From Synechococcus sp. SB0662_bin_14 (GTDB lineage Bacteria; Cyanobacteriota; Cyanobacteriia; PCC-6307; Cyanobiaceae): a DNA stretch of 64,000 nucleotides. The notes under the pieces are model-generated. The model searched no databases, was not told the origin of the DNA, and saw only the letters and a program-made list of their open reading frames with translations. The stretch is taken from NCBI GenBank assembly GCA_009840445.1, contig VXNS01000084.1, positions 1 through 64,000 on the forward strand, written 5' to 3'. Shown piece by piece: positions 1 to 64,000 of this stretch (the first letter of the stretch is position 1; each line of letters begins with the position of its first letter). The position numbers and the translations under genes are program-made.

Positions 1-1057
1 CGCCGTCCCCTTCAGGCTCACTGTTGGATTGGGGCGCCGGATCGTTGTCGCACACCTTCACCTCCGACGTGTAGGGATAGCCCACGGTGTACTTGCCGAA
101 GCCGCTACCGCCGGGATCCAAACCCATCTTGCGGATGGGGTCTTCACCCCTCAATTCCGGGGCCAGCCGCAACACCGTGAACCTGTAGGTATGGACGCCG
201 TCCGCTTCGTGAACATCGTTCTCTGACGAATACCTGATATCACCCTCCCGTCCGCCGACGTTGAACTGGTACGCGCCGCCAGTCACCGGGATATACTTGG
301 TGCTGTCCTTGTTGGTAAGTTTACCATTGACAAGTTTGGTGTCACTGGGATCCTGCATCTCCACCTTGTAACCCACCGACAGGATTTTCTCCCTGCTCTG
401 CACCGCCTGGCTCAGTAAGATCTCAAACCATAGATCCGCCCTTCCCTCCCCGTGATGACACACCACTGCTCCGTTTTCTTCCTTATACCCTCTTGCTCTT
501 TTCGCATATTCCGGTCTCTTTCTCGCTCCTCTTGCTGAGACCGCTTCCCTTGTTGTTGCAAGAACTCCGGTGATGTTTATGCCATACAGGCGCATTTTGA
601 TGATAGAACTTCCAGTAAAAACCCAGACAGAGCCAGGAGTGGGGTCCAGAGCAGTAATCTGGTTGTTGATACTCCAGCCCGGTTGCGCCCGGCTGTCCTC
701 GTTGTGGGAAGACGTCGTAAGCAATCCTATGGCATTGCCACCGCTCACTGCGGGCGCCACCAAGAAGTAACGGGTATTCGCTTCGAGCCTGATGCCTGAG
801 GTCGTGGTGAACAACTGTTTCGCACGGTCATATTTCAAGGTGCCGATGGTACTGCCCGGTCTCCCGCTAGATTCGTTGCGGACATCAATGGTCAACTCAG
901 TTGTAGACGTGAAAGGATCAACACATGTTGTGCTACTATTACAAGCCCTTACCACCATTTCGACGCTTTGCAAGAGGAAACCGTTATCGCTTGGCCCGGT
1001 CGTAAACCCCTGACCACGGTGGAACCTTAGCAAGGCGCCAGGGCCGGTTGACTGACC
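1..1057 (-). pseudogene. Frame-shifted downstream continuation of the surface-protein gene (runs off the left edge)
   Basis: Manual minus-strand translation gives an open frame (RILVSNLGQSTGPGALLRFHRGQGFTTGPSDNGFLLQSVEMVV...) to the window edge. It resembles the N-terminal repeat of the upstream ORF (QTFVSNTGQTSKPSGLFLNFDVAMQFTTGNHITGYRLSSIEVSF). Confidence 0.6.
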
Positions 1058-2559
1058 TAAATTGCTGACGAGGATCCGCCCGTCGGGACCCGCACCCACT
1101 GTGGGGGGATCGGCGCACTGCTGATGCTGATGGTGAAGTCGTCGTAGATGGCGCCGCCGTTGCCGTCGCTTGCGGTCACACGCACTGTCAGGGCGCCCAC
1201 GTCACCCGATGCGGGCGTGCCCGAGAAGGTGCGGGTGGCAGAACTAAAGCTCAGCCAGGTGGGCAAGGGCGTGCCGTCCCTCTTCGTAGCCGTGTAGGTC
1301 AGTGTGCCACTGTTCGGGTCCGTAAAGGTGTCGGCTGGAAACGTATAGCTGAACGCCGTTCCCGCTGTTGCCCTCTGGGGAGGGATGGCGTTGGCCACAA
1401 TCGGACCCACGTCGTTAATCGTCACCGTCCGCTTCGTCTTGTCGATATCAATCCATTGATCCAGGCTCAACGGACTCACCCTCTCCAGGGTCAGCTCCAC
1501 CGTCTCGCCGTTGTCCGCCACGTTGTCCGTCAAGGCCACCACCCGCACCTGGAGGCGCTTGTGGCCCTGCGGTGCGAACAGATACGTCCACTTGCCGAAG
1601 GTTTCGGAATAGCTGCAGGCGCCACTGAGCCACCGCCTGTCGCCCGGAGCCTTGTATTGCAGACGGTAATCCCGGTTCTGGCAAGGGGTGGCCGTGCCGC
1701 CCACCGCGATGTAGACCCAGGTCGGGTTCACGGAGCCGATCAAGGTGAGATCGAGAACCGAGATCCCGGCATCCCCCTTATTATCCTCCCTCACCGTGGC
1801 CTCCGATGGGGCTCCCAAGGTCAACCTGGGAGGGCTTTCGGTGCCTTTGATTGCCATCTGGATAAAGTTTCCTGTGAAGCGGTTGAAACTATGAGTTGTG
1901 TTGGCACCACGTGTATAAAGATCTCCGATGCTCCAGCCCGACGCCGAGCCAGCATCCTCGCTCCCTGATCCTGTCCTTTGGATGGAAGTGAAAGCGGAGT
2001 TGGTCGAATCTTCGGAATCAATCAAGAAAACATATTGGGTATTCGGTTCAAGGAGAATGCCGCTTGTTTCCGTTGCCGTGAACTCCAATGTCTGGGGAGT
2101 ATTCGACTGTGTAAGAGTAGGGGGTGTAAGGTTTCCAATCAGAGTGCCTGGATTGTTACCGCTTCTGGTGTAGATGCCGGCACTGTACGAGAACGAACCG
2201 CGAATTGAACGAAAAGAAACCTCGATGCTGGACAACCTGTAGCCGGTAATGTGGTTACCAGTTGTAAACTGCATGGCGACGTCAAAGTTCAGAAAAAGAC
2301 CTGAAGGTTTTGATGTCTGACCGGTGTTGCTGACGAAAGTCTGCGTCGTCTGCGCAGCGGCCTCCGGGACGGCGCTAAAGCACACGAGCGCCAGCAACGG
2401 CGCCAGGAACAACGCGCCACCAGAGCCTCTCGTTGCACTTGACAGCAACGGTAACGGTCGGCACGGTTGCTTCGTCGCCAAGCCCAGGGCCAACGGCAGA
2501 CACCGCAGGGTTGGCAGCAGGCGCAGCCAGCGGCGCCGTGGAGCGGATAGCCTCCTCAT
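1057..2559 (-). CDS. Secreted/surface repeat protein with choice-of-anchor-like and putative Ig (He_PIG/cadherin-like) domains
   Basis: 500-aa ORF with a signal-peptide-like N-terminus and He_PIG-like motif 'IPPQRATAGTAFSYTFPADTFTDPNSGTLTYTATKRDGTPLPTWLSFSSATRTFSGTPASGDVG'. Confidence 0.65.
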   Translation of the reverse strand: MRRLSAPRRRWLRLLPTLRCLPLALGLATKQPCRPLPLLSSATRGSGGALFLAPLLALVCFSAVPEAAAQTTQTFVSNTGQTSKPSGLFLNFDVAMQFTTGNHITGYRLSSIEVSFRSIRGSFSYSAGIYTRSGNNPGTLIGNLTPPTLTQSNTPQTLEFTATETSGILLEPNTQYVFLIDSEDSTNSAFTSIQRTGSGSEDAGSASGWSIGDLYTRGANTTHSFNRFTGNFIQMAIKGTESPPRLTLGAPSEATVREDNKGDAGISVLDLTLIGSVNPTWVYIAVGGTATPCQNRDYRLQYKAPGDRRWLSGACSYSETFGKWTYLFAPQGHKRLQVRVVALTDNVADNGETVELTLERVSPLSLDQWIDIDKTKRTVTINDVGPIVANAIPPQRATAGTAFSYTFPADTFTDPNSGTLTYTATKRDGTPLPTWLSFSSATRTFSGTPASGDVGALTVRVTASDGNGGAIYDDFTISISSAPIPPQWVRVPTGGSSSAI

Positions 2560-2566
2560 GGCCGCC

Positions 2567-2611
2567 GATCCGATCCGATCCGATCCGATCCGATCCGATC
2601 CGATCCGATCC
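2567..2611. repeat. Pentanucleotide tandem repeat (GATCC)9
   Basis: Nine perfect consecutive GATCC units read directly in the sequence. Confidence 0.97.
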
Positions 2612-2612
2612 G

Positions 2613-2618
2613 ATTATA
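2613..2618 (-). promoter_or_regulatory. Consensus -10 box TATAAT on the minus strand, adjacent to the (GGATC)9 repeat
   Basis: Plus-strand 'attata' reads TATAAT on the minus strand, just upstream of the repeat and the 2559 start codon. No clear -35 at 17 nt (TTGCCC is 20 nt away). Confidence 0.5.
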
Positions 2619-2777
2619 GCAGAAAGCTTAGCGGTTTGGGGCAATCCCGATGGGGAAAGCTGGTTGCCCCCTTGGTGCTTGGAGGAGACCATCAAAGGAC
2701 AATGACACAACGAACCCAAATGTAAGCCATAGGGCATTGGGGCCTGTGGACCACCCGCCCCTTGGCGATCAAGGATT

Positions 2778-3491
2778 CTACCGACTCCTGACATTCGGAC
2801 GCTCCTTGGAGACAAAAGTTGCCCCCTCCCGGACCTTTTCCAACAGCCTTTTCAGCCGTTGCCCCAGGGCCGGATCACCTAAGGAGAGGTTGCCAAACAG
2901 CTTCTGCCCCAGGGCAACGGCATCCACGGCGCCCGTCTGCAGCCACTGGAGCGCAGTCTCCGGCCCAAGCCCCCCGGCAGCAATGCAAGTGGGAAGTGGC
3001 CCAAGGGGGCCCCGCAGTTGGGACCAGTAGTGAAGCCCCAGGGCGGTGGCGGGGAACAGTTTCACCATGGTGCAGCCGTGGCAGCGGGCCTGATGCACGT
3101 CCGTGGGTGTGAAGACACCCGGCACCAGGGTGATGCCCAGTTTCCTGGCGTGTAGCAGAAGCTCTGGCTGCCAGATGGGCATGAACCCATAGGACAAACC
3201 AGCGGCGGCAACCTGGTCCAGTTGCTGGGCTGTGGTCACACTGGCGGCCCCCAAATGCATCTGGGGGCACCGTTCCCGCAGCACGGGGATCAGTTCGGGC
3301 AACCATGGCGCTGTCCAGGCCAACTCCACATGGCGCCAACCCACGGCCTGCAGCAACTCCACTTCCGCCAGGGCCCGCCGGGGGTCAGGGGGTCGCAACA
3401 CAGCCAGCAGGGGCTGACGGGCCAGGCTTGCTCCCAAGCCTGGCGGGTCCGCCGATGGATCACCCGATGGAGTCGCCATCGCCAACCTCAA
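2778..3491 (-). CDS. eda: KDPG/KHG aldolase-family protein
   Basis: ORF with aldolase-like pattern 'GAASVTTAQQLDQVAAAGLSYGFMPIWQPELLLHARKLGITLVPGVFTPTDVHQA...VKLFPA'. Confidence 0.8.
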   Translation of the reverse strand: MRLAMATPSGDPSADPPGLGASLARQPLLAVLRPPDPRRALAEVELLQAVGWRHVELAWTAPWLPELIPVLRERCPQMHLGAASVTTAQQLDQVAAAGLSYGFMPIWQPELLLHARKLGITLVPGVFTPTDVHQARCHGCTMVKLFPATALGLHYWSQLRGPLGPLPTCIAAGGLGPETALQWLQTGAVDAVALGQKLFGNLSLGDPALGQRLKRLLEKVREGATFVSKERPNVRSR

Positions 3492-3530
3492 TCACGCCGG
3501 GGGCGCCTGTGTTTGGCAACGAGCGGGGAG

Positions 3531-5375
3531 CTAAAGGTAAGCCGCTGCCCGCACGTCCCTGGTCACCAGAAGGTTTTGCAGTTCGTCCGCATCAACGGTT
3601 TCCTGGTCCACCAGCATTTGGGCCAGCTCATCGAGAATTGACCTGTTTTTGATGAGCACGTCCTTGGCGCGGCGGTAGGCCCCATCCACCAGGCTGGCCA
3701 CCTCCTCGTCAATGAGGGCAGCGGTGTCGTCGGAAAAATCCCGCTCGCTGGCCATGTCACGGCCCAGGAACATGCCGCTGTCCTGGCGGCCCAGCGCCAC
3801 GGGTCCCAGGCGGTCACTCATGCCAAAACGGGTCACCATCTGACGGGCCACACGGGTGACCTGCTGCAGGTCGTTGGACGCGCCGGTGGTCACTTCCTCG
3901 TCTCCGTAGACAATTTCTTCGGCCACCCGCCCCCCCAGGGCAACAGCCATCTGGTTTTCCAGATAGGCGCGGGAGTAAAGGCCGGAGTCCAGACGCTCCT
4001 CGCTGGGGGTAAAGAAGGTGAGGCCACCGGCCCGACCCCGGGGAATGATGCTGATCTTTTGCACGGGATCGTAGTCCGGCATGAGGGCCCCCACCAGGGC
4101 ATGGCCCCCCTCGTGATAGGCCACCAAGCGTTTGCGACGCTCGCTCATCACCCGATCTTTCTTCTCCGGGCCAGCCATGAGCCGTTCAATGGCGTCGTTC
4201 ATCTCGTCCATGGACACCTCCGTCAATTGACGGCGCGCAGCCAGGATGGCGGCCTCGTTGAGCAGGTTGGCCAGATCAGCCCCCGTGTAGCCGGGGGTGC
4301 GCCGGGCCACTTTGCTCAGATCCACCCCTTTGCAGAGGGTTTTGCCCCGGGCGTGAACCTGGAGGATTTGCAGGCGTCCCTTGTAGTCCGGCCGGTCCAC
4401 CACCACCTGGCGATCAAAGCGGCCTGGACGCATCAGGGCCGCATCCAGCACGTCCGGCCGGTTGGTGGCCGCCACAATGATGATGCCGGTGTTGCCCTCG
4501 AAGCCGTCCATCTCGGTGAGCAGTTGGTTGAGGGTTTGCTCCCGTTCGTCGTTGCCGCCCCCCAGCCCGGCGCCCCGCTGGCGACCCACGGCATCGATTT
4601 CGTCGATGAAGACGATGCAGGGGGCGTTCTTCTTGGCCTGCTCAAACAGGTCCCGCACCCGGCTGGCCCCCACGCCCACAAACATCTCCACAAATTCCGA
4701 GCCGGAGATGGAGAAGAAGGGAACCCCCGCTTCACCGGCAACAGCCTTGGCCAGAAGGGTTTTCCCGGTTCCAGGGGGACCCACCAGCAACACACCCTTG
4801 GGGATTTTGGCCCCCACCGCCGTGAAACGATCCGAATTTTTGAGGAAGTCCACCACTTCGGTGAGCTCCAGCTTGGCCCCCTCGATGCCGGCAACATCAT
4901 CAAAGGTGACCTGGGTCTTGGGCTCCATCTGGACCCGGGCCCGGCTCTTGCCAAAACTCATGGCGGGATTCCCGCCGCCGGACTGCATTCGACGGAGCAG
5001 GAAAAACAGGCCGCCCAACAGCAGCAGGGGGAACGCCAGGCTGAGGAGGGCAGCCTGCCAGGCGGGCGGGCCGGAATCAGGCAGCACGGCAATATCCACT
5101 TGGTGCTGGCTCAGCAGGGGCAGCAAGTTCTGGTCAGGGGCCAGGTTCACCAAGGAGCGCCGGTTGTCCGTATGCACCACCTGAGCACTGCGCTGATCGG
5201 AAGCAATGGCCACCTTGGCCACCTGGTTGGCCTCCACTTGGTCGATAAACTCGCTGTAGCGCAGAGGTTGGGGCGCGTTGGATTGCCCCCGCTGGGGAAT
5301 AAAGGCCGTGACAATGGTGAGGAGGATCACAGCCAGCAGGGCATAAAGACCTGCATTACGCCAGCGCTTGCTCAC
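3531..5375 (-). CDS. ftsH: ATP-dependent zinc metalloprotease FtsH
   Basis: 614 aa with Walker A 'GPPGTGKT', SRH, and zinc motif 'HEGGH'. Confidence 0.97.
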
Positions 5376-5449
5376 TGTCCTGTTTGCATTGGAGGTGAAG
5401 CAACCCTAACGAGCCACCGGGGCGGTTGGGTCAGGGCGGTCCCCATGGC

Positions 5450-6610
5450 TCAGGCTGCCCGCAGCACCTCCACCACGGAGCGGAAGGCAAACCACTCGGG
5501 AATGTCCTCCCCACTCCGCAGCATCTGGCGAAACCTGGTGCCACTCAGCTTCTTGACGTGCAGGTTCTTTTCTGCGGCGCGGTCGGCGCTGATATAGCCC
5601 TCCTCTTCCGTGTACACTAGGTTGAGAGACGGAACCACCTGCATGCCCAGCTCGTGGCAGTGGGTTCTGGCCAGATCCTGGGCGTCGTAGGGACCGTAGA
5701 AGTCTTCGCCGGTAATGGAGGATTTGCAGCCGGCCATGTCCCGACCGATGATGAAATGGGTGCAGCCGTAGTTCTTGCGGATGATCATGTGCTGGAGCGC
5801 CTCCCGCGGGCCGGCCATGTGCATGGAGTAGGGCAGATAGCTCCAGTGGATGCGGGGGTTGTTCACCTCTTCAGCAAGGCGCTCATAGGTTTTCACCCGC
5901 ACCTCGCCAGGGATGTCGTCCCCCTGGGTGGGGCCGCAGGTGGGATGCACCAGCACCACCCCGTCCGATGCCACGTTCTCCGCCTCCAGCGCCCCGGTGA
6001 ACAGTGCATAGTGGGCCTTATGGATGGGGTTGCGGCATTGGAAGGCCACCACGTCGCGCCCCTTGGGAAGGTGGTCACGCAATTGCGTGGGGGTCTGGCA
6101 GGAAAATCCCCGGTGGGGCAGGCTCAACCCGTGAACCGGGCCACCCAGGTAGTAGCGGCCCCGCTCCCCGCTGATCATGCGCACCGCGGGATGTTCAATA
6201 GAGGTTGTCCCGTAGCACTGCTGGGCTTCCCAGGGTTTGTTGGGGAGCCACTTGCTCGCCACGTCCATCACGGCCAGAAACTGGCCCCGATAGGTGAGCA
6301 GGAGACGATCACCCGGCGCAATATCCTCCCGATCCGTGTGGAACACAACAGGCAGCCCGAAGAGCAGGCCGCCGCTGGTGCGCATGGTATCGATGACGGC
6401 GTGATAGTCCTCCTCCCCCATGAAACCGCGCAGGGGCGAGAACCCACCCACCAGCAGCAACTCCAGGTCGCAGGCTTCCCGGTCGCCACAGGCCACCGTT
6501 TTGGTGACGGACTCCATCAGAGCAGGCCGGTCCGCTTCGGAAACCATCCGGTTGACCAGGCTGTTGCCGTGGGGAGCAATGTGGGACGGAGGACTGATGG
6601 TGGCGGTCAT
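5450..6610 (-). CDS. sat: Sulfate adenylyltransferase (ATP sulfurylase)
   Basis: Motifs 'FQCRNPIHKAHY' and 'IIGRDMAGCKSS'; start placed at MTATISPP. Confidence 0.95.
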   Translation of the reverse strand: MTATISPPSHIAPHGNSLVNRMVSEADRPALMESVTKTVACGDREACDLELLLVGGFSPLRGFMGEEDYHAVIDTMRTSGGLLFGLPVVFHTDREDIAPGDRLLLTYRGQFLAVMDVASKWLPNKPWEAQQCYGTTSIEHPAVRMISGERGRYYLGGPVHGLSLPHRGFSCQTPTQLRDHLPKGRDVVAFQCRNPIHKAHYALFTGALEAENVASDGVVLVHPTCGPTQGDDIPGEVRVKTYERLAEEVNNPRIHWSYLPYSMHMAGPREALQHMIIRKNYGCTHFIIGRDMAGCKSSITGEDFYGPYDAQDLARTHCHELGMQVVPSLNLVYTEEEGYISADRAAEKNLHVKKLSGTRFRQMLRSGEDIPEWFAFRSVVEVLRAA

Positions 6611-6739
6611 AGGTGCTAATGCAGCCGAAGGAGCTTGCTGCATTGTGCAGCAGCACACACCTTGCTGGACGCGAACATGGAGACGGTGGTGACCATGCAA
6701 GCCACCACCGTCGTCAACCTCCGGCAGGTCAAGGTCAAC

Positions 6740-7558
6740 TCAAGCCTTGTCAACCCGCCCGTAGAGTTCTCCAGTGATCTTCAGGTCCAGGGGCTCCTTG
6801 CTGCCCATGTCCGTGTCGGACTTCTGTAGCGCCGTGAACAGGCCGCTGAATTCACCGGTCTCCCCGTCCAAACGGGTGATGGACAGACTCAGGGTGCCCT
6901 CGCTCTCCAGGTAGCGCTTCACGTTTTCCCGCTCCAACTCCTCGGAAGTGCCCACTGGCACAAGCCCGACAGCGCTGTCATAGCCTGTGGTCAGGCCACG
7001 ACCCTTGGGATCGAGGAAGTTGCTGGTGCGGTAACTGGGAACGGTGTAGGAGCCTTCAAAGTCCGTGCTGGTGGTGATGGCCTCACCTGGGGCTGTGGCC
7101 ACCAGGTCCTTGCTGCTGAACACAAAGGGCACCTCCTCGCCACCAGGCATGATGACGGTGATCAACTGGAAGTCCATGCCGCCTTTCTCGGAAAAGGTGA
7201 CCTGGTCACCGTCAACCGTCAGGTCACCAAACACTTCATCCAGGGACGAGGTGTAGCGGGTGAGGATTTTCCCGTCCACAAAGCGGGGAGCTTGCCGTTT
7301 GTTGACGGGTTCCACCAGCACCTGAACGGAGGAGGGATGCAGGCAGACGTTCGTGAACTGGTAGCTGGCCTCCGGGTCCAACGGGATGACCCCCCGGGCG
7401 GACTCGTCCACAGTGAAGCAGTCGTTGGCCAGGCCGGTGTTGAGGATCTCGTCGTAGGTCAGGCCGGCGCGGGTCCTGGCCTTGGCATCACCGCCACAGG
7501 CGGTGACAAAAATCAGGCACAGCGCCAGAACAGCCGCGACCAGGGGGCGGAATCGCAT
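6740..7558 (-). CDS. psbO: Photosystem II manganese-stabilizing protein PsbO
   Basis: 272-aa lipoprotein-like N-terminus and PsbO motifs 'LTYDEILNTGLANDCFTV', 'DFQLITVIMPGGEEVPFVFSSKDLVAT'. Confidence 0.95.
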   Translation of the reverse strand: MRFRPLVAAVLALCLIFVTACGGDAKARTRAGLTYDEILNTGLANDCFTVDESARGVIPLDPEASYQFTNVCLHPSSVQVLVEPVNKRQAPRFVDGKILTRYTSSLDEVFGDLTVDGDQVTFSEKGGMDFQLITVIMPGGEEVPFVFSSKDLVATAPGEAITTSTDFEGSYTVPSYRTSNFLDPKGRGLTTGYDSAVGLVPVGTSEELERENVKRYLESEGTLSLSITRLDGETGEFSGLFTALQKSDTDMGSKEPLDLKITGELYGRVDKA

Positions 7559-7700
7559 TGCTCAAAAACCATGATCGGTCCCCGATCCTACAGGTGGAGA
7601 CCGGCCATCATGCTTACGATGTCGCAGCTTGCAACAGGCCTCAATGACCAACCCTCCTGGCCCGTCAAGTCCCCGTCCGAGCAATACAGCGTCCGGGTCC

Positions 7701-7982
7701 ATGGCTGACTGTCGCTTACAGGTTCTTCGGGACACCGTCCAGGCCCTGGTCGTTGATCGACGCGGTGACAGCGTGGGCCTGCTGGAGTTGTTGCGTGAAC
7801 TGGAGCGCTTCCACCGCCAGATTGAGCAGGGTCCCTTCCGTGACGCACTCCCTGATGGGCGCAACGCCCTCTATCAGCTTTTGCAAGACATGGAACGATC
7901 AGGTGGCTGGCCCTATATCCCGCGCCCCCGGCTGCGCAGCCTCCTGAAGATGCCGGAGACTTCCCCGGAGCACCGCAAGTAG
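7701..7982 (+). CDS. Hypothetical protein
   Basis: ORF from MADCRLQVLRDTVQALVVDRRGDS to stop; lies in the gap between psbO and coaBC. Confidence 0.5.
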   Translation: MADCRLQVLRDTVQALVVDRRGDSVGLLELLRELERFHRQIEQGPFRDALPDGRNALYQLLQDMERSGGWPYIPRPRLRSLLKMPETSPEHRK

Positions 7983-8000
7983 CTGTTCCGCACGGAATCC

Positions 8001-9260
8001 TTACGCCAGGATTGGTCGGGGTCCGGACCGTTGAAACTGGTGAAGCTCCCCAACCAGTGCCGACCAGACGGCGCCAGCCATGGTGGTCTTGTCCTGGCTG
8101 GCCAACCCGCACTCCTCACCGTCAGCCCACAGGAGAACGCCCCCGTTGGGCTGGTTGCCAAAGCCGCGTCCCGCAAGTCCGACGGGATTGAGGACGATCC
8201 AATCCAATCCCTTACGCCGCAACTTTTCCAGCGCCCGGGCCCGATCCAGCCCATGCTCGGCTGCAAATCCCAGCATCCACTGATCCCCCCGGGTGCGAGC
8301 CGCCAGGTCCGCCGCCAGGTCCGGGGTGTCTTGCAGGGGCAGGGGGTTGGGCAGTGCGCCCTTGGGCCACTTGACAGCATTGGTGATCCCTGGGGCATGA
8401 TCCGCCACCGCCGCCGCCATGACCAGCCCATGGACCTGGGGAAGACGCTGGGCAAGCGCCGCGCCCATCTCCGCGGCCGACACCACCGGGCAGGTGTCCA
8501 ACGGGTCCAGCCAACTGGCGGGCACGTTGCTCAGGGGGCCGTGGACAAGCTGCACAGCAGCGCCCCGCAGGGCGGCCATGAGGGCCATGGCCACACCCAT
8601 GCGGCCACTGCTGGGGTTGGTCAGGCAACGGACCGAGTCCAGGAACTCCCGTGTTGGCCCGGCGCTGCAGAGAATGCGCAAGCCCTTGAGATCAGCCACG
8701 CCGCCTGTGGCGAGGGCCGCTCTGATGCCCTGCAACAGCAGTTCCGGTTCCGGCAGCCGACCCATGCCGCGACTGTCGCAGGCCAGCAGGCCCCGGGCGG
8801 GGGCCATGGGAAGCAGGCGGGGCCACCGGCACAGGGCCTGCCAATTGGCCTGCACGGCGGGTGCGTCCCACATGGCTGTATTCATGGCGGGGGCTGCCAG
8901 CAGGGGGACCTGGGTGGCCAGAACGGTGCTGCTGAGCAACGTGTCCGCCATCCCGTGGACCAGTCGGGCCAGGGTGGTGGCTGAGAGCGGGGCCACCACC
9001 ACCAGCTCGGCCCACTCCGCCAGGGCAACGTGCAATGGTCGTGGCTGGCAAGGATCCCATTGGTGGGCCTCAAGGTTGCAGGACTGGCGGGAGAGGCTGG
9101 CCAAGGCCAGGGGACTGACAAATTGCTCCGCCTTGGGAGAGAGCACGCAGCGCACCTGCGCCCCCTGCTGCACCAGGCTGGACACCAACCGGGGCATCTT
9201 GACGGCGGCGATGCTGCCGCAAACAGCCACCAGAATGCGCCGACCCGCAATCGGATCCAT
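8001..9260 (-). CDS. coaBC: Bifunctional phosphopantothenoylcysteine decarboxylase/phosphopantothenate-cysteine ligase
   Basis: 'RRILVAVCGSIAAVK' flavoprotein start, 'APAMNTAMW', and CoaB 'AGPTREFLDSVRCLTNPSSGRMG'. The ORF can extend to 9332, but the N-terminal EDRAS-type repeat suggests the MDPIAG start. Confidence 0.93.
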   Translation of the reverse strand: MDPIAGRRILVAVCGSIAAVKMPRLVSSLVQQGAQVRCVLSPKAEQFVSPLALASLSRQSCNLEAHQWDPCQPRPLHVALAEWAELVVVAPLSATTLARLVHGMADTLLSSTVLATQVPLLAAPAMNTAMWDAPAVQANWQALCRWPRLLPMAPARGLLACDSRGMGRLPEPELLLQGIRAALATGGVADLKGLRILCSAGPTREFLDSVRCLTNPSSGRMGVAMALMAALRGAAVQLVHGPLSNVPASWLDPLDTCPVVSAAEMGAALAQRLPQVHGLVMAAAVADHAPGITNAVKWPKGALPNPLPLQDTPDLAADLAARTRGDQWMLGFAAEHGLDRARALEKLRRKGLDWIVLNPVGLAGRGFGNQPNGGVLLWADGEECGLASQDKTTMAGAVWSALVGELHQFQRSGPRPILA

Positions 9261-9303
9261 GGGCGCCCGATCTTCGGACGCCCGATCTCTGGATGCTCGG
9301 TCT

Positions 9304-9531
9304 TCAGTCTTCGTCAAAGGGCTCCTGGTCAATCAGGTGGCGATAGGGCTGCACCAGATCGGGCCGATGGATGGCCAATGCCCGTAGCAGGTGCCAATCC
9401 TGGAGGCCCGCAAAGGCGTCGGCATAGTCGTCCTCCTCCAAACGCCGGGCCATGGCGGCAACAGTGGTCCCGTTCATGGCGGCCAACTGCTGCTCAAGCT
9501 GGCGGGATGAACTGGTCAGGTCGGAACCCAT
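9304..9531 (-). CDS. Small protein, probable DUF2555 family
   Basis: 75 aa 'AAMARRLEEDDYADAFAGLQDWHLLRALAIHRPDLVQPYRHLID', resembling cyanobacterial DUF2555. Confidence 0.6.
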   Translation of the reverse strand: MGSDLTSSSRQLEQQLAAMNGTTVAAMARRLEEDDYADAFAGLQDWHLLRALAIHRPDLVQPYRHLIDQEPFDED

Positions 9532-9590
9532 GATCCGGAAAGGTGGGTATTCTCCAGTCTGGGGACAGGAGCGGGTATGGTGGACACCCT

Positions 9591-9663
9591 GGGGAGTTAG
9601 CTCAGATGGTAGAGCGCTGCGATCGCACCGCAGAGGTCAGGGGTTCGACTCCCCTACTCTCCA
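9591..9663 (+). tRNA. tRNA-Ala (anticodon CGC)
   Basis: Cloverleaf read manually: acceptor GGGGAGT/ACTCTCC with G3:U70 identity pair, D-arm GCTC/GAGC, anticodon stem CTGCG/CGCAG with loop ATCGCAC, T-arm AGGGG TTCGACT CCCCT. Confidence 0.95.
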
Positions 9664-9701
9664 TGGCCCCAGTTGGGACCTGACTATGCTAGAGTGCTTA
9701 T

Positions 9702-9902
9702 ATGTCTCAATCCAAGCGCGAGCAGGTGGTCAGCCATCTGCGCTACATCCGGCAAGAGTTGCGGGAAATGCACCAGGGGGTCCAGGAGGACGGCCTCTTG
9801 CCTGATCCTGGCGAAGTTCGCGGCGTCATGGCCCAGATGGAAGCGCTCCTGGAATTGGTCGCCGGTCGTTCAGCCCGCAAGGCCAAGAGTTCCACCAACT
9901 AG
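9702..9902 (+). CDS. Hypothetical small protein
   Basis: 66-aa ORF 'MSQSKREQVVSHLRYIRQELREMHQGV...' directly after the tRNA. Confidence 0.5.
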   Translation: MSQSKREQVVSHLRYIRQELREMHQGVQEDGLLPDPGEVRGVMAQMEALLELVAGRSARKAKSSTN

Positions 9903-10025
9903 CCTTGACCTCTCCTCCGCTGTTGAGGGAGGAGCCAGTGGCGCTGGTTTTTGGGAGCCGTCTGCAGTCTGCCGAAGTCGTGCAGGATGGTGAATCCAGC
10001 CGTTGGCTGCATGGGGTAGGCTTCC

Positions 10026-10757
10026 TTGGCCAACGAAGAGTCCAACACAGTGAGCATCCCCGCCAACGCCAGCGAGGCACCAACCTTTGCCAAGGTCTGG
10101 CAGCAAGTGAAAGGCAACGCCCCCACCTTTGCCGCTATCTGGGGACTCATCTTGATCACTGCGCTGATTGACTCCGCCTTTTCCACGTTGCTTCATTTTA
10201 CATCGCTTCATTATCTACTGGAAGACAATATCGGCAAATATTCTGATCTACAGCCAGACGTTATTGCCGGATTTATTTCCACGGTCGGTTCGCTGCCCAC
10301 AACAGTTCTAGCGAATCTGGCCTGTGTCCTGATGATGGCGGTGGCGGCAATCTATTACACTACAGACCGCTGTCCCCATCCTGGCGAGATTGTTGGCATC
10401 CTTAGTCACAAGCCGTTGCGCTACCTGCTGGCCGGCTTCCAATTCGTCATTGTCGGAGTCGTTGGCTTGCTGCTCTGCATGATTCCGGGTATCTTGGTGT
10501 TTCTAACAGGCCCACTCTATGTCCACTACGTCTTCACAACAGATCTAAGCTTGATAAACTGCCTGAGCAAGGCATTCAAAGGGATGTTTCAAAATTTCGG
10601 CTCCTACTTTGTTGTTTCGTTGCTGTGTTTCCTGGCCGTAATTGGCTCAACAGTGCTCTGCCTTTTCCCCGTCCTGGCAATGTTGCCAATGACAACACTT
10701 TACATGCAAAACTACATCCACCACAAAGGGCTGGTTGCCGCCCGGGAGCTTGCCTGA
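10026..10757 (+). CDS. Multi-pass membrane protein of unknown function
   Basis: 243-aa ORF with several hydrophobic segments; appears lower in GC than its neighbours. Confidence 0.7.
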   Translation: MANEESNTVSIPANASEAPTFAKVWQQVKGNAPTFAAIWGLILITALIDSAFSTLLHFTSLHYLLEDNIGKYSDLQPDVIAGFISTVGSLPTTVLANLACVLMMAVAAIYYTTDRCPHPGEIVGILSHKPLRYLLAGFQFVIVGVVGLLLCMIPGILVFLTGPLYVHYVFTTDLSLINCLSKAFKGMFQNFGSYFVVSLLCFLAVIGSTVLCLFPVLAMLPMTTLYMQNYIHHKGLVAARELA

Positions 10758-10759
10758 GT

Positions 10760-11149
10760 TCAATTGGCGGGGAAGGTGGGCCAACCCAGCAGGGTCCAGC
10801 CCGCCACCCGCAACGTCCAATAACTCAACAAGAGCACTACAAGGGCGGCCATGGCGCCACTGGAGGGTAGAGGTAGTGCCAAGCGACCTTGCCGCAGGGA
10901 ACGCCAAGCGGCCCAGCCCAGCCAGGCCACCAGAGGCGGCCCGAAGAGATGATGATGCAACGCCAAGCCCAGGTCTCCCCGCAGACTGGCCATGGCCGAG
11001 CGGGTGAGATGACAGGTGGGACAGGGGACGCCGGTGATGGTTCGGAAGGGGCAGATGATTCCGGGCAGATGAACCCCTTGGCCACGGGCAACGAGGTAAC
11101 CGAGGGTGGCCAAGGGCAGGGGAGCAAGCCAGCGCCGGTGCCCGATCAT
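10760..11149 (-). CDS. DUF2752 domain protein
   Basis: 'GIICPFRTITGVPCPTCHLTRSAMASLRGD' is the DUF2752 Cys-rich signature. Confidence 0.8.
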   Translation of the reverse strand: MIGHRRWLAPLPLATLGYLVARGQGVHLPGIICPFRTITGVPCPTCHLTRSAMASLRGDLGLALHHHLFGPPLVAWLGWAAWRSLRQGRLALPLPSSGAMAALVVLLLSYWTLRVAGWTLLGWPTFPAN

Positions 11150-11907
11150 GGCGCCCAGTTCACGTCTTCACCGGAAATGGCGCCATCAGCGGCCAACTGC
11201 TGGGCCGCCAGGGTCAACCAGTTCCCGTAAAGTGTCCGGCCAACGGGCATCAGCGCCTCCAAGCCAACCTGATTGAACCGGGCCTGGTGGGCAATGGGGC
11301 GCAAGTCGTCATCCTCGGCAAACCAGCGCTCCGCCATGCTCGGATCCAATTCCATGTGGCCCTGCACCCCATAGGCTGCAGGGCCAAGGGCCGCAATCTG
11401 GTTGTGGCAGAGGGGGCTACTGGCCATGGTCTCAACGGAACGGTCCGGAACCACCTCTTCCCCATGCAACTGGAACACCGGCAGAGGGTCGGGCACACCG
11501 TGCAGGAGGGGATGGTGACGACCGGCAGGGGTTTGATGCAGGGTCCATGGCTGTCCATGGGGATCCAGCCAACCCAGCTCCCGTTGCCGGGCAGCACGGA
11601 CCACGCACCCCTTGGCCTTGGCCAGCACTTGCAGGCCCAGACAGATGCCCATGACGGGAATGCGCTGCTCCAACAAGTGTTGAGAGAGACGAATCAATTC
11701 TGGAATGCGTCCATGGCAGTCGTTGGCGCTGGCCGGTCCCCCCAGGAGCAGGAATGCCTGGCCCTGTTGTGGCGTGGGCAGAGGCTGATGGGTCCAGAGC
11801 TGCGTCAACTGAAGCTGCCAACCGCGCTCCATGGCCATGGCGCCAATGAGACCAGGCCCCTCCCGCGCAATGGTCTGCACAATGCACAACTGGGGTGTCC
11901 TGGGCAT
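11146..11907 (-). CDS. Class I glutamine amidotransferase-like protein
   Basis: 'RIPVMGICLGLQVLAKA' nucleophile elbow and 'FQLHGEE', 'YGVQGHMELD' motifs. Confidence 0.85.
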   Translation of the reverse strand: MPRTPQLCIVQTIAREGPGLIGAMAMERGWQLQLTQLWTHQPLPTPQQGQAFLLLGGPASANDCHGRIPELIRLSQHLLEQRIPVMGICLGLQVLAKAKGCVVRAARQRELGWLDPHGQPWTLHQTPAGRHHPLLHGVPDPLPVFQLHGEEVVPDRSVETMASSPLCHNQIAALGPAAYGVQGHMELDPSMAERWFAEDDDLRPIAHQARFNQVGLEALMPVGRTLYGNWLTLAAQQLAADGAISGEDVNWAP

Positions 11908-12971
11908 CAGCCCCTGATCAGTTCAGGCCCAGTTTGCCCCAGTGGACGTTGGAATGCGCCTGGATCCAAACCCTCCCGCAGGCTCAGCACCACGCCGGCA
12001 GCTTCCTGATAATTGGCAACGTGAATCACCCCCTCCAAGCCCAGGGCTTCTGCCGTGACCTCCAGTTGGGAGGGGTTATGAACCGCCAGGATCGGGATCG
12101 TCCGCTCAGACGCCGCCAGAACCGCTGCCCCACCCAGGGCGCCGTGGGGCGCCACCAGGGCGCCCACCTGATGGGCCAGCAGATCACCCGCCTGGGCAGC
12201 AGCGGCAGGGACGAGCCGGGGCGCCCGACTCAGTCCCGCCAACACGGACGGCAGGAAGGTATAGCCCAACTCCTCAGCCGCTGCACGGGGATCCACGTCC
12301 GACAGCAAGGGCAGTGGGCGTACAGCCGGGGCATGGGCGCAGGGCAGACCCAACTCCCGCACCAGCAGGTGGCTGATCACTGCCTCCGCCCCGGCCAGGG
12401 CATCCACCCCCCTGCCATGGCGGTAGTTCTGCAACAGGGAAGAGGTGGGGGACTCATCGGGAAAGCGGGTGACCACAGCCACGGCCGTGGCGCCGCGGTG
12501 TTGGAGTTGGCGGCCAGCATCCAGCAGCAGGTCAACGCGGTTCACGCCACCCCAACTCATGCCACTTGTCCCCTGCTCCAGGCACACCCCGAGGGGCTCC
12601 GGTGTGACCACCTCAGGACCGATGGACAACCCCAAACTAAACCGTGCCGCGGCAGCCACCTGGCGGTGGCGTTCCAGCAATTCCGGCTCCAGACCACCGT
12701 CCAGCAGCAAACCCAGGCAGTGGCGATGGTGGGGCCGCAGGGCCGTCTGCCCTTGGCAAAAGCGATCCAGCGCCCAACCCTCCGTGTAGTGGATGCGGGC
12801 ATCAGGCCAGTACAGGGCGGCGGCGTTCAGCACGTTGGGATGGGTGACGAGGCAGCCACTGGCGGCCGCCAGAAGGCGCGCCACCGGCAGCCCGTCCCCG
12901 GCAAAACCTCCCTGCCGACAGCCAATCCCGGTGGGGATGATCAGCACCGTGGGCAGTGGTGGGGCGCCCAT
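11907..12971 (-). CDS. DUF3326 domain protein
   Basis: 'TVLIIPTGIGCRQGGFAGDGLPVARLLAAASGCLVTHPNVLNAA'; start placed at MGAPPLP. Confidence 0.8.
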   Translation of the reverse strand: MGAPPLPTVLIIPTGIGCRQGGFAGDGLPVARLLAAASGCLVTHPNVLNAAALYWPDARIHYTEGWALDRFCQGQTALRPHHRHCLGLLLDGGLEPELLERHRQVAAAARFSLGLSIGPEVVTPEPLGVCLEQGTSGMSWGGVNRVDLLLDAGRQLQHRGATAVAVVTRFPDESPTSSLLQNYRHGRGVDALAGAEAVISHLLVRELGLPCAHAPAVRPLPLLSDVDPRAAAEELGYTFLPSVLAGLSRAPRLVPAAAAQAGDLLAHQVGALVAPHGALGGAAVLAASERTIPILAVHNPSQLEVTAEALGLEGVIHVANYQEAAGVVLSLREGLDPGAFQRPLGQTGPELIRG

Positions 12972-12973
12972 GC

Positions 12974-13201
12974 TCACGCAGCGCAATGGAGCACCATGGC
13001 CTCCAGCCGGATCCAGCGCTGCCCCTCCGGTAACGCTGTACAGGTGGTAATGGCCCAACGCAATGGTGTGCCGTGTTGAGTCAATGCCTTTTCAATGGGC
13101 TCCAGCAAGGGACCGGGCTCCAGAATGAACTCCAGAGAGACGCGCTGCAGCCGCGGTGTGGAATGACCCATGCCCGTCACAGACCCATCACCGGCGCTCA
13201 C
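12974..13201 (-). CDS. Hypothetical protein upstream of the DUF3326 gene
   Basis: 75-aa ORF closely packed between the DUF3326 and ferredoxin genes. Confidence 0.5.
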   Translation of the reverse strand: MSAGDGSVTGMGHSTPRLQRVSLEFILEPGPLLEPIEKALTQHGTPLRWAITTCTALPEGQRWIRLEAMVLHCAA

Positions 13202-13518
13202 GTCTGGTATTGACCGAACTGGGCTTCATACAGGGCATCCTCCTGGCCGCCGTCCAGTTGCAGGTCGCTACGAGGGTACGCCACACACAGCAGAGTAAAG
13301 CCTTTTTCCTGCAAGTCGTTCCGTACGCCCATGGCATCGGGTTGCGCCACTTGGCCCTGCTTGAGCAGGGCGGCGCAGGTGGTGCATAACCCCGTGCAGC
13401 AGGAACAGGGCAGAACAATGCCGGCCGCCTCCGCTGCGGCCAACACCGTTTCATCCTCGCGGCAAGGGAAGGTGTGAACTTTCCCTCGCAGATGCACGGT
13501 GACGGTGAACGTGTCCAT
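13198..13518 (-). CDS. 2Fe-2S plant-type ferredoxin
   Basis: 'AAGIVLPCSCCTGLCTTCAALLKQG...LLCVAYP' 2Fe-2S ligand pattern. Confidence 0.88.
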   Translation of the reverse strand: MDTFTVTVHLRGKVHTFPCREDETVLAAAEAAGIVLPCSCCTGLCTTCAALLKQGQVAQPDAMGVRNDLQEKGFTLLCVAYPRSDLQLDGGQEDALYEAQFGQYQT

Positions 13519-13526
13519 TGGCCAGG

Positions 13527-14474
13527 TCAACCCATGGCGGCAGCGCCACCCACCACCTCAAGAATTTCCTGGGTGATGGCTGCCTGCCTGGCTTTGTTGT
13601 AGTCCAACGTGAGGGTTTTCGCCAGGGCCTTGGCATTATCACTGGCGTTGTTCATGGCGGTCATGCGGCTGGCCAGTTCCGACGCGGCGGCCTCCTGCAG
13701 GGAGCGCAGCACCTGGTTCTGCACGTAGAGGGGCAGGAGTGCGTTGAGCAGTTGGGCAGGGGTCTGCTCAAAGACCATGGCGGAGGGCAGCTTGGGCTGG
13801 GTGTTGGGCAGCGAGCCCCGCTCCACTTCCATCATCCCCCCTTTGCTGGTGAGACGGAACATCTCGTCGTCCATGGTGGCAATGCCCTGGGGATCCAGAG
13901 GCAGGAGGGTTTGCACCACGGGCTTGGAACTCACCAGGTTGATGAACTTGGTGTAGATCCCTTCCACCCGGTCACTGCTTCGGCCCTGAAACAAGGGCAA
14001 CAGGCGACTGGCAATGTGGGCGGCCTCGGCGGAGGTGGGCACCTGCTCCAGGTTTTCGATGCTGTCAACAATGTCATAGTCCCGGCGGCCAAAGTAGGCA
14101 TTGACCTTGCGACCCACCAACAGGAGATTCACCTTCAACCCCTTGGCCTTCAGCTCCCGGTGGCGTTCCTCTGTGCGCTTGATGACGTTGGCGTTGTAGC
14201 CGCCGCAGAGACCCCGGTCTCCCGCAATGGAGACCAGGGTGACGGTGCGCAACTCCCGCTGCTCCAACAGGGGAGCATCAACGGCTTCAAAGGCCATCTG
14301 GGACTGGAGATTTTCCAGGACCCGGGCCAGGCGATCCGCGAAGGGGCGGCTGCGCAACACCTGCTCCTGGGCGCGGCGCACCTTGGCCGCCGCAACGAGG
14401 CGCATGGCCTCGGTGATCTTGCGGGTGTTTTTGACCGAATTAATACGGTCTCTGATCTGTTTGAGATTGGCCAT
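13527..14474 (-). CDS. atpG: ATP synthase gamma subunit
   Basis: '[37 protein letters not shown]', '[32 protein letters not shown]'. Confidence 0.97.
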
Positions 14475-14505
14475 GGTTCAGCGAAGTGGTGAGGACCTGG
14501 CCGGA

Positions 14506-16553
<2,048 letters not shown>

Positions 16554-16556
16554 CGT

Positions 16557-17090
16557 CTAGCCGAGGGAGTTGATGGTGGCCACCAGAAGCTTGACCTGCT
16601 TCTGGTGGGAAAGAGCATCGGGAAGATCCTGGAGGGCCAGGGCAACAGCCTGATCAGCGGTGCGGCTGAGCAGTTCGTTGCTGATGCGACGCGCTTCGCT
16701 GTCTGTGTCGGCTTTCGCTTCCTCTTGAAGGCGAGCCATCTCGGCGATGGTGCGCTGCTCCCCCTCGGCGCGAATGGCGGCGGCGCGGGCTTGGCCGTCC
16801 TTGAGGATTGTCTGGGCTGTCTGCCGGGCGGCAGCCAGCTCGGCCTGAGCCTTCTCAAGCTGGGCTGTTGCTTCGGACAGGCGGGACTCGGCCCCATGGA
16901 GGTCTTGAAGGATTGCCTCCCGACGGCGGGCGAGGATGCCGCCGAGGAATCCCTTCAAAAACCAAACCAGAACAGGAATGAGAATGGCCAGATTGACCAG
17001 GTTGCCATTGAGGATGTCAAGGTCAAGGCCAAAACCTTCTGTTGCCAGCAAGATGGGGGCGGCCATGGAGGCAGGGGCGACGATGGGCAT
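16557..17090 (-). CDS. atpF: ATP synthase b subunit
   Basis: 'LDLDILNGNLVNLAILIPVLVWFLKGFLGGILARRREAIL' followed by a coiled coil. Confidence 0.93.
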   Translation of the reverse strand: MPIVAPASMAAPILLATEGFGLDLDILNGNLVNLAILIPVLVWFLKGFLGGILARRREAILQDLHGAESRLSEATAQLEKAQAELAAARQTAQTILKDGQARAAAIRAEGEQRTIAEMARLQEEAKADTDSEARRISNELLSRTADQAVALALQDLPDALSHQKQVKLLVATINSLG

Positions 17091-17098
17091 GGGTGGAT

Positions 17099-17566
17099 TC
17101 AGATGGTGACCAAGCGCCGGATGATCAAATCAGCCAGCCGACGAGACTCCTCAGTCAAAACGGCGCCAGCGGCAGAGCGCTGGGACTCCATGTCAGCCCG
17201 GGCTTGCTCCCGCAGCCTATTGGCCTCAGCCTTGGCTTCCGCCAAGGCGGCTTTATAAAGCGAGGCCACCTCGTCCTCAGCCGCAGCAACGACAGCCTGG
17301 GCGTCTTGACGGGCCTTTTGAAGCTGGGCCTTGAGGTCCTGTTCAAGGCGTTCCACCTGAGCCAATCGTTCCTTGGCCTCCTTGTGGCTGGTGGTCACAA
17401 AGCCCTCCCGCTCCTCAACCACCTTGCCAACGGGCTGGAAGAACAGCTTGTTCAAGATGAAGGTGAGGACCACCACCTGAACGGCCATAAGCGGCAAGGT
17501 GGCATCAAAGTCGAAGAGGCCGCCTTCAGGGACAGGAGCCTCGGCCAGGGGAAACCAGCTGATCAT
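17099..17566 (-). CDS. atpF': ATP synthase b' subunit
   Basis: '[40 protein letters not shown]'; operon position. Confidence 0.92.
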
Positions 17567-17653
17567 TGGGGACAGTTGGATGGACGATGGTTCAGGACAA
17601 GCACAGGTTGGGGTTCAGGCAGCCCGTGCCGCAACGCCTTGCTTGACACAGAT

Positions 17654-17968
<315 letters not shown>

Positions 17969-18050
17969 TCAGGACAGGGAAGGGGCCCGAGACGTTCGGA
18001 CCGCGCGCAGTGATGTGGATCGACGACGTGGATCGACGGCGGGAACCGCT

Positions 18051-18824
18051 TCAGGCATGCTCCTCGTGAACCGCCTCGCCAATGTAGTAGGCCGCCAGGG
18101 TGGCAAAAATCAAGGCCTGAATGGCACTGGTGAACAGGCCCAAAAACATCATGGGCAACGGCACAAACAAGGGAAGAAGAAGCACCAGCACAGAGACGGT
18201 GAGCTCATCGGCCATGATGTTGCCGAACAGACGGAAGGAGAGGGAGAGGGGCTTGGTGAAGTCCTCGACAATCTTGAACGGGAGCATGATGGGGGTTGGC
18301 TCCACGTAGTACTCGAAGTACCGCAGTCCCTTGCGGCTCAGCCCGGCGTAGAAGTAGGCCAGGGACACCAGCAGGGCCAGGGCAACAGTTGTATTAATGT
18401 CTCCTGTGGGGGCGCCCAACTCACCGGAGGGCAGGCGCACCAGGCGCCAGGGCACGAGGGCCCCTCCCCAGTTGCAGAAAAAGATGAACAGAAACAGGGT
18501 GCCAATGAAGGGCATCCAGTCCCGGTAGGCTGCTTCGCCGATCTGGTCCCGGGAAAGGTTGCGGATGTAGTCCCAGAGGAACTCCAGAAGATTTTGGAGT
18601 CCACCGGGCTTACGCCCCATCCGGCGGGTCCCCACCACCACCACGGTCAGCAGGGCGCCAATGAGGATCCAGGAACTGAGGAAAATCTGACCGTGAAGAT
18701 CCAGTTGGCCCAGATGCCAGTAAAAGTGCTGGCCAATCTCCAGACCATGGGTTTCTTCAACGATGGGTTCGGCATCACGGGCCGGTAGAGCCTCGGCAAG
18801 GGGAAGAAGGGTCTGCAACAGCAT
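18051..18824 (-). CDS. atpB: ATP synthase a subunit
   Basis: '[59 protein letters not shown]'. Confidence 0.97.
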
Positions 18825-18827
18825 GAC

Positions 18828-19286
18828 TCAGGCAAGTGGGGAACCGGAAACGAAGGTTGTGGGCTTGTGGGAACCCGTCAGATCACCGAAGGCGATGAGC
18901 AAAATGGCCGGCTTGTAGAGCAAAAAGCCAAGGAAAGCCGGCAAGAGATTCAGCCCTTGAAGACGAAGAGCCAGAATGAATAGCAGAAGAGGAACCGCCA
19001 AGTGCGCCTTCCCAAGGCTGTTGGAGCGCTTGCCCAGCCGTTCCACGGAACGTGAAAGCAGAAGCAGGTAGAGGATTCCCGCAGCGGCGCCGGCAAGAAG
19101 GCTGAGGCACGTCTGCAGATCCCAGACCAGGACTGTCAACAGGCCGGCGCCGATGGTGATGATCAGGGTCAGCCGCAGTACCCGTTGCCGAAGATGGAAG
19201 AACTCCACCATCGGACTGAGCACCCCCGGACCGGGTTGGTCCTCTGCCATCTTCGCTCGCGAAGAAGACGGGTTAACGGAGGGCAT
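18828..19286 (-). CDS. ATP synthase subunit I-like protein
   Basis: Small four-helix membrane protein at the head of the atp operon; start uncertain. Confidence 0.75.
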   Translation of the reverse strand: MPSVNPSSSRAKMAEDQPGPGVLSPMVEFFHLRQRVLRLTLIITIGAGLLTVLVWDLQTCLSLLAGAAAGILYLLLLSRSVERLGKRSNSLGKAHLAVPLLLFILALRLQGLNLLPAFLGFLLYKPAILLIAFGDLTGSHKPTTFVSGSPLA

Positions 19287-19496
19287 GAACCGATCCCAAC
19301 CGTCGCGATCACCAAGGGGAGGCGCGGGCAGGCTGTGGCCAGCGAGGCGATGGAGCAACTGGTCGCGCCAGAGGCTTGTTGGATGGGCTTGAAGCAAATC
19401 TTCAGGAGACGCCTCAATGGCTAGCCCGTGGTTCACCCCCGCTCTGTCCACAGAGTTGCTTCACAAGCCAATGCAAGCGAATCCTAACATCCAGGG

Positions 19497-20720
19497 TCAG
19501 TGGATCGTGGGGCGCAGCAGAATCAATCTGCGTTCCCAGAGCCTCCTGACCTGTTCCCCCAGGCTCGCTCGACTCCTGTCGTCGTCAGCATCCAGCAGAT
19601 GCTGCAACGGTTGTGACGGCGCTGCATCAATGGCTTTCAGCAGGTTCACCTCCTTCTGGTCAAGATCCATGGGCTCCAGGTCGGGGTCCAGCAGTCGCGC
19701 ACCGGGCCAGCCCCACAGGCAGGGATTGCGCTGGGCGGTGGCGGCCCACAGATCCTCGTCACTGCTCCAGGTGTGGTTGGGCAGGGGTGGCTTGCCGAGA
19801 AAAAACTCGAAATGGCTGATGTCCGTGTTCAGGGCCTCTATGAGTTGCCACTGCTGCCGATGGGGCAGAGCCTCGGCGCGCTCCAGGGCCTCTCCTTGCA
19901 AGAGAGTGTCCAGTTGCCAGATCCGAGGATTGCTGAAGCCCAGAAGCTCCAGCCCGCACCCCTCCACCAATTGGAAGAGCCTATCCAGGGTATAGCTGGT
20001 TTCCTGGGGGTGGAGATACATGTCGGCAAAGGCCGCGTCACCCACTGTGTCCAGGGTCCAGCGCTGATGATGGCGCTGGCGGATGCCGTTTTGCTCAGGC
20101 AACTGGCCAATGAGTTGACGGGCAAACCGGACCCCCGCTTCATCGGCCTGAACACCCAGCAGCCTGAGGGCATGTTGGGTCCTGTGAATCTCCCAGCGGC
20201 CTCCGTCTGCATAGAGGAACAGGTGCAGGATGCCCCCGTCCGCCAAGGCCCTTGCCAGTGCCGCAAGGCCGGCGGCGGGATCCGCCATGTGGTGCAGAAC
20301 GCCCACGGAATTGACGAGTTGAAACCGCCCCAGGGAAGGAGCCTCCAGCAGGCTGACGCAGTGGAAACGGATGCGCTGCTCACCGCCGGAGCGTCGCAGG
20401 CGCTCCTGGGCCACCGCCAGGGCTTGGGGGCTGATGTCCAGGGCGGTCACCCGGGCTTCGGGATTGAGATGCACCAGGTAGTCACTGCTCACGCCGGAGC
20501 CGCAACCGGCATCCAGAATGCGCAGGGGCTGGCCGGCATCAGGTGCCCGACCGGTGCAGTGGCCATAGGCAGTGGCGTAGCACCAACGCCAGTTGTAGCC
20601 CGGTGGCGGACCGTCCTGCAGGGGGTCTGGCGGATAGGGGAACCTGTTGTAGAAGTCACGCACCCGGGGCGTGGCCCCATCAGCCATGGTCATGGGGTGA
20701 GGAGATTGCGGCACCAACAA
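19497..20720 (-). CDS. Class I SAM-dependent methyltransferase
   Basis: 'LRILDAGCGSGVSSDYLVHLNPEARVTALDISPQAL' motif I; 'LVNSVGVLHHMADP'. Confidence 0.88.
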   Translation of the reverse strand: MLVPQSPHPMTMADGATPRVRDFYNRFPYPPDPLQDGPPPGYNWRWCYATAYGHCTGRAPDAGQPLRILDAGCGSGVSSDYLVHLNPEARVTALDISPQALAVAQERLRRSGGEQRIRFHCVSLLEAPSLGRFQLVNSVGVLHHMADPAAGLAALARALADGGILHLFLYADGGRWEIHRTQHALRLLGVQADEAGVRFARQLIGQLPEQNGIRQRHHQRWTLDTVGDAAFADMYLHPQETSYTLDRLFQLVEGCGLELLGFSNPRIWQLDTLLQGEALERAEALPHRQQWQLIEALNTDISHFEFFLGKPPLPNHTWSSDEDLWAATAQRNPCLWGWPGARLLDPDLEPMDLDQKEVNLLKAIDAAPSQPLQHLLDADDDRSRASLGEQVRRLWERRLILLRPTIH

Positions 20721-20874
20721 GTGTCAATGGGGAACCATCTCCGGACACCCCCGACGCTGCAAACAGCTGCAAACATTTGTTCACTGATCCTCTGGCTTTC
20801 CGCAACGACAGCGTAGCGTTTTGCCACAGAAGGCCTGAGCCATCGGGCCGTGGCTGCATCGGAGCCTTTCCTTC

Positions 20875-23800
20875 ATGACCGTGACCGTCAGCAGTGGCAG
20901 CAGTAGCGTTTCACCGCAACTGTATGACACCCTGCCGCTTTCCAGCCTGCGCCAGGCTGAACAGCAGGATCGCTTCCCCGATCGCACTGAGTTGGATCGG
21001 CTGATCAACTTTTTCCAGGGTGGGCAACAACGGGTTGACGTTGCCCGTCGCCTTGCCGCCAACGCGGGCGCCATCATCGCCCAAGCGGCAAACCGCATCT
21101 TCTCGGGCGGAACCCCCCTGGCCTACCTGGAAGAGCCCCCGAGTCGCACTGCGGCCGTGCCCGGTGTGGGGTCAGCCTTCCCGGAAGGTCGATCAGAACA
21201 GAAAGCCTTTGACCGCTCTGTTGAAACGTTTGCCCAACCCACTGGTTCCAACCGGGGCGTGTTCACGCGCCTGTTGGAGAATTTCCGCCAGGCGGGGGAC
21301 GTGGCGGTGGTCACTCCGGCAGGCTTTGCCCCCATTGACGTCTCCCGCTACGGCAAGGAACGCATGACCAAGTCCCTGCGGGATTTGGGTTGGTTCTTGC
21401 GCTATGTGGGGTATGCCGTTGTGGCGGGCGATCCCAGCATCCTGGTGGTCAACGCCCGTGGACTGCGGGAGGTGCTGGAGAAAGGCTGTTCCATTCCAGC
21501 AACGCTGCTGGCCCTGCAGGAAATGCGGGCGGCGGCGGCGGCCGTGTTCCGGGACGATCCGGAGAGCCGCCAGTTGGTGGTGGACTGTTTCAACGTCCTG
21601 CTCCAGGAACTCTCCGAGAGCGGTCCCTCACTCCGCCTCCGCCCCGGCAGTGGGGTGGCCCAGGGGCTCCAGCTTCCGGCAACCTATGCCGAGGCGGCCG
21701 CATCACCAGGCCGCTACGTGATGCGACCAGGACTCTCGGGTCGGGAAAAAGCCGAGGTGGTGCGGGCCGCCTACCGCCAGGTGTTGGAGCGGGACGTGGC
21801 GAAGGCCTACTCCCTGCGGCTGGCGGCGCCCGAGACCGACGTGCGCAACGGGCGCATCTCCATGCGGGAGTTTGTGCGCAGCATTGGTCACTCTTCCCTC
21901 TACCGTCGGGACTTCTATAGCAACCAGTCCAACAGTCGGGTGGTGGAGCTGGCCTTCCGCCATTTCCTCGGACGTGGCGTGAGCACCCTGGAGGAGTTCC
22001 GTCAGGCCTTTGCCGTGGTCTCCAGTGGTGGGCAAGGCGCCCTTGTGGACTTCCTGGTGGATTCCGCCGAGTACGGCCGCATCTACGGCGAGGAGACGGT
22101 TCCCTACCTGCGGGATCTGGGGGAAGAGGCCCAGGAAAGCGCCAACTGGGGTCCCAACCGCAAACTTTTCAATTACGCGGCGCGCTTTCAGGGGGCTCCC
22201 CAGTATGTGACCAGCTTCTCCGGCCAGCGTCGTCCCCTCCCGGATCAGCATGCCTACGGCGGCGCCAACGATCCGCTGGCCAACCAGTATGGCGCCATCT
22301 TCCCGTCCAGCACCAGCGCCCCCAAAACCCTGGCCGCAGGCTTTGGCTACGACAGTCGCCGCCTGTTCGTGGGGAGTGCTCCCGGCCTGAGCGCCCAGAT
22401 GGGATCAGCGGACCTGCGCAAGCCCCGCCCCACCACGTCGGGACCCAAGGTGGTCCGCCTGCAACAGGTGGCCACGGGTGGAGCGTCAGTCCCGCGCCGT
22501 GGAGGACGTCCCAGCATCCGCTACACCGAGTCCTCCACCCAGGCGGTGGTGGCAGCCGTCTACCGGCAGGTCCTCGGCACCCTGGGCTATGAGGGAGAAC
22601 GCCTCTCCAGTGAAGAGGTCAAGCTGGAGAACGGGGACATTAGCCTGCGGGAGTTTGTGCGGGTGGTGGCCTGCTCCAACAGGTTCCGCAAGCGCTACTG
22701 GGACGGCCTGTACGTGGTCAAGGCCATTGAGGTGATCCACCGGCACCTGCTGGGGCGCCCCACCTATGGCCGCTGGGAAATTGACGCCTATTTCGACGTG
22801 GCCTCCCGCGAAGGCTTCTACGGCATCGTCAACGCCATGGTGGACTCTCAGGAGTACAGCCAGGTCTTTGGGGACGACACGGTTCCTTACGAGCGCTACA
22901 TCACCCCAACGGACCGGGTGACACGGCAAGTTCCAGGATTGCGGCCGGATTACAAGATCCCCTACGTGGGCGATACGTCCAATCCTCTCCGTGGCCAGCG
23001 GCGGCCCGAGCGCCGTCCAGCCAGGGGGTTCCAGTACAGCGGCGCCTTGCCACGCCGTGGTGTGGACCGCGTTCGTCCCTTCCTTGCGGCCCGGATCACG
23101 GTCATGCCGCCGGGGGCAGCGCCCCGTTTTGTCCGGGGGCTTCCGCTTCCCCGCAAAGAGGTGGTGTCCCTCACCAACCGTGGCGACAGCAGCCAGCTTC
23201 AGCAGGTGATCCGCGCTGCCTATTGCCAGGTGTTGGGCAACATTCAACCCATGGAATCCGAACGGCTCACCAAAGCGGAATCCCAACTGGCCCATGGGAC
23301 CATCACTGTGCGGCAGTTTGTGCGGGAGATTGCCCTGAGCGACCTGTGCCGTCGCCGCTATTTCGAGGTGTGTAACCCCCAGCAGTTCGTGGCCTTCAAC
23401 TTCCGCCACCTGCTGGGACGGCCTCCGGCCAATCAACAGGAGTTGGCTGTCCATTCCCGCCTAGTGGCCGAGCAGGGTTTGGTGGCCGAGGTGGACAGCT
23501 ATCTCGACAGCGATGAGTACCTGCAGCGTTTTGGGGAAGACGTGGTGCCCTATTCCATCGAGAACACCCTCCCACGCACCTACAACACTCCCAGCTTTAC
23601 AACAGTGTTTGCCGGGATTGCAGCGGGCGCTCAGCCAACCACCAGCACCAGCATGGCGCCTGATTCCGATGTGGAGCCACCCCCTTGGACGGCCAAGGTG
23701 AGCGGCCGGGCCACCCTGCCAGATTTTCTGAAGGGGGTGCCCATGCGCAATCTCCCGACCAATCTGCTGTTTACCCCCGCCACAGGGTTGTTCTCAGCGC

Positions 23801-24315
23801 CTGGTCAACCGAGACGCACGCCACCGTCGATCAAGCTCCGCCTCTCTCCCAACCCCAGTGAACAGGAGTTGAACGTTGTGGTCAATGCCGCCTACCGTCA
23901 GCTTTTGGGCCGGATTCCGCTTGCGGAAGAGCGGCTGACCTCGGCCGAATCCCAACTCCGTTCCGGACGCATCACGGTGGCTGGTTTCATTGCGCAGGTG
24001 AGTGCCAGTTCCTTGTTCCAGAACCGCCTGTCCTCCCTCCCGGCGCTGAAGGCGGCTGATGCGGCCTTCATGGCCCTTCAGGGCCGCTCCCCCAGCCAGG
24101 CGGAGGCCAGCGCGTTCGCTGACCAACAGGCCCGCCTCGGCAAAGCAGCCGCTGTGGCCACTCTCCTGGGCACGGCTGAGTACAAAGAGCGTTTTGGGGA
24201 CAACACCGTGCCCGTGGTGGAAGGAACCCAGACGTTCCCCGGTCGCAGTCAGGCCGTGATCACGCGGACGGCACGCCTGGATGGGGGGCCTGCAGGCATT
24301 ACCCCACGACCTTGA
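20875..24315 (+). CDS. apcE: Phycobilisome core-membrane linker ApcE (L-CM) with four linker (REP) domains
   Basis: 1146 aa. N-terminal PB domain ('[40 protein letters not shown]'). Four repeats of the form 'xxVVxAAYRQVLxx...REFVRxIxxS'. Confidence 0.96.
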   Translation: [1146 protein letters not shown]

Positions 24316-24881
24316 GTGAGACTGGTGGCCCCCCAAGCCCTGCGCCACGGCGTTGCTGTTCTTGAAACCCGGTGATCTTAATGGGGTTTCCTGGTATTGC
24401 AGCGCTTTAGAGCTGGCCAAATCTCTATAACGAAAGGCGCCCAACGGAGCAGCGTTGTCTTTAGTTGAAGACAGGGCTAGTTTTGTGTTCTCATGATAGG
24501 GCTAGCTTGCCCGTACGGGCTTGTCTATTCATAGATTGCCATTCCTTTTCGGTAAAGAGTTGCCGTGAAGAACTGTTACATAACTCTGGAGATTTTCGGC
24601 AACGGGGCCTGGTTACCGGAAAGACGGTCAGCACGGGAACTGGCCAACGGCTGCCATGGGACGGCCTGTGGAACGGCAATCAAACGTTACTTGCCTTGTA
24701 TTTGTTACGGAATCAGGGACGGGACCGCTGCCGGCTGCCATAAATCGCCTAATGTCCTTTAGGCATTGGCCAAGGCGGCTCTACCTGGTCCCCCATGACC
24801 GGTTCAGCTTGTCTTAATCTTTACCAATCCCCCCAACCCTGGTCCTCTCAGGAGAGACCGTACGCTTCGAGGCCGAACCGA

Positions 24882-25367
24882 ATGAGCATCGTCTCCAATT
24901 CGATCATTAACGCCGATGCCGAGGCCCGCTACTTGAGCCCCGGTGAACTGGATCAAATCAAGTCTTTTGTCTCTGGCGGCGCCCAGCGGCTGCGAGTAGC
25001 GAATGCTCTTAGCGAAAATCGCGAGCGCATCGTCAAGCAGGCTGGCAGCCAGTTGTTCCAGAAGCGCCCCGACGTCATCTCTCCGGGCGGTAATGCCTAT
25101 GGAGAAGACATGACTGCCGCCTGTCTGCGTGACATGGACTACTACCTGCGTCTGGTCACCTATGGGATTGTCTCGGGCGATGTCACCCCCATTGAGGAGA
25201 TCGGCATCATTGGCGCCCGTGAAATGTACCGTTCTTTGGGCACCCCCCTGGACGCCATTGTGGAGTCGGTGCGTGAGATGAAGTCCACATCCCTGTCTCT
25301 CCTTGGTGGCCAGGATGCTGATGAGGCATCCTTCTACTTTGACTATGTGATTGGCGCCCTGTCCTGA
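24882..25367 (+). CDS. apcA: Allophycocyanin alpha subunit
   Basis: '[40 protein letters not shown]...[31 protein letters not shown]'. Confidence 0.97.
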
Positions 25368-25418
25368 GGCCGCCGCATTTTACCAGACCCTTCCTCCATT
25401 CTCCACGCTTCTCAGGTC

Positions 25419-25907
25419 ATGCAAGACGCAATCACGTCTGTTATCAACTCCTCCGACGTCCAAGGGCTCTACCTGGACGACGGCTCCATGTCCAAGCTGC
25501 AATCCTACTTCCGCAGTGGCGAGTTGCGGGTGCGGGCAGCGGCGACAATTAGCGCCAATGCTTCCGCCATTGTCCGCGATGCCGTGGCCAAGGCCCTTCT
25601 CTACTCGGATATCACCCGCCCCGGCGGCAACATGTACACCACCCGCCGCTACGCTGCCTGCATCCGCGATATGGACTACTATCTGCGGTATTCCACCTAC
25701 GCCATGCTGGCTGGAGACACTTCCATCCTGGACGAGCGGGTTCTCAACGGTCTTCGCGAGACCTACAACTCCCTGGGCGTGCCCATCGGCGCCACCGTGC
25801 AGGCCATCCAAGCCATGAAACAGGTCACCGCCTCCCTGGTAGGTGCTGATGCCGGCAAAGAGATGGGTGTGTACTTCGACTACATCTGCTCCGGCCTGGG
25901 CGGCTGA
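25419..25907 (+). CDS. apcB: Allophycocyanin beta subunit
   Basis: '[41 protein letters not shown]...[20 protein letters not shown]'. Confidence 0.97.
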
Positions 25908-25945
25908 GCGCCTGGCGGATCGAATCCCGCAGTGAGGAACGTTTT

Positions 25946-26146
25946 ATGCGTCTTTTCAAGATCACCGCTTGCCTGCCCACGCAGCGCAGCATCCGCGCCC
26001 AGCGGGAACTGCAAAACACCTACTTCACCAAGTGGGTTCCTTACGACAGTTGGTTCGCTGAGCAGCAGCGCATCCAGAAGCAGGGGGGGAAAGTTCTCAA
26101 GGTCGAGCTTTGTGCAGGTCGCCAACAGGACAACGTTGGGCTTTGA
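25946..26146 (+). CDS. apcC: Phycobilisome core linker ApcC
   Basis: 66 aa 'MRLFKITACLPTQRSIRAQRELQNTYFTKWVPYDSWFAEQQRIQKQGGKVLKVEL'. Confidence 0.96.
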   Translation: MRLFKITACLPTQRSIRAQRELQNTYFTKWVPYDSWFAEQQRIQKQGGKVLKVELCAGRQQDNVGL

Positions 26147-26178
26147 GTTGGTTCCACCACCACAAGCCATTCCAATGA

Positions 26179-26203
26179 AAGCCTGGCTTTGCCAGGCTTT
26201 TTC
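26179..26203 (+). terminator. Rho-independent terminator after apcEABC
   Basis: Perfect 9-bp stem AAGCCTGGC-TTT-GCCAGGCTT followed by a T-run. Confidence 0.88.
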
Positions 26204-26232
26204 TGTGCCCGGGATTTGGAGAAACGGTAGCG

Positions 26233-27375
26233 ATGATCAAGCCAAAGCTCGACTCCCAGGACGACGCCTGGCCTGCGGATGCACGACTGCTTCTCCTGCT
26301 GACTGCCCTCTGGAGCCTCGTGGGACTTCTTATTCTGGCATCCGCCAGTTGGTGGTCTGCACAGCAGGAGTTGGGGGACAGTTTGTACTACGTCAAGCGC
26401 CAAGCGTTCTGGCTGCTGACGGGCTGGTGCCTGCTTCTGGTCATTGTACGCCAGCCTCTGCGCCAGTGGTTGCGCCTGAGCGCCGTAGGCATGCTGGCCG
26501 GTCTGGCGCTGTTGGTGCTGACCATCTTTTTTGGGGTCACCATCAACGGCGCATCCCGCTGGCTGGTGGTCGGCCCCGTGCAGATACAGCCCTCGGAGTT
26601 GATCAAGCCCCTGGTCATTCTCCAGGCCGCCGTGCTGTTCTCCAATTGGCAGCGCCACTGGATGGTGCAGCGGTTGTTCTGGATTGGTGTTTTTGCCGTG
26701 GTCCTGGCTTTGATTTTAAGGCAACCCAATCTCAGCACGGCAACCCTGCTGGGGCTGCTGCTCTGGCTCATGGCCTTTACCGCCGGCCTGCCCATGGGCC
26801 AACTCATGGGTGTCGCCGGGCTGGGCCTGGGGGCAGGCGTCACAAGCCTCGTGGTGAATCCATATCAACTTCAGCGGGTCATTGCCTTCCTGAACCCGTG
26901 GTCGGATCCCACGGGTAGTGGCTATCAGTTGATCCAAAGCATTTTGGCCATTGGATCAGGAGGCATGAGTGGCGCCGGCTTTGCGCTGTCAACCCAGAAG
27001 CTCCACTACCTTCCCTTCCACACCACGGATTTCATCTTTGCAGTCTATGCTGAAGAGTTGGGCTTCCTCGGCTGCCTGCTTCTGCTCTGCTTTCTATTGG
27101 TGTTTGCCTTGCTGGGCCTGCGGGTTGCCTGCACCAGCCTGGATCGGAAGTCTCAACTCGTTGCCAGTGGGGCCACCATTCTCCTGGTGGGCCAGGCCAT
27201 TCTCAACATGGCTGTTGCCACAGGGGTAGTCCCCACCACGGGACTGCCCTTCCCCTTGTTCAGCTATGGGGGGAGCGCCGTGCTCAGTTGCCTGGTCACG
27301 GCAGGACTCCTCATCCGCGCCAATCTGGAGCGCACGGAAAAAAGCTACGCTCTCAAACAGAATCAGCGTGGTTAA
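26233..27375 (+). CDS. ftsW: SEDS-family FtsW/RodA-type protein
   Basis: 'GASRWLVVGPVQIQPSELIKP', 'TDFIFAVYAEELGFLG', 'TGLPFPLFSYGGSA'. Confidence 0.92.
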   Translation: MIKPKLDSQDDAWPADARLLLLLTALWSLVGLLILASASWWSAQQELGDSLYYVKRQAFWLLTGWCLLLVIVRQPLRQWLRLSAVGMLAGLALLVLTIFFGVTINGASRWLVVGPVQIQPSELIKPLVILQAAVLFSNWQRHWMVQRLFWIGVFAVVLALILRQPNLSTATLLGLLLWLMAFTAGLPMGQLMGVAGLGLGAGVTSLVVNPYQLQRVIAFLNPWSDPTGSGYQLIQSILAIGSGGMSGAGFALSTQKLHYLPFHTTDFIFAVYAEELGFLGCLLLLCFLLVFALLGLRVACTSLDRKSQLVASGATILLVGQAILNMAVATGVVPTTGLPFPLFSYGGSAVLSCLVTAGLLIRANLERTEKSYALKQNQRG

Positions 27376-28123
27376 GCTCGTGCCTCTACTGGCCTCTGCA
27401 GTGGATTTTGGCCTGGCCGATGCTTCCCGTTGGGGAGAGCACCTGCTGAACCACAGCCTCACCGCTCCGTGGCCTCTCACCCTGGCTGTAGTGACCTTCC
27501 TGGGTCTCCTCACGTCCCTGGGCCCCTGCTCCCTGTCCCTTCTGCCCGTCACCATGGCGTTTCTGGCGGGAACCAACTCCGAGGTCCTGCGCCCCTGGCA
27601 GCGCAGCAGTGCGTTTGCTGGGGGCGTTGTTGTCACCCTGACGGGGCTTGGTCTCCTCAGTTCCCTCATGGGCCGGATCTACGGCCAGATTCCTGCATTG
27701 GCGACAACCTTGGTGGCTGCTCTGGCGTTGGTCATGGGCCTCAACCTGCTGGGATTGTTGCCCATGGCATGGCCCACGGGACCGACGGGGCCATGGATCC
27801 ATCGCCGCATCCCCCCGGTGCTGGTCCCCGCCGCTGCGGGTCTGTTCTTCGGCCTGACAGCCTCTCCCTGCACAACGCCTGTCTTGGCTGTGCTTCTGGC
27901 CTGGATTGGTAGTGACGGCCGTCCCCTGTTGGGCGCCGTGCTTTTGGCGGGCTTTGGGGTGGGGCAAGTGTTGCCACTGCTCCTGGTGGGAACCGCAGCC
28001 GCGTCCCTGCCCCGGCTGCTGGCGCTCCGTTCCTGGACCCAGTGGATTCCACGCTTCAGCGGCGCCATCCTGGTGTCGGTTGGCAGCATCCTTTTGCTCT
28101 CACAACTCCCCATATCCTCCTAA
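27368..28123 (+). CDS. ccdA: Cytochrome c biogenesis protein CcdA
   Basis: '[25 protein letters not shown]' and '[17 protein letters not shown]'; GTG start overlapping ftsW. Confidence 0.92.
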
Positions 28124-28127
28124 AGCC

Positions 28128-29459
28128 ATGGCATCAGACATGGCATCAGATGCCCCACAGGTCCTTCGCTTTGGACGACGACTGCTTGCCCTGGTTGGCG
28201 ATCTGCGGCTGGCCATTGGCTTGCTGCTGCTCATTGCCCTCTCCAGCGCCCTGGGCACCGCCCTACCCCAAAACGAGCCCGCCACCGCCTATCACGACCA
28301 TTACGACACTCAACCCTGGCTGGGACTGCTGACAGCGGCCCCCATCCTGGCTCTGCAGTTGGATCACGTCTACTCCAGTGGGTGGTTTCTCGCATTGCTG
28401 GCGCTACTGGCCACCTCCTTGACCACGTGCAGCGTCCGCCGCCAATGGCCGGCCCTGCAAGCAGGACTGCGGTGGGTGGACCATCAGCATCCCCATCAAT
28501 TGAGCCAATACAGCGTTGGACTCACACGGGAGGCGGGTCCCAAAAGCCTGCGGCATTTGGGTCAACTTCTGCGGCAGCGGGGTTGGACGGTGCAGCAGAA
28601 GCCAGGGCGACTGGCAGCCAGGCAAGGGGTGATTGCCGGCCGGAGCGGTCCCCTCCTGGTTCACTTGGGTTTGATTGTGCTGATGACCGGCGCCGCCTGG
28701 GGCGCACTGGGGGGGCAACGGCTGGAGCGTTTTTTGGCGCCTGGCCGGACTTTGGACCTGGTGGACCGTCAAGGAGAAACCCACCTGTCCATTCAGTTAC
28801 AGGGGTTTTCCGTGGATCGGGATGCACGGGGTCAGGCGCAGCAGTTCCACTCTCAACTGCTGTTGTCTTCCTCCGTCCTGGCTGACACGCGCCCTGTGGA
28901 GATCAGCGTCAACCATCCTGCCCGCCTGGGGGGTGTAACGGTGTACCAGGCTGACTGGCAGGTGGCTGCTCTGACGGTGCAGCTTGGCCGGAGCCCCCAG
29001 TTGCAGTTTCCGCTCCAGCCTCTGCCCAGCCTGGGGGACCAGGTTTGGGGGGTCGCCATACCAACGCAACCGGACGGATCTCACCCCGTGTTGCTCACCG
29101 TTGCCAGTGAGCAGGGGCCTGTGCTGCTGTACGACGACAACGGGGAGAGGCTGGGGGTCCTGCGGATTGCCGGCCCACCGCTGGAGGTGGATGGCCTGCC
29201 CATCCGCATCACCCGTGCTCTACCCGCCAGTGGCTTGCTGATCAAGCGGGATCCGGGCGTTCCTCTGGTCTATGCAGGATTTGCCGTGGCCCTGCTGGGG
29301 GGCGGTCTGAGTGTGTTGGCCAGTCGCAAGCTCTGGGCTGTTGAAGCCCAGGGCCGTCTTCACGTGGCTGGCATCAGCAACCGGGACGTGGTGGGTTTTG
29401 GGGAGGCACTGCCCCGCCTATTGGATGCCCTCACTGACGCTGACCGTGGTGAACCGTAA
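28128..29459 (+). CDS. ccs1: Cytochrome c biogenesis protein Ccs1/ResB
   Basis: '[18 protein letters not shown]', '[18 protein letters not shown]', '[21 protein letters not shown]'. Confidence 0.92.
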
Positions 29460-29826
29460 TCACCGTGTGAACGTTGCCCCGTGGTGAAAAATCAGCCACC
29501 AACTCCATCCAGCGGGGTGAGCAGGCGGCGACGCAGTCGTCCAGGATGCGGTTGGCCACTTCTTCGTGGGAAATGCAGTGGTCCCGCCAACTGTTGACGT
29601 ACAGCTTGAGGGCCTTGAGTTCCAGAACCTTGGGACCAGGCTGGTAACGAAGGCGCAACACGGCAAAGTCGGGATAGCCGGAGAAAGGGCACTTGCACGT
29701 GAAGTCTGGTAGCTCAATGGCGACGTGGTAGGAGCGGTCAGGGTTGGGGTTGTCGAAGCAGATCAACTCAGCGGCAGCAATGGCCCGCTCCCCGTAGTGG
29801 GGCTTTATGGTTTGGCGCTCGGTCAT
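29431..29826 (-). CDS. queF: NADPH-dependent 7-cyano-7-deazaguanine reductase QueF
   Basis: '[53 protein letters not shown]'. Confidence 0.96.
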
Positions 29827-29991
29827 GCCGGGTCAGGGTTCAGGAGCTGGTCCAGAAGGGCTGTGGTCTTCACCCTACAAGGGGGCAAGGTCGGCCGCAT
29901 TTCCGAATTTTCTCTAAAGATTTGTCAACAAACCCGTAAAGTGCTTGTCATGAACAGCGCAGAAGGCCTAGACGTGATGGCGAGGACAAAA

Positions 29992-30061
29992 CGTTGGGCG
30001 CACCCCATGGCTCCGGCTTCAGGTGCGCTGGAAGTAGCCAAACCGCGACGGTGAAGCAACG
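29992..30061 (+). ncRNA. Candidate glutamine riboswitch (glnA RNA / Downstream-peptide class)
   Basis: P1 CGTTG/CAACG (29992-29996/30057-30061), 7-bp stem GCGCACC/GGTGCGC (29998-30004/30022-30028), conserved-looking 'GGAAGTAG', then 'ACCG cga CGGT GAAG CAACG'. Lies ~33 nt upstream of the DUF4278 ORF. Confidence 0.75.
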
Positions 30062-30093
30062 CACCTCTTGAACAAAGCGGATTTCGCCAGTCC

Positions 30094-30336
30094 ATGGCTG
30101 GCACTGCCCGTTCTGTGGAGGTTTCTCTCATGGTCCAACTCAAGTATCGTGGTGTTGATTACGACACCACCCAGCGCCCTGATCTCAGTGATCAGCCGGT
30201 AGAGCACGTCTACCGTGGCATCCACTTCAACAAGGCTCCGCGCCACGAGGCCGATGCCCTGTCCGATCATCCTGTGCGGGTGAGCTATCGGGGAGCAGTC
30301 TATGAAACCCGCATCGCTTCAGCGCTGAAGCGTTAA
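30094..30336 (+). CDS. DUF4278 small protein
   Basis: Repeated 'YRGVDYD...HVYRGIHF...VSYRGAVYETR' pattern; an internal MVQLKYRG start (30130) is also plausible. Confidence 0.85.
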   Translation: MAGTARSVEVSLMVQLKYRGVDYDTTQRPDLSDQPVEHVYRGIHFNKAPRHEADALSDHPVRVSYRGAVYETRIASALKR

Positions 30337-30677
30337 TTCCGTAGCCGTAGCTACTGAAAAACAGAGGCCGCACCCCGCTAATGGTAAAGGAATCAACACT
30401 TCCCTTGATGGATCTGTTACTGAGCCCGGTGGCCGGTGTGGCTTCTTCCATATCTTCAGCATCTTTAGCCTCTGCTGGGCTTCCTTCCCCTCCAGCCCAG
30501 CGCATTTCTGTCCATAGTGCTCTGGGAATGCTGTGGCTCCAGTTGCACTTTGAAAATTGCCACTGGGACTCTTTGGCTGCCGGGCGCGTTGAGCTTGAGC
30601 CTGACACCTTGTCCGAATTTCTTTCAGATTGCTCTGCTGCTGGTGTGGTGTGCTGTAGTCCACTGCCATCAGCGTAG

Positions 30678-31085
<408 letters not shown>

Positions 31086-31131
31086 GGCCCAGGTTTCAGC
31101 TCAACTCCCGGCAGCCCGCTGGGCATCTTGG

Positions 31132-31944
31132 TCACGTGTCCTGGTCAAGGGCTGACTGAACTGTTGCCGTCACTTGCTTGGGCTCAATCGTGGGTTGTCC
31201 CTCGCCCTTGTCGGGTTGCACCAGATGGAGCCAGTATTCCTGGTTGCCGGCGGCGCCTTTGACGGGTGAGGGCGCCAACCCCATCGCACGCCAGTTGAGG
31301 TGGTCTGCCTTGGCTTGAACAGCCTTGATGGCGCTCACCTGGGCCTGGGCATCCCGCACCACCCCGCCACGGCCCACCAACCCCCGCCCCACTTCAAATT
31401 GGGGCTTGACCAACACAGCCGCCTCCCGGGGCGGTTTCAACAGGGCCTTCAGCGCCGGTAAAACCAGGCCCAGGGAAATGAAGGAAAGATCGGCCACTGC
31501 CAGATCGGCCCAGACATCGTCAGGTCCATACAGCATGGCGGGGGTGAGGTAACGCAGGTTGCAGCGTTCTTTGAGCACCAATCGCGGATCCTGACGCAGA
31601 CGCCACGCCACCTGCCCATAGCCCACGTCCACCCCATAGATGCGCCGGCAGCCCTGTTGTAGCAGGCAATCCGTGAAGCCACCGGTGGAGATGCCGGCAT
31701 CCAAGGCTGTGCGCCCCGCCACCTGCAACCCAAACGCACGGATGGCTCCCAGCAACTTCTCACCGCCGCGGGAGACAAACCGGGCCTGCTGCTGCACCTG
31801 CAGGGTCAGACCGCAACGGGTGGCCTGGCCAGGCTTGTCCAGGATTCGGGCGCCACTGCGCACCCGGCCCGCCCGAATCAAGCGCTGGGCCTGCTGGCGG
31901 CTGGGGGCCAAGCCCCGCTCCACCAACAGTTGATCCAGCCGCAT
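31132..31944 (-). CDS. tlyA: TlyA family rRNA (ribose-2'-O) methyltransferase/hemolysin-like protein
   Basis: S4 domain 'MRLDQLLVERGLAPSRQQAQRLIRAGRV' plus FtsJ-like 'ALDAGISTGGFTDCLLQQGCRRIYGVDVGYGQ'. Confidence 0.92.
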   Translation of the reverse strand: MRLDQLLVERGLAPSRQQAQRLIRAGRVRSGARILDKPGQATRCGLTLQVQQQARFVSRGGEKLLGAIRAFGLQVAGRTALDAGISTGGFTDCLLQQGCRRIYGVDVGYGQVAWRLRQDPRLVLKERCNLRYLTPAMLYGPDDVWADLAVADLSFISLGLVLPALKALLKPPREAAVLVKPQFEVGRGLVGRGGVVRDAQAQVSAIKAVQAKADHLNWRAMGLAPSPVKGAAGNQEYWLHLVQPDKGEGQPTIEPKQVTATVQSALDQDT

Positions 31945-32053
31945 CTGTCCTTGTCCCATGGCCCATGTGTTGCGACCGTAATCCTGAATCCCGGCCCGAT
32001 GATCTCCTCCTCTCAGTGGGTCGGTAAGTTATCCACTGTGTTGTGGCCGGATC

Positions 32054-33349
32054 GTGATTGAACGCTACACCCTCCCGGAGATGGCAGCCATCTGGAGCGA
32101 TGAAGCCCGTTACCAGCGCTGGCTGGAGGTGGAACTGGCTGCTTGCGAGGCCAATTGCCAACTGGGGCGGATTCCCCCCGATGCCATGGAGCACATCCGG
32201 GCCAAGGCCGGCTTCCAGGTGGAGCGGATCCTCCGGATCGAAGCCCAGGTGCGCCACGACGTGATTGCGTTTCTCACCAACCTGAACGAGCAGGTGGGCA
32301 GCGCGGGACGCTACATCCACCTGGGCATGACCAGCAGCGATGTGCTGGACACCGCCCTGGCGCTGCAAATGAAGGCGTCGGTGGCGCTGCTGCAACAAGA
32401 ACTGGGCAAGCTGGCGGCCGCCATCCGCCAACAGGCTCAGCGCCACAAGCACACGGCCATGATCGGCCGTTCCCACGGCATCCACGGGGAACCCATCACC
32501 CTGGGGTTCAAGTTGGCTGGCTGGCTGGCGGAGGTGGGGCGCCACCAGGAGCGGCTGACCAGGCTGGAGCAGGTGGTGGCCGTGGGGCAGATCAGTGGGG
32601 CCATGGGCACCTACGCCAACGTTGACCCCCGTGTGGAAGCCCTGGCCTGCACCCAACTGGGTCTCACCGCCGACACCGTCAGCACCCAGGTGATCAGCCG
32701 TGATCGCCATGCCGAGTATGTGCAGACCATGGCCCTGGTGGGGTCAACGCTGGATCGTTTCGCGACGGAGATCCGCAACCTGCAACGGACCGACGTGCTG
32801 GAGGTGGAAGAACACTTTGCCAAGGGGCAGAAGGGCAGTTCCGCCATGCCCCACAAGCGCAACCCCATCCGCAGTGAACGCATTAGCGGCCTGGCGCGGC
32901 TCCTGCGGGGCTATGCCATGGCGGCCCTGGAGAACATGCCCCTTTGGCATGAGCGGGACATCAGCCACAGCTCCGCCGAGCGGGTGCTCCTGCCCGATTG
33001 CTCCATCACCCTCCACTTCATGCTGCGGGAGACGACTGCCGTGGTGGCTGGCCTGGTGGTCTACCCCGAGACCATGCTCCGCAACATGACCATCTACGGC
33101 GGGGTGATCTTCAGCCAGCAGGTGCTGCTGGCGCTGGTGACCGCTGGTCTCGGTCGCGAGGAGGCCTATGCCCTGGTGCAACACCATGCCCACAAGGCCT
33201 GGAACCAGCCGGGCGGCAACTTCCAGGCCAGTCTGGCCGCTGATCCACGGGTGACCACCTGCCTGAGCGGGGATGCGCTGGCGGCCTGTTTTTCTCCTCA
33301 ACAGCACCAGAACAACCTGGATCGGATTTGGCAACGTCTGGGATTGTAA
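32054..33349 (+). CDS. purB: Adenylosuccinate lyase
   Basis: 'GSSAMPHKRNPIRSERISGLARL' signature; 'GMTSSDVLDTALALQ'. GTG start. Confidence 0.97.
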   Translation: MIERYTLPEMAAIWSDEARYQRWLEVELAACEANCQLGRIPPDAMEHIRAKAGFQVERILRIEAQVRHDVIAFLTNLNEQVGSAGRYIHLGMTSSDVLDTALALQMKASVALLQQELGKLAAAIRQQAQRHKHTAMIGRSHGIHGEPITLGFKLAGWLAEVGRHQERLTRLEQVVAVGQISGAMGTYANVDPRVEALACTQLGLTADTVSTQVISRDRHAEYVQTMALVGSTLDRFATEIRNLQRTDVLEVEEHFAKGQKGSSAMPHKRNPIRSERISGLARLLRGYAMAALENMPLWHERDISHSSAERVLLPDCSITLHFMLRETTAVVAGLVVYPETMLRNMTIYGGVIFSQQVLLALVTAGLGREEAYALVQHHAHKAWNQPGGNFQASLAADPRVTTCLSGDALAACFSPQQHQNNLDRIWQRLGL

Positions 33350-33422
33350 AGACCCTTGCTTGAGGAGTTGTCCAGAGGTTTCCTAAGCTCACGAAACGCT
33401 TGCTCCATCGCACGTTTTGCCC

Positions 33423-34727
33423 GTGATTAACCCTCCAGCGGACTTCCTGCGCCATCGTGCCCAGCGGGTGCGCCGCAGTGCCCTGGCCCTGGGCAGGCGC
33501 AGTAACGGACAGCGCATCGCCGCCCTGGAGGCCATGGCTGCTGCTTTGGAGCGCCATGGGGGGGCCATTGTGGCGGCCAACACGGTGGACCAGGAGGCCG
33601 CCGTCCGGGAGGGCCTGGCGGCGCCCTTGTTGGCGCGCCTCAAGCTCAACGGGGCCAAACTGGCTGGTTGCATCCAGGGCTTGCGGCAGGTGGCCACGCT
33701 GCCGGACCCCGTCGGACATCGGCAATTGCACCGGGAACTGGCGGCAGGGCTGGAGTTGGAACGGGTGACCGTTCCCGTGGGGGTGTTGGGGGTTGTCTTT
33801 GAGTCTCGCCCCGATGCGGTGATTCAGATTGCCGCTCTGGCCGTTCGCTCGGGCAACGGCGCCATCCTCAAGGGTGGCCGGGAAGCGTTGAACACGTGCC
33901 AGGCCATTGTCACAGCCTTGCAGGAGGGCCTGGCCGGCAGTGCCGTGGACCCCAACAGCCTGGACCTGCTCACCAGCCGCGAGGAGACCATGGCCTTGCT
34001 CCGGCTTGACGATCTGGTGGATTTAATCGTGCCCCGTGGTTCCAACGCCTTTGTGCGCACCATCCAGGACAACACCCGCATCCCCGTGCTGGGCCACGCT
34101 GACGGGGTTTGCCACCTCTATGTGGATCAACTGGTGAACATCGACATGGCCGTTGCTGTGGCCCTGGACGCCAAAACCCAATATCCCGCAGCCTGCAACG
34201 CCATTGAGACGCTCCTGGTGCATCGTCATGTGGCCCGGCGGTTTTTGCCACCGGCCGTTGCAGCCTTCACAGCGGCCGGCGTGACCTTGCGGGGGGATGA
34301 GCAGGCCAGGGCATTGGGTGTGCCCGAAGCGGCCACCCCGGAGGACTGGGGGCATGAATACCTGGATCTGATCCTGGCGGTGCGGGTGGTGGAGGACCTG
34401 GAGGCCGCCCTGGAGCACATTCGCCGCCATGGTTCCCGCCACACGGACGTGATCTGCACGGACGACGAGGCTGCTGCTGCCCGTTTCCTCGGCACCGTGG
34501 ACAGTGCCGGGGTGTTTCACAACTGCTCCAGCCGCTTTGCCGACGGCTTCCGCTATGGATTGGGCGCCGAGGTGGGCATCAGCACCCAGACCATGCCCCC
34601 CCGGGGACCTGTGGGCCTGGAGGGGTTGGTGACCTATCGCTATCGCCTCCGCGGCCATGGCCACACCGTGGCCCCCTTTGCCTGTGGTGAGCAGCGCTTC
34701 TCCCATCGCAATCTCCTGGAGGCTTGA
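33423..34727 (+). CDS. proA: Glutamate-5-semialdehyde dehydrogenase
   Basis: '[36 protein letters not shown]', '[14 protein letters not shown]'. Confidence 0.96.
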
Positions 34728-34732
34728 AATCC

Positions 34733-35125
34733 ATGCACAGCAACAACCCTTGGGAGGCAGCCCGTGGCGATGCGATCCACGTGGAAGGCCTGAAGATATG
34801 GGCACGGGTGGGGGTATTGCCGGAAGAACGCAGCCTGGGGCAGTGGTTTGTCGTGGACCTCACCATCTGGTTCGATCTGGCTCCCGCTGGCCGGTCCGAC
34901 GATCTATCCCTCACTGTGGACTACGGCCAGGCCGTTGCCGCCATCCAGGCCTGTGCCGAGCAGGTGGTGTGCCACACCCTGGAGTGCTTCTCCGAACAAC
35001 TTCTGGATCAGGTGGGGGAGATCTACGGGCCATGGCCGGTTCGTCTCGTCCTGCGCAAATGCCATCCCCCCCTCCCCGGCTTTGACGGCTCCATCAGCGT
35101 GGAGCGCTGGCGCTTCGCCGGGTAA
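34733..35125 (+). CDS. folB: Dihydroneopterin aldolase
   Basis: 'IHVEGLKIWARVGVLPEERSLGQWFVVDLTI...LSLTVDYGQAV'. Confidence 0.9.
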   Translation: MHSNNPWEAARGDAIHVEGLKIWARVGVLPEERSLGQWFVVDLTIWFDLAPAGRSDDLSLTVDYGQAVAAIQACAEQVVCHTLECFSEQLLDQVGEIYGPWPVRLVLRKCHPPLPGFDGSISVERWRFAG

Positions 35126-35200
35126 CGCCTGCCGGGTAACGTGGAATGTCCCGGGATGCCCCGTTACCATTGGGGAATTCGTCCCTGCTGCGACACCACC

Positions 35201-36001
35201 ATGGCGCTGCCCCAAGAGTTTCCGGTGAGCACCCTGTTGCGGGCCAGGGTTCAGGGCGACCAGGGGGCTGACCACGGGGTGGGGCATCAAGTATGGATGC
35301 ATCCACCGGCCCATCGGGTGTTGGGTTGGGCCAGTCGCCCCACCAGCTTCGGACCCACCCGCTCCGTATGGCGCCTCAACCAGTTGCGCCATCTGCAGGG
35401 GGACGTGGCGGTGGTGAGCGAGACCCCGGCCCGGACCCAGCAGAGCACCCTGGACTTGCTGCCCACCAGCATGGGGGCCCATCTCTACAGCCATGACGGC
35501 TTGGCCCTGGGCTGCGTGGTGGATGCCGTGCTGAGTCTTCAAACCGGCGCCGTTGCCCACTATCTGGTGGCCCGCAGTGATCCGCGCCTGCCGGGCACCA
35601 GCCGTTGGCGACTGCAACCGAACACCGTTCTGGATCAACAGCCGGGCCGGGTGGTGGTTGCTGTGGGCGCCTTGGACGACTTGCCCCTGGTCCGGGCTGG
35701 TCTGCGCACCCAGGCGCTGCAGACAAGTCAACGGTGGCGGGAGCGGCTCCAGGAGACCACCGTTCAGGCAGGTCGCCAGTTGGAAGACTGGCTCCACAAC
35801 GCCCCGTTGCCCCAAAACCATGGCAACCCAAGCCCAAGGCGACAGCGGCGGCAGGGGCATGTGCCCCATGGTGAGTCCTCAGGTGGTGATCAGGGACCTG
35901 GTCGGGAGATTTGGGACGCCTGGGAGCATCCTCCCCACCGCCGGCCGGCCTCCTGCCAGGACAGCGAGAGTCACGGCCCTGATCAGGAGCCATGGCTTTG
36001 A
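35201..36001 (+). CDS. PRC-barrel domain-like protein
   Basis: 'MALPQEFPVSTLLRARVQGDQG...SHDGLALGCVVDAVLSLQTGAVAHYLVARSDPRLPGTSRWRL'. Confidence 0.65.
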   Translation: MALPQEFPVSTLLRARVQGDQGADHGVGHQVWMHPPAHRVLGWASRPTSFGPTRSVWRLNQLRHLQGDVAVVSETPARTQQSTLDLLPTSMGAHLYSHDGLALGCVVDAVLSLQTGAVAHYLVARSDPRLPGTSRWRLQPNTVLDQQPGRVVVAVGALDDLPLVRAGLRTQALQTSQRWRERLQETTVQAGRQLEDWLHNAPLPQNHGNPSPRRQRRQGHVPHGESSGGDQGPGREIWDAWEHPPHRRPASCQDSESHGPDQEPWL

Positions 36002-36185
36002 AGACCGATTGACCCAGCGAGCATGCAGGATCAAATGCGGTGTCGAGACGCTCCAAGGCCCCATTGGCCAGCAACCGTGTCGGTGCTGGTGTCGGCTGCA
36101 GCCGCGGTGGATGCCGAGCAGGGATTCATTGCTCCACTCTCCTGGTACCGTCAGCATCAACTGGCGCTTACCTTCCCTAGGCTTG

Positions 36186-37643
36186 ATGCCCTTCCCTGTC
36201 TTGTGCCACGTGTTTCAACGGTCTGGTCAATGGACGCCCCGTTTCCTTGTGGGTGCCTTGTTGGCTAGTGCGCAACCGCTGGCGGGCGTGGCGGCGGAGC
36301 CACTACCAGCGTCTTTGGCGGATCTGGCGCCGCCGCCGCCCCTGGCCGGACCGCAATTGCCGGACCACATGGCGGATCAACAGCTACGGCCTTTGTCCCT
36401 GGAAGAGGCCCAGCAACTGGCTGAAGTGAATCACCCTGCCCTGCAGGCTGCGGCGCTTGAGGTGGAATCGCGAGAGGCCCGGTTGGAGGCCTCCTTAAGT
36501 GCCTGGAAACCGCAAGCCACCCTGAAGTCATCCGCGGGATTGCCAGCATTGGCGCTGGAGTACCAGTACAGCCCGGAGACCTCCTATCCCCGTGGCGAAC
36601 TGGAAACGAACCTGAACCTGGAGGCAACCTGGTTGTGGAGAGACCCCCAGCGGGACGCCCGCATTGCCGCCGAGCGCCACGAACTTGATCAGGTGAAGCT
36701 GCAACGCCAGTTCTTGCACCGTGACCTGAAGCTACAAGCGACGGAGTCCTACGTTGAACTCCAACGGGCCGACGCGGAAGTGGACCTGCGCTTGGCGGCG
36801 GTTCAGGCTGCCCAGTCCAACTTGAAGATCAGCGGTGCGCGCCATGGGGCTGGCGTGGCTGCCCGCCTGGACGTGCTTCAGGCCCACGCCCAGTTGACTG
36901 AGGATGAAGCATTGCTGGCCAGCGCCAAGGCCCAGCAGACCATCACCCGCCGCCGCTTGGCCAGGGTGCTGAACCTGCCCCAGGGGGTGGTGCCCACTGC
37001 CCGGGACGCCAATAGGCGGCAGGGACGCTGGACCGCAACCCTGGAGGAGAGCCTGGCCGCCGCCTTTGCGAGCCGCGAAGAGTTACAACAGTTTCTTGCC
37101 GCCATCCAGGAGCGGGAGGAGCGGGCCAAGGAGGCTCTGGCGGCGCTGCAGCCCACCCTCTCGTTCTTTGTGATGGGGGCCTGGAGTCAGGCGTCCGGCA
37201 ACGTCCTCTCCGGCGCCTCCACCATTGAAAGCCAGTTCAGGGGAAGGATCTCCACGGCTCTGGGCCTGCGCTTTGCGATGCCCCTCAGCGATGGGGGGAC
37301 TGCCCAGGCCAGTGCTCGCCGCTGGAGCCTGGCGGCCCAAAGGCAGGAGCACCTCTTTGCGGAAGCCCGCAACGCTTTCCAGCAGCAGGTGGAGAGGGCC
37401 TTCCACACCGTCCATGCCCAGGGGGACACGCTGGAGTTGCGTGCTCGACAGGTGGCGACTCAGCAGGAGATCCTGAATCTCGCCACTGCCCGCTACGAGG
37501 CCGGCGTTGGCACCCAGCAAGACTTGATTGACCAGCAAAACGCCCTGACCCGGGCCGCCGTTGCCCACGCTCAGGCCGTCCTGGACTACAACCTGAGCCT
37601 GGCCCAGTTGCACCGTTATACAGGTTTATCGGTCCAGCCCTAG
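36186..37643 (+). CDS. TolC-family outer-membrane protein
   Basis: Two OEP-like repeats with 'LSLEEAQQLAEVNHPALQAAALEVESREARL', 'TARYEAGVGTQQDLIDQQNALTRAAVAHAQAVLDYNLSLAQLHRYTG'. Confidence 0.9.
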   Translation: MPFPVLCHVFQRSGQWTPRFLVGALLASAQPLAGVAAEPLPASLADLAPPPPLAGPQLPDHMADQQLRPLSLEEAQQLAEVNHPALQAAALEVESREARLEASLSAWKPQATLKSSAGLPALALEYQYSPETSYPRGELETNLNLEATWLWRDPQRDARIAAERHELDQVKLQRQFLHRDLKLQATESYVELQRADAEVDLRLAAVQAAQSNLKISGARHGAGVAARLDVLQAHAQLTEDEALLASAKAQQTITRRRLARVLNLPQGVVPTARDANRRQGRWTATLEESLAAAFASREELQQFLAAIQEREERAKEALAALQPTLSFFVMGAWSQASGNVLSGASTIESQFRGRISTALGLRFAMPLSDGGTAQASARRWSLAAQRQEHLFAEARNAFQQQVERAFHTVHAQGDTLELRARQVATQQEILNLATARYEAGVGTQQDLIDQQNALTRAAVAHAQAVLDYNLSLAQLHRYTGLSVQP

Positions 37644-37688
37644 CCTGCTCCCCAGAGCACACCTTCCCGGCCCCCAGGTCGCAGAACC

Positions 37689-39113
37689 ATGGCCCCTTCC
37701 CATGACCCCCCGGCCAGTCCATCGGGCTTGTCCCTGCTGCAGGTGCTGCGGCTCGGCTTGTTCCAAGGCTGCCTGGGCACCATGGCGGTGGTCTTTGCGG
37801 GCCTGTTGAACCGCATCATGCTCACCGAACTGGCATTCCCCGGTTTGCTGGTGGGCGGCGCCCTGGCCTTTGAGCAGTTGGTGGCCCCCAGCCGAGTGCT
37901 GTTTGGCCAGGTCTCCGATGCACGGCCGTTTCAAGGACGCTATCGGGTTCCCTACGTGGTGACCGGTTCCGTGTTGTATTGCCTCATCGCGGTGCTCTCC
38001 GTCCCGCTGATCTTTTTTGTGGGCAACGCCATTGCAACGGACAACAGCCGTGCCTTCTGGGGTGGCGCCACGGCGCTCTGCGGACTGTTTGCCCTGTTCG
38101 GGCTGGCTGTGGCCATGGCCACGACCCCCTACCTGGCCCTGGTCATTGACCGCACCACGGAACAGGAACGTCCCCGCGCCGTTGGCATCATCTGGTGCAT
38201 GTTGACCGTGGGCATCATTGTGGGGGCCATTTGCATTTCCATCACCCTCGGCAGCGTGGACGGGGTGACGGATCCAGCAGTGCTGCAACCTGCGTTGCAA
38301 CGCTTCATGATCCAGCTTGCCTTGGTGGTGGTGGCATTGACCATCGTGGCCTGCTGGGGAATGGAGCCCCGGGGCGGCTCCCGGAGTGGGAACCGGCCCC
38401 CCGAACAGGTGATGACCCTGCCGCGCACGTGGGCCTTGCTCACCTCCAGCCGCCAGACCTTTGTGTTCTTTGGTTTCCTGGTGTTGTTTGCCCTGGGGGT
38501 GTTCCTCCAGGACCCCATCCTGGAGAGCTACGGGGCGGACGTCTTTGGTCTGCCCATTTCCAAAAGCACCATCCTGAACGCCCTCTGGGGAACCGGCACA
38601 CTGCTGGGCTTGCTCCTGGCGGGGTTTCTGATCACCCCCAGACTGGGGAAGATGGCCTGTTCTCGTCTGGGCTGCCAGTTGACCACCTTCTCGCTGGCGT
38701 TATTACTTCTGGCAGGGTGTACCGGTCAGGTGCCGGTGTTGCAGGTGGTGATGGTGTTGTTCGGTCTTGCCGCGGGCATTGCCACCAATGCCACCCTCTC
38801 TCTCATGTTGGATTTGACGCTGCCGGAGGCCGCCGGCACGTTTGTGGGGGCCTGGGCCTTGGCTCAGGCCTTGTCCCGGGCACTGGGCAAACTCATGGGA
38901 GGGGGTCTGCTGGACCTTGGCCATGCCTTGATCCCTGATGGACTGGGGGCCAACTGGCTGCCGCCGGCCTTCCCTGCCTATGGCTTCGTGCTGTTCATAG
39001 AGGTCCTCATCATGGCTGCCGCCACATGGTCTCTGGGTGCTGTGCGTGTGCATCAATTCCGTGGGGACACGGCCGGCACCCTGGCCAAGGTGCTGGCTCT
39101 GGAACTGGACTGA
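37689..39113 (+). CDS. BCD (PucC-like) family chlorophyll/bacteriochlorophyll-associated MFS transporter
   Basis: 'LRLGLFQGCLGTMAVVFAGLLNRIMLTELAFPGLLVGGALAFEQLVAPSRVLFGQVSDARPF'. Confidence 0.88.
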   Translation: MAPSHDPPASPSGLSLLQVLRLGLFQGCLGTMAVVFAGLLNRIMLTELAFPGLLVGGALAFEQLVAPSRVLFGQVSDARPFQGRYRVPYVVTGSVLYCLIAVLSVPLIFFVGNAIATDNSRAFWGGATALCGLFALFGLAVAMATTPYLALVIDRTTEQERPRAVGIIWCMLTVGIIVGAICISITLGSVDGVTDPAVLQPALQRFMIQLALVVVALTIVACWGMEPRGGSRSGNRPPEQVMTLPRTWALLTSSRQTFVFFGFLVLFALGVFLQDPILESYGADVFGLPISKSTILNALWGTGTLLGLLLAGFLITPRLGKMACSRLGCQLTTFSLALLLLAGCTGQVPVLQVVMVLFGLAAGIATNATLSLMLDLTLPEAAGTFVGAWALAQALSRALGKLMGGGLLDLGHALIPDGLGANWLPPAFPAYGFVLFIEVLIMAAATWSLGAVRVHQFRGDTAGTLAKVLALELD

Positions 39114-39122
39114 GGTTGTCCC

Positions 39123-39938
39123 ATGGAGAGAACCATCGCCGCCTGGCAAGAGCAACTGGGTCCTCTTCTGGATCAAGTGGCCGCACGGCAGATGGCGGAC
39201 TTTGGCCAGATCGGGGCCGAGAGGAAAGCCGACGGCTCCCTAGTCACAACCTGTGACCGCTGGAGTGACGAGACCATCAGCCAGTGGCTGCAGGACCGGT
39301 TCCCCGCCACGGGGGTGCTGAGCGAAGAGGGCAACACACGGGTACCGCAGCAGGAGTGGGCCTGGATCCTGGATCCCCTGGACGGGACCACGAACTTCAC
39401 CTACGGCATCCCCCACTGGACCATCTCCCTGGCCCTGCTGCACCGGGGCCGTCCCGTGATGGGGTGGTTGGAGATTCCCCCGCTGCGCCAGCGGATCGTC
39501 GTGGTGCGGGGAGAAGGGGTGGAGCGCAACGGCTGTCGCCTGCAACCGCCAACGGACGTGATCACCCCCAATGCCTGCGCCAGCCTCTGCACCCGCAGCA
39601 TGGTGGTCTTGCAGCGTCGCTCACACCACCGCTTCCCTTGCAAGTTGCGCATGTTCGGTGTGGCCAGCACCAATATGGCCGGCGTGGCCTTGGGGCAAAG
39701 TCTCGGCGCCCTGGAGGCCTCCCCCAAGATTTGGGACCTGGCCGCCGCCTGGCTGGTGCTGGAGGAGTTGGGCTGTCCCGTTGAGCCACTGGCGGGGCAC
39801 CCTTTCCCCGCCACCCCCGGCGCCCAACTGGCAACGGTGAGCTATCCCTTGTTGACCGTTGCGGCCCCGTCCCTCTTCCCGCTCTTTCGCCCCTGGGCCG
39901 CTGCCCTGCATTCCGAGAGCCCGCCACCGCCGGGCTGA
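39123..39938 (+). CDS. Inositol monophosphatase family protein
   Basis: 'WILDPLDGTTNFTYGIPHWTISLALLHRGRPVMGWLEIP', 'KIWDLAAAWLVLEELG'. Confidence 0.92.
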   Translation: MERTIAAWQEQLGPLLDQVAARQMADFGQIGAERKADGSLVTTCDRWSDETISQWLQDRFPATGVLSEEGNTRVPQQEWAWILDPLDGTTNFTYGIPHWTISLALLHRGRPVMGWLEIPPLRQRIVVVRGEGVERNGCRLQPPTDVITPNACASLCTRSMVVLQRRSHHRFPCKLRMFGVASTNMAGVALGQSLGALEASPKIWDLAAAWLVLEELGCPVEPLAGHPFPATPGAQLATVSYPLLTVAAPSLFPLFRPWAAALHSESPPPPG

Positions 39939-39940
39939 TG

Positions 39941-40936
39941 TCAGGTGCAGGTTGCCAGGAGGTCCCAGACGTCTTGCTTGAGCGGCTCCAGGCCCTGGCC
40001 CGTGACGGCGGAAATCTGATGGCAGGGCTGTTGGAAGTGTTGGCTGAGGGTTACGGTCAGTTGCTCCAATCGGCCGGCATCCACCGCGTCACTCTTGTTC
40101 AGGGCCAGCAGGCGGGGACGATCCAGCAGGGTGGGGTCATAGGCTGCCAACTCCCCCAGCAGCACGGTGGCGTCCCTGTGGGGATCTTCCGCTGTGGCAT
40201 CCACCAGATGCACCAGAAGACGGGTGCGCTGGATGTGGCGCAAGAAGTCATGCCCCAGGCCGGCGCCCATGGCGGCACCTTGGATCAGACCGGGAATATC
40301 GGCAAACACCGTGCCGTCTCCCGTTGGGCGCCGCACCACCCCCAGGTTGGGCGTCAACGTCGTAAAAGGGTAGTCCGCCACCTTGGGACGGGCCGCGGAG
40401 AGGGCGCGGATCAAGGTGCTCTTGCCCGCGTTGGGACAACCCACCAACCCCACCTCCGCCAGGAGCTTGAGTTCCAACCGCAGTTGCCGCTGCTGGCCTG
40501 GATGGCCGTTGGTGCATTGCTCCGGAGCCCGGTTGCGGTTGCTCAGGTAACGGGTGTTGCCAAAGCCGCCCTGCCCCCCCACAGCGACACAGAGTTGCTG
40601 CCCCGACGTGGTCAGGTCCCCCAGCCAGGTGCTGCTGCCCAGGTCGTGGACTTCCGTACCGCAGGGCACCTTCACCAGCAGGGGTGGGGCGCTGGCGCCG
40701 GTGCGGTTTTTCGGGCCGCCCCGCCGGCCGTCGCCAGCCGCAAAGCAGCGCTTGTACTTGAAATCCAGCAGGGTTTGCAGGTTGGTGGTGGCCTCCAGAA
40801 TCACGTCTCCACCGCGCCCGCCGTCACCACCGGCCGGTCCCCCCGCCGGCACGAACTTCTCCCGACGGAAGGCCACAATGCCGTCCCCACCACGGCCAGC
40901 CTGCACTTCAATCTGCACCAGGTCAATGAACTGCAT
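39941..40936 (-). CDS. obgE: GTPase Obg/CgtA
   Basis: '[47 protein letters not shown]', '[37 protein letters not shown]'. Confidence 0.97.
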
Positions 40937-41058
40937 CAGGACCTGCTCCTGCACCCATCTGTCGCCCCATTCTGCCGGCTTGGGGCAGGGCAGAGCCCTG
41001 GGGAATTCTTCACCAGCGTGGTGATTGGCCTAATCTGGAGATCCAGTCTTCACGTAAT

Positions 41059-43374
41059 GTGCTGGAACGCTCTGGCCCCTCCATTCTCAGCGATTGCGGT
41101 CCTCAAGGGAGAGGAGGGGTTGTGCCGAGATCTGGGGAGTGGCTGCAGCAGCATTACGGCATTCCACTGCCGGCCTGGCTGGTGGACTGCTTGCAGGAGG
41201 CGCCGCCAACGGAACGACGTCAGCACCAGGGTCCTCCAGAGGGTCCTGCTCTGGTTGCTGCTGCTTTTGATTTTGCCTGGCAGCAGCACCAGGGCCAGAA
41301 GCGCGCCAGTGGGGAGCCCTACATCAGCCATCCCCTCGCCGTTGCCCATTTGTTGCGGGACATTGGCGTGGGCGCCAGCGTGATTGCCGCAGGGTTCCTC
41401 CATGACGTGGTGGAAGACTGTGGTGTGACCACTGCCGATATTGAGGCCAGGTTCGGCGGCGAGGTGCGGGCCCTTGTCAACGGCGTCACCAAGTTGGGGG
41501 GCATTCAGTTTGTCAACCGCACCGAGGAGCAAGCCGAGAACCTGCGACGCATGTTTCTCGCCATGGCCAGCGACATTCGTGTGGTCCTGGTCAAGCTGGC
41601 TGACCGTCTTCATAACATGCGTACGTTAACAGCTTTACCACCGGCAAAGCAAAGAAGAATTTCCATCGAAACGTTGGAGATCTACGCACCTTTGGCCAAT
41701 CGTCTCGGTATTGGCAAACTGAAATGGGAGCTGGAAGACCTGGCCTTCAAGGTATTGCATCCACAGGAGTTCCGTCACATCTCTCAACAGTTAGCCGTCA
41801 AACGGAGTGAGCGGGAAGCACGGCTCAAGGTGACGGTGGAATTGCTACGTCAGCGGTTGTCTGAGGCCGGTCTTACCCAAGTGGACGTGAATGGTCGTCC
41901 CAAACATCTCTATGGTATTTGGAACAAAATGAGACGGCAGAATAAGGCCTTCCATGAAATTTACGATGTGGCCGCGCTGCGAGTCCTAACAGAGAGCTTG
42001 GAGAGCTGTTACCGAGCACTTGCTGTGGTTCACGATACTTTCCGTCCCATTCCTGGTCGTTTTAAGGACTATATTGGTTTACCTAAGCCCAATGGCTACC
42101 AATCACTACATACCGCTGTTATTGCCAACCAACGGCCGCTTGAGGTGCAGATTCGTACCCGGAAAATGCATCAGGTTTCGGAATACGGGATTGCTGCCCA
42201 CTGGAAGTACAAGGAAGGAGGCTCCCCTGCCAGTGGGCAGGCGGAGGAGCGGTTCAACTGGCTGCGCCAGCTTCTCAATTGGCAGCAGGAGGCTGCAGAT
42301 GGCGACGGTCAGGACTATTTGGCTTCCATTAAAGACGATTTATTTGATGATGAGGTGTTTGTCTTTACCCCTAAAGGAGACGTGTTGGGTCTACGGCGTG
42401 GTTCCACAGCCGTGGATTTTGCTTATCGTATCCATTCTGAAGTGGGACATCACTGCAATGGCGCACGCGTCAACGACCGCATCGTGCCCCTGTCCGCCCC
42501 CTTGAAAAATGGCGATATTGTTGAGATCATCACAGAACGCAATGCTCATCCCAGTCTGGATTGGTTAAACTTTGTTGCCACACCAACAGCCCGTAATCGT
42601 ATCCGTCAATGGTACAAGGCCAGTCATCGAGATCAAAATATTAATCGTGGCCGAGATATGCTGGAGCATGAGCTGGGTCGCCATGGTCTGGAGGAACTGT
42701 TAAAATCCTCAGCCATGCAGAAGGTGGCTGAGCGCTGTAATCTTTACACAGTCAACGACCTGCTGGCCGCTGTCGGCTTTGGCGCACTCACCATTCACCA
42801 GGTTGCCAACCGTCTAAGGGAAGAAGTTCGTCTCCAGGCCCACCATGGGTCGCAGCCCAAGCGCGATCCTACCCCCACCCCGCCTCTATCCACTCGCGAG
42901 CTGAGTGCCACGGCGGATCAGTTGCAGGGTAATCCGATTCTGGGCGTGGACGGCCTGGATTTTCGTCTGGCTGGTTGTTGTACGCCTCTCCCCCAGGAAC
43001 CCATCGTTGGCGCTGTATCGTTGGGCAACCATGGCCTCACAATTCACCGACAAGACTGCGACAACGTGGAACGGATTCCTGTGGAACGCCGCCTGCCCGT
43101 GCAATGGAACCCCAGACACCCTGAAGACAACACCTATCCTGTGCGTCTCAAAATTGACGTGATGGACCGTGTTGGCGTGCTCAAAGACATTCTCACGCGC
43201 CTTTCCGATGCCAATATCAACGTGCTGGATGCTCGCGTACGCACCAGTCGCGGCAAGCCTGCCCGCATCGACCTGAGCATTGAACTTCACAGTGCTCGTC
43301 AACTCACCCAAACCGTAGGGCGTATTCGCGCCATGGCGGACGTGCTCACGCTGTACCGTGCCGGCATGGGCTAG
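41059..43374 (+). CDS. spoT: Bifunctional (p)ppGpp synthetase/hydrolase (RelA/SpoT)
   Basis: HD domain 'AAGFLHDVVEDCGVTTADIEARFG', synthetase 'YDVAALRVLTESLESCYRALAVVHDTFRPIPGRFKDYIGLPKPNGYQSLHT', TGS and ACT domains. Confidence 0.97.
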   Translation: MLERSGPSILSDCGPQGRGGVVPRSGEWLQQHYGIPLPAWLVDCLQEAPPTERRQHQGPPEGPALVAAAFDFAWQQHQGQKRASGEPYISHPLAVAHLLRDIGVGASVIAAGFLHDVVEDCGVTTADIEARFGGEVRALVNGVTKLGGIQFVNRTEEQAENLRRMFLAMASDIRVVLVKLADRLHNMRTLTALPPAKQRRISIETLEIYAPLANRLGIGKLKWELEDLAFKVLHPQEFRHISQQLAVKRSEREARLKVTVELLRQRLSEAGLTQVDVNGRPKHLYGIWNKMRRQNKAFHEIYDVAALRVLTESLESCYRALAVVHDTFRPIPGRFKDYIGLPKPNGYQSLHTAVIANQRPLEVQIRTRKMHQVSEYGIAAHWKYKEGGSPASGQAEERFNWLRQLLNWQQEAADGDGQDYLASIKDDLFDDEVFVFTPKGDVLGLRRGSTAVDFAYRIHSEVGHHCNGARVNDRIVPLSAPLKNGDIVEIITERNAHPSLDWLNFVATPTARNRIRQWYKASHRDQNINRGRDMLEHELGRHGLEELLKSSAMQKVAERCNLYTVNDLLAAVGFGALTIHQVANRLREEVRLQAHHGSQPKRDPTPTPPLSTRELSATADQLQGNPILGVDGLDFRLAGCCTPLPQEPIVGAVSLGNHGLTIHRQDCDNVERIPVERRLPVQWNPRHPEDNTYPVRLKIDVMDRVGVLKDILTRLSDANINVLDARVRTSRGKPARIDLSIELHSARQLTQTVGRIRAMADVLTLYRAGMG

Positions 43375-43413
43375 TTGCGGTAGGGTAGGTGGCTAACGCC
43401 ACAGAGAAGACCC

Positions 43414-43602
43414 ATGGCAGGAAGCAACACTCACAACAGGCAGGTTCTCCGGGACAGCACCCAGGCCCGTCGACAGACCCTCATGGACTCTCTCCAGGTG
43501 CGGTCCCAGTTGGCACGCCGCAACGGGGACATCCCTGCCCAGCAAGCACTCTATCGGGAGGCGGTTGCCCTGGGCCTACCCCTGGACTGCTTGGATCAGT
43601 GA
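43414..43602 (+). CDS. Small hypothetical protein
   Basis: 62-aa ORF 'MAGSNTHNRQVLRDSTQARRQTLMDSLQVRSQLARRNGDIPAQQALYREAVALGLPLDCLDQ'. Confidence 0.55.
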   Translation: MAGSNTHNRQVLRDSTQARRQTLMDSLQVRSQLARRNGDIPAQQALYREAVALGLPLDCLDQ

Positions 43603-43674
43603 TGGGCCCTGACGGGTCCAAGTCCTGGTGGCCTGGTTGGTGTAGTCTTCCCCCTTGCCAGGCTGTGCTTCAGG

Positions 43675-46600
43675 ATGAGCGTGCTGGAAGACATCAAGCC
43701 GGGCACAAGGGTGCTCGGGCTTGCTCCCGGTGGATCCGTGGACGTGGTGTCGGTGGAATGGATCGGCAACCAGGCCGTCACAGTGGTCTATCGGCCTTCC
43801 GCTGGCCCCATTGCCGAGACCACCCTCTACCGCGATGATGAGCATCGCATTGCCATCGAGAGCCGTGGGCGCCGGTGGTCATTCGATGGTGATGGAGCGT
43901 TGCTGCGTCTGGTGACGGAGGCCAACCGCATCAAGCTGGCCTACCTTTTTGATCCCTATCTGGCGATTCATACCAGTCTTGTGGAGCCCTTGCCCCATCA
44001 AATCTCCGCGGTTTACGGTGAAATGATTCCACGTCAGCCGTTGCGGTTTCTCTTGGCGGACGACCCGGGTGCCGGGAAAACGATCATGGCCGGGCTGTTG
44101 ATCAAGGAACTGATGGCCCGCAGCGACCTGGAGCGTTGTCTGGTGGTGGCTCCCGGCAGCCTGGTGGAGCAGTGGCAGGACGAGCTTGGGGAGAAGTTCA
44201 AGCTGGAATTTGACATCCTGACACGTGACATGGTTGAGGGTTCCCGTTCTGGCAATCCCTTCAACGATAAAAACTACCTGATCGCCCGCCTGGATGTTCT
44301 TGCACGCAACAGTAATCTTCAAGAAAAGCTGAGGTCATCAATTGAATGGGATTTGATGATCGTTGACGAGGCCCATCGTATGTCTGCTACTTACTCTGGA
44401 GGAGAAGTCAAGACCACAAAACGCTATCAACTTGGCCAGATGGTGAGTCGGGTTTGTCGACATTTCCTGTTAATGACGGCAACGCCACACAACGGCAAGG
44501 AAAAGGACTTTCAGCTTTTCATGGCGCTGCTGGATGGAGACCGCTTTGAGGGGTCCTTTCGAGGTGGCGTTCATGTTGCTGATGTGGAAGACATGATGCG
44601 GAGATTGACCAAAGAGGAGCTTCGCCAATTTGACGGCCGCCCACTCTTTCCTGAGCGACGCGCCTACACAGCGAAGTATGAACTCTCTCCTCAAGAAACA
44701 GAACTTTATCGTGTGGTCACGGAATATGTGCGCAACGAGATGAATCGCGTAAAGCGCTTTGCCAGAGGAGATAAGCGTAATAACGTAAGCTTTGCTCTGC
44801 AAATCCTGCAACGGCGCCTTGCTTCAAGTCCCGCTGCAATTTATCACTCCCTGAAGCGGCGCCGTGAACGGCTGGAGAGGGAGCTCGCCCAGGCGCGGCT
44901 TTGTGGACGTGACGGCTCTCTTGCGCTCAATCGTGCATTGGTCAGCGAAGAGGATCTGGGCAATATTGATGAATACAGTCAAGACGAGGTCGGCAATCTT
45001 GAGGAGAACATCTCCACTGGAGTCACTGCAGCGGAGACCTTGGAGCAACTCGACATCGAAGTGGAGACGTTACAAGGCCTTGAGGCGAAGGCCCTTGGTG
45101 TCTTGCAGTCCGGAACAGACGCCAAGTGGCAGCAACTCAACCGCATTCTTGACGACAGCCCCATGCTGGATCCGGACGGCCATCGCCGCAAGCTGATCAT
45201 CTTCACGGAAGCCAGGGACACGCTGGACTATCTACGGAAGAAAGTGGAGGCTCGGCTGGGACGGCCTGACGCAGTTGCGGTCATCCATGGCGGTGTGAAT
45301 CGGGAGGTACGGCGCAAGGTGGTGGAACGGTTCATGCAGGATCGTGACCTGCTGGTTCTCGTTGCCAACGATGCTGCAGGCGAAGGGGTGAACCTCCAAC
45401 GCGGTCACCTGATGGTCAACTATGACTTACCCTGGAATCCCAATAAAATTGAGCAGCGCTTTGGACGTATTCACCGGATTGGTCAAGTTGAAGTCTGTCA
45501 TCTTTGGAATCTGGTTGCAAAAGACACTCGCGAAGGCCAGGTCTACGCTCGCCTGCTGGAAAAGCTTGAGGTTGCCCGTCAAGCCCTGGGGGGACGTGTC
45601 TACGACGTGCTCGGCGAACTGTTTGAAGAGCGTGCATTGAAGGATCTTTTATTTGAGGCCATCCAGTACGGAGAACAGGAGGACGTCAAGGCCCACCTCT
45701 TCCAGGCCGTGGATGGGGCCGTGGATCAACGCCACCTTCTGAACCTGCTGGAAAAACGACAGCTCACCCGTGACACGATGCCCCAAGCCCGTGTCCAGGA
45801 TCTGCGTCTGGCCATGGAGCGAGCAGAGGCCCAGCGCTTACAACCCCACCACATCCAGAGCTTTTTCCTGGCAGCGTTCCGGCGCCTCGGTGGCCAGATC
45901 AAGGGCCGGGAAGAAGGTCGCTGGGAAATCACCCATGTGCCGCTGAGGCTGCGCCAGCAAGATCGGCAGATGGGTTCCGGAGCGCTGCTGCAAAAGAAAT
46001 ATGAGCGCATCTGCTTTGAGAAGGACAAGATCAACCAGCAGCCCGTCGCCACCTTTGTTCACCCGGGCCATCCCCTGCTTGAGGCGGTCATCAGCGTGGT
46101 GTGTGAGCAAAATGATCACCTGATGCAGCAAGGTGCAGTGCTCGTTGACGACACGGATGACGGCAACACCGTCTCTGCCCTCTTCTTGTTGGAGCACAGC
46201 GTTCAGGACGGCCGTCCCACCAACTCTGGCAAGCCCAACGTCGTCTCTCAAAAACTCCAGTTCACCGCCGTTGATCCGTCAGGCCAGGTGGCCAACGCGG
46301 GCATTGCGCCACACCTCAATTTACGGCCCGCGGCGCGCCCTGAAATCGAGGCTGTGGAAGATCGCCTCAAGGAGGATTGGCTCTGCTCCGATCTGGAGAA
46401 GAAGGTGATGCAGTTCGCCACGGTCTCGCTGGCACGGGACCATGTGGCAGAGGTGCGCAACCGTCGCGGGCCGGAAATCGATAAGGTGGAGCAGGAGGTG
46501 AAGGCCCGCCTCCGCAGCGAGATCAATCATTGGGACTCCCGCGCCTTTGCCCTCAAGGAGCAGGAGAGGGCCGGGAGGAGGACGGGCCTCAACTGGCGCA

Positions 46601-47181
46601 ATGCAGAACGGCGCGCGGAGGATCTGGCTGAGCGTCTCGAGCGACGCCTCCACCTGATCGAGCAGGAACGCTTTATCTCGTCCCAGCTGCCGCGGATTCG
46701 CGGTGGCATGATTGTTGTGCCCCGCGGCCTCCTGCGGGAGCGCATCCCTGCAGAGAAGGATCAAAGCGTGGGGTCCAGGCTGTCTGGGGACCCAACAGCC
46801 CGTCGCGTGATCGAAGGCAAGGCCATGGACGCTGTCATGGCCACCGAGCGGGCGTTGGGCAACCAACCTGAGGATGTCTCTGCCCAGAAAGTCGGCTACG
46901 ACATCGCCTCCCATGATCCGGACACCGACCACATGCGCTTTATTGAGGTAAAAGGCCGGGTCGATGGGGCCGATACAGTGATGATCACCCGCCAGGAGGT
47001 CATCACCTCGCTCCATGAACCCGGGAAATTTATTCTGGCCATTGTCCAGGTGGAGAGTAGCGTCGCCGGCCGTCCACGTTACATCTATGGCGCCCTTGAT
47101 ACACGGGAGCCGCCATTTGAGCAGAGCGCCATTCAGTTCAGCATCAAGAGCCTGCTGGAGAGGGCGGAGGAACCCCGTTGA
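43675..47181 (+). CDS. SNF2-family helicase with C-terminal DUF3883-like region; DrmD-like in overall type
   Basis: Walker A 'ADDPGAGKTIMAG', 'DLMIVDEAHRM', 'LLMTATPHNGKEKDFQLFMALLD', motif VI 'GRIHRIGQ'; C-terminal 'GYDIASHDPDTDHMRFIEVKGRVDGADTVMITRQEV'. Confidence 0.92.
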   Translation: MSVLEDIKPGTRVLGLAPGGSVDVVSVEWIGNQAVTVVYRPSAGPIAETTLYRDDEHRIAIESRGRRWSFDGDGALLRLVTEANRIKLAYLFDPYLAIHTSLVEPLPHQISAVYGEMIPRQPLRFLLADDPGAGKTIMAGLLIKELMARSDLERCLVVAPGSLVEQWQDELGEKFKLEFDILTRDMVEGSRSGNPFNDKNYLIARLDVLARNSNLQEKLRSSIEWDLMIVDEAHRMSATYSGGEVKTTKRYQLGQMVSRVCRHFLLMTATPHNGKEKDFQLFMALLDGDRFEGSFRGGVHVADVEDMMRRLTKEELRQFDGRPLFPERRAYTAKYELSPQETELYRVVTEYVRNEMNRVKRFARGDKRNNVSFALQILQRRLASSPAAIYHSLKRRRERLERELAQARLCGRDGSLALNRALVSEEDLGNIDEYSQDEVGNLEENISTGVTAAETLEQLDIEVETLQGLEAKALGVLQSGTDAKWQQLNRILDDSPMLDPDGHRRKLIIFTEARDTLDYLRKKVEARLGRPDAVAVIHGGVNREVRRKVVERFMQDRDLLVLVANDAAGEGVNLQRGHLMVNYDLPWNPNKIEQRFGRIHRIGQVEVCHLWNLVAKDTREGQVYARLLEKLEVARQALGGRVYDVLGELFEERALKDLLFEAIQYGEQEDVKAHLFQAVDGAVDQRHLLNLLEKRQLTRDTMPQARVQDLRLAMERAEAQRLQPHHIQSFFLAAFRRLGGQIKGREEGRWEITHVPLRLRQQDRQMGSGALLQKKYERICFEKDKINQQPVATFVHPGHPLLEAVISVVCEQNDHLMQQGAVLVDDTDDGNTVSALFLLEHSVQDGRPTNSGKPNVVSQKLQFTAVDPSGQVANAGIAPHLNLRPAARPEIEAVEDRLKEDWLCSDLEKKVMQFATVSLARDHVAEVRNRRGPEIDKVEQEVKARLRSEINHWDSRAFALKEQERAGRRTGLNWRNAERRAEDLAERLERRLHLIEQERFISSQLPRIRGGMIVVPRGLLRERIPAEKDQSVGSRLSGDPTARRVIEGKAMDAVMATERALGNQPEDVSAQKVGYDIASHDPDTDHMRFIEVKGRVDGADTVMITRQEVITSLHEPGKFILAIVQVESSVAGRPRYIYGALDTREPPFEQSAIQFSIKSLLERAEEPR

Positions 47182-47712
47182 CTCAACTTCAACCCATCAC
47201 CACAGAACAACAATTGCGTGACGCGATGGGTAGGCCAGAGAACGAGCATCCTGAGTTCAAGGAGGCTCAGGGAAATTTTGATCATGAGAAGTTGTTCAGT
47301 TACTGTGTCGCGCTCGCTAACGAGGGTGGTGGTAATTTGGTTCTGGGGGTGACTGACAGGCAACCTCGCCTCTGCACTGGTTGACTGCGGTGTGATTGAG
47401 AAAACTGGCAGAGGCCGTGGTGTCCGCTACATGCTGTCACGCGCCCTCTACCAGCCCATGGGCGAGGCAGGTGCCTACACCCCTCGCAAAGGGCTTGAAG
47501 AGGGTCATAATCAGCAGCTTGTCCTCCAGCACATCAGGAACTGCGGCTCAAAAGGCGCAACCATAGGCGAGCTTGAACAGGTCTTGTCCAACAAGACGCG
47601 ACCCCAGATAAGCACATTGCTCAGGCGGCTGAAGGCCAGCGGGCGCATCCGTGTCGAAGGCAGGACCAGGGGTGCCCAGTGGCATCCTGCTGAGACAGGC
47701 AACGACCTGTAA
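47178..47712 (+). pseudogene. Frameshifted/internally deleted AlbA_2 (Schlafen-type) ATP-binding regulator remnant
   Basis: First part 'NEHPEFKEAQGNFDHEKLFSYCVALANEGGGNLVLGVTDRQPR' is AlbA_2-like. A different frame then gives the C-terminal half 'GNLASALVDCGVIEKTGRGRGVRYMLSRALYQPMGEAGAYTPRKGLE...' with a winged-helix-like tail. Confidence 0.75.
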
Positions 47713-47980
47713 GCCATTAAACCTGGGATTGAACCAATGCGGTGAATTCCAGATTTAATAAAACCCAGTGACCAGACTGGATCTGTCTGGCCATTGAACC
47801 TCGTCTGGTGGCATCTGCACCTCTGATTCCTGCGCCACTTCTGCCTTGTGCAGAGTCAAGTCCAACAACCCAGCCTATGGCCCGCACTGCCAAGAAGGCT
47901 CGCCCTCTTGATCCGTTCAAGGCGGCCGCTGGGTGACAGTGAAGTGAGTTTCATGGCTTAACGCCATGGGCTTGCTTGCC

Positions 47981-48316
47981 TCAAGGCAGCAGAAGCTGGT
48001 AAATCCGATCCATACGAATGTTGACCTGATTCATGCGGTTGTCAAGCTGATCCATACGTTCGTTGACCCGGTCAATGCGGTCGTTGATCCCTTGAAAGTC
48101 CGCACGCACTGCGGTCCTGAACTCCTGGATGTCTGCCCGGGTGTCCACTGTGAACTCCCGGATATCCGCCCTTTGCAGAGAACCCATGGCCAGAACGGCA
48201 GCCACCACCACGCCAGGGGCCAGCCACTGCCGCCACTTGTGCGTGACGTCGCCAAGGCTCGGCATGGTTTTTGCCTGGTCTGCCGGTTGGGTTGTTGCTG
48301 AAGAACCGGAGGCCAT
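47981..48316 (-). CDS. Small membrane-anchored coiled-coil protein
   Basis: One hydrophobic segment followed by heptad-like 'ADIREFTVDTRADIQEFRTAVRADFQGINDRIDRVNERMDQLDNRMNQVNIRMDRIYQ'. Confidence 0.6.
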   Translation of the reverse strand: MASGSSATTQPADQAKTMPSLGDVTHKWRQWLAPGVVVAAVLAMGSLQRADIREFTVDTRADIQEFRTAVRADFQGINDRIDRVNERMDQLDNRMNQVNIRMDRIYQLLLP

Positions 48317-48581
48317 TGCAGGGATTGGGTGTAGTCAGTTTAGCATTCTCTCGCCTTTGCCACCGCCAACTACCGGTGTGAGGTTTGCCCCAGACCGGAA
48401 CGCAAACCAATGGATACGGCCCGGCCGTTGGGCTGCCGGGAACGGGCTTGGCCGCCGCTTCGGAGAAGAGGGCGGATCCGGGCGAGGACCAGCTTTACTG
48501 CTTGCCGAAGGGGCTCAGCCTGGCCCGCTCGACTTTGAGGCCGCGGGCCTTAGCGGTGCTTGCCGGTCCCTGGCCCATAGC

Positions 48582-48935
48582 TCAAGGCTTGGCCGCCGGT
48601 GAAGGCTGCAGCGCCTGGATCAGCAAGGCCTTGAGTTCCCTCATTTCTTCCTTGACCTCTCTCATCTCCTCCTTCACCTCGTCAATGCGCCTGTTGACCC
48701 TCTCCTCACCCGCCCTCATCTCTTCCTTCATCTCCGTTCTGAGATCGTCAATGCGCTTGTTGACCCTGGCCTCACCGGCTCTCATCTCCTCCTTCAGTTC
48801 CCTCATCTCCTCCTTCAACTCAGCCCTGAGGTTACGGAAAGCGCTGATGAGCAGCCCCAGGCCGCCAACAGCGCCAGCCACCAGGGCGCCGGGCTGCAAC
48901 CACTGGGTCAAGAGTTCCGGGGGGAGGGAGGGCAT
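48582..48935 (-). CDS. Membrane-anchored coiled-coil protein, tandem copy 1
   Basis: 'MPSLPPELLTQWLQPGALVAGAVGGLGLLISAFRNLRAELKEEMRELKEEMRAGEARVNKRIDDLRTEMKEEM...'; paralogous to 49017..49370. Confidence 0.65.
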   Translation of the reverse strand: MPSLPPELLTQWLQPGALVAGAVGGLGLLISAFRNLRAELKEEMRELKEEMRAGEARVNKRIDDLRTEMKEEMRAGEERVNRRIDEVKEEMREVKEEMRELKALLIQALQPSPAAKP

Positions 48936-49016
48936 CAACCAACGGCGTTCTTTCCCATCATAGGGAGCCTGAAGACCCTGTGCGGGGGGCTGCCCACCAA
49001 CGAAGAGGCCAGGGCT

Positions 49017-49370
49017 TCAAGGCTTGGCCGCCAGTGAAGGCTGCAGGGCCTGGATCAGCAAGGCCTTGATTTCCTTCATTTCTTCCTTCACCTCGTCAAT
49101 GCGCCTGTTGACCCTCTCCTCACTGGCCCTCACCTCTTCCTTCATCTCAGTCCTGACCTCGTCAATGCGCTTGTTGAACCTGGCCTCACTGGCTCTCATC
49201 TCCTCCTTCAGTTCCCTCGTCTCCTGCTTGAGTTCCTTCATCTCCTCCTTCAGCTCAGCCCTGAGATTGCGGAAAGCGCTGATGAGCAGCACCAGGCCGC
49301 CAACAGCGCCAGCCACCAGGGCGCCGGGCTGCAACCATTGGGTCAGGAGTTCCGGGGGAAGGGAGGGCAT
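49017..49370 (-). CDS. Membrane-anchored coiled-coil protein, tandem copy 2
   Basis: 'MPSLPPELLTQWLQPGALVAGAVGGLVLLISAFRNLRAELKEEMKELKQETRELKEEMRASEARFNKRIDEVRTEMKEEV...'; nearly identical to copy 1. Confidence 0.65.
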   Translation of the reverse strand: MPSLPPELLTQWLQPGALVAGAVGGLVLLISAFRNLRAELKEEMKELKQETRELKEEMRASEARFNKRIDEVRTEMKEEVRASEERVNRRIDEVKEEMKEIKALLIQALQPSLAAKP

Positions 49371-49771
49371 CCATACAATGGCGTTCTCTCCCATCATAGG
49401 GAGCCTGAAGACCCTGTGCGGGGAAGGCGGTCCACCGATGGGGTACTGTGTTGAGGCCCATGACCCATGGTCGTCACCTGCTGGTGGCGAGCCTACAACC
49501 TGACCCCCGGTGACACCGGATGAATGCCCATGCCCCTCGCCAAGGTGAAAAGCCGAAGCAGACGCGCCAACAGAACGATGATGACCTGCCAAGAGAGCAC
49601 TCCTTCGCTCCATGAGCCGGGGACACCCAGTCTGGCCCCTGTCCGGTTGAGCAAGGGGCACATGCTGCCCCGCTCCATTGGTGGTGTGCTGGATGGCCGG
49701 GAGGCGTTCCTGGGCCAGGGTGCTGTTCAGTTCTGCAACAGGGGCCTGCTGGGGCGGGTGGAGGTACTGGG

Positions 49772-50383
49772 ATGAACAAAAAGAGTATCAAATGTGCTGC
49801 AAATACTTTTTCTACAGCTGTTGATGAGATTTTGGGATTCACGGGATCAGTCAAACTGCTAAGTGCCAAGCATGAAAGCTGGTGCTTCGATCTTGCGATT
49901 ATTCTTTTGTATCGAGAATTCGAGAATCTCATTCTCAATTGTCTTGTGGCGTTGATTAATAACGATTCAAGCACTTTTTCTAAATGCACAGGACGACAAT
50001 TTCCCAAGCATATGAATGTCGAAGTTTGTGAGTATCTGATTTGCGGAGATGGCTACTTTGACTTCAAAGGGTATGAGCACCTGAAAGATCAGGTCAAGAA
50101 ACTTGTACCGAATGATCACTGGCTATTAAATACAATTAGAAACTATAAAGAAGCTTTGGAGAGATTAAGTAGACTAAGGAATTTTGCCGCTCACAACAGC
50201 TCTACTTCCAAGAGACACGCACTTAAATCCATAAGCACAACGGGAAATGAGAGAAAGAATCTGTCAACCAGTGGTGCCTGGCTCAAAATCCAGGAATCAG
50301 GCTCGCCTGAAAACCGCTTCACTAAGATCTGCGAAAGCCTGAAAAAAATGGCTGAAGAGATTGGAGAGAGAGCACCCTACTAA
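49772..50383 (+). CDS. HEPN-like protein (Rx4H motif)
   Basis: 203-aa helical, low-GC ORF with 'ERLSRLRNFAAHNSS' (R-NFAA-H) between the AlbA_2 remnant and the DUF1156 methyltransferase. Confidence 0.6.
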   Translation: MNKKSIKCAANTFSTAVDEILGFTGSVKLLSAKHESWCFDLAIILLYREFENLILNCLVALINNDSSTFSKCTGRQFPKHMNVEVCEYLICGDGYFDFKGYEHLKDQVKKLVPNDHWLLNTIRNYKEALERLSRLRNFAAHNSSTSKRHALKSISTTGNERKNLSTSGAWLKIQESGSPENRFTKICESLKKMAEEIGERAPY

Positions 50384-50389
50384 AACACC

Positions 50390-53215
50390 ATGACAGCCCT
50401 CTCCCCCAAGAAAAAACTCATCGAGGTGGCCCTTCCCCTTGAGGCCATCAACAAGGCCTCCGTGCGGGAGAAATCCATCCGCCATGGCCACCCTTCCACC
50501 TTGCACCTGTGGTGGGCGCGGCGTCCTTTGGCAACGTGCCGGGCCGTGTTGTTTGGGCAGTTGGTGGATGATCCCTCCAGCCACCCGGACAAGTTCCCCA
50601 CTGAGGAAGCAGTAGAAGCGGAGCGCAAGCGGCTTTTCGGGATCATTGAAGAGTTGGTGAAGTGGGAGAACTCCACCAACGAAACTGTGTTGGAGCGGGC
50701 GCGAGCCGAGATTCGTAAAAGCTGTGGGGGGAAGCTGCCGCCGGTGTACGATCCGTTTTCAGGGGGCGGGTCCATCCCCTTGGAAGCACAGCGGCTGGGG
50801 TTGCCCGCCTACGGTTCGGACTTGAATCCAGTGGCGGTGATGATTGGCAAGGCGATGATCGAGATCCCGCCAAAGTTCAAGGACAGGACGCCGGTGCATC
50901 CTGATGTGAAGGAGCGCATGGATTACCACAATGCCGAAGGGCTGGCAGAGGACGTGAAGCACTACGGCCAGTGGATGCGGGAGAAGGCCCATGAACGCAT
51001 TGGCTATCTCTATCCCCAGGTGGACTTGCCGAAGGAGCATGGCGGCGACAAGGCCACCGTGATCGCCTGGATCTGGGCGCGAACGGTGCCCAGCCCGGAT
51101 CCGGCGTTTTCCGATGTGCAGGTGCCGATTGCATCAACCTTCCTGCTCTGTTCCAAGAAAGACAAGGAAGCCTGGATTGAGCCAATCGTGAATCGATCAG
51201 CCAAGACAATCTCTTATCGCATTCGGTATGGGGGGACAAAACAGGAGATTGCAAAAGCAAAGACAGGAACGAAGGTAGGCAAGCGTGGTGCGAATTTCTG
51301 CTGCCTCATCTCCGAGACTGCTATCACACCAGATAACGTTAAACGCATGGGTCAAAACGGCAAAATGAGCCAGACCCTTATCGCTATTGTGGCTGAGGGT
51401 AAGCGAAGCCGGGTCTACACTTCACCTACTCAAGAGCATGAAGTGCTTGCGCTTTCTGCCATACCTGCAGGGGCACCCGAGACGCGCTTGCCACACGATC
51501 CGCGAAATTTCTGGACTGTGGACTACGGCCTAACCACCTTCGGTGATCTCTTCACCAACCGGCAATTGGTGGCGCTGAACACTTTCAGCAATCTGGTGCA
51601 TGAGGCGCGGCAGCAGATTGAGGCCGATGGCCTGGCTGCTGGCCGTTCACCTGACCCCACCCCGCTGCGGGATGGCGGCACTGGCGCCAAAGCCTACGCC
51701 GAGGCGGTGAGCGTGTATTTGGGGTTTGCCGTAGATAGGCTGGCTGATCGGTCAAGTACGGTTTGCCATTGGGACTCCAGTTACGTCAAACTTAGCAATA
51801 CATTTGTGCGTCAAGCATTACCGATGACCTGGGATTTTGCAGAAGGCAATGCCTTTTCAAGTTCTACTGGAAACTGGCATTCTTGTGTCATGTGGATCTG
51901 GAAAGTGTTAGTCAATCTTGTCTTATCCTCGCCCGGACTAGAGCACCAGCATGATGCGCAAACCGTCGTCTATCCAGAGAAAACCGTAATTTCTACGGAT
52001 CCTCCTTACTACGATAACATCGGCTATGCTGATCTATCCGATTTCTTCTTTTGCTGGATGCGACGAACCACAAAGACCGTCTTCCCGGATTTATTCAACG
52101 TCCTTGCCACCCCCAAGGCAGATGAACTGGTTGTCACCCCCGTTCGGCATGGAGGGCCAGAGATCGCACAAGAGTTCTTCCTCAACGGAATGCGTCAGGT
52201 TATGAAAAACATGGTCCAGCAGTGCTCCGAAGAGATTCCTGCTGCCATCTACTATGCTTTCAAGCAAAGCGAAATTGCCCAGGAAGGCATCAGTTCAACG
52301 GGATGGGCAACATTTCTTTCGGCTGTGATTGAAGCGGGCTATGCGGTTGTTGGCACCTGGCCAATGCGTACGGAATTATCAAATCGAATGAATGGACTTG
52401 GCTCCAACGCTCTTGCCAACTCCGTTGTCCTCGTTTGTCGCAAGAGGCAGGATGCCGCTGACACCATCACCCGCGCCGAATTCATCCGTGCTTTGCAGCG
52501 GGAGTTGCCGCCCGCCATCGCCCAACTCCAAGCCGCCAACATTGCCCCCACGGATATGCCCCAATCCGCCATCGGCCCCGGCATGGCCGTGTTTTCCCGC
52601 TACCAAGCGGTGCTGGAGGCCAACGACAACCCCATGACCGTCAAGACGGCGCTGCAACTCATCAATGCCCAGCTTGACGAGTTTCTCAACGAGCTACAAG
52701 GTGAATTCGATCCTGAAACCCGCTTTGCCGTCACCTGGTTTGAGCAGCACGGCAACAGGGAAGGGGAGTACGGCGTAGCCGACAACCTGGCCCGTGCCCG
52801 TGGCATCTCGGTGGAGAGCGTCCGGCAGGCCGGCATTGTGGCCAGCGCCGCCGGCCGTGTGCGCATTCTGCAGCGCAGCGAACTGGACCCGGATTGGGAC
52901 CCCGCCACGGATCATCAACTGACCGTCTGGGAATGCTGTCAGCATCTGATCCGCGTTTTGGGCAACGACGGCGAGACGGCAGCGGCCCGGCTGCTCAAGG
53001 CAATGGGCAGCGACAAGGCAGAGATGGTCAAGGACCTTGCCTACTATTGCTACGATGTCTGCACGAATAAGCGGCAAGACGCCAGGGAGGCCATGGCCTA
53101 CAACAGCTTGATTGCCGTATGGGCCGAGTTGACCCGTCAGGCCGCCGCCCTCCGTGATCCCGACGGCATCCGGCAGATGGCCATGGATACCGCCACGGAT
53201 ACCATGGGTCTCTGA
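50390..53215 (+). CDS. DUF1156 adenine-specific DNA methyltransferase
   Basis: 'LIEVALPLEAINKASVREKSIRHGHPSTLHLWWARRPLATCRAVLF', 'VYDPFSGGGSIPLEAQRLGLPAYGSDLNPVAVMIGKA', catalytic 'VISTDPPYYDNIGYADLSDFF'. Confidence 0.92.
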   Translation: MTALSPKKKLIEVALPLEAINKASVREKSIRHGHPSTLHLWWARRPLATCRAVLFGQLVDDPSSHPDKFPTEEAVEAERKRLFGIIEELVKWENSTNETVLERARAEIRKSCGGKLPPVYDPFSGGGSIPLEAQRLGLPAYGSDLNPVAVMIGKAMIEIPPKFKDRTPVHPDVKERMDYHNAEGLAEDVKHYGQWMREKAHERIGYLYPQVDLPKEHGGDKATVIAWIWARTVPSPDPAFSDVQVPIASTFLLCSKKDKEAWIEPIVNRSAKTISYRIRYGGTKQEIAKAKTGTKVGKRGANFCCLISETAITPDNVKRMGQNGKMSQTLIAIVAEGKRSRVYTSPTQEHEVLALSAIPAGAPETRLPHDPRNFWTVDYGLTTFGDLFTNRQLVALNTFSNLVHEARQQIEADGLAAGRSPDPTPLRDGGTGAKAYAEAVSVYLGFAVDRLADRSSTVCHWDSSYVKLSNTFVRQALPMTWDFAEGNAFSSSTGNWHSCVMWIWKVLVNLVLSSPGLEHQHDAQTVVYPEKTVISTDPPYYDNIGYADLSDFFFCWMRRTTKTVFPDLFNVLATPKADELVVTPVRHGGPEIAQEFFLNGMRQVMKNMVQQCSEEIPAAIYYAFKQSEIAQEGISSTGWATFLSAVIEAGYAVVGTWPMRTELSNRMNGLGSNALANSVVLVCRKRQDAADTITRAEFIRALQRELPPAIAQLQAANIAPTDMPQSAIGPGMAVFSRYQAVLEANDNPMTVKTALQLINAQLDEFLNELQGEFDPETRFAVTWFEQHGNREGEYGVADNLARARGISVESVRQAGIVASAAGRVRILQRSELDPDWDPATDHQLTVWECCQHLIRVLGNDGETAAARLLKAMGSDKAEMVKDLAYYCYDVCTNKRQDAREAMAYNSLIAVWAELTRQAAALRDPDGIRQMAMDTATDTMGL

Positions 53216-53233
53216 GGACAGAAGAGTTGCCCC

Positions 53234-56200
53234 ATGGCCAAAAGTGCCCGCCAGACCGTTTTTGAAGGCCAGGAGTTGCTTCCCGCAGCTTTGGCCCCCT
53301 TTGTGGAGAAGCGGCTTGACAGCGCCATGCCGGGTGTGTGGCAGCGGCAGGCGGTGGAGCGGGTGCGGGGCCTGTACCCCGATGCCTCCGGCAAGTTGAC
53401 GTGGGATCAGGCCAGTTTGTTGAAGGTGATGATGGCCTTCTGGAAAGAGACCTTTGCGGTGGTGCTGGGGCAAACGGAACGGGCGCTGGTCTCCGAACTG
53501 CTGCAAGTGCGCAACAAACTGGCCCATGAGGATGCCTTCAGCTACGACGATGCCGAGCGGGCGCTGGACTCCATGCGCCGCCTCATGGACGCCGTTGGCG
53601 CTGGCGCGGTGGCTAGCGAGTTGGCCAGGATGCGGGACACCATCCTGAGGGTCAAGTACCGGGAGCTTGAACGTAACGAGGAGCGCCGCAAATCGCCACA
53701 GGTGAGCGTGGCCACGGAGACGGCCAGGGGACTGTTGCCGTGGCGTCAGGTGGTGGAGCCCCACCGGGACGTGGCCAGCGGCGCGTTCCAGCAGGCGGAG
53801 TTTGCCGCAGACCTGGCCAAGGTTCACAAGGGCAGCGCCCCGGCCGAGTACGGCGATCCCCAGGAGTTTTTCAGCCGCACCTATCTGACGGACGGTTTGA
53901 GCGCCCTGCTGATTGGCGCTGCCCAGCGCTTGTCTGGCAAAGGAGGCGATCCCGTGGTGGAGTTGCAGACCAATTTTGGCGGCGGCAAAACCCACTCCAT
54001 GCTGGCCCTCTATCACATGGCAGGGGAGACGGCCGTGGAGGATTTGCCGGGGCTGGATCAACTGCTGGCCGACCAGGGGTTGACCGTTCCGAAGCAGGTC
54101 AATCGGGCTGTTCTGGTGGGCACGGCCCGGGGGCCGCTGGACGTGATCAAGCTGGCGGGTAGGCAGGAGATCCGCACCACCTGGGGCGCCCTGGCCTGGC
54201 AACTGGGGAAACAGCAGGCCTACGACCTGGTGGCCGAGCATGACGCCAGTGGCATTGCGCCAGGCTCCAACCTGCTGGAGGCCCTCTTCAAGGCATACGC
54301 CCCCTGTTTGATCCTGATTGACGAGTGGGTGGCCTACCTGCGGCAGATTTACAAGGTGGACGGCCTGCCCTCCGGCTCCTTTGACGCCAACCTGTCCTTT
54401 GTGCAGGCGCTCACCGAAGCGGTGAAGGTCTCTCCCCAAACCCTGCTGGTGGCCTCCTTGCCGGCGTCCCAAATTGAGGTGGGCGGCGAAGGGGGACAAG
54501 AGGCCCTGGCCCGCCTGAAACAGACCTTTAGCCGGGTGGAGAGTGCATGGCGCCCCGCTTCCCAGGAAGAAAGCTACGAAATCGTGCGGCGGCGGCTGTT
54601 CAAGGAGATCCCCGGTGACCGGTACAAGCACCGCAACAACACCACAAAGCAGTTTGCCAAGTTGTATCAGGAGAGCCGCAACAGTTTCCCGCCGGGCTGT
54701 GCAGACGAAGACTATCGGCGCAAATTGGACAAGGCGTATCCCATCCACCCGGATCTGTTTGACCATCTCTACACGGCTTGGGGTTCCCTGGAGCAGTTCC
54801 AGCGCACACGGGGCGTGCTGCGCCTGATGGCCCAGGTGGTCCACGCCCTCTGGATGTCCAATGATCCTTCCCTGATGGTGATGCCGGGGAGCGTTCCCGT
54901 CTGTTCGCCTCGCGTGGAGCCGGAATTGCTCAATTATTTGCCCAAGGCCTGGCGGAACATCATTGCCGCAGACGTGGACGGGCAAACCTCCACCCCCTAC
55001 GCCGTTGACCAGTCTGCCCCCAACCTGAATCGCTGCTCGGCAGCGCGGCGCGTGGCCCGGGCCGTTTTTGTGGCCACCGCCGCCACGGAAGGCCAGGAGA
55101 ATCTGGGCATTGACGACAAAAGAATCTACCTGGGTGTGGTTCAGCCTGGAGAGAAAATTGCCGTCTTTGGCGATGCACTGCGACGCCTGGCCGATCAAGC
55201 CAAGTTCATGCACAGTGATTTGGGGCGCTGCTGGTATTCCAGGGCGTCCAATCTCAACCGTATGGCCATTGATCGGGCTGGTCAGCTTGAAGAATCCCGT
55301 GTTCTGATGGAGATTGACAAGACGCTTGTCGAATCCGTCAGGGGCACGGATCGCGGTCACTTCGCTGCCGTTCAAGTGGCGCCCGGCAACTCGGCGGATG
55401 TCCCAGACGAACCGGGCGGCGTGAGGGCGGTTGTCCTCGGCGTTGCCCATGGGCACACCAGCCGCAGCGATTCTTCCGATGCCATGGCGGAGGTCAAGGA
55501 TATTCTGCTGCAGCGGGGCAACGCACCCCGTGTCTATCGCAACACCCTTGTTTTTCTTGCTGCCGACTCCAGACAGATGGATACCTTGCAAGACGCCATG
55601 GGCCTGTATCTTGCTTGGAAAGACATCGTCCGTGATGCTGAGCGCCTGGACCTGAGGGCCAGTGACGTTGCCCTCGCTACAACCAGGACAGCAGAAGCCC
55701 GGGAGACCGTTCAAACACGCCTGAAGGAAGCCTGGTGTTACCTGATCTACCCCTACCAGGAGTCCCCCCAGTCTGATGTGCAATTTACGTCCTGCCGTAT
55801 TCCCTCTCAAGACGGCGTCATCAGCCGCGCCAGCAAAAAACTGGTGGGTGATGAGGCCCTGCTCCCGGAAATTGGTCCGGAGCGGCTGAATCGTGCGCTG
55901 GAGAAAACCATCTGGGCCGACAAGCCGCACCTGTCCCTGAAGGATCTTTGGGAATACCTGAACCGATACATCTATCTCCCCCGCTTGAAGAACCGGGAAA
56001 CCCTCGTCAAGGCAATCAAGGCGGCGGTGGGCGGCACGTCCGGTCCGTTTGCCTACGCCGAACGGTGGAACGCTGAGGCCGGGTCTTACGTCGGTCTCGT
56101 GATGGAAAACGCTCCCCACGCCCCTGTTGTTCTGGACAGCGAATCCCTGATCGTGCGCCAGGATGTTGCCCGTAGCCAACCCCCCACAGCAGGGGCGGAA

Positions 56201-56566
56201 CAGCCCACGATGCCGGGAACGGGAGGGGCAACGGTCATGGCCGCTGCCGGTGGTAACCAGCCACGGCAACAAGGCGTCTTGCCATCATCTGCATCCCGCG
56301 GCATGGGCGGAGAACCCAAGGTGGCAGCAGAGCCACGCCTGACCCGGTTTCAGGGAACAGTGATGCTCTCGGCGGACCGCCCAGCCAGGGATATGCGCCA
56401 GATCGTGGAAGCCGTTGTCGAGCAGTTGACAACACTTCCAGGCGCAGAGGTCTCGTTGAAGCTTGAGATCGACGCGGAGGTGGCCACAGGACTTGACCGG
56501 GCCAAAGTGCGAACACTCATGGAAAATGCCGCAACCCTTGGTTTTATTGATAAGTCAATAGAATAG
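53234..56566 (+). CDS. Swt1-type HEPN + DUF499 ATPase
   Basis: N-terminus 'LLQVRNKLAHEDAFSYDDAERALDSMRRLMDAV' (Swt1-HEPN, R-NKLA-H), Walker A 'NFGGGKTHSML', Walker B 'CLILIDEWVAY', DUF499-type body. Confidence 0.88.
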   Translation: MAKSARQTVFEGQELLPAALAPFVEKRLDSAMPGVWQRQAVERVRGLYPDASGKLTWDQASLLKVMMAFWKETFAVVLGQTERALVSELLQVRNKLAHEDAFSYDDAERALDSMRRLMDAVGAGAVASELARMRDTILRVKYRELERNEERRKSPQVSVATETARGLLPWRQVVEPHRDVASGAFQQAEFAADLAKVHKGSAPAEYGDPQEFFSRTYLTDGLSALLIGAAQRLSGKGGDPVVELQTNFGGGKTHSMLALYHMAGETAVEDLPGLDQLLADQGLTVPKQVNRAVLVGTARGPLDVIKLAGRQEIRTTWGALAWQLGKQQAYDLVAEHDASGIAPGSNLLEALFKAYAPCLILIDEWVAYLRQIYKVDGLPSGSFDANLSFVQALTEAVKVSPQTLLVASLPASQIEVGGEGGQEALARLKQTFSRVESAWRPASQEESYEIVRRRLFKEIPGDRYKHRNNTTKQFAKLYQESRNSFPPGCADEDYRRKLDKAYPIHPDLFDHLYTAWGSLEQFQRTRGVLRLMAQVVHALWMSNDPSLMVMPGSVPVCSPRVEPELLNYLPKAWRNIIAADVDGQTSTPYAVDQSAPNLNRCSAARRVARAVFVATAATEGQENLGIDDKRIYLGVVQPGEKIAVFGDALRRLADQAKFMHSDLGRCWYSRASNLNRMAIDRAGQLEESRVLMEIDKTLVESVRGTDRGHFAAVQVAPGNSADVPDEPGGVRAVVLGVAHGHTSRSDSSDAMAEVKDILLQRGNAPRVYRNTLVFLAADSRQMDTLQDAMGLYLAWKDIVRDAERLDLRASDVALATTRTAEARETVQTRLKEAWCYLIYPYQESPQSDVQFTSCRIPSQDGVISRASKKLVGDEALLPEIGPERLNRALEKTIWADKPHLSLKDLWEYLNRYIYLPRLKNRETLVKAIKAAVGGTSGPFAYAERWNAEAGSYVGLVMENAPHAPVVLDSESLIVRQDVARSQPPTAGAEQPTMPGTGGATVMAAAGGNQPRQQGVLPSSASRGMGGEPKVAAEPRLTRFQGTVMLSADRPARDMRQIVEAVVEQLTTLPGAEVSLKLEIDAEVATGLDRAKVRTLMENAATLGFIDKSIE

Positions 56567-56602
56567 ATCGTGGCGAAGGAGCCTCTGAACTTGGTCCTCT
56601 AT

Positions 56603-56821
56603 GAGACTGTTGAAAAGTCAGCAAAGACACTTGCAAGGGAGAACTAGTGTCGCAAGTGGTGCCGAGCCAATTAGGGCAAAGAAGCTTGATATTGCCACAG
56701 ATCCCAGTCATAGAAAGGAGTTTGACTAGTTACTTGATGATCAAAAGATGACTTCGTTACTGACAATCCTTCTCGATACGATATGGGAGAAATCCGGCCT
56801 TGGGGACTTTTCAACAGCCTC
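56603..56821. mobile_element. MITE-like non-autonomous element (~219 bp)
   Basis: Terminal inverted repeats GAGACTGTTGAAAAGTC / GACTTTTCAACAGCCTC (16 of 17 match), flanked on both sides by CTAT (56599-56602 and 56822-56825). No transposase ORF inside. Confidence 0.7.
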
Positions 56822-56849
56822 CTATGTAAGCCCCCTTCTAAGCCATGGG

Positions 56850-56902
56850 GCCATTCAGTTCAGCAGCAAGAGCCTGCTGGAGCAGATGGAGGCGTTGGGA
56901 TA
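56850..56902 (+). pseudogene. 3'-end remnant of a second SNF2/DUF3883-helicase-like gene
   Basis: 33 nt GCCATTCAGTTCAGCA(T/G)CAAGAGCCTGCTGGAG matches 47128-47160 at 32 of 33. Translates to AIQFSSKSLLEQMEALG* versus AIQFSIKSLLERAEEPR* of the intact helicase. Confidence 0.65.
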
Positions 56903-57033
56903 ATATCGAGCACAGGGAGAAGCAAGAGAATGATCGCCGCTCCTTCGAGCAGTTTGCTAGTTTGGGTACAATGTATTCCATCCTGATGCAATCACAGTCT
57001 CATTATTCAGAGAACAGCGATTTCAAAGATGCT

Positions 57034-57786
57034 TTATATCCAAACATCCTGTTTGTTTTCCCAATACTCCTTAACACTCTCGAACCGCTGAATCCTCTCT
57101 GTAATCTTGCCAATCTCTCGCGGGTAAAAGTCCATCATAACGTCGCAAAGCTGCAACATCCACTCTTTCCTTGAATTCCGCTCTATCGTGCGAATGTTAT
57201 TTGAATTGGCAATCTGAATCTGTCCCCACCCGAGGGCACCTACAGTCAAGCATTCCCAATCAAGAAACTCGATTGGCGCGAACAAGACATCCGAAACTTT
57301 AAGGTCAGTTCCATCAATCGAATACTTGATCATAATGAGAGAGAAAACATTAATGTCTGACTCATAGAACCGTGCTAGCCGCTCGACAGATGTAAGGTTG
57401 GGCATATTAAAGTGGGTGTCCTCTCTATGGGTCTTTACATCTATTACAGAATAGATCCCCTCCATATCAGTGAATGCCATATCAGCCATGGCACGTCGTG
57501 CGAATTCACTAGAATACTCGCCACACCAACTCCCAAGGAAATTCTCGAATCTGTCGGCCACCAAAGATTCTAGTGCGTCTCCAACTGCTCGTGTACTACG
57601 AGCTGTTTGCGGAGTAAGGAAACAATTCAAAGAGTTGATGTACTCCTTGATTGTGGTTGCTACCTGCTTGTGATGCCCTTGGTAATAGAAGCTCGACTTC
57701 ATTGGAAAATTGCTCCTTGGGAGACATTGTCTGTCCTCTTTGACTGGGATACCCTTTGTTGCTGAGGGAAAGAATTTCGCTCCCAA
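57034..57786 (-). CDS. Putative type II restriction endonuclease
   Basis: 250-aa low-GC ORF overlapping the methyltransferase gene; PD-(D/E)xK-like 'RRAMADMAFTDMEGIYSVIDVKTHRED'. Confidence 0.65.
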   Translation of the reverse strand: MGAKFFPSATKGIPVKEDRQCLPRSNFPMKSSFYYQGHHKQVATTIKEYINSLNCFLTPQTARSTRAVGDALESLVADRFENFLGSWCGEYSSEFARRAMADMAFTDMEGIYSVIDVKTHREDTHFNMPNLTSVERLARFYESDINVFSLIMIKYSIDGTDLKVSDVLFAPIEFLDWECLTVGALGWGQIQIANSNNIRTIERNSRKEWMLQLCDVMMDFYPREIGKITERIQRFESVKEYWENKQDVWI

Positions 57787-58916
57787 AATACTCCATCCTT
57801 ATACCCTTGGATGGCTGAATCACATTGTGCAGCAGAAATTCGTTTCCTTGCCCAGCAAAGGTATTCCATATTGATATCAATACCACACCAACGTCTGCGC
57901 AACTTTTCCGCAACCACTGCAGACGTACCACTACCCAAGAACGGGTCAAATACAAAGTCACCTTCTTTAGAACTTGCAAGAATCAATTTCGCGAATAATT
58001 TCTCCGGCTTTTGTGTAGGATGAGGAGTATTTTCGGGCATTGACCAAAATGGTACTGTCAAATCTGTCCAAATGTTTGACGGATGCGTTAAACGGAAATT
58101 TCCATCGCTCTCATTTTGCCAATCTTTTGGATCTCCATTTACGCGATAAGGTGCTAATACTTTTCGCTTTAGCTTTACAGACTCTACATCAAAGTAGTAG
58201 TTCTCGGAATTGGTACAAAACCAAATATCTTCTATATTGTTCTTCCAATTCCGTCTTGCGCCTCTCCCCTTCTCTCGTTCCCAAGTAATTCTGTTTTGTA
58301 CGAGAAATCGTTTTTCTAAAACTGGCAGCACTAATGTTGATGTCTTCCAATCAGAGCACACATAAAGTGTGGCTGTCGGCTTCATCATTGGAGCCAGTAA
58401 TTCTATAACTCTCTCAAACCAAGATATATAACATTCTTTGTTCAGCTCCCTGAAATGATTTCCATTGTAGTTTTTTGTTAGATTATACGGTGGATCAAGG
58501 ATGAGCAGGTCGATGAATTGAGTTGGAAAGCGAGTAGCTATTTCGAAGAAGTCGCCCCTGATAAGCTGGCAATCTATGTCTTGACGATCAACTGCTGTTT
58601 TAACTTGTAAAATGGACTTGGAAAGCTCAAGAAGCTCTTCTGGAGTACATGTCAGCGTTCTATTTCGTGGAGCGCTCGAATGATTGTGGCGAATGTGTTG
58701 TCTGTCAGGTAGTTGACCTCGAAGCCCATTTTGCATCGCCGAAGTTCCCTGTACGGATTGGAGTTCTCGTTCTTCATCTGCGGAGGTAGTACTGTCAGCA
58801 TCCGATTTTTTGCTCTCCCCTGCCTGGTCGAGCAGCCGGTGAACCGGTTGTGCATATCCTTCGCTGTAACTGCATTGACACGCCGGTTTCCGAAGGCGAG
58901 AGGGACGTACCAGCAT
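57699..58916 (-). CDS. Type II DNA methyltransferase (N4-cytosine/N6-adenine, DPPY)
   Basis: 'FIDLLILDPPYNLTKNYNG' and 'TPHPTQKPEKLFAKLILASSKEGDFVFDPFLGSGTSAVVAEKLRRRWCGIDIN'. 5' end uncertain: the first ~90 codons are not convincing. Confidence 0.9.
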   Translation of the reverse strand: MLVRPSRLRKPACQCSYSEGYAQPVHRLLDQAGESKKSDADSTTSADEERELQSVQGTSAMQNGLRGQLPDRQHIRHNHSSAPRNRTLTCTPEELLELSKSILQVKTAVDRQDIDCQLIRGDFFEIATRFPTQFIDLLILDPPYNLTKNYNGNHFRELNKECYISWFERVIELLAPMMKPTATLYVCSDWKTSTLVLPVLEKRFLVQNRITWEREKGRGARRNWKNNIEDIWFCTNSENYYFDVESVKLKRKVLAPYRVNGDPKDWQNESDGNFRLTHPSNIWTDLTVPFWSMPENTPHPTQKPEKLFAKLILASSKEGDFVFDPFLGSGTSAVVAEKLRRRWCGIDINMEYLCWARKRISAAQCDSAIQGYKDGVFWERNSFPQQQRVSQSKRTDNVSQGAIFQ

Positions 58917-59058
58917 TGGTCATGCATGATGCATGGCAATCCTATCACGCCGATAGCGTTTAACCGCTCAGTGGGCAGAGTCGATTTCGTAGAAAAGGGT
59001 TGAACGTTGTCACCAAGCCTGGCCCCCTGGTCCCTCTCACCCGCAACCCCATCCACCC

Positions 59059-59946
59059 ATGCCCCCCATCCACCTGGCTGCCCTGACTCCCGCAGACGGC
59101 GCCCCGGACTTGGCCCTGGCCTGCTGGCGCGCCCTGGTGCTAGGCGTCGTTCAGGGTCTCACCGAGTTTCTCCCCATCAGCAGCACCGCCCATCTCAAGG
59201 CGGTGCCCGTGTTTCTGGGCTGGGGTGATCCTGGGGTGGCGGTCACGGCGGTGTTGCAGCTTGGCAGCATCGGGGCCGTACTGGCCTATTTCCGGAAGGA
59301 TTTGCGCCAGTTGAGCCTGGGGCTGCTGGGGGGTCTGCGGCAAGGGAATCTGAATGCCCCGGAGGCGCGGCTGGGGCTGGCCATTGTGGTGGGCACCGTG
59401 CCCATTCTTGTGGCTGGCCTTGCCATTCGGCTCTTCTTCTACGAGGCCTATGGAGCATCGGTGCTGCGCAGCCTGGCGGGGATCGGGGTGGTGTCCATGG
59501 TGATGGCGGCGCTGATGGCCCTGGCGGAGCGAACGGGGCGCCGCCGCCAGGGCCTTGCCCAGGTGAGCATCACTGCGGGTTGGCTCCTGGGGTTGGCGCA
59601 GATGTTGGCCCTGGTGCCCGGGGTGTCCCGCTCGGGCAGCACCCTCACGGCGGCGCTGCTCATGGGCTGGCAACGGGTGGCGGCCGCCCGGTTCTCCTTT
59701 TTGCTGGGGATTCCGGCCATCACCATGGCGGGCCTGGCGGAAGTGAAGGAGGCCCTCGCCAGCCCCGGCCTGGGGGGTGCGCTGCCCCTGGTGGTGGGGG
59801 TGCTGAGTGCCGCCCTCTCCTCCTGGCTGGCCATTGCCTGGCTGCTGCGGTTCTTGCAGCGGCACAGCACCTGGGTGTTTGTTCTCTATCGCCTGGGCTT
59901 TGGCGTGCTGTTGGTGGTGGTCAGTGTTGGGGGAAGTGGCGGATAA
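59059..59946 (+). CDS. uppP: Undecaprenyl-diphosphatase
   Basis: 'GVVQGLTEFLPISSTAHLKAVPVFLGW' and 'LVPGVSRSGSTLTAALLMGW'. Confidence 0.96.
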   Translation: MPPIHLAALTPADGAPDLALACWRALVLGVVQGLTEFLPISSTAHLKAVPVFLGWGDPGVAVTAVLQLGSIGAVLAYFRKDLRQLSLGLLGGLRQGNLNAPEARLGLAIVVGTVPILVAGLAIRLFFYEAYGASVLRSLAGIGVVSMVMAALMALAERTGRRRQGLAQVSITAGWLLGLAQMLALVPGVSRSGSTLTAALLMGWQRVAAARFSFLLGIPAITMAGLAEVKEALASPGLGGALPLVVGVLSAALSSWLAIAWLLRFLQRHSTWVFVLYRLGFGVLLVVVSVGGSGG

Positions 59947-61357
59947 TCGCCTCGGCAAACTCCGAACACTTCAGCGGGGGATCCACGGGGGGGTCCATCA
60001 TGCGGGCCAGGTCGTAGGTGACGCAGCGGTTGGCGATGGCCTGGCCAATGCCGTGGTGGATCAGGGCGGCGGCTTCGTGCCAGCCGAGGAACTCCAACAT
60101 CATCTGACCACTGAGGATCAGGGAGCCGGGATTGATGCGATCCAGGCCGGCGTGTTTGGGGGCGGTGCCGTGGGTGGCCTCGAAGATGGCGGCATGATCG
60201 CCGATGTTGGCGCCGGGGGCCATGCCCAGGCCCCCCACAATGGCCGCGGCGGCATCGGAGATGTAGTCCCCGTTCAAGTTGAGGGTCACCAGAACGGAGT
60301 ACTCCCCCGGTCGGGTTTGCAACTGCTGAAACACACTGTCGGCAATGCGATCATCCACCATCACCATCCGGCGCCAACGGCCTTGACCGTGGGATTCGCC
60401 AATGCTGTCGATGATGGCGCGCACCTCTTCACAGACGGCTTGCTGCTTGGCGGGGGTGAGGTTGTCGTAGCCGGGGTCAATGGCGCGGGCATTGTTTTCC
60501 ACCGACAACCGGGGATCCCTGGCCAGGTTGTCCAGCACCCAGCTTTCCCGCTCCGTGACGCACACGGCGCGGAACTCCGTTGTAGCCAGTTCGTAGCCCC
60601 AGTCCCGGAAGGCCCCCTCGGTGAACTTCATGATGTTCCCCTTATGGACCAGGGTCACGTGGCGTTTGCGGCCCTCCAGCCCCAGGGCATGGTGGATGGC
60701 GCGGCGCACGTGACGCTGGGTGCCCACCCTGCTCACCGGCTTGATGCCCAGCCCGGAGCCGGGTCGAAGCTGGCGGTTCCCCAGCTTGCCGTTGGCGGGG
60801 ATCACCGTCTCGTTCAGGTGACGCAGCAACTCCTGACCGACGGGATCGTCAGCGGCCCACTCCACGCCGATGTAGATGTCTTCCGTGTTTTCCCGATACA
60901 CCACCACGTCCAGCTTCTCCGGGCGTCTGTGGGGACTGGGGGTGCCTGTGTAGTAGCGGCAGGGTCGCACACAGCAGTACAGATCGAACAGTTGCCGCAG
61001 CGTCACGTTCAGGGAGCGGATGCCGCCCCCCACCGGGGTGGTGAGGGGTCCTTTGATGGCAATGCCGTATTGGCGGATGGCGTTCAGGGTGTCTTCCGGC
61101 AGGTATTGGAGGTCCCCATAAAGCTGACAGGCCTCGTCCCCGGCATAGATCTTGAACCACTGAATGCGACGCCCACTGCCGTAGGCAGCCTGCACGGCGG
61201 CATCCAGCACCCGCCGGGTGGCAGGCCAGATGTCCACGCCGGTGCCGTCCCCACGAATGAAAGGAATGACGGGTTCATCGGGGACAACAGGGCGCCCCCC
61301 CTCGAAACGGATGGCGGTCCCCTGGGAGGGCGGGCTGAGCCTGGTGAAGCTGGGCAT
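59921..61357 (-). CDS. icd: NADP-dependent isocitrate dehydrogenase
   Basis: 'PVIPFIRGDGTGVDIWPATRRVLDAAV', 'YRENTEDIYIGVEW', 'GDYISDAAAAIVGGLGMAPGANIGDHAAIFEATHGTAPKHAG'. Confidence 0.97.
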   Translation of the reverse strand: MPSFTRLSPPSQGTAIRFEGGRPVVPDEPVIPFIRGDGTGVDIWPATRRVLDAAVQAAYGSGRRIQWFKIYAGDEACQLYGDLQYLPEDTLNAIRQYGIAIKGPLTTPVGGGIRSLNVTLRQLFDLYCCVRPCRYYTGTPSPHRRPEKLDVVVYRENTEDIYIGVEWAADDPVGQELLRHLNETVIPANGKLGNRQLRPGSGLGIKPVSRVGTQRHVRRAIHHALGLEGRKRHVTLVHKGNIMKFTEGAFRDWGYELATTEFRAVCVTERESWVLDNLARDPRLSVENNARAIDPGYDNLTPAKQQAVCEEVRAIIDSIGESHGQGRWRRMVMVDDRIADSVFQQLQTRPGEYSVLVTLNLNGDYISDAAAAIVGGLGMAPGANIGDHAAIFEATHGTAPKHAGLDRINPGSLILSGQMMLEFLGWHEAAALIHHGIGQAIANRCVTYDLARMMDPPVDPPLKCSEFAEAIIRHFPQH

Positions 61358-61368
61358 GGTGATTGGAT

Positions 61369-61770
61369 TCAGTCAACTGAGGCTTTGGAGACACACATGT
61401 CCCTGCCCAACGCATACACCTTGAAACGTTCCTTGCGGGTCATGCTCTGCAGGTCCAGCGAGGCTGCAAAGTCGGAAGCCATGGTCAGGGAACCGTCCGG
61501 GCTCAGCGCTTTCATCATGTTAAGAAGATCATTATCACTCATGTCTCCATACAGACCCGGGTTGGTGCGCTTGTTTTTCCGAACAACAGCGAGAAAGCAG
61601 GGATCAATGACCTCCTGCATGACTTCCCCCTCGATGTCAATGCCGACGTCAATATAGGCATAGGCGGCACCGGGACCGGCCAGGAGAGGCAAGAGCATGA
61701 AAGCCATGACGACTACTGGCGCCATGAGCCGGAGGAGCGTGACGACGGCGCGGGAGCAATACAGCTTCAT
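61369..61770 (-). CDS. Hypothetical secreted protein
   Basis: 133 aa with an N-terminal hydrophobic signal; immediately downstream in the icd-convergent gap. Confidence 0.55.
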   Translation of the reverse strand: MKLYCSRAVVTLLRLMAPVVVMAFMLLPLLAGPGAAYAYIDVGIDIEGEVMQEVIDPCFLAVVRKNKRTNPGLYGDMSDNDLLNMMKALSPDGSLTMASDFAASLDLQSMTRKERFKVYALGRDMCVSKASVD

Positions 61771-61849
61771 GGGCGTGTTGAGTGGTCTCGTTGAAGGTAC
61801 ACCTGCTCTTCCTTCTTGGGCCGCGCCAGGGAGCGGTTGCTTCTAACCC

Positions 61850-62959
61850 ATGCCGATACGTCGTGACGTGATTGCCGTGGTGGGGGCCGGAAGCGTGGGC
61901 AGCGTGACGGCCTGGTGGCTGGCCCGCTGCGGCGCCCAGGTGGTGTGGCTTGCGCCCCATGCCGGCGGCCAGCAGCAGCGGCCCGGCAGCCTGGCGGCCT
62001 TGGGGGTGTTGATGGGCCATTGCAGCCGACGTCTCCGTGGCCGAAGCTGGCGGTTGCGGCGTACTTCCCTTGCCCTGTGGCGCCAGTGGTTGCCGTTGCT
62101 GGAACCGGGATCCGTCCCCCAGCAATGGGGGCTCACGGTGCTCTGCCACCAAGCGGACGAGGTGGAGCGGCTCCAGGCGCTGGTGCGCCGACGGCAAGGG
62201 GAGGGGGTCCCTCTGGCCTGGCGCACCCGTGACGAACTCCTCAACCGCTGGCCCGTCCTGGCGTCCGGCGACCTGCAGGGTGGCCTCTGGTCTCCCCAGG
62301 ATGGACAACTGGATCCTGCCCCACTGCTGGCGGCCCTGGCCATAGCCGCCGAACACTTGGGGGTCCAGCGCCGGCCCGCCCAGGTGACAGGCCTCCAACC
62401 TGAGGGCAAGAACTGGCGCCTTCGGTTGCAAGCCAGCGATCCCGACTGCCCCACAACCCTCCTGGCTTCAGCCGTGGTGCTCTGTACAGGGTTGGGCACC
62501 GGTCGGCTGCTGGCGGCCCTGGATCCGGCCATCCGGTTGAACTGGCCCATGACGCCGGTGCTGGGTCAGGCGGCTGAGCTTCACTGCCCCATGCTGCCGC
62601 CACAGGGCTTGCCGGGGCCTGTGGTGTGGCGCGGGGTCCACTTGATCCCTCGCCCCCAGGACCGGCGGTTGTGGATCGGGGCAACCGTGGAGCCCGGTGA
62701 CCAGAGCCAGGCCCAATGCTTTGACCGGATGCTGCGGCTGGATGGCGCCGCTCCACCGTGGCTGCGGCAGGCCCAGGTGCTGGACCGCTGGCAGGGGGTG
62801 CGGGCCCGGCCCACAGGTGGCCCTGCACCGCTGTTGGCCACCCTGGCCCCTGGCGTGTTGCTCACCAGCGGCCACTACCGCAACGGCATCCTTCTGGCGC
62901 CAGCCACGGCCGCCTGGACCGGCCAGCAACTGGGCTTTCCGGCGCCAGACGCCCCCTGA
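61850..62959 (+). CDS. FAD-dependent oxidoreductase (DAO family)
   Basis: 'DVIAVVGAGSVGSVTAWWLARCGAQVVWLAP' Rossmann motif; C-terminal 'LLTSGHYRNGILLAPATAAW'. Confidence 0.88.
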   Translation: MPIRRDVIAVVGAGSVGSVTAWWLARCGAQVVWLAPHAGGQQQRPGSLAALGVLMGHCSRRLRGRSWRLRRTSLALWRQWLPLLEPGSVPQQWGLTVLCHQADEVERLQALVRRRQGEGVPLAWRTRDELLNRWPVLASGDLQGGLWSPQDGQLDPAPLLAALAIAAEHLGVQRRPAQVTGLQPEGKNWRLRLQASDPDCPTTLLASAVVLCTGLGTGRLLAALDPAIRLNWPMTPVLGQAAELHCPMLPPQGLPGPVVWRGVHLIPRPQDRRLWIGATVEPGDQSQAQCFDRMLRLDGAAPPWLRQAQVLDRWQGVRARPTGGPAPLLATLAPGVLLTSGHYRNGILLAPATAAWTGQQLGFPAPDAP

Positions 62960-63042
62960 CCACCATGGGGGCTTCCCTGTGGCCCTGCGTTTGGGGAGCC
63001 CTTGCGTTTCTGAAGTCAATCGTTAAGGTAAAGGTATAAAGT

Positions 63043-63306
63043 ATGCCGCTGCACAGAGCAGGGAGTATCTCCATGTCGCCGTTGCGCAAGACAAAACCAT
63101 CACCTTGTCTCCTGGCCTCGCGCAGGCTATGGCGCGCCAGTCGGGGCGACACCCTTGCCAACGTCCCCGCAGCCGAACTGGCCAAGGCCTATCTCAGAGG
63201 GGAAGACGTGTATTTGGGACAAGGGCGCTGGTGGCGCTGGAAACGTGACGGTGTCCCCGGCTGGCTTACGCCTTTCTTAAAGGAAACGGGTCTTCTCGGG
63301 ACGTGA
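63043..63306 (+). CDS. Hypothetical protein
   Basis: 87-aa ORF 'ASRRLWRASRGDTLANVPAAELAKAYLRGEDVYLGQGRWWRWKRDGVPGWLTPFLKETG'. Confidence 0.5.
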   Translation: MPLHRAGSISMSPLRKTKPSPCLLASRRLWRASRGDTLANVPAAELAKAYLRGEDVYLGQGRWWRWKRDGVPGWLTPFLKETGLLGT

Positions 63307-63909
63307 TCAGGGCGTGAGCGTATTGGGGGGTGCTCCAGTATTCGGCAGGTCGGACACCATCACGGGCAAGCGCTCCGTCATGGATCTTCGATGCCGTCCC
63401 TGCTCCTGCTGGTTCACAAGGGTCACTGCCTCTTGCAGCAAGGAGTTGAACGTCTCCCCCGGGAGTCTGTGGCGGGCCACTTCCATGAAGGTGCGGGAGA
63501 GGGACTCGCCAGCGGCGGCCATCAACTGGGGGTTGTTGCGACGGTTGTTCTGCTCCTCTTCAATGGCCTTAATGAACCGTGCGGTCACGTCCCGCTTGGT
63601 GCAGGCACGGATGACCGCATCCCGTGGCGTGGTGTCCAAGTCAGCATCAAGCTGGGCAATGCGCTGCTCCAAACTGGTGAACACCTCGCTGGCTTCCCGC
63701 GCCAAGTTACCCAATTGACCGTCACTCAGCTTGGGGAGATCGGCAACATACACCCTGCCGTGGTCGTTCAGGGTGAGAAAAGGGGCCCGGGAGGGGGCGG
63801 GCACGCTGCGCAGTGGGGGCCGTGGCTGGGGGCGATTGGGAGACTGGAGGCTTGGACCGGCGGAACTGCGACGGCGGGTGATGCGATTGGAGGGGAAGCT
63901 GGAAGTCAC
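63307..63909 (-). CDS. Hypothetical protein
   Basis: 200-aa ORF, convergent with the preceding gene. Confidence 0.6.
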   Translation of the reverse strand: MTSSFPSNRITRRRSSAGPSLQSPNRPQPRPPLRSVPAPSRAPFLTLNDHGRVYVADLPKLSDGQLGNLAREASEVFTSLEQRIAQLDADLDTTPRDAVIRACTKRDVTARFIKAIEEEQNNRRNNPQLMAAAGESLSRTFMEVARHRLPGETFNSLLQEAVTLVNQQEQGRHRRSMTERLPVMVSDLPNTGAPPNTLTP

Positions 63910-64000
63910 GGCTAAGAGGGGTTAGGGAATGTATGAACTGTTCACGGCTTTATTCTGCCACATGGGGACGTGGTTCTGGCAGCCCTTCTATCGGTCCATG

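Follow-up and report, generated by a model that had tools for sequence, protein, structure and literature searches.

Glutamine riboswitches of two types have been described in cyanobacteria, and the published examples of both are activated by their ligand: glutamine raises expression via the type-1 riboswitch of gifB in Synechocystis and via a type-2 riboswitch in Prochlorococcus (PMC6316151). The aptamers, among them type 1 (the glnA class, Rfam RF01739), mainly precede DUF4278 genes, and the N-terminal part of IF17, the glutamine synthetase inactivating factor encoded by gifB, consists of DUF4278 (PMC6316151). In other cyanobacterial families RF01739 precedes both IF17-like open reading frames (ORFs) and short ones resembling IF7, the inactivating factor encoded by gifA. 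PII genes have also been reported under glnA RNAs (PMC2864571), and PirA provides a published precedent for a small protein that binds PII (PMC8092223). Here we describe a type-1 aptamer upstream of a small DUF4278 gene in the window, by which we mean the whole 64,000-nucleotide stretch that was analysed. Since the aptamer class, its ligand and its association with DUF4278 genes are already published (PMC6316151), the window copy belongs to an established type; the leader that surrounds it is possibly a new variant.

The genome belongs to the clade of the sponge symbiont Candidatus Synechococcus spongiarum, whose assemblies, together with related ones, supply the nearest relatives of the DUF4278 protein (73-96% identical). 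The initial annotation had seen a glutamine-riboswitch-like RNA at 29,992-30,061, and the stretch (+ strand) agrees with that description base for base. The closing stem P1 pairs CGTTG (29,992-29,996) with CAACG (30,057-30,061), and the 7-bp GC-rich stem P2 pairs GCGCACC (29,998-30,004) with GGTGCGC (30,022-30,028), a hairpin that also appears in the minimum free energy fold. They are followed by the core GGAAGTAG (30,030-30,037) and by an ACCG/CGGT hairpin (30,042-30,045 with 30,049-30,052) leading into GAAGCAACG (30,053-30,061). According to the RF01739 match and the alignment of relatives, P3 proper pairs GCC (30,037-30,039) with GGT (30,050-30,052), so the ACCG/CGGT hairpin (30,042-30,052) is a local alternative within it. 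As in the gifB leader, a P1-P2-P3 junction carries the GGAAGUAG core and a GAAG-AACGC 3′ segment, a DUF4278 gene lies downstream, and the 3′ flank is complementary to the Shine-Dalgarno (SD) sequence. The window copy differs from the gifB type in its inner P1 pair, which is G-C and not C-G, and in a covarying outer helix, P0; its P3 loop bears extra bases specific to the genus.

The glnA covariance-model search, proposed in the initial annotation as the check on its reading, returned a significant match. RF01739 aligns over its full length (1-53 of 53) to 29,990-30,065 with 33.7 bits, 1.3 below the gathering cut-off of 35, and an E-value of 8e-6 in a 291-base stretch (1.4e-5 in a whole-genome search); a window search at Rfam gathering thresholds accordingly lists tRNA alone and not RF01739. 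The shortfall is probably due in part to the G-C inner P1 pair of picocyanobacterial copies. An independent covariance model, built from 29 leaders of other genera with this genus left out, matches 29,981-30,068 with 61.3 bits (E 1.2e-18), its single significant match in the 64 kb (next best in the window, E 0.75). On this sequence evidence, 29,990-30,065 is a type-1 glutamine aptamer, and its setting, a cyanobacterial DUF4278 leader, is the one that the type would lead one to expect (PF14105 at 30,130; relatives in Ca. Synechococcus spongiarum). The Downstream-peptide RNA (RF01704), which had been named alongside glnA, did not hold up: this type 2 shares the ligand class and also precedes small proteins in picocyanobacteria, but the genome has no match to it, whereas the same search finds 2-6 copies in each of 8/8 other picocyanobacterial genomes.

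RF01739 itself has two matches in the whole genome, the window copy and a second aptamer on another contig (C38:23732-23788, or L001:1501-1557), and two matches in each of 10/10 genus genomes searched; at least one occurs in 99/300 family genomes. The leaders fall into two classes, class A preceding DUF4278 genes and class B, to which the C38 copy belongs, preceding an Arg-rich ORF of 37-39 aa.

The DUF4278 gene lies just downstream of the aptamer, as had been claimed (ATG at 30,130; 30,130-30,336, + strand, 68 aa; PF14105 E 1.1e-9, 39 bits against a cut-off of 25.3). Its product is DUF4278 alone; it was considered as a full IF17 and rejected, because the IF7-like C-terminal, inhibitory part of the gifB product is absent. 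An IF7 query, which matches genomic ORFs at 100%, found no IF7 in this genome or among the other family members listed. An AlphaFold model of the 68-aa protein has three beta hairpins, but its confidence (mean pLDDT 68.9, pTM 0.35) is too low to base a fold comparison on; a search of solved structures gave no convincing match. Separately, type-1 aptamers in other cyanobacterial families directly precede proteins of 45-56 aa that carry the IF7 core (QNRQxSMLxR) and fall short of a full IF7 (loci L107, L113, L116, L122, L126, L129 and L132).

On the same strand follow a small ORF (30,381-30,677; 98 aa, or shorter from an inner ATG) and glnB, encoding the 112-aa PII protein (30,747-31,085; PF00543 E 3.9e-33). 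The start of glnB is about 0.7 kb from the aptamer, close to the 0.75 kb first given. The small ORF and its relatives share the core GMLWLQTHFE-HW and have no Pfam or NCBIfam match over cut-off. The small ORF is kept in 44/54 class-A loci, more often than glnB, which lies 0.6-0.8 kb downstream in 36/54. We found no terminator-like site on the + strand between DUF4278, the small ORF and glnB, and the three genes form a possible operon. The earlier reports of PII genes under glnA RNAs (PMC2864571) may reflect this gene order.

The neighbouring glnB also makes a tie between the DUF4278 protein and PII possible, and one can keep the riboswitch reading while supposing that the protein acts on PII, as a PirA-like competitor, and not on glutamine synthetase. 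The recurrence of glnB at 36 loci and the precedent of PirA speak for such a target. The remaining loci have no glnB motif within range, though most retain the small ORF; marine picocyanobacteria are reported to lack PirA itself (PMC8092223), and the window protein is assigned to DUF4278, a domain of the glutamine synthetase inhibitor IF17 (PMC6316151). We therefore consider action on PII rather unlikely, and a brake resembling IF17 the more probable role of the protein.

In class-A leaders the bases flanking P1 on both sides pair with each other to form P0. In the window the 5′ strand is GAGG (29,982-29,985) and the 3′ strand CCTC (30,064-30,067). The most frequent form is GAAGGA:UCCUUC, and GAGG:CCUC (this genus and three other loci), GAAAGA:UCUUUC and GGAAGA:UCUUCC are compensated variants of it. 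Across 39 leaders, counted as sequences and not as events on a tree, three pairs of P0 have both sides changed. Two of these stay intact throughout, column pair 7-118 (27 AU, 12 GC) and pair 9-116 (35 GC, 3 AU, 1 GU); the outermost and innermost pairs of the helix are missing in part of the set. Whole-structure covariation in these sequences reaches 0.249, against 0.128 for shuffles (0/500 as high), and slid controls do not exceed 0.100. P2 covaries as well, the core is invariant, and P1 is also invariant and hence uninformative. Judged from these alignments, P0 is conserved by compensatory changes in picocyanobacterial DUF4278 leaders.

The 3′ strand of P0 has complementarity to the SD as well, and this points to a translational switch of the glutamine-ON kind, built from two alternative helices that share CCTC. 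The SD, GGAGG at 30,117-30,121, lies 8 nt before the ATG and is kept in the genus. In the predicted folding ensemble ACCTCT (30,063-30,068) pairs with GGAGGT (30,117-30,122) in a hairpin spanning 30,063-30,122, with an inner hairpin at 30,086-30,102, and the SD is paired with the 3′ flank with p 0.99 when no constraint is imposed. For the window copy this OFF fold is predicted to be favoured by 6.7 kcal/mol without ligand, and for eight genus members it lies 3.9-8.8 kcal/mol below the ON fold, energies consistent with a switch that is off by default and turned on by its ligand. Throughout the genus the flank, ACCUCU or GCCUCU, pairs with the SD region GGAGGU. Among 27 leaders from other families, outside the picocyanobacteria, the flank CGCCUC is complementary to the SD GAGGCG in most; their mean SD-pairing score is 16.1 against 10.6 for shuffles, and one pair, CACCUC/GAGGUG, covaries. 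In other class-A genera the pairing is merely CCUU:GAGG and does not exceed shuffles; hence only this genus and the leaders from outside the picocyanobacteria show the SD half of the switch clearly. One class-A leader elsewhere (L029) reads GACA after position 1576 where its relatives have the SD GAGG (CCCTTCGACACGG...ATG) and may lack an SD.

Forcing P1 does not make the energy models choose the P0 state, and with both P0 and P1 forced the SD of the window copy is just 24% unpaired; the ON state would thus need a contribution from outside the model (ligand energy, kinetics or tertiary contacts). This residual pairing, like the chance-level complementarity in most other class-A genera, could be taken to mean that the aptamer binds glutamine but switches expression off, or acts on transcription, with P0 merely a clamp that stabilises P1. 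Such a mechanism sits poorly with the published type-1 and type-2 examples, which activate with glutamine (PMC6316151), with the pronounced complementarity between flank and SD in this genus and beyond the picocyanobacteria, and with the leader itself, in which no intrinsic terminator was detected on the + strand; we give it little credence. By analogy with those published examples, we infer that glutamine switches this copy on, so that the riboswitch probably turns the DUF4278 gene on at plentiful glutamine by freeing the ribosome-binding site. That the element is a decayed or look-alike sequence of other function, which no longer binds glutamine in a symbiont genome, is very improbable: the sub-threshold Rfam score, the flipped P1 pair and the additional P3 bases would fit it, but the core and junction are invariant across the 39 sequences, P2 and P0 stay paired through base changes, the aptamer is present in all ten genus genomes searched, and the other-genera model matches it with E 1.2e-18.

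The model that we prefer runs as follows. Glutamine would stabilise the three-way aptamer and P1, and the stabilised P1 would bring the P0 strands together, GAGG with CCUC, so that the anti-SD is occupied. When glutamine is lacking, CCUC would instead pair with the SD in the long hairpin and translation would be off. The small DUF4278 protein would thus be made in nitrogen excess, and it would most likely be a brake on nitrogen assimilation, like the DUF4278-bearing IF17. We hold this whole reading, a type-1 riboswitch with P0/SD exchange controlling a glutamine-ON DUF4278 brake, with good confidence, although we infer its ligand binding, its direction and the role of its protein.

The second aptamer of the genome precedes a 39-aa Arg-rich ORF (MSIITVHYLQRHREEAARRAKELAYRRRVDLHEKSVCIR) that starts at L001:1587. 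A perfect NtcA-type box, GTAGCAAATGCTAC, lies directly upstream, and the leader has GCACC/GGTGC complementarity to the SD region; this aptamer and its ORF are kept in 10/10 genus genomes searched. The NtcA consensus GTAN8TAC is found in 29/30 class-B promoters, 24 to 26 nt upstream of P1 (expected 0.46), and in none of the class-A promoters. The Arg-rich peptide occurs in 27/201 family genomes searched, all genus members included, and has no Pfam or NCBIfam match. Its RQ-x5-R-x-A-x3-G spacing resembles IF7, and we considered the 37-39-aa peptides as IF7 homologues; homology was unsupported (BLASTP E 0.004 for one pair; hhalign probability 0.9%, E 0.064).

Many class-A promoters carry a palindrome of their own, which differs from the NtcA site. 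The form TGTTCN4-5GAACA is exact in 37/54 class-A upstream regions (0.0 expected), and relatives (L024-L104) have TGTTCRCYATGAACA at a spacing of 32-35 nt before the aptamer. The window has a degenerate copy, TGCTTGTCATGAACA (29,942-29,956, + strand), this genus retaining the right half alone (TGAACA). Exact matches to TGTTCRCYATGAACA number 73 in 300 family genomes, 41 of them upstream of an RF01739 match and 39 at the 32-35 nt spacing; some of the others resemble chance matches in coding sequence. A few copies (L171, L200) lie near ORFs that resemble Amt-type transporters, an assignment made by eye and not by profile. At one further locus (L191, G013:C7) a picocyanobacterial DUF4278 gene has the palindrome in its promoter and no recognisable aptamer in its leader, perhaps a lost riboswitch. 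Somewhat doubtfully, we put forward a picocyanobacterial type-1 variant in which one strand is contested between P0 and the SD; in addition, the same leaders could be controlled through TGTTCRCYATGAACA by a nitrogen regulator that is not NtcA and whose targets would include Amt-type ammonium transporter genes. In the literature covered, which takes in Klahn et al. 2018 by way of a review, we found no earlier description of P0, of the strand that the two helices share, of the retained small ORF or of the palindrome.

Two type-1 switches are thus retained in a sponge symbiont in whose genome no type-2 glutamine switch was detected, and the two-helix model offers a testable account of how a type-1 riboswitch may act on translation. 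Picocyanobacteria are said to lack full-length glutamine synthetase inactivating factors (PMC6316151), and this group may restrain nitrogen assimilation by other means, for which the DUF4278 protein under riboswitch control and the peptides of 37-39 aa are candidates.
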